Assembly: GCF_038396675.1 (NCBI RefSeq) | Contig: NC_088930.1 | Span: forward strand, 33,624,501-33,688,500 | Length of the DNA stretch: 64,000 nucleotides | DNA from: Hydra vulgaris | Taxonomy: Eukaryota; Cnidaria; Hydrozoa; Anthoathecata; Hydridae | Direction: 5' to 3' | Shown: piece after piece, positions 1-64,000 of the stretch | How the letters are laid out: the number at the start of each line of letters is the position of its first letter | Position numbering within the stretch: position 1 is the first letter of the stretch | Made by a program: the position numbers and the translations under genes | Notes under the pieces: generated by a model | The model's database searches: none | Seen by the model: only the letters and a program-made list of their open reading frames with translations | What the model was told of the DNA's origin: nothing

Positions 1-1436
1 ATTTATATAAATATCTAAATATTAATATGAAATAAAGTCTAAATATTATTATGAAATAAATGGGGTTTAAAATTTCAGGGAAATTTTGCTCAAAATTTCA
101 GGTAAGTTTTAAAATTTATTTATTGCAATAAAATTATAATTATTATACAGTTTTATAAAATAAATTTCTTTGTTTCAAAAAAATGCGTTTTAAGATCGCA
201 ATATTTGGGTGTTCTTTAAATATTTCAATAAAAATAAAGAAACTATCAAGACTCACGAGCAAAAAAATTGACTAAAATCTTTTAAACAAGTTTTTATAAT
301 CAATATAATAAAATTGTGTTCTACCCCCACAAAAAGGGTAATTTTCTATAAAATGAAAATTATCTATAAATACGCAATGAGATAATTATCTATAAATGTT
401 AATAATTAGCATATTAAAATTAAAATCGAACATTCTAACACGTTCTCTATGCTATCTTTCTAACTCGACTTCTTCTGACTTTCACTCTAATTCCTTCGTT
501 CTTTTTAAAATCACTTTCGCTTGGTCTGCGAACCGGGCTATGATGCTATTTAATGAGCTGAAATCGTTTTTGCAGGCCTTGGTAATGCGGCCTCTGTATG
601 GCAATTAGCCGCATGAGGATAAACCACAATACCTAAAAAGGTAGTTTCAAGGTATAGCCGGTTTTTTAACGAATTTAGTCGGGTATTTGACACAATTCAA
701 ATTTTAATTTTTAAGGACCTTTTCTTTTTAAGAAACCATTCGGTACTTTTTACCGACTCACCCCCCCCCCTCATTTTTTTATTTAATAATTTATAATGTT
801 AAAAGTGCCCTAGCAAAAAATAATTTTAGACTCAAATGTTAAAAAAATTTTTTTTTTTCTTTATTACAAATATTTTACTTATAAATAGTATATATTTAGA
901 TTAAACAATCAAAAAAATTTCGTTATTTTGAACATTCTTAATTAAAGCTAATTTTAACAAAAAAAACTGATCACCATTTTAATTCCATTAGGAAAATGAA
1001 AAGCAAATAAGAAAAGTTTTAAATCAAGGTTTTCTACGAACATAGTAAAAATACACAGTTTGATTTTAAGCAGCTCAAAAGTTTCGGACTTTGGTGATAA
1101 CTTGTTTGTTTTCTTGTTTTCGCTAAAACCATATCTTAACAAGGCGAATTGTTTTTTTAAATAAAAAAGTCAAAACTAATAATTCAAAAATTCGCCTTGC
1201 CTTACCAATATTATAGCTTATCGTTATCGTTTGACATTGTTTAAGAATGTTGTAAAATAATTAATGCTAGGAAGGACAGATAGACATTATATATTTGTAA
1301 TAATTTCAAATGCAGAACAAATGCACAACCGATTAAATTTCAATATAAAAACGATAAGCGAAGACAACTATCATCGAGACTGGTAAATATTTGCGAGATA
1401 AATTAGTTCCGATGACGATAGTTAATAAAGACAGTT
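1..1436. other. AT-rich non-coding stretch
   Basis: No coding region, RNA gene or repeat that I can support. The short open frames here have no recognisable protein content. A pyrimidine-rich tract with a run of C lies near 760-780. Confidence 0.5.
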
Positions 1437-1567
1437 AAGACCGCACTTACGTTGATAAATATTAATTCGGCACTATTAATAAAAAGACCGCACTTACATT
1501 GATAAATATTAATTCGGCATTATCTAGAGGAAGACCGCACTTACGTTAATAAATATTAATTCTGCAC
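1437..1567. repeat. 47-bp tandem repeat, about 2.8 copies
   Basis: Three units start at about 1437, 1484 and 1531, each opening with AAGACCGCACTTACGTTGAT (the second has ACATTGAT, the third ACGTTAAT) and running into AAATATTAATTCGGCA. The period is 47 bp with few differences between units. It lies downstream of the F-box gene end and has no evident function. Confidence 0.85.
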
Positions 1568-1900
1568 AAATAGGAGGACGACCAAAATAACATGCCAAAA
1601 AGTGTAAAAATATTTGAAATATTAAAACAAATATTCACTACGAAAATAAACCGAACAAGAGAGGATTAAAGATTAATAGATTGGCCAATGAAATAAAACA
1701 GCAGTATCGCGGTCGTAAAAAAAATAGTTAAGATAATAATAATAATAATAAAAATAATAACAACAAAAATAATAGCAATAATAATAGAATTGAATTAAGA
1801 GTAGAAAATTCCTTAAAACATATACATAATAAATACTATCTGGTTAAAATTATTCACATTATTCGCTGATGCCTCGCCCATTATAGCTATTTAATTTTTG
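1568..1900. other. Non-coding, AAT-rich simple sequence
   Basis: This lies just past the stop codon of the F-box gene, so it probably includes its 3' untranslated region. A degenerate AAT/AAC repeat occupies about 1732-1788. I could not assign a clear polyadenylation signal. Confidence 0.4.
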
Positions 1901-4900
1901 TTACCTAAAACGATGTGTATTACACGGATAATATGAGCGAGGATGAAAGTACATATGAGGCGGGTGCATTAAAGCTTGCCGTTGCTGCAGCCTTCTATTA
2001 GCTTCTTGTATAAAGTAAAGTTCAGGGCGAACTGATTCGGTTATAACAGAATGTTCAAGAGATTGGGCTTTTTTAAATAAACTATGAAGCTGCAATGAAG
2101 CAAGCTCTGAAAGTTCTCTTCTTACTTTGTTAAAATCCGTGTATAAACCACTTTCTAAAAACCTAAAGAATTTAAAACAACATTTGCATAAATAAAAGGT
2201 TACCAAACAAATAGGTTACTGTAAAAAATATCAATAAGAACAAAAAAAAAGAAGTTGAAGATAGGTATAAGTTACTTAAAAAATAAAACAAAATGAAATA
2301 AACGTAATTAAAAAATATACCTTTGAACTAGACAAGCAACAGGATCGCTACCAAGAACAGGAAAAGTATAATCGGGCGTAAGCATTGGAGGTCGCAAACT
2401 TCTAATAACAACGTCTCCAAGTATAGAAACCAACCAAAGATTTTCTTTCAGCCAATGGCTCAATACTTCACGTCTCTCAAAATACATGCGAAGTTTTGCA
2501 AAGTCTTCTAAACGTCCATTTTCCAAATATTTTCTTTAAAAACAAAAACAAAAAACTATTGCTATTGTGAATATGAGGAAATCCTTATGCATAAATAAAT
2601 GATTTAAATGAGCATATTTATATGCAATATTCATTATAGAATATTTAGTTTTTAAAATTATTTAAAAAAAAAATTAATTTAAATTTAAGTGATGAGAGTT
2701 GAAATAAATTCTTGAAAACCAGAGGTGTATCCAGGATTTTATGATATTTGAATTATGTATGTGTATACATACATAATTCAAATATCATAATACACATAAC
2801 TTGTGTATGCTTATACTTTATTTATTAAAAAATGTTTTGCTAAAAATTACGCTAATTAGAGATTGGGAACAAAAATACCCTAAAAATTAAGCATAACTCA
2901 TTAAAATGTTTTTTCAAAATATTAAATAAAATTTCTAAAAAAAAATTCATTCAAGAATTTTAAATTTCATTTAAAAACATTTTGACTACCTCATGTAAAA
3001 TTTACAGCCGCTCATTTTTAGAAAGTTGTCAATTTTACATGCTAATAACTTTTAGTTGCCAAATGATTTTTTTATAAAACTTTAAATCTATGCATAAAAA
3101 GTAGTCATAATAAATAATTTTTTGGATAAAAAAAAACAACAACCCACATTTCAGCAAGTGATTCCCAACCTTTTATGATCCCAACTACATTCTTACAACT
3201 ATAACACATATATACAAGTATAAACACTCAAAGGAGTTAAGAACTTATCTGGAAGTTTCTTAAGTTAAACCCCAAAAAATTCTGGATCCCATGTTGAAAG
3301 CCATCTACTTAAAAAGCAAGTCATTGCTAAAATTTTTACTAAAAAAATGAATCTATAATAATTTTATAAAATTATTTTATAAAAGTATGCATGATGATTA
3401 TAGATTTATTTTTTACTAGAAAAATAAATCTATAATCATCATGCATACTTTTATAAAATGAAGCTTCTAGAATTTTCTGCCTCATTCTTTTTTATCTCCT
3501 TAATCCTTAATTCCTCATAGCTTAGTTTACATGGTTCTAAGTGTTCAGGCGTTTTAGACTAATTTAAAAAATTTAAATACATTTTATATAAAAAGTCTGA
3601 AGCAAAATAATTTTTTTAAAAAAGTAAAAAAGTGGCCTGTGTTCCAAAATGAGCAAAACAAGATTCTGAAAATTTTTCTTTTCAAAAAAAAAAGAAAATA
3701 CAGTAACTGAAATTTTAAAAAATTATTTTTCTTCTGAAATTTAATTTTTGGATAATATAAGAAAAATATATATATTGGGGGAAACATAAAACAATTAAAT
3801 TTATTTTATTCTACATTGGTTGATTTGATACCAATACATAAATACATACAAACATATATACACTTTATAATTTTAAAATACTAACCTATAACAATCATGT
3901 CTTCGAACAAGCATTGAAGATCGATGTTCTTTTCTATAAGCTGTACCATGTTGATTTTGCCAAAGCCAGACCTCATGAAGTTTTTCAATAAATGGACATG
4001 CTTTACGCATAAATGATTCTGCACAAAGTTCCCGTTCTTCTGCAACTGTAGCTAACTAAATAATTGCAATGATATGTATATAACTATTTATATTTATGAC
4101 CATAATGAATTCTAATGTGATGTAATATAAAAAACAATTACAGTTTTGTTCACATAATCTAACGCATCTCGATAATCCTGAGCAAGAATTTCACCTAGAC
4201 GTGGAGGCCACACTCCTACACTTTTTTCTTCTACCCATGACTTAAATTTGGCACAAAAGTCAGCATACGCCTTAACAGTTTGAAATCCACCTTTTAGACT
4301 GCCATCTATATACATTGCAGTAATCTAATAATAATGTAATAATAATCTTACGTGTAACAATATGTAAAGTGTAATTATAATTAAAAAAAAAGAAAATAAC
4401 AATAGTGAAAAACAGAGTAATAAATTAATACCGCACTTAACCTTTTAATTAATTCATTTTTTTATTCAATGAAAAAAAAAGTTATAAATAATAAAAATAA
4501 TAAAGCCTAAATTAAAATTTTCATCTAAATATTATTATTCCAGAGTTCTTAGTGCAACTTTTTCTTACCTGATGTAACATATAAATATAAGTGACTTTTG
4601 GCATATGTTCGGTAAGGGCTTTTAATGCTTCTCTGTTTCCAACATCTTGATCTTCAAGATATTGGTACCATTTTTGTCTTCGAGATGCATGCAAAGATAA
4701 TTTATAATGCTCTTCTAAAGCTTGACGATTTCGATAACATCGTTTAAGGACATAATTTTGCATAGGAATAATTCCGCCGTGTTTTTTTAGAAAAACAGTA
4801 TACAGGCGACTCCATTCATAATGACATAGTGGAAAGATTTCAGGACGATCAACTAAATTTAAAACATATTTTAAGAAATAATACAAAATTTAAAATAATG

Positions 4901-5294
4901 CAAATTTAATGTTATAATATTATATAATAGATTTAATTTTTTATTTTATTAAAAAAAAGGAATGTATTTATACTATTGTATTGCCTAATTTATTATACAC
5001 TATTATAGTTTTGAAAAAAGTAAAGTAAGTTAAATATCTATAACAAAAATGTTAAAAATTATTATAGAAATATAGGAATATTTATAAATGATATAGTAAA
5101 AAAAAAACTGTAGTTGGTTAAAATAAATGCAGCTGAAGAGTTATGTTAACAAAAAAAATAAATAAAAAGGTTGAATAATGCTGTTAAAGCCTTCTGTATT
5201 GACTGAAAGCTTATATGGTTCAACAAAAGTTAAAATAATAACAACAAATAATAAATTTTATATATATATATATATATACAAATATATACAAATA

Positions 5295-5379
<85 letters not shown>

Positions 5380-7921
5380 CAAATTAAGAATTATAATAAA
5401 AAGCAATTTTTCTAAAGCTTATATAGCTGAATATAGACAAAGATATTCACCTGTGTCATCAAAGTACATTTCTTCTAATTCTTCCTCTGTTATTCCCCAT
5501 ATTGATTTTACTTGACTTGCTGTAAGATGTCCAACAACATGACAAGGAGGTAGTGGATTAGTCAAATACCATACAATTACTGATGTTTTTAATTGACTAA
5601 CAGGTTTGAAAAAATTTTGATCATCTCGAAGAGTAGCAGCTTTGAAAAACATTTCATATAGATACAAATAAGAAAATTCTGTCCATTTTGTTTCAAGATT
5701 GAAGTCATTCTGATTTAAAAAAGTATTTTAAATAAAATATCAAAAACTTAAAAATTCAAAATGTGCATCAATAAAGAAAAAATTTATTTATAAACCACAT
5801 AAAAAAATTTTTTTTTAATTTAATTGATTAAAAAAAAATTAAAAAAAAACCCCCCCTCCTTTCTCAAAAAAAACCCCATAAAATATCAGTAAGGAAATGG
5901 CTTCAGAAAAGATTTTTTTTTTTTTGAACAAATATTAAGATTTCTTTATTTATTTTTGAATAAATTAAATGTCAAGAGCTTTGGATGGAGTCATGACATA
6001 GAGAGCATTTAAAACCATTATATACAATAGTGTGGAAGCTGTTTTAACAGGATATTTGTAAAAGAATTACAAAAACATATATGCAAATAGGAGATTTAAA
6101 AGCACATTTAAAACATTAGAAAAGTCTAAACCAGTCTTTAAGCTTTTTAGGGATGAAGACAATACTTTTATCTCATCAAATGAAATATTTGCATTTAAAA
6201 TGAATTAAAGAAGAGATTCTATAATCACACTGCATTGAAGTTAGTCAATATGCTTAGCTGAAAACTTATAACTGAGATAATTATCATTTGTAAAAATGTT
6301 AACGAGCTTCCCTGTAATTATAAAGATAAAAAACAAAAAAAATTTGGCTTTTTTTAAAAGGATAAAAATATTGACATTAGAAGGCTAGATTAATAATACA
6401 GACAAAACCTTAAGATAAGGACCTCATTACAAAAAATGATTAGAAAGTTCATAATACAAAATTCTTTCAATTACTTTTTTACAATCCTTTTAACTGCATT
6501 TTAATATCTTATTTAAAAATGAGTCACAATAGAACTTTATAAAAAAATAAAAAAAAATTTTTAACTATTTTTTCTTTTTTTACTTAGAACTTTTAGACTT
6601 TAAATTGCACTTTAAAAAAGGAGGCCTATGTTAATAAAAAGCATTTGAAGCTCTAAAAACCTTATTGAAACCATTTTGAATAAGAGTTTTTCTAAGGTCT
6701 CAATAAAATCTTTTCTTTTCAAAAATTTATAGCATTTATCTAAAAGTGAAAAGATCTGAAAAAAGCATTTGTTTTATTTATCTGTTATATTCTTTTTCTT
6801 TTACAGTTTTACACAAAAAGCTTCGTTTGAGTTTTGTGTGGACATGTTATTAGAAAGAAGTGTTTTTTTGAAAACCTTTCATGATTATATAAATAAAGAG
6901 AATTAAATTTTTTTTCAAAACACAACAGGATAAAAAATCAGTCAAAAGTTTACTTCAGCTTAATGTAAATAAACCACAAAAGGAAAGAAAAACCATTAGT
7001 AAATATATATTCATAAGACAAATATCATATGGAAAAACCTTGTGTTTGCATATTTAAATAAAAAATAAAAGAGTACTATTTTTATTAATAATAAAAATAA
7101 AAATAGTGTAAAAAAGATTGATCACATAAAAAAAACCTTTTCACATTTATAAAATTTATATTAAAAACAGCAGTACAAAATTATACTTCGTAATATTCTA
7201 AGTTTATAATTATAATTTTTTTTTAATTTATGAATGTATTTAGCATATATTCATAAAATGAAAAAAAAAGTACAATTATAGTTCATAACTATAATTTTTT
7301 TTTTAATTTTTGAATATAATTAATATATATTCATTATAATTATAATTTTAAACTTATAATATTACCCAGTATATTTTTTTATAGCTGTGTTTAATAGAAA
7401 CATTATATTTTTTTTTTATAAAAAAAGTATAAAAACTATACTTATTGTTATTATATATTTTAAAAAACATGCTTCATTTGTTTTTTGTTTTGTTTAAGTA
7501 TGCATTATTTATAAATGATATGTATGAACATATGCACTTTAATATACACATAAACTTATCTTACCTTACAACGATGCTTCCAAAGTGAATCGGTATGACA
7601 AACTCGATGAAATAGCCAACAGGTTTTACTAGTATTTACAAGTCCAGGAGCAGAAACATGCTCTAATATAGCTATCAAAACTTCTTCGCTCAAATCGCAA
7701 AGTTCTATTTTTCGTTCGCAAGTTTCGTGAAAATATTTTTTACGTTTTACTCGATTTTTTTTTCTCGCATAAAAACTACTACTACTTTTTCTTTTTTTTC
7801 TTTCCCGAATTTTATTTTTTTCTTCTTTCATTTTCTTTTCTTTTTCATTCATATTTGCAGTCATTGAACGAGTAACGCAACTCAATCTACAAGGCTCCAT
7901 TTCTTCATCTATTGAAGTCAT
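1901..7921 (-). CDS. F-box protein, seven exons
   Basis: Proposed exons, 5' to 3' on the minus strand: 7921-7565, 5709-5451, 4852-4569, 4324-4142, 4055-3886, 2533-2321, 2162-1901. All junctions use GT/AG and all phases agree (0,1,0,0,2,2), giving about 575 residues with no internal stop. Exon 1 has an acidic start, a Lys/Arg-rich stretch (about residues 25-65, likely nuclear or disordered) and then an F-box at about 73-119 ([17 protein letters not shown], then W..H and SLWKHRCK). F-box proteins normally bind SKP1 and bring substrates to an SCF ubiquitin ligase. The rest (W-rich, helical, with [20 protein letters not shown] and [15 protein letters not shown]) looks strongly constrained, but I do not recognise the subfamily, so the substrate is unknown. 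The last codons (TTTAGGTAA) also resemble a splice donor, so a further 3' exon is possible. It is the only cellular gene supported in the window. Confidence 0.85.
2739..2790. repeat. Perfect hairpin, 24-bp arms, 4-nt loop
   Basis: The arms 2739-2762 and 2767-2790 are exact inverted complements around GTAT. It lies in the intron between F-box exons 5 and 6. It has no target duplication or TIR signature, so it does not look like a MITE. Confidence 0.9.
3374..3459. repeat. Perfect hairpin, 40-bp arms, 6-nt loop
   Basis: The arms 3374-3413 and 3420-3459 are exact inverted complements around TACTAG. It lies in the same F-box intron as the hairpin at 2739. Perfect arms imply a recent origin. Confidence 0.9.
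5259..5376. repeat. TA microsatellite in F-box intron 2
   Basis: A nearly pure TA dinucleotide run, with a few CAA and TG interruptions at its left end. The Tyr-Ile open frame across it is an artefact of the repeat. Confidence 0.95.
5710..7564 (-). other. Intron 1 of the F-box gene
   Basis: Bounded by a GTAAGA donor after the AAG codon at 7565 and a TTTAAATCAG acceptor before 5709. It is AT-rich with many A and T homopolymers. I see no nested gene or recognisable element. Confidence 0.7.
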
Positions 7922-10610
<2,689 letters not shown>

Positions 10611-10799
10611 CAGGGCCGACGACAAGGGTTTTGAAGTAGGGGAGCACAATTGTAAATTTCTAAAAAAAGTCCCCTATATTTAGATATTTTTTTTCTAAAA
10701 AACGAAACAAAACAAAAGTTCCTTTAGAAAAAAAGTGTAGGGGGAGAGGGGCTAGTCCCCCCTTAGTAACCTCTCTCTCCGCCGGTGTTGTCGGCTCTG
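10611..10799. mobile_element. Small hAT-like MITE (candidate)
   Basis: The ends are inverted and similar: CAGGGCCGACGACAA at the left, TTGTCGGCTCTG at the right. The CAGGG-type end is usual for non-autonomous hAT elements. No clean 8-bp target duplication is visible (only TAAAT is shared), so the limits are tentative. Its right half is part of the duplicated segment at 12874. Confidence 0.5.
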
Positions 10800-10994
10800 T
10801 AAATATCATTAAAAGTACAAATTAAAAAAAAATTGTTATTTAAAATTCTACACACGCTTTTATGAATGATTCTTTACTACTGAAATAGTAAAAAACATTT
10901 TTATTTTAAAGTAAAAACCTGAAATATAAAAATCTATAATTTTCAGAATTCTTGTTTTTTAATATTGTTAAAGTTATGTTATTTTAATCTTTTC
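10719..10994. repeat. Dispersed repeat, copy 1 (pairs with 12874-13155)
   Basis: About 276 bp closely matches 12874-13155 in the same orientation, from CCTTTAGAAAAAAAGTG through a run of C and G, ACACACGCTTTTATGAATGA and CCTGAAATATAAAAATCT. Both copies include the right end of the putative MITE plus flanking DNA, so the repeated unit is larger than that MITE. Confidence 0.9.
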
Positions 10995-11368
10995 AACAAT
11001 ATTTATGTAATTACTTTAAAGTACTATGGTATTTTATGACCATAGAAACTGTGGAATCTGGGCATTGGTCTTTCCCAATAATTGTTTTCTAATACTATTT
11101 TTAAAGTTATTTTTAAAATTATGCAGAGTGTATGATGTTCATTATTCTCTTTGATGTATTTCAATTAGAGCAGCTCAATGATAGAAGTTAAAATATGAAG
11201 AAAAATGATAAAATGAGAATAAATGGAAAATAAAAATGATTTTAATGTATTAAAATTATTTTTCATTCTTCAAAATTTTTTTTAATGAATTGAAATGAAA
11301 AAGCTTCCCAAAGTATAACATTTACAATTTTCAAAAATTAAACATAAAATAAACTTTTATTTATTACT

Positions 11369-11434
11369 TTGACACCCCTTGCATTACCCCTTTTGATACC
11401 CCTTGCATTACCCTTTTGATACCCCTTTCATTAC
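11369..11434. repeat. 23-24 bp tandem repeat, three copies
   Basis: The units start at 11369, 11393 and 11416 and share TTGATACCCCTTGCATTACC with small differences. Confidence 0.85.
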
Positions 11435-11473
11435 TCAATCGAGTCAAACCACATAATAGTCGATAGCAGATAT

Positions 11474-11564
11474 CCGTGTACAACTGGATATCTGCAAATA
11501 TTTTTAACCGTGTACAACTGGACATCTGCAAATATCTTCAACCGTATACAACTGGATATCTGCC
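11474..11564. repeat. 34-bp tandem repeat, about 2.7 copies
   Basis: The units start at 11474, 11508 and 11542 and share CCGTGTACAACTGGATATCT. Each contains a small internal inverted motif (CAGATATCC near GGATATCTG). The open frame across it is repeat-driven. Confidence 0.85.
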
Positions 11565-11870
11565 TTTTGTGTGGAATAATAGTTTACATATTCAAGAGAG
11601 TTTTATTATCCTTTACTCAATAAAAATCACTGATTCTAGTTCAATTATAGCAACCATTGATATTTTTGCTCTGATAATAACTAATTTTCTTTATTCTCAA
11701 GTATTTATCAAATGGCTGAAACTAAGTTTGTATCATTACTACTTTTTTAATTAAAATTTTATACTTCTGCACAAAATCTTATCGCGTCGCATTAAGTACT
11801 TATTTATTTTCACTTTTAAAGTGCGTGAAACTATATTTTTAATTAAGAACAAGTAATCAGCGTTTGAATC

Positions 11871-12037
11871 TGGGCCGGATTAGTCATTTCACGTGCCTGG
11901 AGCAAAAAATAATATTAAATACTGTAGCTTAATAACATAAATGTCTCTAATAATAAAACTTTGTGTTTCGTAGGTCCTTTTTTCTTTGTAGGCCTCGGGC
12001 AAATGCCTCATCTGCCCCGTGGGTAATCCGACCTTGG
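11871..12037. mobile_element. hAT-like MITE, 167 bp
   Basis: The left end TGGGCCGGATTA and the right end TAATCCGACCTTGG are inverted relatives. They are flanked by TTTGAATC (11863-11870) and TTTGAACC (12038-12045), an 8-bp direct repeat with one mismatch as expected for hAT target duplication. It has no coding capacity. Confidence 0.65.
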
Positions 12038-12270
12038 TTTGAACCATTATGGTATTAATAAAGAAATGATGTCATTTATCTAATATGACGTCATGATGCG
12101 CCATGACAAATATTGCTAGGATGCTGAATGGCTAATGCTTCAAAAATATTAAAATTAAATGTAAAAGTAATAGAAGTATTTAAGTGTTAACTGTTGTCGC
12201 TGTCTTGCCAATTATAATAACGACTCCATGTATTTAAGTAGGTTCAAGAGCGAATGCAGCATTTTTGATG

Positions 12271-12345
12271 TCTGAGATAACTTTCAGACATTGAGCAAAC
12301 TCAAAAAATTCATATATTTTTACTTACATCAAATATGGGTGCATT
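12271..12345. repeat. Diverged relative of the fold-back arm at 20926
   Basis: The run GATAACTTTCAGACATTGAG, then CAAACTC and ACTTACATCAAATA, parallels the arm of the fold-back element near 20960-21030. Only one arm is present. Confidence 0.5.
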
Positions 12346-12353
12346 TCAAAAAT

Positions 12354-12402
12354 GTTGTTTAACTTTTTGAATAACCTTTGGTTATTCAAAAAGTTAAACA
12401 AC
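12354..12402. repeat. Perfect hairpin, 23-bp arms, 3-nt loop
   Basis: The arms 12354-12376 and 12380-12402 are exact inverted complements around TTT. Confidence 0.9.
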
Positions 12403-12542
12403 AAAGTTATTCAAAAGACAACAAAATCAAAACTTCATTATTTTTTTAAAGAAAAAAAGGATCAAATTGAAAAAAGGTTTATCATGTTATTTTGAGTTTG
12501 GAAAGCTATTAGTTTAGATAGGCATTTTGAGCCGACCGCTGT

Positions 12543-12686
12543 AGTTTTACTCATCGGTTACTAAGTGGACCTTTAGTGGCAGCCGCCAAAAGTGGCTAGC
12601 CAATGACTAAACGCTATTAAAATGATGGAAAGTTATCATCTAGCCATTCATATCGGCTGTCCACAAAGTAACCGATAAGCAAAACT
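12543..12686. mobile_element. Fold-back MITE candidate, 144 bp
   Basis: The left end AGTTTTACTCATCGGTTACT and the right end AGTAACCGATAAGCAAAACT are inverted and differ at few positions. The interior also shows weak inverted symmetry. No convincing target duplication was found. Confidence 0.55.
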
Positions 12687-12873
12687 CCAATAAAAATGCT
12701 TTTATAGGTCCACTGCAAATCCACTAAAACAATGTTTGCTGGGACATTTTTAAACCCTACAGGTTTGACAATACCTGTAAGAATTAGCGTAATTTTACGT
12801 CTTTTGAGGTTTCTTAAAAAATAACAATCTTTTGGTGTACGGAATGGAAACCGTAAAAAAAAAGAAAAAAAAG

Positions 12874-13155
12874 GTCCTTTAGAAAAAAAGTGGGGGGAGG
12901 GGGAGGGGGAAGGGGACTAGTCCCCTCTTAGTCCCCCTTACCCGCCGTTGTTGTCTGCTCTGTAAATATCATTAAAAATACAAATTAAAAAAACATGTTT
13001 TTAAAAATTCTACACACGCTTTTATGAATGATTCTTTACTACTGAAATAGTAAAAAGCATTTTTATTTTAAAGTAAAAACCTGAAATATAAAAATCTATA
13101 ATTTTCAGAATTCTTGCTTTTTAATATTGTTAAAGTTATGTTCTTTTAATCTTTT
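12874..13155. repeat. Dispersed repeat, copy 2 (pairs with 10719-10994)
   Basis: Direct repeat of the segment at 10719-10994. The G/C-rich tract near its left end differs in length from copy 1. Confidence 0.9.
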
Positions 13156-15640
13156 AGTAACTTTTAATAATTGGTAAACAAATTTGTGTTGCAAAACCAA
13201 TTTTTATTATTGATAGTGGGAGATTGTTTTCTGGTGGAGTTTGAGGCAGCCAATCTCCGGATTGTGTTTATCTATGTTCTGATAATCATTTCTGTAATGC
13301 ATTTTATAAATAATGATATGAAAAGTTCTATTTCGATAGAGTCACTCATTTGAACTTTCATAAGATCAGCCTGAAAGATTTGAGAAAAACAATAATTTTT
13401 TAATTTTTTTCGTAAGGCCGCGTAATTGAATTATAAATGTTTAATTTGCCTAGTTTTTCTGTATGTTTAATGTATTATTTTTTTCATGGGTTATTTTTCC
13501 AAATACAAAATGTTAAAAAATACATTCCGCATTGATTTTTTTTCTTATATCTTTAGTTAAAATAGATGGTCGAGATTAAAATAGTAACTTCAAATATTTT
13601 AGCAACAACATATTTAAAACATATAGATCATGTTATGTAAAGAAAAAAAATTATTTTGTGTACCTCTTAATGAGAAAATAAAAAGTTTTATATCCTCTTC
13701 TTATCTATATATTTTAAACTAGATTAAAATTCATTGATAGATTTCAAATCATAATAAAAGATATTTTGGCGTTTAGTAGATGTGATCATTTTAAGTAACG
13801 TTAGTCATAGTTTCAACAAATTAGTAAATCTTTTTTAAAGAAATCAAAAATGTTTTTGTAAAAAAATTATCAAGTTTACTAGTAATGCAGATAAATAGCA
13901 TCTGCATGTATTTTGTACAGCTTTTAAGGCCAAATTTTTTAGTTTTTAAGGTTGCTAAGTGATAAGATATGCAGTTCAATGATGTTGATTCTATTAGTAA
14001 ATGCCATTACTTTGTAAAATACATTCCATAACATCTAGCTCCGTCTTCCCATATACAAGAATGCAGATTTATCTGCACAAGCATAATTAATATTCTAAAC
14101 ATCTCAAACAAATCATGGAATAATTTCTCCTTAAGAAAAAATTGTAATGTTTGTTATGGTTATTTAAGAATTAAGTAACCATAATTAATTAAATAATTGA
14201 TAATAATATTAAATTTTTGGTGTATAAATTTAATTTTAGAACGTTTAAACATGTATATTGATGAACCTGGTATAACAAAACACTACTACACAGTGGAAAA
14301 GGTACATTTTACTTTTAAAAAAATTTAGATAAAACAAAAGTACATAAACAGCAACTAGTGAACTGGTCAATCCTAAAAAATCAATATCTCTAATTGATCA
14401 TTTTTGCACTACTAGAGAACTAGAACTTGTATACTATTATGCTTGTGGGAATAGATGTGGTAGAAGTGGTTAAGGATCTTTAAATATCGTGATAAATGTT
14501 CTTAATAAAATAAAAAAGTTTGACGAAACCAACGAAACAAAGAACACTTGTGTTGACAAAAAAATTTTTTCCATTTTAATTTGTTTTTTTATCTTCATGT
14601 AACTACGGGGCTGTCCATTAACTACATCAACAAAATAGAACAAGTTGACAAGAGGGAGGGGTAATGTCAAGGCAAGTTGACGAGATGTTTACTCGTAACA
14701 CTACTATTTTTTCAAAGTTGTTGTTTAGTGTTGTGCAAAGAAAAAAGATTTTATGGAAAAATCAAAGATTTAATCTATGTTTTTTTATTACTAATGTAAT
14801 AAAAAACTACCATACCAATGTAGCTTATTGGGCTAGAGCTGCAACTGCATTAACTCTCGAAGCCTTTTGATGTCAATTTGCTGCTCTTTAGCTCCATGCA
14901 CAAATATTAATATAATATTAAAATAAAGATGTTGGAAGCTCTTTTAAAACTGAAAATTTTTGTAAATTATGACATATGGCTCCTTCGTCTCAAAAGGTTG
15001 CCGACCCATGTTTTATACAATATGTTAAATGCATTTTTTATTATACTAGACTCTATTAGAAATAATTGGCTTTCACTGTAAGGTTGGATTAGTTCTAAAG
15101 TTAAATTGAGAAGTATTGACATGTTCATGGATTGTGGCTCTACGCTGTACATAAATTATGATAAATATTTAACACTATCATCGCAATTTATTCATTTAAG
15201 GAGGAAGAGGAGAGTTATCTAATGTTGGCGTAGTTTTACAGGGGGGTCACTGGAAGTTTGAAAATTATTGACTTAAGTAATGGAATATTTAGCTTAAGAA
15301 AAAGTTTCAAAAAAAAAATTAAAAACTTAATGACTCCGTTAAAAAAAAATTACAATAATAATAAACTTTTCAAAATATAAAAAGACTCGAGGAAGATTGC
15401 TTAAGAAAACTAAGAACCTTTCATACTGTGAAACGGTAAAAATAATGGTTAAACGGTGTATAACAAAAGTGTTAATTACCCATTTATTTCTAGTTGAGAT
15501 TGGAAAAATATATGTACATGGTGTAATTATTCCTTCAGAGCTTCATTTACTGATACAGACTGTTACAGAGATTTCAAGGGTCTTGTATTAGACATCTGAT
15601 AGTTCTTCCAGGCTGAAAAACTTGGATTAGTTGACAAATA
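13156..15640. other. Non-coding stretch
   Basis: No gene recognised. The short open frames (for example near 14664 and 15397) have no recognisable motifs and no supported splice structure. A TIR-like string GGGGCTGTCCATTAACTAC occurs at about 14607, without a convincing partner. Confidence 0.45.
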
Positions 15641-16640
15641 TTTATAAAACTGGTTGCTAATTGTTTATAGTGGGGTGTTTTCCCTGCTCAATTTATGTAT
15701 ACATTATATGAGTAACAAACAACATTCTAAAATAGTTTAGATGTTACTTAAATAACAGAAACAAGGAGTACCGTACAACTCAGTATGTACATAGTTACAA
15801 GCAATTTGTTGTGATGTACCCCAAGGCTCATTTATTGGATCTTTACTATTTTTAAATTATCTGAACGATATCTATTAAACTTCAAATATTCTTTCTCTTT
15901 TTGCTGATGATACGAATTTTTTCTTTACTCACTCAAACACAAAAACAAAATTTTCTACAGTTAATCACAAGCTGCAAAACTTAAACGAATGGTTCAAAGC
16001 TAATAAACCTTCCTTAAACATCCTCAAAAACATTTTTTATTTCACAAATCATCTAGCTCTGATAATTAACCACTTCAGCTTCCCAAGCCTATGATCAACA
16101 ACATTAATATAAAAAGAGACTATTAAATGAAAATCCTGGGAAAATTTTTTTAAGAAAATCTTAGTTGGAAGAATCATATTTTGCACATCGAAAATAAAAT
16201 CTCTAAGTCAATCGGCATCATGCATAAAATAAAACACCTTCCATATACAACTTGCTTCAAAAATATAATTATTCGTTCATTCACAGTTACATCAACTGTT
16301 TGAATATTGTTTGGGCACGTACATACTCTTCAGTACCAAAGAAAATATACGTAAAACAAAAGCAAGTGTCGAAGAGTATGCATGTTAACAGATATACCAA
16401 CGCCAAACCATTATTTAAGGAAATGGGAGCTCCTAATACTTATGAACTGTACCTTCTTCAAATTTTGTATTTATGCTTTAATTGCAAAACAACCTGCCAA
16501 AATCAATTTTCATTAATCACAAATGTTACCAAATCAGCTTTCCACCATTGAACACAAATACCCAACAAAATACTCTTTCCACAACTTTAAAAATCCAAAA
16601 ACCTCACTTAAAAAAACTGACTTAGATCCTGCAGATCAAC
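15641..16640 (+). pseudogene. CR1-like LINE reverse transcriptase remnant 1
   Basis: Translated in shifting frames, this reads as the palm-to-C-terminal part of a non-LTR reverse transcriptase: a DVPQGSFIGSLLF-type block near 15815-15855, then the catalytic box as LFADDTNFF near 15900, then LQNLNEWFKANKPSLNI. The thumb-type tail near 16290-16430 reads INCLNIVWARTYSS and NRYTNAKPLFKEMG. Several stops and frameshifts break it. The endonuclease and first ORF are not visible. The transcript sense is plus. Confidence 0.8.
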
Positions 16641-17443
16641 GAGATTAGACTGCTTTAAAGTTTTAGAAAAAAGTTTGATATCATCAACAGATATTGTAAT
16701 TAATTGACAAATAAATTTAGTAAGTTTGGTTTCTGTAATTCGAGATTGTTTGTGTAAAGAATTTGAGTTAAAAGGTGATAATTTAGAAAACTCAAAAATA
16801 GGGCATGTTCAATAGTACTCTTTATATGGGATAGAAAAGTGATATTATTGAACATCATCTTTTCATATTTTTAAACATCTGCCATAGAGACCATAATACT
16901 ATCTTTTTTTTTTTTTTAAATTGTTGGCACACTTTTTCTTTTTGCATATTACACACTTTGTATACAGTCGTTCTATTTTGCGAGTAAATATTTTCAATAT
17001 TGCAAATTGAATCTCATATAAATAAAAGTACTTGTCTGTTTAAACAGATTTAGTTTGTTGTAAAAGTTCTTTCTTGTCCTTCATTTCGTTTTTCAACTTT
17101 GTAATATGTACAGGTTGGTTATGAAGACAGCAAAATTAGTTAGATATGAGTTTACATACATACACACTCGCATATACTCACATATTCATGCTTATAGATA
17201 CTCATATATACAAAGACATTTAATACATTTTAATACAAATTATTTTTCGTTTTACAACTGAAATATAAGTTAAAAAATCGTATTATAATAATAAATATTA
17301 AGCATGATATATCCATATAAGCATATTTACACTGAATGTTTTTGTTTTTATCAGTGACTAAAATAATAGTTTTCTAATTTTTAAGGCCAATTTTTACTGA
17401 TTTTCACCTTTTATTAAGGACTCGATAGTAAGCATGCATAGTA
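16641..17443. other. Non-coding stretch
   Basis: AT-rich sequence after the LINE remnant. I see no gene or repeat in it. Confidence 0.45.
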
Positions 17444-17543
17444 GGCTGGGGTGAAAATAAAAGTTTGGTTTCATACATGGATTGGCAAATAAGTACGGTT
17501 TATTGTGATGAAATTCACACTTTTGTTTATTTTCACCCCAGCC
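17444..17543. mobile_element. 100-bp MITE with TA duplication
   Basis: Inverted ends GGCTGGGGTGAAAATAAA and TTTATTTTCACCCCAGCC are flanked by TA on both sides (17442-17443 and 17544-17545). This is the signature of a Tc1/mariner-type non-autonomous element. Confidence 0.85.
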
Positions 17544-18354
17544 TAATGTTTAATGCACTATATCATTTATTCCCATTTTTAACAAAATCTTGTATATTTT
17601 TTTTTCTAAAAACTTTTTAAATGAAGTATATAAAAATACTTTCTGACGGTCGTTTCAATTTATAGACTTAAATTTTTAAGCTTATTTTTGTTTTACAGCA
17701 TGTAAATTGTGTTACCAAATTTTTGTTATTTTACAAAAAAAGAAAAAAAATAAATATTACAAAAAGAGTTTTTGGGACACGACTTACCTCCTACCTATCA
17801 GAGACCACTAGGAATTTTCAAATCATTCCAAATTAGAATTTAAATGACTGTAATAATGCCATCAAAAAAGATATGAAGCGGTTTTTTCATAGAAAATTTT
17901 AGTTTTTACTTAAAGACTGAAAAATTGCAAAATTGAATTATTCTTTTCAAAAAAAGGCTAGTCGCTAAAATTAAACGCCTATGGGTTAGAATCGTTAACT
18001 GATCTTTAGATACTATATTTATTTTCAAGAAAAAAATTTAATTGAGTAATAAACTTCATAAACTTAATACTTATACAAATTATTTATGTTCGAAAAAGGA
18101 AAAAAGTGAGTCCACAAGTTATAGTTCAGTCACTAAGAATTCGTTATTAAGCATTTAGACTTTTAAAAATGTCAGCATCTTATTGGAGAATATCTATTCT
18201 AAGTTGGCGGTAATGCTAAATTAATTAGGGTTGAGAAAATAATATAAGACAGATCATATAGAGCTTTTAAAATAATCTGATAAAACAATTTTTATATATG
18301 TGCTTTATATATTATCTTTATTTTACATATGTTTTTATATTATTTTACACAAAC
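17544..18354. other. Non-coding stretch
   Basis: Nothing recognised. It leads into the minus-strand hAT relic; a weak TAGGGTTG near 18226 might be a remnant of that element's end. Confidence 0.4.
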
Positions 18355-19345
18355 AGTATCATTTTTTGATTTTTCTAGACTTTCCGAAAGGAAACACTTG
18401 CATATCAACATTTTCTTGACTCAATCTTGAACGTTTTGGGTTTACAATAAATTCTGCAGAACTAAATATTCCTTCTGATGAACAACTTGATTATGCAATA
18501 CAAAGATATTTTTTGGATAACTGTGATAATTGAGGTAGAGTAACACTGTTCATTTTCCACCAAAATACTGGATCTTCCTTCACACTAATTTCATGCATTT
18601 GGTCACACGCAAGCATCTCATTACTTAAATTGTCGCTTATAAGGAGATGGGTTTGATCTGATGATAACAGTCCTTCTTTTTCTTTCTTTTTCTCCTTTTA
18701 AAATGAAAAGCAGTTTTTTTAAGCTAGTTTTTTCAGAATTTCAACTGCCTCAATCGGTTCTACCTCAGGTACTCCTCTAAAACTTACAATTTTGTTGCAC
18801 TTTTTCATTTCATTTATAATACACTGCATTACATCATTTAGACATGAAATCAAGACAAAATTATTTTTAAATCTTGGATCAAGTAAGTTGCAGTATTCAA
18901 AATTGCATGCAGCTGCAAATCATCATCATGATAATTAAGATAATTTTTGATTTTTTCTTACATCTCACGAGCTAATAAAGAATCTGTTTCTTTTGGACTA
19001 GTACATTGCAAAATTTTCTATAGTAATGGCAAAACGGAATGGGTGGTTTGCTTTTCTCCACTGAGCGTATCACTAATGATATATTAAATAAATCAGTAAC
19101 CGTAAAATAAACACACCTTTAATTTTTTTATTAAATCAGAATGTCTTTCTTTTAAATGTTTTATGAGATTAGAAGTTTTTCCACTTTTTGTAACAAAGAC
19201 TCGTCTACATTGTTTTCAAGTTGGCTTATTTTTGTCTACCATATTACCGTTGTCATTGGCAGCAAAAAAGAAATACTTCCATATTTTGCTTTGACACCCT
19301 TTCTTTTTTATAAGCGTCGTTTTTCGGGTTTCCATTTTTAATATT
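18355..19345 (-). pseudogene. ZBED-type hAT transposase relic
   Basis: On the minus strand, about 19300-19120 reads as a BED zinc finger: FFFAANDNGNMVDKNKPT, then KQCRRVFVTKSGKTSNLIKH and LKERHSDL. The expected first cysteine codon is TGA, a stop. The stretch 18660-18370 reads as a hAT C-terminal dimerisation block: VFWWKMNSVTLPQLSQLSKK, then SSEGIFSSAEF and KRSRLSQENVDM. The central catalytic part is mostly missing or scrambled. A possible hAT end (CAACGCTAG) lies at about 19840-19849. The copy is dead. Confidence 0.8.
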
Positions 19346-19520
19346 GTTTTTTAATTTTTTTTAATTAGAAGCTTTTAAAGTCTGTTTTCCATTTAGACTG
19401 TTAACAATTTCCGCGCAAAAGGGCAAGTCGTCTTTATTTTTTACGCTATTATATCCTTAGTTTACGTTATCATGCCTTACTTATAGACGGTAATACTGAA
19501 AAATATCTGAATAAAGAACC

Positions 19521-19549
19521 GGCTTTATAAATGGCATATTTATAAAGCC
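19521..19549. repeat. Hairpin, 12-bp arms, 5-nt loop
   Basis: The arms GGCTTTATAAAT (19521-19532) and ATTTATAAAGCC (19538-19549) are exact complements. Confidence 0.85.
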
Positions 19550-19557
19550 CGTTATAT

Positions 19558-19704
<147 letters not shown>

Positions 19705-19918
19705 GAATAATTTCATAATTCTATAATATAATCGATACTAATGTAAGTACTGATGTACTCGGTACTTTGAAAGACTTTTACCATAACAACTTTTTTTAAT
19801 AAAGAACCATGTTGGTACCGAAGTACCGAGTTCCGTGACAACGCTAGTGGGTAGAAAAACTATTTATTTTTTATTAATTAAAATGTAAAAGTATATTATC
19901 AATAGACAAAATAAAAGT

Positions 19919-20012
19919 GAGTGGGTCATACATGCGTACTCGATTCCGTACATCTGGAAATTGATTCCCACCAATTTCCAGATGCACTAACAACATGAAA
20001 TCTAGCATATTT
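19919..20012 (-). repeat. Second copy of a fibre-gene fragment
   Basis: This closely matches 26999-27076 inside the Polinton fibre-like gene, in the same orientation, including GAGTGGGTCATACATGCGTA and CACTAACAACATGAAATCTA. It carries about 20 extra bases at 19941-19960 that form a hairpin with sequence just downstream (arms 19951-19962 and 19973-19984). It abuts the LINE remnant at 20013. Confidence 0.85.
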
Positions 20013-20695
20013 TAAATTCTTAAGTTTTTTTTTAAATGCGTTATAATTCCATTCATGAGAAAAGTCCAAATATTTTAAAGCTATTTTATTCTAAAGAAAG
20101 GCTCTTCTTAATGAAACACAAGGTTTACCAAAATTAGTATGCGGAAATTGTAGCCGAATAAAGTTCTCATTTCGTAGATGGTACTTGTTTTTTTCTTTTA
20201 GTGAGTACAGGTTATGAAAGGAAGAAGGGGAATTATTGGTTTTACATTTATACATTAAACATAAAACATTATAAACGTTAAGCTGATATATATCTAAAAT
20301 ATTCATTTCAAGTAAGAGAGGCCTGGCATGAGTAAAACGATCTTTAAAGTTTATAAGACGTGCGATGTGTTTCTGTTGACGATTAAGAGATTCTAGTGTA
20401 CTTTTATTGACACTACCCCAAACAATATTAACCTAAATAATATGGCAATGAATAAATGAATAATATAATTAAATTAATATTTATTTAAGAAACTTCTTGA
20501 TTTGTATAATATTCCTATAGTTCTAGCAATTTTTGTTATTTAGATTATTAACGTGATTTTTCCATTTAAGATTTTCATCAATAATAATGCCTAAAAAAAT
20601 TTTAATTTTTGTTCGCTTTATTTCATTATTGTTATCAAAAATAAGAGGCGTATTTTTAAGATTTTAGAGCCATTATGACAGGCTTTGAGGGATAG
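20013..20695 (-). pseudogene. CR1-like LINE remnant 2 (C-terminal part)
   Basis: The minus strand reads IKIFLGIIIDENLKWKNHVN near 20620-20560. After a low-complexity break it continues VNIVWGSVNKSTLESLNRQQ, FKDRFTHARPLLLEMNILDI and CLMYKCKTNNSPSSFHNLYS (about 20430-20200). This is the thumb and C-terminal region typical of CR1/jockey-like reverse transcriptases. The open frame ends in LINE-like KKKLKN and then runs without a stop into the fibre-gene fragment, so the junction at about 20012 is a chimera and not a natural 3' end. Confidence 0.8.
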
Positions 20696-20767
20696 GCCTC
20701 AGACGTAGTAGTCACGGCACTACATATAAAGTATATATATAAGTATATATATATATATACTTTATAT

Positions 20768-20885
20768 GTATACTTTACAAATTATTTATTAAAAACTATG
20801 AATGTAAAATAAGTAACATTTAGTTTAAGAAATAATTCAAGAATAATATTCATGTTAAGAGTAATAATCAAGTAAACAAAAAAAA
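20768..20885. repeat. Dispersed repeat, copy 1 (pairs with 42501-42650)
   Basis: It shares GTATACTTT, AAATTATTTATT, ATTCATGTTA and GAGTAATAATCAAGTAAACA in the same order with 42501-42650. No coding capacity. Family unknown. Confidence 0.75.
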
Positions 20886-20925
20886 ATAAAAAGAATAACA
20901 ATAATAGATAAATAAATTTGTTTTT

Positions 20926-21331
20926 GCCGACTTAGGCCAAGAAATTTTTTTTTTGGTGTTCGAGATAGGTAACTTCCAGACATGGAGCAAACTCCAAACA
21001 TTTATATGTTTATACTTATGTCAAATAATGAGGGTTTGCAAAAAATTGCGATGATTGGAGGCTGGAAGCAAAAAATCTAAAATTTATCGATGAATATAAG
21101 TCTAGTTAAGAATAGTACAAAAAATACTTCATCAACTTGTTGCTCTCACGTTTGGGGCAGGTGGGCGAAAATTTTGGGGCTTTTTTGTTCCCAGCCTCCA
21201 ATCATCGCAATTTTTTGCAAACCCTCATTATTTGACATAAGTATAAACATATAAATGTTTGGAGTTTGCTCCATGTCTGGAAGTTACCTATCTCGAACAC
21301 CAAAAAAAAAAATTACTTGGCCTAAGTCGGC
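20926..21331. mobile_element. Fold-back element, 151-bp arms
   Basis: The arms 20926-21076 and 21181-21331 are nearly perfect inverted complements around a loop of about 104 bp. Both tips read GCCGACTTAGGCCAAG inward and then carry GTTCGAGATAGGTAACTTCC and CAGACATGGAGCAAACTCC. A further partial copy of the tip follows at 21331-21360, just before the TA microsatellite. The interior is non-coding. The superfamily is unclear, and no clean target duplication was found. Confidence 0.85.
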
Positions 21332-21373
21332 CTAAGTTACCTATCTCGAACACCAAAAAATTCTTTCTACGCC

Positions 21374-21505
<132 letters not shown>

Positions 21506-21669
21506 TGGCGGAACTTCAAAATTTGGGCCCCCCCGCAAAAGAATGTTTTTAAAAAAAAAAATAAAGCTTCACATATTAAATAGATATTTATTTCATATAT
21601 CATATTTAAAAACAAAAAATTAAATAAAGATAAAGATAACTTCAAAACGAAACTAAAACTTAACCGAAC

Positions 21670-24012
21670 TTAAATAGTGAAAACTTTCCTCCTTGATTTC
21701 ATATTGGCAAAATCGGTTATGATGTTTTTCATTTCCATTTTTCCAGCCGCTTTTGCCTCAATAGAAACTATTGCAAGGTCGCTTAAACGTTCTTTACCAA
21801 TGGTATTTCGTAAATAATTTTTTATTATTTTAAGTTTTGAAAAAGAACGTTCAGCTGATGCAACAGTAACAGGTAATGTAAGAAACAATAACAATGCTGT
21901 TATCACTTGTGGAACGCTTGCAGCTATAGTTGACAATTTTACTATTAAAAGGTCAGCCAATTCACGTATAGATGATATTTTTGATATTTCATCGTGTAGC
22001 ATTGACTTTACCATAACCATTTGCAGCGGAAATTCAGTTGTTATATCTTCACTATATTTTCTCTGAATGGCTTCTGCACAGCTTATGATCTCACGTTCTT
22101 TCATTACCATTAATTTATTTGGATGGATGCAGGAAAATAATTGTACCACTTCTTGCATTCCTTTAAATCTATTGTCGAGTTGGTTGATAACAACGTCCAA
22201 AATTTTTATAAAAATATTGATGGGAAAAATTTCCTCACTACTATTAAAACGGTGATCTGTAGATAATTCGTCAAAATGCCTTTTCACAATTTTTCTTCTT
22301 TTTTGAAAAAATATTGCAGGAATCTGCCACGTAGTCGCTATTTCTACCGCTTCAAGTTTTGCTGAATCAAACATCTTTCTATATTGTTTTAAATTTTTGC
22401 TGGCATTTTCTAGAGAACCTGAAGCTGTCGTAAGATCTAAATTTTTAGTTTGCAGCAATTTTGATGGTATATGTACCTCATTAAGGATTTTAGACAAAAG
22501 CACGCATAAAAAAACAAATTCGAAACTGCTAATATTTTTTTGTATTCGTACTGCTTCTTCGCGTTCTTCACGTTTTGTACTTGTTATTGATATCTCGGAA
22601 AGAGCTTTCATTATATCAAGAAAGCGAATTTTAACGGCGAAAAGAAAAGTATATCGTCCTGCCCATCGCGTTGGATTTAACCTATTTAATGTTATTTGTG
22701 ATTCTCCTGTATATTTGGATAGTAGATCCCACCTGTTTATGCTATTTCCGAAAAATGAATACACATCTTCTAGCATTACAAAAAATGAAGCAACTTCAAC
22801 ACAACATTTAACCGCATCGTTAATAACAAGATTTAAATTATGAGCTGCGCAATGCATATACATAGCATTGGGTTGATTTTTCTTAAAAAGGGCCTGAACC
22901 CCATTGTATATCCCACTCATGACGTTCGCACCATCATAACTTTGACCCCTGCAGTTACTTAATTTTATATGATGTTTTTCTAACAGATTTAATATTTCTT
23001 CATGTAGTCCAGCAGCAGTGTGGTTATATATTTCCGTGAATCCCAAGAAAACTTCTTTAATTTCAATTGATGTGGCTTCATCTTTTTCATTTTTAATAAT
23101 TTTTACGTATCTAAATACTTGACTGAGCTGATCTCTTTTAGTAATATCTTGTGTTGTATCCATTATAATTGAATAAAAAGGTGAACTATTAATATCAGCA
23201 GTAAGAGTGGCTTTTAAATGCGCTGCAAGGCAATGTATGACTTCATTTTGAATTTGATGGCTTAAATATTTTATAGATCCATTTGGCATACTCAAAACTT
23301 GCTTCATAACATTATCATATTTAGCTAAAAGTTGAACTTGGGTTAAAAAATTACCATTATATTCATTGTCAAATGATTCACGATGACCACGAAAAGCCAA
23401 AGAATTTTTACAAAGTGCTAATGTTATATTTACTATCCGCTCTAAGACTTGCACCCAAAAATTTGATTGGTATCGTACTTGTTCTTCTATATTTTTATCA
23501 ATTGTTTCATTATGTCGCCATTTTTCATAAATGCAACAAGCAAATATATGTTGTTGACTATTTTCGTGAATTTTAATTTTTTTTAGAAAGACCACGCCAA
23601 TCTCTGACACCATGCTCACGCCAGTTATCCTTTGCTTTTCGTTCTTCTGAGAAAAGCCAACAAGGCTCGCAATAAACGGCATCAAGTTTTGGGGAATAGC
23701 AAAGCCACATTCTTTCTATAGATCCATATTTTGTGGTAGTTTTAAAATATTCCTTGGAAAACCTACGGTTTTCTTGCAAGGGGTCGCGTATAAAAGGACC
23801 TTTTGGCCGACACGATTCCGATAATACAATTATTTTCTTAATATCTTTTGTTAGTATTTTACCATGAAAATTTGCAATGTCAGTAGAAAATAATTCACTT
23901 GATTTTTCTAAATTAATTTGTTCAATGGCGTCATTCGTATCAGAGTTTGAATCTTCCTTGTCTTCATTTCGGTGGTTTCTCGGAGACCTATTCACATCTT
24001 CTTCGTTCACAT
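21670..24012 (-). pseudogene. hAT transposase (ZMYM1-like), one frameshift
   Basis: Two overlapping minus-strand frames (24010-23573 and 23685-21670) make one protein of about 780 residues. The first has an acidic Ser/Asn-rich start, then a TTF-type zinc finger (ERMWLCYSPKLDAVYCEPCW). The second has a DUF4371-like core with the catalytic Asp in SIIMDTTQDITKRDQ and CRGQSYDGANVMSG, and the C-terminal hAT dimerisation block with the conserved Glu in TVASAERSFSKLKIIKNYL. The shift is in a run of eight T (plus strand, 23577-23584); one base fewer would make the frames continuous. The N-terminal exon upstream is damaged by the inverted duplication and carries a stop. Confidence 0.9.
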
Positions 24013-24616
24013 CTTAATCGTGTTACGAGTAATAAAGTATTGTTGCACGAGAGTTTATTACTTCACTGATATATTTAATAAAAGGTAATTAATAAATTTG
24101 TAATGATTAAAAATTTTACAACAGGTACTGAATTCATAAATTTGTAATAATTTAGATTTTGACTCATAATAATGGAAAAGAAATTAAGTAGTACAAGCGG
24201 TGCAGCATAAAGAAGAAAGTTAAAAGAAACAAAAGCTACTTTAGCTAATTTGCCGAAGCTAACAACGTTTTTGAAACCAATCGAAAAGCGAGCGGAAACG
24301 GAAGTGGAAAGTCTGTTTTCTTCGATATCATCATGTTCTACTGACTGATTTATACATACCACTTCTGCAGAGTTTTGACTTTCCACTTCCGTAGCTTTTG
24401 TTTCTTTTAACTTTCTTCTTTATGCTGCACCGCTTGTACTACTTAATTTCTTTTCCATTATTATGAGTCAAAATCTAAATTATTACAAATTTATGAATTC
24501 AGTACCTGTTGTAAAATTTTTAATCATTACAAATTTATTAATTACCTTTTATTAAATATATCAGTGAAGTAATAAACTCTCGTGCAACAATACTTTATTA
24601 CTCGTAACACGATTAA
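24013..24616. repeat. Internal inverted duplication of the hAT 5' end
   Basis: The arms of about 225 bp (24013-24237 and 24390-24616) are nearly perfect inverted complements with about 150 bp between. Each arm contains the start of a transposase N-terminus (MEKKLSSTSGAA, stop, RRKLKETKA). On the plus strand the reading continues into the spacer as TLANLPKLTTFLKPIEKRAE. On the minus strand the other arm continues as TEVESQNSAEVVCINQSVEH. So the spacer holds pieces of the same coding region in opposite orientations, joined through a short inverted motif (ACGGAAGTGGAAAGTC, at 24299 and 24372). Confidence 0.88.
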
Positions 24617-25251
24617 ATAAATTGGAGACTAGTAATTCAGATAAAATAAGAAATGAAAAGTTAACTTAATACAACGGAAGATTTAATATAAAATTGAAAA
24701 TGAGAACATACATTTAAAAGTTAATTTGTATATGCAACAAGGATTATAGAATCATTATCCTTGATATGCAACGACATAACAAATAATATTGTTTATATTT
24801 TAAAAATATTGAATATGCAACTAAGAACTTATAAATTGAAGAACTTCTTACAGTTTAAAAAAAAATTATACGCAACAAATTATTACTTTTACCGAAATCA
24901 GTCTAATTGTCTAATTCATACACAAACATAACTATACAATAACATCTAGCAGTTCGCAGCTGATAATCGTACTTTATTTCTCAATTGCGTATGCAATTTT
25001 AAGAAGGTTACAAATTTTCGTTTAAATGTAAACTACTCACTCCAATACAAAAATAAATTTTTGAACAATATATTTTAATACGATGGATGACATTTTTTTT
25101 ATCCAAGTTTCATATTTTAGGGCCCACTATACCTGCGGAAAAGAGTTTTATAGTATAAATATTATTGAGAGTATAATTTTTTTATATGAGGGCCCCCTAT
25201 AGCTGGTAGGCCCCCCCGCAACGCAGGGTCCTGCGTCCAGTAGTTCCGCCA

Positions 25252-25396
<145 letters not shown>

Positions 25397-26600
25397 ATGG
25401 GCGTCAATATAAAATAACTACTGAAAAAAATAAATAAATAAATAAACATGGATTAAGAAAACATGTATAATATGTTAGAAAAAACAAAATCATCATAACG
25501 GTTTTCTTTAAAATGCAAATAAAAAAGAATCAACAAAATCAATAACTTAACCTAAACAAAAATCATTAAAAAAAATATAAACATTTTTTAAAAATTTTCA
25601 CAAAAATAAAAAATATTTAAAAAAATAAGAGAAAAAAAAATTTTCTAAATAATTTAATATAAAAAAAGGATATGAACTGTAATTAATAATGACTGAGTCA
25701 AAATGAGATAAATTAATTATTAATAGTATTTTATTAATAATAGAATAGCGCTTTTTTTTTCATTTATTAGCCGTAAAATATGAAACAATAAAATTTTGGC
25801 TACTTATTATTTCAACAAAATCTTTACAGGATCTCTTTTGTTTGCCATATTATAACACTTCATTAGAATTAAGATCAAAACAGTTTAAAAAAAATAAATT
25901 AAACTTTATACTTTCACCATTATTTCATTAATTAATTAAGAATCAGTCTAATTATTAACAAGGGTAACTGATTGTAAATTTTTCTAATAAAGTCAAACAT
26001 TTCAGAAGCATTGCTTATAATATAAATTATGGGTTGAAAAGTATTAAATTCATAATTTTTTTTTTAATATTCAAGAACTCTTTTGAATATTAAAGAGAAA
26101 ATTGCGTATAATGCCTTGAAGTAAGCACTGGCGTTATGGCATTGCGATTATGCGGTAAGTTTCAATATTTTTTGGATAAAGAATCGAGGGTGATTACGAT
26201 TGCAATATTTAGTGGTGTGGTTTCTTGCAATTTTGATTAGTCTACTAACAATTTATTGTGAGCCAATTTTTATCGAAAAAATCGCGTGCGATTTAATCTG
26301 ATTTTATCGCTTTCTATCGTATCGAAAAAATTGCTTTTGTGCTAACCACCAATCTGATTTGCTATAATTTTAATCGGATAAAAAGGTACGTATATTCATA
26401 ACATCTCCATAATCCATCTCTACTTTCAAGTATGTTGACAACTGAATTTGTAGTATAAAAGGCGGGTTCTGGGCTAATAAAAAAGTGCATTTTCAAAAAA
26501 AAAGTTTGGCTCAGAAAGTATGGTATTATTTCAACCATAATTTCTGAGTTAATAATAAAAAGAATTATACTAGTAGTGTAATTTTTGGTGAACTTTGAAC
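25397..26600. other. Non-coding stretch
   Basis: AT-rich with no recognisable gene. The last few hundred bases may contain the decayed end of the Polinton fibre region, but I cannot align them to anything. Confidence 0.4.
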
Positions 26601-27893
26601 AAATGAACAAATTCTAGGTGGATCATAAACATTAAGCGTAATAGTAAAATTGTCCTTTTAAAGCATAAAACTTCCAGATTGTTCAATTTGTTAATCCCCA
26701 GAGTTTAATGTGGCTACTAATCTTCTTCCATTAGCAACGCTAAGCATAGAATCGGTATAATTTACGTAAAATGAGATAGTAGCTGTAGAATCAATTTTCG
26801 CTTTTGATTGATACAATAGTCCAGATGATGCATTATTAAATGAGGCTACATTAGCACCGTTCCATGAAGAAAGATAAAAATTTTCTAAACTAGATGAACA
26901 GTAAAAACATGAACATCATATCCAGGAAATATTGTATAATTACTATAGTTATATGGCGTCCAAGGTTGTATAACAGAGTTAGTATTTACAGGAGAATTGA
27001 GTGGGTCATACATGCGTACTCTTGATTCCCACCAATTTCAAGATGCACTAACAACATGAAATCTAGCATATTTTAAAAAAACACCATTATTATTACCTAC
27101 AGTATCCAATAATATACACTCTCTACTATAAACTGTATTCAAATATCTAAATGCTGATGAGTATAGATTAAGAAAAGAAATTGATTGTGGTATTGATGGA
27201 CTTAATGTAATAAAAAGTTGTAGCCAATATGTTAGTGTATTACCAGTTTTATTGAGCAATTCAATAGCTAAATTGGCTTTAAATGTTAAATCAAGAGTAA
27301 AGTATCCTCCTAATTCAGTATTAGTAGATACATTACAACCTTGTAAAGAGTTTGCATAATATGATCCACCAAGTGAAGAAAATAAAAAATCAGTGGTTAA
27401 ACCTATACCATTTATTCCGTTAATAGATGTAGAAGAAGAAGAATTTCCTATGCAAAGTGTACTATCTGCGTATATTTTAATAAATAAGTTACCTGATACA
27501 GTTCCAGTAGCACTTGTTCTTGTAATTGCTAACCATAGTTTTCTGAGAATAGCAGGACCGTCATTTTGAATAAAAGTTGCTGTTCCATCAGTATCTGTAT
27601 TTGGTGCAAGAGTCTGTGATTTTACTTCCATGCATGTTAATCTTGAACTTGATATTATTTCTAAACTGCTAGGATTAGGTATTATATTATCAACATAATT
27701 TTTTTGTAGCAGCGTCACTTGTGTTAGTAGGTTCTGCTACATTTATCAATTTATTAAAATTCATGTTAATATGACGAGTTGCATTATTTTGTCCATCTCT
27801 CCTAATAAACAAGTTAGTAGCTTGAAATGTTGTGAAACCATTTGCTACTTGATTTGCAGCTGATATATTGCGCCCAAATTTATCAACAGTCAT
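26600..27893 (-). pseudogene. Fibre-like structural protein
   Basis: It starts at MTVDKFGRNISAANQVAN (27893). Around residue 45 it has INMNFNKLINVAEPTNTSDA followed by ATKK, the linker style seen before trimeric fibre or tail-spike regions; a Ser/Thr/Gly-rich beta-type body follows. A shift in a run of seven T (27699-27705) breaks it into two frames, and stops follow near 27038. Downstream frames still read NWWESRVRMYDPLN and TPYNYSNYTIFPGYDVHVFT, so the gene once extended to about 26850 or beyond. Attachment function is inferred from the architecture only. Its start lies about 10 bases from the end of the inserted transposon. Confidence 0.6.
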
Positions 27894-28606
27894 TTTTATA
27901 TATGGGGTCATCCATAAATGATGTCAGTAAATATAGGGGGGGGGAGTGCTGGAAAGTTTGACACTAATTGACAATTGGGAGGGGGTATTGAGGCCAAAAT
28001 GATGTCGATTTAAATTATTTTTTTTGTTTTAATAAGCAGATTTTAACGGTATTTACATCTACTAAATGGTATAGAAACGATGTTTTGTTTGTGGGGAAAT
28101 TGATATTAAATGCGGGGAATTTGATATTATATTTTATTAAATTGTTTATAATATAATATTATAAAATAATAAGTTTCCCAGAGACATTAAATAAATAACA
28201 AATACTAACGTAAAATAAAAATTACTATCGTTTTATTAATATATTACCATTTGACTGCAAATCAAATTATGTTAGAAATATTAACTCTTTGTATATGAAA
28301 TTCACAGTCGTTATTCGCTCCCTTGCGGATTATAAAATGTGGTTCAAAGTAAACTCATAAAAGTAAACTCATAAATTTGTCATTTTTTGAAATTAAATTG
28401 TCGTTATTTTAAATACGAAACTCTAATTGCTCTCTAGTTGATTGTAAAACGTGATGCAATGCAAACACATAAAGTCTATTGAAAATTTGAAACGCTAATT
28501 TCTCCCGAGCGGGTTGAAGAAACTCTTTTAAAAAGCTTGCGCTAACGATAAGCAAAATCATTATTCTGATTGTGAAGTAAACAATACTAATAAGTCAATA
28601 TTAAAA

Positions 28607-30967
28607 ATGGATAAAACCGCATTACTTAACTTATTGATGGTCTCGTATGGAAATACTCATCCCGATAAAAAAAAGAATAATATCCAGAAAGAAGTCCATA
28701 GTATATGGAATTCATTAAAAGAAGAGAAACTGGTGCATAAGGATCTTGAATCAAGAGTAATGTATTTAATAAATTTATTTAATGAAAAGACAATGAAATT
28801 CAAGAGCAATTATCATTTTGTGCCAATACTCCAAAACACTCTGCCCCCACGTATACTCCACTTGAATTTGACAAGAATTCCTCACAGTTTGTTGAGCCCA
28901 CTAATGAGCGATCTGTTATTGATGATCAACAAAGTGCATTAACTTTGAGTTTGTTGACCACGTCGGTCAGAGGTTCTTCGGGTAATGATAGCTTAGCTAT
29001 GTTTGTTTATATTGTATTTGTTAGAATTTTACTCTTAATTAGTACTTGCACTATTGTAAATATCCTTGAAATGTTAACAACTAATTTCAAGATTTGATTT
29101 GAATATAATTTACGAAATAAATCCCGTTTTCTGTAAAAAAGTTAATTATATCCAAATATATTTCTTTATTATTTAGAGCATTAAAACTCTCGACGAATTG
29201 ACATCCGAAATGAACAAAATTGGATTTGCAATCAGCAAGAGCGCCCTCTATGCTCGTCTACTTCCGAGAAGTTGCGGAACATTAGAAGGCAAAAGGCACG
29301 TCAAAACAGTCCTTGTTGGATTGATCAGTCCTCAGAATGAATCTCATTTAAAACATGTTGACGGACACTTTTGCAGTTCCACTATAAAATATGTGGAAGA
29401 AGTTTGTTCTGCATTAAGGCGAGATGAAGTGTGTTTCATTAGCCAAGACAATAAGGCTAGAGTGCTAATTAAAATCACAGCAGCCAAAAAACAGGCGGCG
29501 TTGTTGATGTATTTGGAGTACCAGGTAACTCTCCCGGACCACGACTAGGTCGTGGCTGCTAAACACATGCTTATACCATCTGTATACGCGGGAACTACGA
29601 TCAAAAAAGATGGTCTCGGAAAAGCAGATGCTGTTACTTATTCTGGACCTACCTACATTGCTGTTCGATCAGAAAATACGCATTCTCGACCGCCTTCGCT
29701 CATGGGTTAGACTTTCAGCGGCTCTTGGATATTAAAGAATTCGACTCTATTACCAGAGATCCTTAAACTAATATGGTTAAGCCTATCGTTGTGTTTAGCG
29801 TCGATGGAGGACCCGACGAAAATCCCAGATACCAGAAAGTAATTGAAATCGAGATTCACCATTTATTGAAAAATAACCTTGACGTTCTTTTCATCATGAC
29901 GAACGCTCCAGGCCGCAGTGCACTCAGATAATTCTTTACTTAGAGGTGCCATTCGTCGCTGAGCGACGAATGGCACCTCTAAGTAAAGAATTATCTGGGG
30001 TGATTCTTCCGCACGAATATTACAGAACTAATCTTGATTCTCAAGGTAATTACATTGACAAAAGTTAATTTGTAAAAATAATAATATAATTTTTAACCTA
30101 TAATAACCAACATATCTTTTTAAATCAGGCAGGACAATAGATGAAAATTTAGAAAAATAGAATTTTCATTTTGCTGGACAGGGTTTGGCTGATATTTGGT
30201 CTGATCTACAAATTGACGGTTATCCAACCATTGCAGAGTATATTGATCCAGACAAATCAGAGCTAGAGTCAAGGAGCCTTCTATTACAAGATCAACGTTG
30301 GATTGCCGATCATCTTTGTACTAATCAATATTTTACTCAAATTGTGAAATGTGAAATTCGTTCTTGTTGTCGGACTATTAGAAGCTCTTACTTTACTCTA
30401 ATTAGAGCAAGATTTCTTCCGCCACCTGTCCCTATCAACCAAATGAGAGACGGACTCAAAGCAGTAGATGTCTCAGAAGGGGCAAAATAATTGTTTCCAT
30501 CATCCGTCTTTATGCTCATCGCATCAAACATTGAAAGTATTCTTCCTCGTACTGCCAAAGGATTTCCAACTTTGCCGTATGATGCGTTTTGTCCATCAAT
30601 TCAGTCTAGCCTAGCTGATAGAATCTGTAAAAATTGCAATATCTACTTTGACTCTCAAGCTATGTTAAAAAAGCACGCTTCTATCCATTCTTCTGCTATA
30701 ACACTCCCTCTAATGAAAAGGGTCCAACCTGTTCGTATCGCTGCCAAGCGTCAGACAGAATTTTTGGCAGTCATTGCCTTGCAGAAGAGTTCGGAAACTA
30801 CTGAATGGTTAGATGAAAATGAAGTTGATGCAACGAATTTGATTGTACCTCAAGAATACGATATTCTTTTAGAGCGTGGAGAGCATTCACTACCTATTGT
30901 TTCAATTAATGATCACTTCAACAACCCATGGGAAGATTATATTAAAGATATAATACTATTTGCTTAG
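28607..30967 (+). pseudogene. DDE-type transposase relic with C2H2 finger
   Basis: A first exon (28607 to about 28973) starts MDKTALLNLLMVSYGNTHPD and changes frame near 28800. A GTAATG donor and TTATTATTTAG acceptor lead to a second exon at about 29179 (IKTLDELTSEMNKIGFAISK). Likely catalytic blocks are EVCFISQDNKARV near 29420 and VVFSVDGGPDENPRYQKVI near 29790. A TAG stops the frame at 29546 (probably a former Trp codon), a hairpin disrupts 29925-29997, and the frame resumes at about 30160 (FHFAGQGLADIWSDLQIDGY). The C-terminus has a C2H2 finger (ICKNCNIYFDSQAMLKKH, then H) at about 30625-30690. Non-functional. Confidence 0.75.
29925..29997. repeat. Perfect hairpin, 36-bp arms, 1-nt loop, in a transposase
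   Basis: The arms 29925-29960 and 29962-29997 are exact inverted complements around one G. The right arm is in-frame transposase coding (ERRMAPLSKELSGV). The left arm is its inverted copy and takes the place of coding sequence after NAPGRSA. Confidence 0.93.
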
Positions 30968-31230
30968 TTGATTATTTAATGAGATATCGACTATTATATA
31001 ATATAATTTGATGAGATCTACTATTATATAAATGTATAATTTAGTCAGAAAAAAAATCAATGGTTTTTAAGCATTTTTATTGTTTTTAAGGGAGGGGGGG
31101 AGTACACAAAAACTGACATCATATATAACGGGGGGTTGGCCAAAAATTGACAGTTTGACAAAGGAGGGAGGGGAGTCGAAAAATTGATAAAAAACACTGA
31201 CATCATTTATGGATGACCCTTATATAGAAA

Positions 31231-31660
31231 AATTTTTTTACCATAGATTATTAATAATATTCTGAAAATCACATCCTTTATTTAGTTTTTTTAAAACATA
31301 TAGACACAAGTGTCCACAGAATGAGGTGTTTCCAAACACCTGAACTCTTTCACTATTATAATAAACCGGACTTTTTAAATAATTAACAATTTCAACTGGT
31401 GGTAGTTGTCCATAAGAGTCAAAATTTTTTATCTTCGTTTTTATACCAGCAAACCCAATGAAATCCCTGCGTAATTGAATCTCTTGTATTTAATATTCCA
31501 CATTCTTTTTTTTGTGTGTATATTTAGGTAATTCATCTCTTACAAATACACCTTTTAAATGTTGTATTTTTAGTTTTTTTGCTGCTTTGATCAATTAAAA
31601 ATTTCTTAGTGGCTCATTTATAAAATTATCCTTCAACATTGATATTCTTATGTTAATTGT
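31231..31660 (-). pseudogene. Adenain-like cysteine protease
   Basis: Minus-strand frames read LIKAAKKLKIQHLKGVFVRD, then GFHWVCWYKNEDKKF with the likely catalytic His, then (after a one-base shift) FDSYGQLPPVEIVNYLKSPV and TSFCGHLCLYVLKKL with the likely catalytic Cys. Adenovirus-type proteases with this His/Asp/Cys pattern process virion proteins in Polintons. At least one shift and one stop break it. It follows the polymerase gene and ends next to the inserted transposon. Confidence 0.75.
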
Positions 31661-31739
31661 TATTAATCGTTTCCATTTTTTTAGTTATAAGTTGTTTTTT
31701 TCTTTTAAAATTACTTTTTGACCTATTTGGTCTCTTTAT

Positions 31740-34700
31740 TGGCCTCTTTGAACTATAAATTTTTTTTTTCTCTTTTAGTTTATAGTGTCTATATGCTTAT
31801 GTGTGTATGCCATTTTCTAAAATAACTCTTTTATCGTCTTCTGCGCTTAATGCTATTTTATTGACCTCTTCTGTGTAAATTTCATATAAATGTGATCTTA
31901 TTGCATTTATTTTCGTAATATGATTCCTCTTACTTAATAAACAATCTTTGTAACCTTCATGTGTTATATATTTTTTAATAACATTTTTCTTTACCCCCTT
32001 ACATTTTTTGTTATCTTTTTCGTGTACTTTGTAAGAATACAACTTTTATCTGAGTCCTAAAAATTCTTCAATTTGTGCTTCTGCTGTTTCATCTTTAAAC
32101 ATCCCTATTACTTTCTTATTAACATCAACTTTAAAACCTACATTATTAATTGCTGGATGATTTAATGTGGGTCAAATTCACTTGTATTAAATTTGCTTTC
32201 AACATCATTAAAAATATCTATATAAAAGTCTTCTGTTTTTATTTCATATACTAAAGAATCTGCATCTGTGAATAATAGTTTTGCTCGATCAGAATATTTA
32301 TTCTTTATGTAATCACAGTGAAATTTATTCATTAGTGTTTTACTTAAATCTAATATACACATACCTAAGTAAATTGGTTTTTTATAAAGCAATTTTGTTC
32401 TTTTCATATGTATTGCTATTAAGTTATCATCAAATATATTTCTACTTTCATAGTTGGGTTTAGATGCTAATTTAATAGCTTCATCTCAATTTTTAACTTA
32501 TCTAATATCAACTCTGTTTTCAATATTCTCCATTGTTTTTCCAAATACTGAATTATTCATTAGTTTAAAAAAAGTCTTTATCAAAATCATTAGTTGCTTT
32601 AATTCTTCGACTTGTATTTAGTTCAATGTATTCACTTAACCGTGCTCTTTTTTCAAACTTTATACCTCTATGAACTTTTGTAATCTTTAATCCTAATCTT
32701 TCATACAATTTAAGATTTCCATAATGAACTATATAATTTTTCTTATTATTAAAGTTAGGTACTAATTTTTCAACATTATCAACAGTTATTCTTTCAGGTG
32801 CAAGTGGATAATCATTATGATCATCATGTAGATTTTCAGGGTAATCTAAATCAACTTCTAGTATACAGGAAATTGATTTCCAGTTTGTAAACTCGTTTTC
32901 ATCTATCCATTTGAAACCATGTGTTGGAAGTGGTTTACTCATTGCCCATGCATATAAATTATTAGCATCTAGCTTCTGTATATATGTTGATTGTTTGCTT
33001 TGATCATACTTATCATTTATATACTTATTATTAGAAATTCCTAATCTATTAAATATCATATTAATTCTACCCCTTATTCCTTGCTTTATCATCAATATCA
33101 TATCATAATCACTCAGCAGTTTAAATTTTATTTTCGTTTTCTTTAATGCTGCATCCCAAGCTAATCCTGGTGAAGTATAATACCGAGCGGGATCTAATTT
33201 ATAACAATTAATATAAACATCTCTAAAATTTTCAAATACATAAGTTAATAAAAGCACATTTGAGACGTTGTACAAATCATGGTAATCTTTAAATATTTTA
33301 CAATTAAACCCATTCCATACAATTTGTGCATACGAGTTATCATAATCACTTATACCTTCATCATTTAATTTTGAAAAGAACGATTCTTTTGGTGGTAATT
33401 GTGTTTCAGAAAATTTATTAATAGAATCAACCCAATTATATGGGTACACACCTTTTGTTAGTAACAAATCTAATTTTTTACCAGAATATAATTTTCCGAT
33501 ATTTTTACCTTGATCTTTTGTTAAATTGTTTGATAAACTATCTAAATTAGAAGACATAAATCTATAACTATCTAAATACATAGTTTCTTAGATGTTTGTG
33601 TAGAAAGTAATCTACTTAAACTTTTTATGAAGCAATAATGATTAGTAACACCATTTGAGATCAATAATTAATCTATTAAATGTTTACGATTATTATTTTT
33701 TGACACACGTAAAATATGAACTGATGAATTTTCATATCCAAATACATTGACACTGATATCTGTATTGTTTTCCTCAAATTGCGTAATTTGGTTTAATGAT
33801 ACTGGAGATTCTACTTTTTCCCAATTTATTTTTCAGCTTAATTTTTAAGCTCCTTATCTACTCTTTCAGAATTTTTATCTATAGGATTTAATGCTCTTGT
33901 GATACACAACTTAAAACACTCATTATCTTTAATTTTTATATTAATAATTGCCTTTTTATTTGCTAAATTTTTATCAAGTGGAATGTATGATTTAGCTTAA
34001 ATAGGATTATACTCAATAATATTTATATCGATCTTTTTAATAGAAACAAACCTCCAACCTGACCCTGAAATGATGATAAATTTTCTAGAATTCTTAGCTT
34101 TGATATTTCATATAATTCATTCAAATCTGTTGATTCTAATACAACTTGATTCTTCGCTGCAAATGAAGCAGTTGTGAATTTAGTTTCTCCTGTTTTAATA
34201 TCAGTACACTCCGTTTCACAAAAGAGAACTATATAAATCTTTGATTTTCTATTTTTATTTAGTATTTTAATTGCACTATTTTTACAAGATTCATAAATGA
34301 TAAAGCATCATAACCTTTTTCACTTAGGGCTGTGAATCATTTTTTAACATTCCTAATAGATTATTGTGTTAATTTAAATTCTATTGCTGTTCTTACTTCA
34401 ACTTTATTATCCAGTTTATTTTTATTTCCAACTTCCATATTTGATTGACTTTATTTTTAATTGTATTAGGTACATGCAACACAATCCAATTTGCATTAGA
34501 GTTAAATCTACTTTTTTCAGTAGATTCTTTTTTTACAGTAGAATTTTAGGTTGTAGTAGATTCTTTTTTTACAGTAGAATTATAGATTGTAGTAGATTCT
34601 TTTTTTGCTATATTATTTGTATTTTTAATCGCATCAGGAACATATGATATAAGCTAATTTGCAGTAGATTTTGATGCTCTTTGTTCAACTAATGGAGCTT

Positions 34701-34764
34701 GTGCTGCTCTTTGTTTAACTAATGGAGTTTCTTCTTACGCTCTTATGAGATCACTTTTTCTCAT
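31740..34764 (-). pseudogene. Protein-primed DNA polymerase B
   Basis: It starts near MRKSDLIRA (34764) with a degenerate repeat (STVKKESTT units). N-terminal frames at 34200-33600 include FGYENSSVHILRVSKNNN. The long open part (33581-32565) has LDANNLYAWAMSKPLPTHGF (palm motif A), and the next frame has KLMNNSVFGKTMEN (motif B) and LLFTDADSLVYE (motif C; the usual Thr between the two Asp is Ala here). Between KSLSRLLSTQTSKK and MYLDSYRFMSSNL the exonuclease region expected in this family is absent. Shifts occur in a run of seven A (plus strand, 32567-32573) and elsewhere. Protein-primed replication is the known role of the family; this copy is inactive. Confidence 0.88.
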
Positions 34765-34967
34765 TCTATAATAATATATACTTTTTCGCTCTTTTGCGAT
34801 TTGTTGTAATTCTTTGATATTTTTGTTTTCCGTTTTAATATAACAAGATTTTTTAAATATATTTCTATTTTTCTTATATCATTTTAATATTTGTATTTTC
34901 TATAAATAAAGTTTTTTTATATTCTTATAATACATACATAAAATTTTTTTTTATATATATAAAGATT

Positions 34968-35462
34968 TTATATGATTTCTGCGATTATTTCTTGATTTTT
35001 TTTAGATTTTATTATCTCAACTTTAACATCATTATCATCTTTTCCATCACGTAATTCAAAATATCTCCATCCATGCTTAGTTATGCGCATAGCACTATAT
35101 AATGATGGATATATTGTAATTTTTCCTGTTTCCATGTTAGTTAATTTAATTGACACTGGATTATTTCTGATTGCTCCTAATCTTTCATATTTTGGATTTA
35201 TAATTTTTTCTGGTGTTTCATGATTTTTTCTAGGTCTCCCAACTGGATTCTTCACATTTGTTTCTTTAACTGGATGTATTCTAGGTCTACTAACTGATCT
35301 TTTCTCATTTACTTCTTTCACTTTAGTCATAATAGATTCTTTATTTAATAACCCATTATCCATAGCAATCATTAGCAATGTAGCAAGATTGTTTGATGTT
35401 TTTGAAATATTATTTTTTTCTAATAAATTTTTTAAATTTTTCTTTGTATATTTCATATTCAT
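34968..35462 (-). CDS. AT-hook-like protein of the Polinton
   Basis: An uninterrupted 164-residue frame, basic, with SRPRIHPVK and VGRPRKNHE AT-hook-like motifs at about residues 58-80. Its C-terminal block (PVSIKLTNMETGKITIYPSL, then YSAMRITKHGWRYFELRDGK) looks like a small DNA-binding or structural fold. The start ATG is close behind the upstream capsid-like gene. Function unknown; DNA binding is inferred from the hooks. Confidence 0.65.
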   Translation of the reverse strand: MNMKYTKKNLKNLLEKNNISKTSNNLATLLMIAMDNGLLNKESIMTKVKEVNEKRSVSRPRIHPVKETNVKNPVGRPRKNHETPEKIINPKYERLGAIRNNPVSIKLTNMETGKITIYPSLYSAMRITKHGWRYFELRDGKDDNDVKVEIIKSKKNQEIIAEII

Positions 35463-35506
35463 TTTATTATATAAAGAAAAAAATTTAACTAATTTTCAAA
35501 AAATTT

Positions 35507-36720
35507 TCAATAAACAATATTCATTTTATTTCCGTCTGATTGAAATTGCAATATTTTATCAGATATTACAACAGCAAATGCTTCAGTATTTGCTGGAACA
35601 GCCGTATTAATTGTTGCTTTAATTTGTACATCTACTACTGATGATTTTAATCTGATTGTTTACTAATATCAAAAACCATAAGTGAGCATAAATCGTTATA
35701 GTCAGAAGGAGTTATGTTACTTTGTGTGATCAATTCATTCGTTCCATAAAATTTTTCACTAAACACAGATGCATCTCTATAAGCTCTTGAAAATTGATGA
35801 TTTGGGAATGATAAATTATAATCAACAGTAGGATATCTCTCCTGATTAAGCATAATATACATATTTTTTAAGTCACAATGATCGAATATTGAAGGATTAA
35901 GTTTTTGATCTCCATCTTTATTTGTTTGAAATCCAACAATAAAACAATCCAACAATGTATCTTGGTTTTTTAGGAGATGTCTTTACGCTCAGTCTCCAAA
36001 AAAATGTAGTAAATTGTGGAACAGATATAGTATCACACTGCCACGCACGAAAATATACTGGAGGTGTCACTTTTGATTCAATAGTTTTATAAAGATTATT
36101 CCTTTCTACATCTGATGGGATCACATATGGAATAAACAATGGTGTTTTTTCAAGATTAACTTTTCCTGCAGCTGCAGCAGCAAGTCTAAAAATTGCATCA
36201 TCATCATCATCAATTACGTATTAATTGCCTCATCTCTTCCTTGTTTAATTAATGATTCCTTCGTTTATTCATCAATTTCAGTTTTTATTTTTGTTCTAGT
36301 TTTTTCAAGCATTACTTGAAACTGTTCACCAAGTATTAATTCATATTCATTGTCATTTAAATATAATCATTTATTGTGTTTAGTTTTTAATCAACAAGTA
36401 TCTTAATCTTTTCATGCTTTTCTGCTTTTAAATTTAATTTTTTATTAATTTGTCCACCTATTATTGATAACACACCTGCTCCTAATGCTATACCCTCACA
36501 TACAATAACTACTGGTGCTGCAATTATTGTTGTCAAAAAACCAATTCCAATAGTTCCAAGTGCCATAGTACTTGCTAGTAATACATTATCAACTGCTAAA
36601 TTATTTTCACAGCTATATTTTTTGTAGACGATATACATGAGCTTAGTTTTCAACAGGTGACTGATTTTCATGATGTGCACCCTGAAGAGTTGGGTATATT
36701 TTATTACAATTATATTCCAT
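35507..36720 (-). pseudogene. Hydrophobic plus capsid-like protein
   Basis: From the ATG at 36720 frames give a hydrophobic segment (VLLASTMALGTIGIGFLTTI, then IAAPVVIVCEGIALGAGVLS), a charged helix (EYELILGEQFQVMLEKTRTK), an acidic DDDDD run with AAAAAGKVNLEKTPLFIPYV, then a beta-rich part (PPVYFRAWQCDTISVPQFTT, LNPSIFDHCDLKNMYIMLNQ, SFPNHQFSRAYRDASVF), ending at a TGA at 35507. The beta-rich part is conserved in elements of this type. Its place in the gene order and its size suggest a capsid or other virion component, but I cannot prove a jelly roll by eye. At least three stops or shifts interrupt it. Confidence 0.55.
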
Positions 36721-36744
36721 TTTTAATAAAGGAAAAAAAAATAT

Positions 36745-37086
36745 TTACAATAAATTAATAAAACATAAACTATCTCCTTTTTTAATTAATATATCAGAAA
36801 CAAAAGTATTAACAACATTTACTACAGTATCAGCAACAGACTCTGATATTACAGAATCTTGTAAACTTAACATTTTAAATTTAAGTTCTTGTTTTAGTGA
36901 AACTAATGCAACACCTTAATTAATTGATACACCAAACTTTAAAAGAATATTTTGATGTGATAAAGATTTTATTGTAATGTCATGTTGTGAAAATATTTCA
37001 TATCTATTCTCATTTATTAATACTGAAGGGTGTTCTAAATCTTTGTGTGGCTTAAAAAGTATTTGAGAAAGTTCAACTCTTTTATA
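36745..37086 (-). pseudogene. Unknown Polinton ORF
   Basis: It reads KKIYKRVELSQILFKPHKDL, EHPSVLINENRYEIFSQHDI and TIKSLSHQNILLKFGVSIN, then one TAA, then GVALVSLKQELKFKMLSLQD through GDSLCFINLL and a stop at 36745. It is just upstream of the hydrophobic/capsid-like gene on the same strand. I do not recognise it. Confidence 0.5.
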
Positions 37087-37121
37087 TATTTTTTTTAAAT
37101 TTATGCGTTGGCGGATTATTT

Positions 37122-37711
37122 CTTGACATTTTATTTATGTGAAAAAGAACTTTCAAAAAAATGGAATATTAGCAAATGTGAATTTGGTCCTAATAATAAA
37201 CCAGAGCCTGTTAATGTATATCCATTCCCACTACGTAAGTACATTCCATCACCTACAGAGCCTCCTTTACTCCATGGTCTCAAATATAAACCAGATCCTG
37301 CAGCTGTCATTTTAACTCTTTGTACATTCTTTTTTAAGTACCCTTTCCAGAAATTTTATCAACTATAGCTGATCCAGCTGCTGAACCTACTCTTGTTAAT
37401 AGTCCTGTTGCAAGTGCCGGAGCAACGCTTGATAATAAAAATCTTCCAGCTGTACCAAGTTAAGGTAAAAGTGCGCCAATAAATCTTCCCTCTATTTGAG
37501 AATTGTGAGCTAGTTGTGCTTTACTTAATATAATTATTATACCAGTACCTTTTTTATATGCATGTGTATTTGTTACAGCTAATACATATTCACCATTAAG
37601 ATCTGAATGTAATAATTTAGTACTAGTTCCATAACCATCTTCAATTACTTTTTTAAGTTTTTCTAATTGCGCCTACAAAACATTTACTTTAATATTAGTA
37701 TATTTACTCAT
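37122..37711 (-). pseudogene. Minor-virion-type protein, Gly-rich C-terminus
   Basis: It starts MSKYTNIKVNVL, with an early stop and then AQLEKLKKVIEDGYGTSTKL, LNGEYVLAVTNTHAYKKGTG and IIIILSKAQLAHNSQIEGRF. An Ala/Gly-rich stretch (SSVAPALATGLLTRVGSAAG) leads to a Gly-rich end (SGLYLRPWSKGGSVGDGMYL). Its ATG overlaps the stop of the gene before it by four bases (ATGA), a compact virus-like arrangement. Similarity to pX-like minor capsid or core proteins of Polintons is my inference. Confidence 0.55.
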
Positions 37712-38430
37712 TTTATATTATAAAAATTATTTTTTTCTCTTATATGAAATCTAATAGACAATTCTTCTCCTCGTAAATTCAAAGGATTTCCATTTTGATC
37801 AAGCAACTTAAAGCTCTTGTTTTTCAAGAAATACAAAAAAAAATTTTTTGTATTTCTTGAACAATTTAAAATCCAAGACCTACAGTTGGGAAAAATGAAT
37901 ATACAACGTTTTCTGTTCCTCCATTTATATATGATGATTCTATTATATCACTTGCAACACCTATACTATTAACACTTAATATGTTTACTATATTAGTTGA
38001 TTCATAGTAACCTGATAAATATACTCCATTGTTAAAACCAAAAACAGTTCTAACTGAATTTGAAGTTGTAAAATCAACTTTATAACCAGATGCAATATTT
38101 AAATCCTAATGTATTATTATTTCCTTCAAATTTAATACCTGCAACTCCTGCGCTTATATGGTCGTTTTCTGACATAATCAATTAAATATAATCATTTATA
38201 TCAGTAATCTCATAACATCCTTCTGGAATGTTTATTTCATGCCAAGTTGCTTCATTATCTGTACTATATCTAAAATTGTTGTTTGAAGAGTCAATATTAG
38301 GAAAACTGTAATATGTCTCTAAACTAACTAGAGCCATTTCATATTCTTCATCTTGACTAAGTTGAATAATAGGAGCAAACTTAGTTTTTATGTTATTGCT
38401 ATTTCCACCTAATAATATCTAGAAAGACAT
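37708..38430 (-). pseudogene. Conserved Polinton virion-type protein
   Basis: It begins MSF, stop, then ILLGGNSNNIKTKFAPIIQL and EEYEMALVSLETYYSFPNID, and ends with SFKLLDQNGNPLNLRGEELS and IRFHIREK before the TGA at 37708. The pattern (LLGGNS opening, IPEGCYEI, SINGVAS-type core, FRGEE-type ending) is recurrent in Polinton gene sets; the precise virion role is unknown to me. A hairpin (37823-37861) interrupts it. Confidence 0.55.
37823..37861. repeat. Perfect hairpin, 18-bp arms, 3-nt loop
   Basis: The arms 37823-37840 (TTCAAGAAATACAAAAAA) and 37844-37861 are exact complements. It interrupts the Polinton virion-type gene near its C-terminal part. Confidence 0.9.
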
Positions 38431-38493
38431 AATGTTTTTTTATATACACAAGAAAAAAAATATTTTTTGTTTTTTTATATACAAGATAATATT

Positions 38494-38715
38494 TCAAAAT
38501 TCACAAGTTGGTATATAAAAATTATCTAATCCGTTTATATATTTTCCATAATCTCTTTTAGAAGATAGATCTGTAATAACAAATCCATGAGGCTCTGACC
38601 AGGCATCCTTACAAAATCTAATAAACTCTTCTTTTTTTCATATCACTTGAAACATGATCTTTAGAAATATGATTTAAATTCTTTAAGTCTTGTGGAAATA
38701 AGCAAACAAAATTTG
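38494..38715 (-). pseudogene. C-terminal end of a packaging ATPase
   Basis: It reads CLFPQDLKNLNHISKDHVSS, then (after a shift) EEFIRFCKDAWSEPHGFVIT and DLSSKRDYGKYINGLDNFYI, with a stop at 38494. This resembles the tail of FtsK/HerA-type genome packaging ATPases of Polintons. The Walker motifs would lie upstream and are not present, so only the tail survives. Confidence 0.6.
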
Positions 38716-39015
38716 TATTATACTTGGATTATCCCAAGCGTTGCAATTTATACAAAAGAGTTTGAAAAATAAATGAACAGCAGCGTCTTCGACGTTAAGA
38801 ATCGTGATAAACAATTCTTTAACGATTATCTACTCTGAACTGTTAATGTCCACATGTCTTAGAAATAATGACAATTTCACCTGATGGCTTATGTCAGAGG
38901 TACAATCCAAAATCTATTTGCCGGTGACTTCTGCATCTCAAATTACTTTTTTCTGTATCCACAGTATCTAGCGCATAATGTTGTGTTATAACTGTTGTCT
39001 ATGCATTTGTTAATA
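38716..39015. other. Non-coding; end of the Polinton remnant
   Basis: No further Polinton coding can be recognised past the ATPase tail. Sequence unlike the element begins here, ending at a MITE. Confidence 0.4.
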
Positions 39016-39162
39016 GGTATTTGACCTGAACCAAAGCCGGGTTTATGGCTGGGGCTGTATTAATATGGGTGAATCTTGATATAATACATAAAAATAAGTC
39101 AGTGTGCACCAATGTTTATGCCGTCCATTCCGTAGAACCGGCCTTGGGGTGAGGGAAATACC
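39016..39162 (+). mobile_element. 147-bp MITE, copy 1 of a head-to-head pair
   Basis: It runs from GGTATTTGACCTGAACC to GAGGGAAATACC. It is an inverted relative of 39185-39330, sharing GCCGGGTTTATGGC, GGGGCTGTAT and CAGTGTGCACCAAT. Confidence 0.85.
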
Positions 39163-39184
39163 AGCATAGTAAACGACCGGGGTT

Positions 39185-39330
39185 GGTATTTGACTCTGAC
39201 CAAGGCCGGGTTTACGACGGAACTGCATAAATATTGGTGCACACTGACTTGTTTTTATATATCATATCAATATGCACCAATATTTATACAGCCCCAGCCA
39301 TAAACCCGGTTTTGGCCCAGGTTAAATACC
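39185..39330 (-). mobile_element. 146-bp MITE, copy 2 of a head-to-head pair
   Basis: It runs from GGTATTTGACTCTGACCAAG to CCCAGGTTAAATACC. It is separated by 22 bp from copy 1 and inverted relative to it. Both have GGTATTT...AAATACC termini. The superfamily is not clear. Confidence 0.85.
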
Positions 39331-40806
39331 AGCCACAGTCGTTTACTAATCCAGCATCAGTTTCATTTGATTGTTCTGTACAGATTGTGCTTACATAAAC
39401 AATATTGCTTTGAACCTTGAACCACTTCTATGTTTTCAAACGTATTGCTGTTACGTGTTCTTCTTATCTATTCTACACGTATAAACTTCAGCAAAGAATC
39501 TCTTTTAGCTGCCTCAGATTCTCTTTCTTCTGCAAATTTCCTCTTTTGAGCTCTCTAGTAGGCACAAGACGTGTTTTGACGTTTAAAAACAGTATTTACA
39601 TTTTAATACGTATTTTAAACATCTCAAACACGTCTTGTGAGAATAAATATTTGCGCGACATAGTCAATAGTATTAAAAACTAGTCATTTTTTATAAACAA
39701 TTTGATACACAGAACAACAGATGACTGCTTTTCACACAAACACTTAAAAAAAACTTTTCATTTTTTTCAGAAAAAACTGAAAACAATTTGTATTCGTTGG
39801 CTCATTCAACGAACACCAGATTTCTGTTAAATTTGTGTTTTAAATAATTCGAATTTAAATCTCACTGTTTCTAAAAACACTAATTAGAAAGACATTAAAA
39901 CAAGGTGGAGGAGTTTCGATTTACGTTGAAAATAACTTTTTTTTCGAAATGATTTCGATTATTTGAAATAGTTTCTTAAAGTGATTAAGTAATTGTTACT
40001 ATTTAAATATTACTCGATAGAAATAAAAGTATTCTTTTAACCAGTGCCGCGAGAAGTGGGTTGGTGGCCCAACCTCCCTTAAACCTGTTATTAGGGTCCC
40101 AGAATCTTTCCATTTGGTATAATATAAAAAACTTTAGATTAGCAAAAGAACCCCTAAATTCGCCAGGTGGGGTTCTAGCAACAGTACTGCCATTAAGGCC
40201 ACCTATCGGTGCGTGAAAAAATTTAAGACTCTTACTAATGGCGATAGATCGCTAGATAGATCTGCGCTTGCGACTAATAAACGATAATACTTTCCCAAAA
40301 GTTAAAATGATTGAAGGAAAACATGTTTTCGTACTAGATGGTCGCAGCATTCACGTGTCCATGAAAGTTATTAAAGTATGCATTGAAAACAACATATGGT
40401 TGATCAGCCTACCAGCTTATTCAAATCATTTTTTGTAACCACTGGGCTTAGAAAATATTGTCACGTTAAAGATACCTGAAAAAAGGTATTTTAATCATAT
40501 TGTAAATCATCAAAGAGCAAAAATGTTAATAAAGCTAGTTTTTCCATGATTCAATGAGATTAACTGACAAACTAAAAGAAAAGTTTTATTAGTTTTTTTA
40601 CAATTGTGGAATATAAATGGTTTTTTAATGCAACAAAAAACAAATTATCTAATGCAAAATCGAACAAATTACCACATTGTACTAATAATTCTGAAAAGTT
40701 AACAATAATTTGTTTGTAGTCTAATGGAAACTTGTGGACTATTTAAAGAAATGACTCCATTTTTATTGAATCACTACTGTTATCTTGGTCAATAGTTTTA
40801 ACTATA
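39331..40806. other. Non-coding stretch
   Basis: I recognise no gene. The frame near 39417 has no motifs. Confidence 0.4.
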
Positions 40807-41022
40807 GTGCTTAGGGAATGTCTATAAGTTACGCAACACTAAATTTCAAAAATAAACAAAACAAAAAGATCAGAAGTTTTCCCTCGCAGAGCCATAAGTT
40901 AAATAGAAAATCAAAATAGAGTATTAAACTCAATGAAAATTGCCTGCTTAAACCTTAAGATCCCTCCTATTTCTGTTTTAAAATAAATTTAGCGTTGCGT
41001 AATTTATAGACGATATCTAATG
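40807..41022. mobile_element. MITE, 216 bp
   Basis: Inverted ends: TCTATAAGTTACGCAAC near 40816 and GTTGCGTAATTTATAGA near 40996, within longer imperfect inverted flanks (TTAGGGAATG and ACGATATCTAA). The interior is non-coding. A related terminus occurs alone at 63757. Confidence 0.75.
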
Positions 41023-41054
41023 CTATCTATATAACTCGAACGTGCAAATGGCTT

Positions 41055-41234
<180 letters not shown>

Positions 41235-41877
41235 CAACAACAACCCAACCTGTTTTCAGTTTTGTCGGTACTAATCATTTTGTTCGAATAATTGCTAACG
41301 TTGAGTAAGCAATTTAGATCAACGTTGGATTTGCATCAGAAAAAATAGCCGATGTTTTTTCTCCGGGCTTCTTATTTAAAAGCTATTTAAGAAATATTGT
41401 AAACAAAGAAAAACTCTCTACAGTTGGAGAAATTTGTGAGCCGATTAAAAAAACGTGTATAGAAACATGGGCATTTGGAAGAGCCTGTAAAAACGTATTG
41501 TTTTTTTTGTAACGCTGTAAAGAGCTAGAGGGTAAACAAGTCAATAAACCTCATAATTAGTTTCTAATTTTGATAAATTTACTAATAATAAAATTATAAA
41601 AAAAACAATCTTACTTTGTTATTTATTTAAATATTTTAAATCAAAAGCACATGCACAACTTGAAATATGAAAAAATAGAAAGAATAGCCATAAAATAGGC
41701 TCCGTTATCAATCTTATTTAAATATAATCATAGAAAATGAATGAAAAAAATTACTTTAAACTAAAAGATTCTTTAGATATTTAAGAAATTTTAACAAAGT
41801 AATGTATTATTAAATTTTTTCATTTTACCATAATGAAATTGTTATTTTGATCTGTGTCATATCTTCGGCCTTTAATA

Positions 41878-42073
41878 TGTTATGCAATGTGTTGTGCAAT
41901 ATGTTATGCAATATGCTATACTATGCAATATGTTATGCTATATGTTATGCAATATGTTATGCAATATGTTATGCAATATGCTATGCAATATGTTATGCAA
42001 TATATTATACAATATGTTATGCATTATGTTATGCAATATGTTATGCAATATATTATGCAATATGTTATGCTGT
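41878..42073. repeat. 12-bp minisatellite (ATGTTATGCAAT)
   Basis: About 16 imperfect copies. As 12 is a multiple of three and the unit lacks stops in the plus frames, three overlapping frames stay open (QYVM, ICYA and NMLC repeats). These are not genes. Confidence 0.95.
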
Positions 42074-42500
42074 ATTCTTTATATTTATTTTGTTTACGAG
42101 GCCGTCTCAGTGTCTGTTTCTAATTTGATCTCAGAGAATACTTATTTAATGATTTATCTTAAAATTAGTCTCAAAAATTTCTGCTGTGCAATTTTTAATA
42201 TAATTAAATATAGATCATGTGTTGAAATCTATTTTCTCATAAGACTCATCACTTTTATGGCATTCACATGCTATTCATAAGCTTAATCTCGCTGATGTTC
42301 ATTCCGTTAAGTCTTCCGTGGAACTAAAGAAATATTTTAGTCGGGTTTATTTATTTATTTAATTCGTTAATTTCGCTGTTTAATAACATTTACAATTTAA
42401 AAGTATATAAATAAAAACACTAGCGGTGCAAGTCGATGATATTATTTTGTCTTATCACCGAGGCCCAACCGTACGTATTTACAACAACCATATTATAAGT

Positions 42501-42650
42501 GTATACTTTTCAAATTATTTATTGAAAACTCTAAATGAAAAATAAATAACAATTTATTTATTAATTTTAAGTTTAAAAAATACTTCAAAAGTTTAAATAA
42601 TACTTCAAGAACAATATTCATGTTAGGAGTAATAATCAAGTAAACAAGAT
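42501..42650. repeat. Dispersed repeat, copy 2 (pairs with 20768-20885)
   Basis: Same orientation and order as the copy at 20768, with an internal duplication of a TACTTCAA-type segment. Diverged by scattered substitutions. Confidence 0.75.
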
Positions 42651-43451
42651 AAATTGAAAGAAAAAAAGTAAAGAAATTAAAAAGCACGTAGTTATAAGAA
42701 TTGCAATATATACGCATACTCACAACTTATTTATTGAAAAGTATAAAAGTAAAATATATAACAGTTTGTATTTAAATAATATTTAAGTAAAGAACGGAAA
42801 ATTCGTTTTTCGATTCGTTTACAATTTTCAGTGGGCCAGAATTCACTTTTACTGGACAAAATTCATAACTAATTTAATATTAGGGCTATATTGACTAAAA
42901 TTAGGATGAGTAATAATATGATGTCTGCGCTTCTTATGAAGGTGTTATTTTTTTAATTCGTTGCTATGGATACTAAATTTCGGATAGCAAAAATCTAGTT
43001 TTGGTATTTGCAGATATTTTTACGAGTGCTATGTTTACCAAATTTTATATAAGTACCAATATGAGGTCGCGCTTTTTAAAAACGTGAATAATTTTTTTTT
43101 TCGTTGCTATGGATACCTAATTTTGCTTAGCAGCAACTAACTTTTATTAGTTGCATATGTTTTATTTGCGCTATGTACACTATTTAGCACCTGTTTTATT
43201 ATGAGACCCTTGCTCGTGAAAAGCAAAACTTATTTAAGTTTAATATGATTACACGTTGCTAGATAAACTTGTTTTCCTGTAGAACAAAATTGTATTCTAA
43301 TTTAATAACTTAGTTTTTCTAATTAACAGATTTTACGAGCGTCTACAGAGTTTTTAAAATTTGTTTGTTTATATTGTTCCCATGCATTCACAATCATCAA
43401 AAATCTTTGACAATGTAATCTATAAGTAGTACAAGCTTAGCAAACAATAAT

Positions 43452-43700
43452 TCACAAGAATTTGAAGTTGACAAAGTTGCAACTTTTCTTTGTTTTTAAT
43501 GATGATTCTTGAAATGATAATGTAGGTCTGCCGAGTTGTTTGTTTTTACTATCCTTCATTAATGTGGTATTAAAATCATTTTCAAGCCAAGCTGAATTCT
43601 TTATAATAAACCTTGCACCGGTTAGTTTACTTTGAATCCATCTCTTAACATAATCAAAATAAATAAACGAAAGACTAGTGAATTTTACTTCTTGTGACAC
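43452..43700 (-). pseudogene. Unidentified ORF fragment with GRPTLSF motif
   Basis: An 82-residue frame with SKLTGARFIIKNSAWLENDF and KQLGRPTLSFQESSLKTKKS. This layout resembles the N-terminal piece of large orphan proteins found near transposons in invertebrates, but I cannot name it. No continuing exon is visible. It may be a relic of the hAT whose ends are at 42829 and 50456. Confidence 0.3.
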
Positions 43701-43829
43701 TCATGAAGCCTTAATAAAAACAGCATTTCAACATTTAAAATGAATAGCCACAACCAAAGCAACCAAAATAGATTATTAAATCAACTTGGTTTGACAAGCG
43801 CTAAATAAATAAGAACAAAATTTAAATTA

Positions 43830-43942
<113 letters not shown>

Positions 43943-44697
43943 CAGTATTACGTTTTGTATGACTAAGACCGTATTATATGTTTTCCACGTTTTTTAAAAT
44001 TTTGTGCAAATAAAAATTTTTGAGCGCAATTACAGATTTTTTGTTAGGTAAAAGAGTTCAAACGTAAAAGAAAACCTAAGTGGCGCCTAGTGGCAGCCAG
44101 GTTAATGAAATTATTAAAGCAAACATATATAAGCTTTAAAATATCTGAGTATAAAAGCAAGATGTAACAATAAAAAAAATATATTGTCAATTAAAAGCAA
44201 AAGTTAGACATTAAAATATTACAAATTAGGCATATTTAAATTTGCTATAACTATGTTAATTACATACCAATTTTAGTCTAACAACTTTTAAAATCTAGAT
44301 AATATATAGAGTAATAATATAATATTTTAAAAAGCGCAAATTTGTAATTTTATGCAAATTTTATTTTTTACATATTTAGATTTTGCATCATCTATCTTGT
44401 TATGTATTTCTAAGCTCTAAATGGCCGCAAAATATTGCCTGTCTGATGATAGCGTCACTATTATGAAAAACAACATTCATAAATTATTTTATTCAGCCCT
44501 TTTATTTTTTCCTTTTAATTTTAATGCTGCAAAGGAACTTAAAATATTTATTAAAATTAACTTTAGTATGCAAATATGTAAATTTTATTTAATTCTATCG
44601 ATTTTTTAAACAACATTTTTCTCTTTATAATTTTTTTTTCTAATTTACATTTGCGTCTACTTCAACCACAGCATTAGTATATTCATTAAAACTTTAA

Positions 44698-45372
44698 GAG
44701 CCATTTTCTGATAAAATCAGGCAAAAGTAGTGTCGGCTCAAAAGTGATATCTTTTAATCGCGCTCAATTTTATATACAGTAATGGTAATAGGGTAAAAAA
44801 GAAGCCTGTAAATTTTTTTTTTTTAAATATTTCTAGTTCCTGAGTTATGGTCGGTCAAACTTTTGCCCTTTTAATACTTGGAAAGTCACTTTTGGGGTTT
44901 TATGATTTTTAAACTAAGATTAAAAGCAATGAGACCACTGCACCCTAAGTTTCTTTTCATATTATGGAAGTATAGGTAGAACTTTAAAAAAAAAAATCAA
45001 AAAAACTGAGGACAATCCTTCCTTTGTCTAAAAATCATAAGCTGAAATCACACATTTTTGAATTTGGGGCCTACTTTAAATACATTTATCTCGGAGCGTA
45101 AAAAGTGCCCGCGACTTATCTCATTCTTTTTTGAAAGAGTATCTCATTTTTATTTGAATGGTCTAGAGAAACTGAGAGGATATTGTTTACAAAAAAACTT
45201 ATGAGTCATCAAAGTGTCAAAAAATGTTTTAATTAGCGTTCAAATATCAGCCATTATGGGAAATGGGAAAGGTCCCAAGATTGAAGATACAGATTTTCTA
45301 TTACTTCATATTACAATTTATTTAATGCGAAAAAAAAACTTAGGGGGTAATATTTCATTGTTATAATAACTC
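44698..45372 (+). repeat. Left long terminal inverted repeat
   Basis: About 675 bp, pairing with 49672-50338. Well-matched landmarks include CTAGTTCCTGAGTTATGGTC, CACTTTTGGGGTTTTATGAT and TTTTTGACACTTTGATGACT (the last on the complementary arm). The outer 130 bp have diverged more than the rest. Confidence 0.9.
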
Positions 45373-45517
45373 CATCACAAAAAGTTAAATTTTTTATATA
45401 TTTAAAAAAAACAACCGAATGTAGCAGCGGAATTAATCAATATATTATATGATGTCCTTATCTTATTATGCCATTGTTTGCGTCATAAATCAGTTTTACA
45501 TATCTATATCTTTGATT

Positions 45518-48500
45518 TTAATGCATTGTTGCTTGAAATGCTTTTTGGGCTTTTTCAAATTGATCATCCCTAAGCTTATAGTCTCCAGACTGTTTTAACG
45601 GTAAAGGTGGTAGAATTCCACAAATGATTTCACTGTCTTTGTACTTTATAACATCAGGAAAAGCTGGCCACTTAAAAAGGTTCTTGACTGCAGAAGCATA
45701 CTTCATACAGCTCACATTGTAACCATCACTGAGAACCTAATATGAGTAATGATTTTTCTAATTTGAAAAATAGTTTGAAAAATCTGATTCTCATTTGACA
45801 AAAGTAAAACTTCGTTTAAATTTAGTGACACATTTAATATGATCAAATAATGTTAAAAAAAAATGTTTTTATTTGAATGAAAAACATTTTTTTAAACATT
45901 GAATGAAAATGAAGTACCTCATTTACAATCCCAGGATACCAATTGCCCATATAAATAACAACAATCCAATCGTTTTCATGCCATGCACTAGATAAATCAA
46001 TGGCAATGCTTATAAATTCCTTTTCAAATTCTTCATTTTCTAATTCTTCTAGATCTAAGGAAAGAAAAATATAAATATTTATACAAACACTTGTACAAAT
46101 ATTTATATATTACAAAATAATATTAAAATATATATTCATGAGAGTAGATATAAAAATTATTACCTTGATCTGCTGTCTCTTCTTCTTCGTTATCCGCATT
46201 AGCACTACCAACATCAATTGGTTCATTTAATCTTTTGTCTTTTTTTAGCCTGCTCCAACGTGAAAATAGTGATCTTATTTGCTGAGTTGTTACGTATTCT
46301 GAGACTTGAAGCTCTTTTCTTATCAAAAGGTGCACCTGCTCTGGACTAAACTTTTTTCCAGATACTTCACCTTCCATAAAGAGTTTATATAATACATCTT
46401 TTTGTCTCATACTATACCGGAAGGTACTGCGTGTAGGTAAAGCCCAACCTTTAACATATTTGCTAATGTCAGAACATTCTTCTTCAATTACCTCCTGTTG
46501 TGAGTTTGGTTTATAACTATGTAAGTTTGACTGAACTTGCATCTTCATTATGAAACTCTGTCTCACGTTATCCATTCCTGATTTTAAAGTGCTAATAATG
46601 TGTCTTCCCAACATCATGTGTTCTTCTAGTTCTTCTGATGTATGGAATGATCCATTACAAAATGGCTCAGTGCAAAAGTGAAACAAATTTAGTAATCTAT
46701 CTTCGCGAAACTTTTCTTTCATATTGCTTTTAAAAACTCTTGTTTTCTTTTCAGTATCACTATATGGGTGTGTTAAAAACATCTGCAGATCAAAATTGAC
46801 ATTGGAATATTCTTGTTTAACTCCATCGCCAACTGCATAGTATCGCCACATTGTCATATAATTATGAAAGAACTCAAACGAATGATACTGACTTATTTTA
46901 GCTATTTTTGTTCCGCTCAACTTGCTTTTTCCCTTTATAGTGGCAACACCAACAGCAGAATTTTTCAGCCCATGTCCGTAATGTAAAGCAGTATAAATGT
47001 CCTCTGCACACATCAAATCGTTACCAGCGTCAACAAAGCTACGAATCAATGACTTTGCTCCGGCAGCTTCTCTGTCGCACTGATCCTTGCCACGACAAGG
47101 TTCGTTGTAATCGTAGCGCTTAAGCTGTATTTGGTTATTTTTGCACAACATAAAAAGAGCTTCCATTATAAAGTTGCCATGGTACGATGAAGCATTGTCG
47201 GATTTTGCAAAGAGTTTATTAACACCAGAATGGTCATGCTTAAACTTCGGAAGAACTAATTGGGCAATTGATAGTGTTTCCGATAAACCTTGCTCACACC
47301 TATAAAGAGCTGTAAAATAGACCTTTTTATGTAAAATATTATTTTTCTTAGTGAAGAAAATGTCTACATGCAGTGACATCCCCTTTTTTCCAAAATATTC
47401 TTTTTGACCTTCCCTGAATTTGGATGGTAGAACTTTTTGGCAATAGTCTTTCAACCAAAATCCAGTTTCTTCATCAAGATTTTCAAAAGCAAAAACTTTG
47501 GCTTTTTTCTGTTGACAATCACGCATTAAATGTTTTTTATAATCAATGATGTCTTTTTCAGCAATTTCAATATCATAAATAATATCCTCGTCGGCTGAAT
47601 TACTTGATGCTAATCTTTTTATCTCAACTAAGGATTTGTTTAAATTTTCACACTCATAACAAATCTTATCATTAGGTGCTATTGAAATCTGTTGCAATTG
47701 CTTGTCGGTTATATCACTCAAAGCAAATATTGGGCAGTGGGAGATAGAATTAGGGTAGGTCGCACTGCAGTTAAACTGGAAATTAGTTTTGTAATATCGT
47801 TTGCTGCGTTCAAATAAATTACTCAGCTCTCTATTCTGGTACTTTAAAGATAAATCTTGCAACATAGAGAAACCATTCATAGCTGCAGCAGTAATATCAT
47901 CCAGTCCCGCTAAACATTTTTGTTGAGATGGTTTAACAGCATGAAGTATTCGCCACAAACTGCTTTCCGATAAAGGAGAGTAGTTCTCACTTCTGCAAAC
48001 TTCATTATAAAATGCAATTGTATGACTCATTTTAGCTGTCAAAACTGCACGAGATATTTTACATACATCATTTGAGTCAAATTTAATTTTTGTGACTCCA
48101 TATGCAACATCTTGAAGAAGGTTGCTGTTAAATATGAAATCGAGAAAATGTTCAGCTTTTTTCTGGTCTAGTCGATTTCGCGTAATTTCTTTTTCGACAG
48201 GAATAGTTATACCTATGCTAGCATTCTTCATTTTTCGTGCCTGGTCTATCTTGTATTTGGAGCACCCAAAAACTTTCATAAGTAACTTCTTAGTAAATTT
48301 TTCATGTTCAATTAAACACAGAACAATATGTTTACCCATAGAGTCACTTTCTTCATAAATTTTAACAAATTTTTTTAGATCATCAGGTACTGCATCATTG
48401 TCTGAAGTTTCCGAAGATCTATTTAAAACAATTGAGATAAAGTCTTCACTCTGATCTGGGGCAACAGCTTCAGCAAACCTCTTTGCAAGCTGTACCTTGG

Positions 48501-49473
48501 CTCTTTCAAATTTTCTTCGTAAATTATTTTTGGTTCCATTGCTGAGATCAGCTATCATTTTATTCTTTATCTGAAACTGAAAAGGGCTGATGTGGAGTGC
48601 TTCTGATAGGTTGTTACCAGTAGATGTAGCACCTTCAACCTTTTCTCCAGAAAGTAAAATTTCTTTAGGCTCAAAATCAAAATCAGTTGTGTCCTCAACC
48701 AACTCTTTGTTAGTGGCAGTACTTGTTTTAGTTTGAATAAGAATGCGCTCCGACTTAAGGTGATTGTGACAAAATACGGAACCTACAGGAACATTTTTGT
48801 TGTAATATTTTGAAACATTTATTGACATATTTATTGAAACACTTCTTACAGATGGTGATTTTTTACCAACACTTAGTTCATGCATTGGATGACAGCATCT
48901 TCTTGGAGGAACCCAGCCAATACCTTGAATTTTAACAAAAATCAAAATTTGAAATTTTTATTTAAATATTTCAAATTTATTATATATTATTTAGTAATTA
49001 AATTTTGTTATTGTTGAAATACGGTTGTAAGCAAATTCTTACCAAAGTTAAATCTATGGTAAGGACAAATATAGTCGTTATCAGAAAGTGATATGCACCC
49101 TCGGTTTTCTATAAGAGACTTTTCTGTCCATTCTGTCTCGTGGTGCGCCTTTAAAACCTAAAAACATAAAACTTAGATATTATGCAATGTAAACTGAGGG
49201 AATTAAACAACAATCATTTTACACTACTATATGATGCTAACAGGTTTTTTTTTTACTGCTAAGAGCATTTCTTACTTTAATTTTTACAAAGTGTGCTTTG
49301 ACATCCAAAGTCAGATCTTGTATCTTGAATAACCTTTTTTTATTGAAACGAGGATATGGTCCACACTTGACATCATTAACTTTGCAAACATTTTCAATAA
49401 CAACCTCTTGCTCTGACATATTTTTTGCAACTAAGTGTTTTTTTTTAAAGTACTTTAAGCATAAAATGCTCAT
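45518..49473 (-). CDS. Putative transposase of the TTAA element, five exons, intact
   Basis: Exons on the minus strand: 49473-49276, 49157-49043, 48923-46164, 46054-45918, 45736-45518. GT/AG junctions and phases (0,1,1,0) agree, giving about 1142 residues with no stop or frameshift. The start may instead be the inner Met of MSEQEVVIE (49419). Domains: a Cys/His-rich module across exons 2-3 (ICPYHRFNFGIGWVPPRRCC, then HPMH, residues about 95-115); a central region with CYECENL; a possible catalytic core with FAKSDNASSYHG (Asp about 679) and RGKDQCDREAAG (Glu about 723); a C2H2 finger (FCTEPFCNGSFHTSEELEEH, about 850-875); a helical block (YSMRQKDVLYKLFMEGEVSG); and a Tudor/SH3-like C-terminus over exons 4-5 (WIVVIYMGNWYPGIVNEVLS, KNLFKWPAFPDVIKYKDSEI). 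Transposase function is inferred from the flanking repeats and the acidic residues. A domesticated role is also possible. Confidence 0.85.
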
Positions 49474-49671
49474 TCTCTGTTCTGAATAATTCAGAAGGAA
49501 ATGCTCAATAAACCATACTGAATAACTGTAAATTAAGAAATAATGTCTAACAGTAATTAATTATGTTCAATAAACATCAAGTTAAAAATGTTTACTGAAA
49601 AAAATTTATTTTCAAGTCCACAATCGTATAAATGAAAAAAAACAAAAAACAGATTTAGCATCATTTTGACG

Positions 49672-50338
49672 TAATATTATTTCAACAATGGAATATTACC
49701 CCCTAAGTTTTTTTTTTGCATTAACTAAATTGTAATATGGAGTAATAGAAAATTTATAAATTCAATCTTGGGACCTTTCCCATTTCCCATAATGGCTGAT
49801 ATTTGAACGCTAATTAAAACATTTTTTGACACTTTGATGACTCATAAGTTTTTTTGTAAACAATATCCTCTCAGTTTCTCTAGACCATTCAAATAAAAAT
49901 GAGATACTCTTTCAAAAAAGAATAAGATAAATCACGGGCACTTTTTACGCTCCGAGATAAATGTATTTAAAGTAGGCCCCAAATTCAAAAATGTGTGATT
50001 TCAGCTTATGATTTTTAGACAAAGGAAGGATTGTCCTCAGTTTTTTTGATTTTTTTTTTTAAAGTTCTACCTATACTTCCATAATATGAAAAGAAACTTA
50101 GGGTGCAGTGGTCTCGTTGCTTTTAATCTTAGTTTAAAAATCATAAAACCCCAAAAGTGACTTTCCAAGTATTAAAAGGGCAAAAGTTTGACCGACCATA
50201 ACTCAGGAACTAGAAATATTTAAAAAAAAAAACTTTACAGGCTTCTTTTTGATATTACAAACAACGCAATATGTAAAATTGAGAATGATTGAAAGATATC
50301 ACTTTTGAGCATTGCCTGGTTTTCTCAGAAAATGGCTC
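49672..50338 (-). repeat. Right long terminal inverted repeat
   Basis: About 667 bp, inverted relative to 44698-45372. Its inner limit is near the AATATTACCCCCTAAG motif at about 49692 and slightly beyond. Confidence 0.9.
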
Positions 50339-50456
50339 TTAAGTGTATATAAACGGTTTTAAATTGTTTTATAATGTCTTTATATAGGTTCGACACCATT
50401 TAGGCATCAAAATTCTGATTTGGTTTTTATACTTTTGTCCAGTCACTGGCCCACTG

Positions 50457-50944
50457 TGCAATGTATAAAATAAAATATCGTACTTATAATAGGAACTTTT
50501 TTCAGTACAAATTATAAATTTAGCACAAATAATAAATATAAAAAAGTAACGGTGTTAAAAGAACGTGGGAAACTTGCAGAAGACCGTGTGGTCTTGTTCA
50601 TCGAGAAAAGAGCTGTGTTTGATACACATAAGTATATGACTACGTGGTTTGTTATACTTAATATATTGGCAGATATGTACGAAATATAAAGAAAATCTAA
50701 CATATACATTGCTTTGAAGTTAATTTTTTAGGTTGTTTTTTTAGATATTTGTTTTAATATACGTTCGTAAAATTGTATCAAACAAATTTTTTTAAAGTAC
50801 TTTCAGAAAATTTGCGTAATGTAATTTTGTAGTTGTAGTATTTTTAGATATTAGTTTGTTGTAGAGGTAAGGGCCGCGATACGAGATTGAGAAATTTTTT
50901 TTTTTTTATTTGGTTAAAATTTATTAAAATTTGCTATTCCTCGA
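50457..50944. other. Non-coding stretch
   Basis: No gene recognised between the hAT-like end and the LINE remnant. Confidence 0.4.
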
Positions 50945-52562
50945 GTGTCATATATATTTCTACTACATTTAAAAATCTCTTTTGAAAAGTATGATGGGAA
51001 AAGTCCAAGTTTTTTAAGAATAAACAATAAATTTTGATAGATGTTGATTTTAAAGACGTTTAGTGCATTAAGAAGTTTTAGCAAAGGTTCAGCATGAGTA
51101 AACTTATCCTTATAAAATATTATTCTTTTAATGTCGATATAGTGCCACTAGATTGGATCTATGGGTACTTGCCCATTCTATATTAACATACGTATAATAG
51201 GTTTGAATGAGATAGAAATAAAGTTGTTTTAGATTTTTTGGGTAATGTCTGTCTAGCTTTGTAAAGCATACAAATGTTATTTCTTATTTTAGTATTTCAA
51301 AAGTTTGTATGGGCTTTTCATGAAATATTCTTATCGATAAGTATCCCTAAAAATTTCGTTCCATTAGTTCTTTTATTTTCTATTTTTAGAAATGGTAATA
51401 TATTTGGTATAGATATTTTTCTTTGATTGGAATGGAACAGAATGTAGTTGGTTTTTCTGTATTCAAAGATAATTTGTTAAACCAAGTATTAAGTTTTTTA
51501 AGTTCAACACTTGCAGTTTCAAAGAGTTTTGTAAAAGAAATAGATGTATAAAATAAATTAGTATCATCTTCAAACATTATGGCATTGAGTTTGTTTGAGA
51601 CTTTTAGAAGGTCATTGTTGTATAGCAAGAAGAGTAAAGAAGCTAGAATGGAACCTTAGGGAACTCCACATTTAGTTTTAGGCAATTTTGAATGGATATT
51701 TTGTATCCGTAATAACAGATTGCTGTCTGTTTATAAAAAAGCTCTCAAATCATTGTAAAACAACATTTTTAATGCCATATCTTTTTATTTTTTTGTGTAA
51801 TATAGCATGATCAACGGTAACTAATGCTTTTGATAGGTCAATAAATATTCCTAGAACAAATTTGTGATTAAAATAAATGATAAGAGTCATTTATTTTATT
51901 TACAAGATCTAATATCACATGTTCGGTTGAATGTTGCTTTTGAAATCCAAAGTGTTTTTTATTCAAAATATTGTTATTAGTTAGGTATTTATATAGTTTA
52001 TTGTAAATATTCATTCTCGAAGTTTAGAAAAGACTGAAAGAATTGAGATGAGCCTGTAGTTATTAAGTGAGAATGGCTCTCCGGTTTTAAATTATTGGTA
52101 CAACTTTTGCAATTTTTAATTTGTCTGGAACAGTTCTGTTGTAATTGAAGATTTAAAAATTTCGAATATGGATTTGCGTATCACGGGAAGACACTTTATT
52201 TATTACGTTGCTACAAATCATCGGTCCCTGGTGCTAATTGTTAATTTTTAGAGAGTTTTTTGCAGCTTCGAGTTCATCATACTTAGACCATTGAGTTTTA
52301 GTTCGCTACGTAGATCTGTAAGACAGGTTTAAAAATAGGTATTTGGGCCTTGAATTTTGGATGTCCTTTTAGGGCCGATGTTTGCAAATAAACTGTTAAA
52401 ATGTTCGGTAACAGAGCTTTTATCGTTGTGTTCTGTTTGATCCACAACAATTCTATCAGGTAAGGTATTTGTTTTGGCTTTTTTGTCCCGATGATTTCTT
52501 TTATGATGTTCCATGATTTTTTAATATCACCATTGGTATTTCGAAGTAGTTTTGAATAGTAT
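50945..52562 (-). pseudogene. CR1-like LINE remnant 3
   Basis: Minus-strand frames in order: RNHRDKKAKTNTLPDRIVVD with SVTEHFNSLFANIGP (linker between endonuclease and RT, about 52500-52360); RT core fragments around 52000-51650; the catalytic box as MFEDDTNLFYTSI near 51575, where the usual Ala of FADD is Glu; KKLNTWFNKLSLNTEKPT; and the C-terminal IEWASTHRSNLVALYRH with DKFTHAEPLLKLLNALNVFK near 51170-51050. Many stops and frame changes. Transcript sense is minus. Confidence 0.8.
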
Positions 52563-52739
52563 ATTTTTTTAAAAGTTTTTTATTAATTTTATCAAAAATA
52601 TTTTTGTATTGCTTGTAAATAGATTTCAACATTTAAGATAAAAAAGTAAAGTAAATAACAATTCAACAATAACATTTAAGATTAGAGGAAACACCATAAT
52701 TAAATTAATGAAAAAAAAGTTGAAACATTCTGAGACATA

Positions 52740-52895
52740 AACAGAAACACTCTCACTCTGAGACATATTTTATATAATTGAACTTTAGTTTAACAGAAAC
52801 ACTCTCACTCTGAAACATACTTTATATAATTGAATTTTAGTTTAACAGAAACACTCTCACTCTGAGACATACTTTATATAATTGAATTTTAGTTT
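52740..52895. repeat. 52-bp tandem repeat, three copies
   Basis: The units start at 52740, 52792 and 52844, each opening AACAGAAACACTCTCACTCT and running through TTTATATAATTGAA. Very similar copies. Confidence 0.93.
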
Positions 52896-53092
52896 AAAGA
52901 AGCATTCAAAATTTTAAATTTTAAATGTTAAATAGTAACATCCGTTTCGATTCATTTTTAAACTGTTACTAACTTTTTTTGTATTTGCAATCTTAGGAAA
53001 CTTTTTCCACAAATAAGTGATACTGAATTAAATATGTAATTTGTTTTGAATTATATTTAGGGACAATGTAGTTATTACCTGAAAATTTTGTC

Positions 53093-53159
53093 GGGTATTT
53101 ATGAACTGTTTTGTCAAAATAAAACTTTTTTATTTTGACAAAATAGTTCATAATTACCC
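53093..53159. repeat. Hairpin, 29-bp arms, two mismatches
   Basis: The arms 53093-53121 and 53131-53159 pair around 9 nt. A further direct copy of part of the arm (TATTTTGTCAAAATAAAA) follows at about 53163-53180. Confidence 0.85.
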
Positions 53160-53492
53160 ATCTATTTTGTCAAAATAAAATTTTTTTGGAGATAGTCCCA
53201 CCTTTGTTTTATTCATGAGCATAAAAACTTGGTGTAAATTTAGTTGCTGTACAATCTTTTTAGTGGAAGCCCATGTTTATTGAAAGTTATAACCAAGCGA
53301 TTGGTTTGTCATCAAACCTAACAAATCCGGTGAAATGTGCGCAAAAAGGCTGTGAAGCCGTTGGTTAAGCTGCTCAGTAAAACCTATAAATCTTTGTAGA
53401 AGCTTTGTGATCTTGATCTAAATGCTAAAACCGAAAGAAATGGTCTTTTGTCAGAAAGCTTGGCTAATCAAATAAACTGAAATAAACTGTTC

Positions 53493-53630
53493 AAATGTTC
53501 TTTAGATGGTTTAGAATAATAAAAAGTTCTTTAGAACAATAAAATGTTTTTTAAACAACAAAATTTCCTTTAGAACAATAAAATGTTCTTTAGAACAATA
53601 AAATGTTCCTTAGATTGTTTAGAACAATAT
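53493..53630. repeat. About 20-bp tandem repeat
   Basis: About five irregular units of GTTCTTTAGAACAATAAAAT. The unit itself contains the palindrome TTCTTTAGAA-like core. Confidence 0.8.
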
Positions 53631-53652
53631 ATAATTTCACTTCTTTTAGCGT

Positions 53653-53717
53653 TTTGATTGACGATGGAATCATTTTTTAAATCTATTATTTAAAAAATGA
53701 TTTCATCGTCAATCAAA
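53653..53717. repeat. Hairpin, 30-bp arms, 5-nt loop, one mismatch
   Basis: The arms 53653-53682 and 53688-53717 pair around CTATT. It shares its right boundary with the next hairpin. Confidence 0.92.
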
Positions 53718-53783
53718 GTGTTGATAAGATCTGGTGGGGTGCTTCTTGAAAAAGAAGCACCCCACCAGATCTTATCAACACTT
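53716..53783. repeat. Perfect hairpin, 32-bp arms, 4-nt loop
   Basis: The arms 53716-53747 and 53752-53783 are exact complements around GAAA. It directly abuts the preceding hairpin. Confidence 0.93.
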
Positions 53784-54879
53784 AATTTTTACGTATAAAT
53801 ATATGGTAAAATCGTTAAACTCTTTTAAGTTTCTAATAAAAAATGAAATTTTTAAACTAGATAAATGATTGCTTAATTTTTTTCTAAATGAACATTGAAT
53901 TTCATTATTCCTATTTATTTTTTTGTTTGATCGTCTCCTATTTTTTATTTTTAAAAGAATTTGTCAGTAGGGGAGAGTGGGGAGAAGTGGGACGCGGGAG
54001 AAGTAGGACACCCCTATAATTTTATTTCGCAGCAGCGCCTAATTACTGTTATTTAATGTAAACGTATAGAATTCATGTGCTCTTTTTAGTAGACATCATT
54101 TCCCTTCTCTGCGCGCGGTGAAAACCCTATTATTTGAAAGTACCCCAAAAAAGTACTTTTCCTGACAGTCTAGTAACTCATGTATGTATTTATATTTGAC
54201 TGTTGTTGCACTTTTTTTCTATTTTACAGGGAAATGCACTTATCATCTAACATTTAATAATTAAATTTGTATTTCAGCTTTAACTCTGTGGCTGTAACTT
54301 TAGTTTCATTTCGTCTTCCCTACGTAGGGGTGAAGTGGGACAAAGAAAAAAGCCGCTGTCCCACTTCTCCTTTACAGTTATGCGTTATTTTATTGCGGAA
54401 AATTCTGGAATATTTTAGCTACGATTTTTTATAGTTTTCAAAATAAAAATATTGACACACTTTATTGAAATATTTAATTTTAGTTTTAGTTCTTATTCAG
54501 TTGATTTAAAACGAAATTTGGAAAGAGAGATCTTCATTATAGATAAATTTGATTTGATTCATCATTATTGTTTTGAGCAAATTTAGAATTATTTTTACAT
54601 CAATAGTTTGAAAGCATTTGGAAAGCAAAAGGCACGCATAATAAGATATAGTAATAACAGTGACCTTAATACCATAAAAAATAAATATTTTTTATAAAAT
54701 CTAATTTCTTTTAAATTTCAGGTCATGCCTAGAGTTTATAACAGAAAAAATGAATCTCCACATGTTTCAGAAAACATTTTTAAAGTTGCTGTAGCCGAAG
54801 TGGAAAATGGAATAAGCCTTAGAGAAGCAGCATATTCGGCTGGCATTTCTAAGTCTGCACTTCATAGGTGTATAAAAAA

Positions 54880-54926
54880 AAAAGTGTAAATACCCAGCTG
54901 CCAAAAAGCTGGGTATTTACACTTTT
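54880..54926. repeat. Perfect hairpin at the transposase deletion
   Basis: The 20-bp arms AAAAGTGTAAATACCCAGCT (54880-54899) and its complement (54907-54926) enclose 7 nt. It lies exactly where the central transposase has been lost. Confidence 0.92.
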
Positions 54927-55251
54927 GGAAAGCCACCTTTCACTACAGTCACTTGAATATGCAAAAGAGAACCATGTTTGTATGATGACTTTGCCACCAC
55001 ATACTTCACATAAGACACAACCTTTAGATAGATCTGTTTTTGGTCCAATGAAAACATATTTTAATGCAGCTGCCAATAGCTGGATGCTTAGCAATCCAGG
55101 GCAAGCCATTACAATTTATGAGATGGCCAGTCTCATTCGACAAGCATGGGAAAAATCTTCCACACCAACAAATATTATGTCAGGATTTCGCGTGACAGGA
55201 ATTTGGCCTTATGATAGACATGTATATGGGAATGATATTTTTTTACCATCA

Positions 55252-55479
55252 GTTGTAACAGATAGAGATGTACCTCAAGAACCATGCAGTGAAGGCTCGT
55301 GTGAGAAATCGATTACAACTGTTACTCCTTCAGATATCTCAGGTTTGGATGTGCAACATGAAGCAGTTGTTACAGATAGAGATGTGCCTCAAGAACCATG
55401 CAACGAAGGTTCATGCGAGAAATATAATACAAGTGCTATTCTTTCAGATATATCAGGTTTGGGTGTGCAACATGAAGCA
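55252..55479 (+). repeat. 114-bp coding tandem repeat, two copies
   Basis: Units at 55252-55365 and 55366-55479, each encoding 38 residues (VVTDRDVPQEPC..GSCEK......SDISGL.VQHEA pattern). The period keeps the frame. The two copies differ mostly by substitutions. Confidence 0.93.
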
Positions 55480-56878
55480 GTAATAGAAAACTTAAGTGTA
55501 TTTTCTCCGAGATTGTACAAGGTTATCCAAAGGTAATTTAAACTAAATATTCTTAGTTTAGGTTTTCTTTAAATTCTATAATTATATAATACTATAATAT
55601 ATATTTTGCAGACACCTTCTAGTAAGATTTTAAGACGTGGGCGTAAAAAGGGAAAGTGTATGATAGCCACATCAACACCAGAGATTTTAAGAATAAAAAA
55701 TAAAGTATTAAACAAACAAAAAGGTAAAAAAATTGTCCTTCTAAAATCCAAAAATGTGAGGAAAAACATTTTACGGAAATCGAACAGTGACCTTTATGTA
55801 GATTTCAACAAAATAACAAATGATGTTTCTGCTAATTGTTACTCACTAGAGTTTGAAGAAGAATTGGAAACAGTTTCTTTTAGCGTTATTCAAAATGTGA
55901 GTGTCAGTGATTATGTTCTTTGCGAGGTTTGTAGTAAAAACACCATTTCTTATTATGTAGGCATAGTGCAGAAAGAAATAGACACAAATTTTGATGTTGA
56001 GGTCAGCTTCCTGAAATGCCAGAATAAAAAAACTTCTAAATTTGTCAAACCTAGAATTAATGACATTCGTAGTGTGAATATTGATGATATAAAAGCAGTC
56101 CTGCCTCAACCGCTTGCTGGAACAACATCAAGAACAAAAGCTGAAATCATTTTCCAAGTGAACTTTGGCATCTTAAATGTAAAATAACTTTTTTCTTTTT
56201 TTTAACGAAGAAATTTTAATTCTTAAAATGTAATCTTAATTTGATTGAAAAAAGCATTAATAATTTGATTTTTTTTTCTATTTTTCATCTCTCCAAGGGG
56301 GCCACTTCAGTCGAGGAGGCTACGCATTTTTAAATATTTTTTTTTATTGTGGTTACAACCCTCTCTCAACCCTTTAACTCGGAAACACGAACCTTTACAA
56401 ACAAGGCCCGCTGCGCGAAGAAACTAAGTTGAGCGTGGTACTTCCAGAGACGTCAGGGTGGCCACAGCTCCTCTAATGTCCTTTTTTTTCAAAAACCTCC
56501 TCTAAAATCCTTTATTATCTTCTAAGAAGTTAAAAATGTGATCAAATCTCCTCTTTAACTCCTCTTTTTTATTTTTTTATTTCTTGATGGTAGTATAATG
56601 TTCAAAACTCATGGTCTGCAAAACTGGATAACATCTAAAATAAGGATTAGGTTGTAAAAAATTATTTTTAGCGAATCCGTGTCATCTAGCATAAAAAATG
56701 ACATTGTTGACCCTTGTCCAAACCCCAGTTATGTGGAAACATGGACGTTAAACCTGTATAAAAAATCCTCTATTTTTATTCAAAATTTTGTAGTTTTGCG
56801 GGAAAGTCCTCTAAATTAAATGCAAAATCTCTTCTAAAATCCTCTAATATCCTCTTTTTCTTATAAAAATGTTATGTC

Positions 56879-56914
56879 GTTTGACTCCCACCCCGGACGT
56901 GGTGGGAGTCAAAC
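56879..56914. repeat. Hairpin, 14-bp arms, on a tRNA-like B box
   Basis: The arms GTTTGACTCCCACC (56879-56892) and GGTGGGAGTCAAAC (56901-56914) are exact complements around 8 nt. The right arm belongs to the tRNA-like sequence on the minus strand. Confidence 0.88.
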
Positions 56915-56963
56915 CTCTCTCTTACAAGCTAAGCGCTCTACCATTACTTCTCTGCCGCGTTTT
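56893..56963 (-). repeat. tRNA-derived SINE head (candidate)
   Basis: On the minus strand an A-box-like AGTAATGGTAGAGCGC is followed about 30 bp later by a B-box-like GGTTTGACTCCC, the spacing of a tRNA-type internal promoter. The acceptor stem does not pair well, so a tRNA-derived SINE or a degenerate tRNA is more likely than a working tRNA gene. It lies inside the pogo element. Confidence 0.5.
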
Positions 56964-57334
56964 ATTTAAACTAAAATTAACTTTAAAATAAAAGTTTGCT
57001 CAAATTAATATTTAACTAGATTTGGAATTGTTTTTATATAGTCCCACATCTCCTCCAAATGTCCCGCTTCTCCCGCACACTTGTCCCACTTCTCCCACAC
57101 TTGTCCCACTTTACCCAATAGCAGGGTTCCTTTTAAACTAAAAAATAAATCATTTATTAAAACATTTTGTCAATCTTAGGGGGTGGATTCGGTGCCCCAA
57201 AAACTGCTTTATTTGTTAAGACTAGTTTGGTTCAGTTCATACATCAAATAAAAAAGATATTGCAATTACCCTGAAAAAAAAATTCGTGTCCCACTTCTCC
57301 CCGCTCTCCCCTATATTAAAATGACTATTGCTAG

Positions 57335-57418
57335 AATTATTACGATACTATTTAGAATTATATCGGTACTATTTAAAATTATATCTGTACTATTTAGAAT
57401 TATATCGGTACTATTTAC
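57335..57418. repeat. About 22-24 bp tandem repeat, four copies
   Basis: The unit TAGAATTATATCGGTACTAT recurs with small changes. It gives rise to a repeat-driven frame (ELYRYYL units), which is not a gene. Confidence 0.88.
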
Positions 57419-57613
57419 TTTCTTGTTTTATTGGAAATTTTTATGAAAGCTTTTATCTTTTATATTGGATTTGTACATTGTATTTTAGCAATCTTATTTT
57501 ATTCTTAACTTGTAAAGCCCACATAGGAACTCTATGAAAAGATTGTGATGACTTTAGTTATCCGTATCTTCTTTGAGCTCTTGCCTGTTTTTGATAAATC
57601 CACTTTTTTTGTT

Positions 57614-57644
57614 GTTGTATGTTTGGCTTTGTCAAACATACAAC
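57614..57644. repeat. Hairpin, 12-bp arms, 7-nt loop
   Basis: GTTGTATGTTTG (57614-57625) and CAAACATACAAC (57633-57644) are exact complements. Confidence 0.85.
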
Positions 57645-58577
57645 TAAATCATGTGTAAAAGATATTTTTCGTGGTAATCGGCGCGGGAGCTTTTTTAAGA
57701 ACTAGCCCTAATAATAGTTTATATATAATCAGGTCAAAAGTTCATTATTTGTGACAACCGTAGATACAAAATTTTGAAAAATATTTTGAGTCATAACTCT
57801 ACCTCTTATACAAATACAACGCTAATAAAATAAATAAAACAACAACACCTTGTGGATTTTAAAGGTTTAAGTTATTTTTAGTATAATAGTGAACAAAATT
57901 GTTCTGTATGTATATTTTTTTCTTGAATTATTGTTCACTCAGAATAACCATTGTCAAAGCCAGCTAATGTAATTGGAAAATCGAATTAAATTTTTGAAAT
58001 ATTTACCACGTTCTGTAAAATTTCTGAACTCTATTTACTTTTTGTCAAAAAACTGTTTAAATTTTTGATCATGCTCTTGGCATTTTTGATGTTTTTTTTT
58101 TTTTTTCAGTTTTTGATGTTATTTTTGATTTGTCATTAAAAATGTGCTTTTTTGCAGCACCTTTAAAGATGTGATTTATATTTTTTTTGCATATAATTAA
58201 ATTTAAATATATGTGTTTTTGATCAAAAGAAAAGCAAGCATATTCACTTTGTTTTCCTTTATGGTTTTTACCATAGAAAACCTAGTTGACATTATTATTG
58301 AACGTGATAAGAAGTAGCGTCGTTATCGACTTTAACTATATTGACCTCTAAATGTCATCTATACAATCATATTTATATTGTAAATATGATTGTAATTAAT
58401 TTTTAATATATAGCAAGAAAAAACCGTTTTTTGGTTGTAGTTTAAACTAAAAGCACCCCTGTCAAATAACATTTTGACACAATCTAAAGTACCACTAAAA
58501 CAAATGGTTACAGAAAAAAAGGTTTTTGTTTATTACAAATTTCTTTTAAGTTACCCTCTGCCGGGTATTGCAACAAA
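57645..58577. other. Non-coding stretch
   Basis: No gene recognised before the start of the LINE. It may include that element's 5' untranslated region. Confidence 0.4.
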
Positions 58578-61500
58578 ATGGCTAATTCCGGGTACCCAGG
58601 AAAACAGCCGAATTACCAGGTATCCAGCACAGTTTTCCGCTTCACTATCAGTGAATCAGAAACGAGAATAATTAATGTAATCTCAGCAGAACAAAAAAAA
58701 AAGAAAAAATGTACTAGTGTTTGGATTAAAGTAATCGAGCCAAAAAGCAAGGATGAAATCAAAGAAAGTGACGATGGAAGTATTGGTGAAGTGTTCGATG
58801 CTAGTGGGTTAGAAAAATTGAATAATGTTACACATTTTAGGTTAAACAGTAGAGATATAATATAAATCAGGACCACTAGTTATTGAACTAGTTAATTCAT
58901 CAGAAACTAGTTTTAAGTATTGCTAGAAAATTAAATAAAATCAAAGCATATAAAAATAAATCCAGATCTAACGTATAGAGAAAGAGCTAGCTTTAAATTG
59001 CTACTTGGTGAAAGAAATAGTTTAAATAAACTAGAAGAAGATAAAAGTTCGACATTTCGATTTGTTATCAGAAACGATATGTTGCAGAAAATTGAAATCA
59101 AAAACCAATAAAATATTTGAAGCGCCATCAAGGTTAAGATCTAAACTCAGTGAAGTAACGGGCTTATACTCGAATGCAACTTCATTAAACAATAAGCTCA
59201 ATGAACTATCAAAGTTATTAACTCAAACAAAGCTAATGTAGTAATGATTTGTGAAACTTGGTGGAATAATGAGTCAGTAACTAATATCAATGGATACAGC
59301 TTATTTAGAAAGAACAGAGATGCTGGTAGATGTGAATGAGTATGTATATATATAAAAAGCAATATAAAGGCTTATGAAATATTAGAAAGATGTTTAAAAA
59401 ACCCTAATATAGAGCAAGTCTGGTGTGTTATTGAATTAAGAAAGGAAAAAATATTATGTGGTAGTATCTACAGAACCGGAAATAGCAACATAAGTAACTG
59501 TATCAACATCACAAAGTACATTAAATTTGCTCGTTCACAAACTGCATCAACATCACTAAGTCTATTAAATTTGTATCATCGCAAACTGTATCAACATCAC
59601 AAAGTCTATTAAATTTGCTCATTCAAAAAAAATATCAAATAAATATACTGGAATCTTTATTTGTGGTGATTTTAATTTCCACACAATTAGGTGGACGGAA
59701 AATTATATAGGCGAACTAACTTGTGAGTCTGATAACAAACCCAAAATATTTTTAGAAAGTTAAATAATTGCTTCATCTATCAGAATATGATTGAACCAAC
59801 CTTTCAAAATAACATAGGAGATGAAACGAATGTACTTGATTTGATTATAACTGAAAATAAAAATAGAGTTTATAAACTGGTACACCTTCCACCATTGGGA
59901 GGTATTAACCACGGTCATCACATTATTAGATTTAACTACAGTCATACAGAAAAGTGTATTGATAACAGTGTGTTTAAAAAAGACAAGTTCATTTACAATC
60001 GAGGGAAATTCCGTGAATTAAATAATTATTTTAAAATTATAAACTAGAATGATGAATTTAAAGGTTTGGAAATAAACGAATGACTAAGTCGTTACGAAGA
60101 AGGATGTAAACTTTTTTTTCCGATCATTAAAGTGGGAAATATTCTAACCAACGCAAAACCTCTCTAGATAAAAAAAGAATTGAAAGCGTTGTCAAAAGAA
60201 AAAAGAAAAATCTGGTTCGAATGTAGAGGGAAGAAATTCAGAGACATTCATTTACTTGCAAAATACAAAGAGATAAACAAGACATTAAAAAGAAAGGTGA
60301 ATCAGAGAATCAAAATTTTTGAATATGAGCTTGCTTTAAATTCGAAATCTAACCCCAAGAAAGTTTATGGATATAGAAATAATAAAACTAAAGTCAAAGA
60401 GAATATAAGAACAATCCAACTAAAAAACGGTAGTATTGTAACAGATTTAAAGGTAATGGCAAATACATTAAATGGGTATTTCGCATCAGTATTCATCAAG
60501 CCGCAAGAATAATCTGTTCCAATCACAAATATAGAAACACAAACGCTCTGTAGAAACCCAAATTTTAATGTCTCTGTTGTAGCAAATTTACTTAAGCAAA
60601 TTGGATACTAATAAAGCAACTGGAATGGACAAAGCTCACCCAAAAGTTCTAAAGGAGTGCAAATCCGCATTAGTCAAACCCCTATCAATAATGTTTAATA
60701 AATCCTTTGAAACAAGTAAACTCCCAAAGTTATGGTCATGTGCTAATATGGTTCCACTGTTTAAAAACGGTAACAAATTTGACCCAAGCAACTATAGACC
60801 TGTATCTTTAACATCAGTAGTTTGTAAAGCCATGGAAAGGATAATTAAGGATAAAATGGTGAAATATTTAGTAGATATCAAGCTAATCAATAAAAACCAA
60901 CATGGATTTGTTAATAATAAAAGTATGTGACAAACTTATTGGAGTCTCTAGGTTCCATCACAAGTTCAATAGACAATGGTTGGGATGAGATCGTTTTGTT
61001 TTTAGATTTTGCCAAAGCGTTTGATTCGGTTGATCATGAAAGATTATTGTTAAAACTGGATGCTCTTGGTTTTAAATCAAAAGTATTGGATTGGTGCCAA
61101 GGATTTTTAAAAAACAATGCAGCTTTAGTGTATTCAAGTATGGAAAAAGATTTAGGTGTGTAAGTTTCTGACAATTTAGGAATGAAACACCGTATAAATA
61201 AGGCAATAAATAAAGCAAATCAAAAGCTAGGTCAGATCAAACACACTTTTAAATTATTAGATGAAAAAACAACGAAACTCTTATTCATAGCCTTAGTTCG
61301 TCCACATTTAGAATATGCAGCTCCCATCTGGAATCTTTATTGGCAGTATGATAAAGATAAACTAGAGAGTGTTCAACAGAGAGCTACTCGAATAGAAAGT
61401 TTAAGAGGATATAGCTATGAAGAGAGATTAAAAAAGTTGGGTTTACTATCGCGAGAATAAAAGAAGAAGAGGTGATATAGTACAAATGTTTAAATATTTG

Positions 61501-61725
61501 AAAAAAATACGATATTATAAACTTTCACATAAAACCCGAAATGCTAGACAAAGACCATAAACCTGGAGGCCACAATAGTAAACTAAGAAGACAATATACG
61601 GGAAATATTAAAGGTTTTTTCACCAATAAGTTGTAAATGGCTGGAACAAACTTAAACAAGAAATAATAGATGCAGTTAGTATCAGCCAATTCAAAAATAA
61701 ATTGGATGAATATTTTGAATACTAA
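58578..61725 (+). mobile_element. CR1-like LINE 4, longest copy, inactive
   Basis: A first ORF is suggested by 58578-58865 (GSIGEVFDASGLEKLNNVTH) and 58960-59110 (NPDLTYRERASFKLLLGERN, EEDKSSTFRFVIRNDM). An AP-type endonuclease follows with VVMICETWWNNE near 59240, FICGDFNFHTIRW near 59660, ETNVLDLIITENKNRV near 59830 and GGINHGHHIIRFNY near 59910. The reverse transcriptase has TNKATGMDKAHPKVLKECKS (60604), FDPSNYRPVSLTSVVCKAME (60778) and motif A VLFLDFAKAFDSVDHERLL (60996). The frame then jumps from WCQGFLKNNA directly to SSMEKDLGV, so the FADD catalytic box is deleted. The thumb and C-terminal tail (LLFIALVRPHLEYAAPIWNL, QQRATRIESLRGYSYEERLK) end at about 61725 (QFKNKLDEYFEY). Stops and frameshifts occur throughout. 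Confidence 0.87.
59494..59625. repeat. About 50-bp tandem triplication in the LINE endonuclease
   Basis: Three imperfect units share CTGTATCAACATCACAAAGT (with small changes) and TATTAAATTTG. It interrupts the endonuclease frame between the ETWW and GDFN motifs. Confidence 0.85.
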
Positions 61726-61946
61726 TTTTTATTATTTTTGTGTATTACAGCTGTTAAAGTACAAACTCTACGCAGTTTGCACTCATCACTTTTGAAGTGT
61801 GCAGCGCTATTATATTATATTATATATACTAGATTTGTAAAAATAACAAATTTCTAATTAGGGCAAAAGCGGCTTCACTTTTCGGATCGAAGTTAGGCGT
61901 CTAATGTATGTAACATATTGTATATAATATATAATGTATATAATAT
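61726..61946. other. Probable 3' end of LINE 4
   Basis: Non-coding sequence downstream of the RT tail, with TATATTATA-type simple repeats near 61800-61840 and 61915-61950. The exact LINE terminus is not clear. Confidence 0.35.
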
Positions 61947-62000
61947 AATATATTATAGCAAGTATTTAAGGCGGACCTTAAATACTTGCTATAATATATT
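61947..62000. repeat. Perfect hairpin, 25-bp arms, 4-nt loop
   Basis: The arms 61947-61971 and 61976-62000 are exact complements around CGGA. The next hairpin begins at the following base. Confidence 0.93.
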
Positions 62001-62040
62001 CGGGGCAATCTATTCCCGAATCTGGGAATAGATTGCCCCG
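62001..62040. repeat. Perfect hairpin, 17-bp arms, 6-nt loop
   Basis: CGGGGCAATCTATTCCC (62001-62017) and its complement (62024-62040) enclose GAATCT. It directly abuts the preceding hairpin. Its GC-rich arms contrast with the local AT-rich sequence. Confidence 0.93.
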
Positions 62041-63756
62041 TTATCAAAACGGCCCTCTTCTCATATTGTTTTGCTCCGTTATTATTTAAACGATATGATA
62101 TTAAAAAATAGAAAACAAATATGAACTACTTTATTATTTTCATTAAAGATAATTTCAAAAAAAGAAATTATTCCCTTACTTTGACTAAATCGACTTTTAG
62201 TCGACTTAGTCAATTTCAAAAATGTATCAGCCGATTTTAGTCGACAGTCGAATTATTTAATAGCCGTAACAACACTAATAAGAAGACCATTTTAATAATC
62301 TTATAATTTTGAATTTTTATATGACTACTCTTACCATCAATAAAAATTAATATTTAAATTAAAGTTTAAGGAATTAAATATTGTATTTTAAATAGAAAGA
62401 CGTTACAACTATTAAACAAATATATTATTCTATATTTGCTGACAACTTAGGTATAAATCAAAGAAAATATCGTTACGATCATTTCACATATGTCTGAGTA
62501 ATTTTTTCATGATTTGAGAAAATAAAAGAAAACCGAAACAAAATCAAAACAAACTAAAAATCGCTATTTTTTCTCTTACATCACAATAAAACAATTTAAA
62601 AAAAACTATTTTCTAATTGGTTTAAGATGTTATATAATAGAAGACTGTCTAAACTATACATTTCAACCATGAACTCCAAACCTCCTAAAAATGAGGCAAT
62701 TGTGAAATCATTGTGACGATATTTAAGATAATTACATCTTTCCTAGCAATTTACACTTTAAAGAAAATAACAGGAACTTTTTATTAAATATAGTACACTA
62801 ATGAAATGACATAAAATAATTATTACACAGTAATTTGTTTTGCTAACAAATGGACAGTTTAATAATAAATTTTTTCATCGTTGATTTTTTGAGCTAATAT
62901 ATAACGGATAATTTTTTTAAAAAGTTAATTGTCAAATGACTAACATCAAAATTATTTGTATTGAACACAAGTATTTGATATGTCGTTTATAATACCGTTT
63001 TATTAAAGGAAGTCATTATTTGTAAGCGTGTACAAATAATGTCAACATGATAGTAATCTTATTAGCGAAAAATGTTCAATTACTTTAATTTTTATATGTA
63101 CTTATTTTGTAATAAGTCTTGCTTTTTTAATAATTATTGTCCTTCTTTTTATTGATTTTTTTCACTATCTATTTTATTACTTTTTGTTGTTTGTTTGTTT
63201 TTTGCTTTATTTGTTTATTTTATTAAGGTATCACTCCAATGACTAGTTTTTAACTATACGGGTGACACCGAATCAATTTTGTAAAACCATAAATAAATTT
63301 GTAACTTTTTTCAACTTTATGGTTGAATAAATAAATAGATATATAAGCGTAGTGTTGCGCACGCGCTTTAAATCTTATTTTTAAGGCGCGGACGACAGGG
63401 TTGCAGGTTCCCATCAGGACATCTTTTTTAAATTTTAATGTTTTATTTTCAAGTAGTTTTATGTTTTAACTATTATTATTGTTTATTTATAGTTAAGTAT
63501 ATTATTTACTTTTATTTCTCAAAGTTTTATAAAAGAAGTGCATCAATAAGTACTTATATCAACTGATTTAGCTGTAGTCACAGTGGAGTCATCCACTGAT
63601 TTAAATAGAGATAGGCACAGTGGAGCGTTCATACATCGACTGAGGGTTTAGTTTTGAGCAGGCATTCTTTAAAAGAAAAGCATTTCAATATTTATTTAAA
63701 TAGGGTTTATAAATTAATTTAATTAATAAAATTATTAGGTTTAACTACAAAGCAAA
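62041..63756. other. Non-coding stretch
   Basis: AT-rich with no gene recognised. A B-box-like GGTTGCAGGTTCCCATC at about 63399 has no convincing A box. Confidence 0.4.
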
Positions 63757-63790
63757 TTTAGCGTTGAGTAATTTATGCACGATCCCTAAC
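63757..63790. mobile_element. Solitary terminus of the 40807-type MITE
   Basis: AAATTTAGCGTTGAGTAATT and then TATGCACGATCCCTAA matches the right end of the element at 40807-41022 (AAATTTAGCGTTGCGTAATT, TATAGACGATATCTAA). No partner end was found upstream within a few hundred bases. Confidence 0.6.
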
Positions 63791-64000
63791 TTATGTTTAA
63801 ATACGCGCGTATAACTTAGAAAAAATGAGTTGTACGCGCGTACAAATTATGTCTTCATATATAAATAACTACGCAATGAATCAATTATCCGTTTATTCTA
63901 ATATTACAATAAGATATTCAAAAATAAAATATATAATTCTACACGAAGATTCGCATTCTGCTGTAACTGCTACTTTTAATTAGTAGTATTCAGGAGATCA

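Follow-up and report, generated by a model that had tools for sequence, protein, structure and literature searches.

A 5,641-bp element of Hydra vulgaris, located within the 64,000-base stretch of DNA analysed here (the window), is likely to be a young, intact and probably autonomous cut-and-paste DNA transposon, most likely of the Sola3 group. The element inserts at TTAA with duplication of this sequence, its copies are dispersed in the genome, and it has moved recently; its protein is predicted to be a DDD transposase with an RNase H fold. The most likely placement is thus in a group that has been described before but little studied, and not in a new kind.

The element (positions 44698–50338 of the window) is directly flanked by TTAA on both sides (Table 1). 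Both termini read inward as GAGCCATTTTCTGA, such that the element starts with GA and finishes with TC (terminal trinucleotides GAG/CTC), and its terminal inverted repeats (TIRs) align over 672 bp on the left and 662 bp on the right; 29 columns are mismatches and 16 are gaps. These results confirm the first-pass annotation of this DNA, in which TTAA at both ends, shared termini and inverted repeats of about 670 bp had been described. TTAA occurs 964 times in the window, and the chance of finding it at two fixed places is about 2e-4; chance is irrelevant for the flanks, because copies were found in the genome.

The genome searched comprises 911,502,276 bases in 15 contigs. The DNA search gave 134 matches, listed from the best 30 scored of 415 candidates, and counts are lower bounds; among the matches listed, at least 11 places cover the whole query (1–5641). 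The copy set consists of 28 loci (L001–L028, L001 being the window copy). TTAA is present on both sides in 18 of the 20 two-ended copies, and the other two are one base off on one side (TAAA/TTAA in L006, TTAA/CTAA in L018). The eight one-ended loci have TTAA at the end found in six cases, TTTA in L023 and TTTC in L027. A pyrimidine (C or T) precedes TTAA in 18 of the two-ended copies and a purine (A or G) follows it in 17, and left ends found in other copies start with GAG, except for GAC in L012. Three of 20 further places from a TIR search were examined: L037 (3,689 bp) and L039 (4,367 bp) have lost internal sequence but are flanked by TTAA at either end, and L038 has TTAA at the left end, its right end being absent within the stretch examined.

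Target-site duplication is directly visible at L004, which sits inside a dispersed host repeat. When the flanks of L004 are joined with a single TTAA (positions 197–200), the resulting sequence matches 38 other places across the junction with 92–97% identity (best 40 of 723 candidates scored, 2 of the 40 rows being L004's own flanks), and the alignments run unbroken from about position 105 to 275. In all 12 of the 38 places that were examined, the repeat is uninterrupted and the element absent, with TTAA in 11 and TAAA in one. Insertion therefore converted one TTAA to two.

The two ends of the element differ in a consistent manner. Of the 45 differing TIR columns, 30 fall within the outermost 100 bp on the left side, and outer ends of the left (L) type on the left and the right (R) type on the right are found in 18 of 20 two-ended copies; the L and R outer ends are exchanged in L008, and L015 has R-type ends on both sides. 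Because the L and R types recur across copies, the difference is a family-wide, end-specific, inherited asymmetry. The exchange or doubling of ends in L008 and L015 is suggestive of recombination between the TIRs. The visible divergence of the TIRs reported earlier is numerically correct, but most of the differing columns lie in the outer left arm, and the family as a whole shows this pattern. Its interpretation as a mark of age, of activity in trans or of domestication is not supported, since the divergent outer ~110 bp are specific to each end and inherited as such, and the recurrence of the left/right difference rules out reading an age from the repeats. The asymmetry may serve end recognition, which the fixed left/right difference makes directly testable.

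The transposase gene occupies the minus strand, with predicted exons at 49419–49276, 49157–49043, 48923–46164, 46054–45918 and 45736–45518 separated by four GT-AG introns. The joined exons comprise 3,375 bases and encode 1,124 residues with zero internal stops; the five-exon gene without a stop proposed earlier is thus borne out, but not its length of about 1142 residues. The relative P0003 aligns with the window protein in a single continuous stretch (residues 12–1116, 45% identity), which supports the four exon joins.

Table 1. Features of the element and its transposase gene (positions in the window).
Feature	Position	Strand	Basis
Left TTAA, target-site duplication copy	44694..44697	.	Sequence and genome copies
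Left TIR, outer ~110 bp of left (L) type	44698..45369	+	Repeat alignment and end typing
Transposase gene, five exons, 1,124 aa	45518..49419	-	Frame, GT-AG introns, relative P0003
Predicted C-terminal SH3/Tudor-like barrel, residues ~1032–1093, exons 4 and 5	45614..45980	-	Model of P0003 (five strands); below-cutoff Pfam match in P0016
C2H2-type finger, residues 836–861	46600..46677	-	Two Cys and two His invariant, 29 A2 rows
Predicted RNase H-like catalytic core, residues ~570–717	47032..47475	-	AlphaFold2 and structural matches
Third proposed catalytic Asp, D703 (D616 in exon-3 numbering), near start of helix after fifth strand	47074..47076	-	37/37 in A1
Second proposed catalytic Asp, D662 (D575 in exon-3 numbering), at fourth-strand end	47197..47199	-	39/39 in A1
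First proposed catalytic Asp, D579 (D492 in exon-3 numbering), near first-strand end	47446..47448	-	39/39 in A1
N-terminal Cys/His-rich module, residues 19–145, intron-interrupted	48748..49365	-	Conserved Cys/His in alignment A2
Right TIR, outer ~105 bp of right (R) type	49677..50338	-	Repeat alignment and end typing
Right TTAA, target-site duplication copy	50339..50342	.	Sequence and genome copies

Several domains can be assigned to the protein (Table 1). Structure prediction places conserved Asp residues in an RNase H fold, in agreement with what the first-pass annotation had suggested for acidic residues, and the structural matches listed for the core (mostly retroviral integrases, and also the Mos1 mariner transposase) have 8–18% identity, a resemblance of fold and not membership. 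No relative was found in the PDB by sequence at E ≤ 1. The third of the proposed catalytic residues is Asp in all 37 A1 rows with a letter in that column (2 gaps). The three residues are spaced 83 and then 41 positions apart; the second and third Asp are therefore not separated by a large insertion domain, whereas piggyBac transposase has an insertion domain. The C2H2 finger noted earlier is upheld by its invariant residues, and the Tudor/SH3-like tail is supported by the model of a relative, in which it is predicted to be barrel-like. The N-terminal Cys/His module may bind zinc.

In a mechanism consistent with these features, the element ends would be bound by the N-terminal Cys/His module, the C2H2 finger or both, the DDD core would cut at the ends and join them to staggered TTAA, and repair would leave the TTAA duplication. 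For the barrel tail, binding to DNA or chromatin is a possible role.

A second family with about 48% protein identity is present in the same genome. In the genome protein search, in which the best 50 of 1,789 candidates gave 58 matches listed, at least 31 places belong to this family, of which two were examined: they are 6.05 kb in length, 99.0% identical to each other and flanked by TTAA on both sides, with ends GAGTC.../GAGCC... and ~655-bp inverted repeats at 96%. TTAA and the GAG termini are thus common to two families whose proteins are deeply diverged. An annotated Hydra vulgaris protein (P0008) matches two second-family copies over 595 residues, with 95.8 and 97.3% identity. At least one in-frame TAG occurs in 30 of the 31 listed places (L040, L041 and 29 more) and none in L040.

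The probable assignment to Sola3 is based on shared characteristics. Sola3 has a TTAA target-site duplication and a DDD transposase, and is reported from Hydra among other organisms; the window element shares these three features and is not known to differ from that group. The 4-bp TTAA duplication is present in 18 of 20 two-ended copies, 11 of 12 empty sites and both second-family copies examined, and the DDD triad, as predicted, is conserved in 39/39, 39/39 and 37/37 rows of A1 and in 13/13 rows of A4 at each position. In Repbase, Sola1–3 are distinct groups within one superfamily (PMC4455052), and Sola2 has 4-bp AT-rich duplications (PMC3627910). Neither a sequence nor a target site of Sola3 was found in the parts of the literature covered.

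The principal alternative is that the element uses the same mechanism and represents an unnamed TTAA superfamily, a DDD lineage apart from Sola3, piggyBac and Kolobok. This is unlikely. In favor of it, no Pfam model reached the cutoff in the window protein or ten relatives and no NCBIfam model in the four proteins scanned, the PDB yielded no sequence relative, and the relatives listed (in one profile listing, the best 120 of 515) carry no functional name, except for one 'uncharacterized' automatic gene name. At E ≤ 1, Pfam gave a single unrelated below-cutoff match and no transposase for the exon-3 frame and the joined protein. Against it, Repbase is where families of eukaryotic transposons receive their names, and a new superfamily is not the preferred interpretation because TTAA and a DDD transposase are features of Sola3, which is reported from Hydra among others. 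Should the alternative nevertheless apply, for which the chances are rather small, the element would represent a widespread unnamed TTAA-specific superfamily with a compact integrase-like core (83/41 spacing), recently active in Hydra, whose L and R outer ~110-bp ends differ within near-identical long TIRs. Such transposase genes go unnamed although 515 relatives were counted in one profile search, because no Pfam or NCBIfam model reached the cutoff in the relatives scanned. Scans of genome contigs and viral contigs yielded no bacterial or viral relative that held up in tblastn. Many of the relatives P0140–P0183 are exactly 992 aa in length with nearly equal scores, and most of these form 90% clusters with a single member, on contigs several kb long.

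Membership of the Kolobok lineage is very improbable. Kolobok has a TTAA duplication and 5′-RR...YY-3′ termini, both of which the window element (GA...TC) shares, but also a C/DxxH motif between the second D and the last catalytic residue (PMC9587614). This motif is absent from the window protein, from 33 of 37 scored A1 rows (present in four) and from all 13 A4 rows, which speaks against Kolobok, and the third acid here is Asp, 41 residues past the second. The earlier view that the element is neither piggyBac nor Kolobok therefore holds by the tests made, namely GAG ends, no Pfam match and no C/DxxH motif.

Of the 28 loci, three retain an intact coding frame, namely the window copy and, on other contigs, L002 and L003. 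L004 has one stop, and the remaining loci carry stops, shifts or deletions. L002, which lies on a different contig with different flanks, has a coding sequence identical to that of the window copy; across the full 5,641 bp the two copies show three differences, in line with the recent activity proposed earlier. Pairwise dN/dS against the window copy (plain Nei-Gojobori without a test, mostly for dead copies, L002 showing no difference) ranges from 0.37 to 1.13 across 26 of 27 loci: the close dead copies L005, L015 and L020 have values of about 1, and the remaining 23 loci for which a value was obtained lie at 0.37–0.89, as expected if mobile lineages are selected while dead copies drift. Domestication, in which a host gene would retain transposon ends, had been raised by the first-pass annotation and has in its favor the frame, which is intact over 1,124 codons, but is highly implausible: the ends are complete, the TTAA duplication is present, dN/dS is about 1 against the close dead copies, and intact copies occur elsewhere, one with an identical coding sequence. 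Youth accounts for the intact frame, because two copies on other contigs are also intact.

A piggyBac relative, despite its TTAA duplication, is virtually out of the question, because the termini here are GAG/CTC and not CCC/GGG, as tabulated for piggyBac (PMC5704228), and no Pfam transposase profile matches at E ≤ 1. Because the window copy and L002 are both intact, lie on different contigs and differ by three bases, the element is a promising candidate for a TTAA-targeting transposon that is still active and does not belong to piggyBac. It is a potential genetic tool and could help to show how TTAA is selected by a compact integrase-like core.

The window contains no RNA families at the gathering threshold and no tRNAs. 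A 340-aa frame at 32565–33587 (minus strand) has no Pfam match at E ≤ 0.1 and by eye presumably resembles the DNA polymerase B of Polinton/Maverick. Two other transposon sequences are recognized by Pfam: a hAT-type transposase sequence at 21670–23715 (minus strand; 681-aa frame; DUF4371, 5.9e-19; Dimer_Tnp_hAT, 1.4e-07), and a DDE_1-type (pogo/Tc1-like) transposase fragment at 54868–55536 (plus strand; DDE_1, 7.1e-10).
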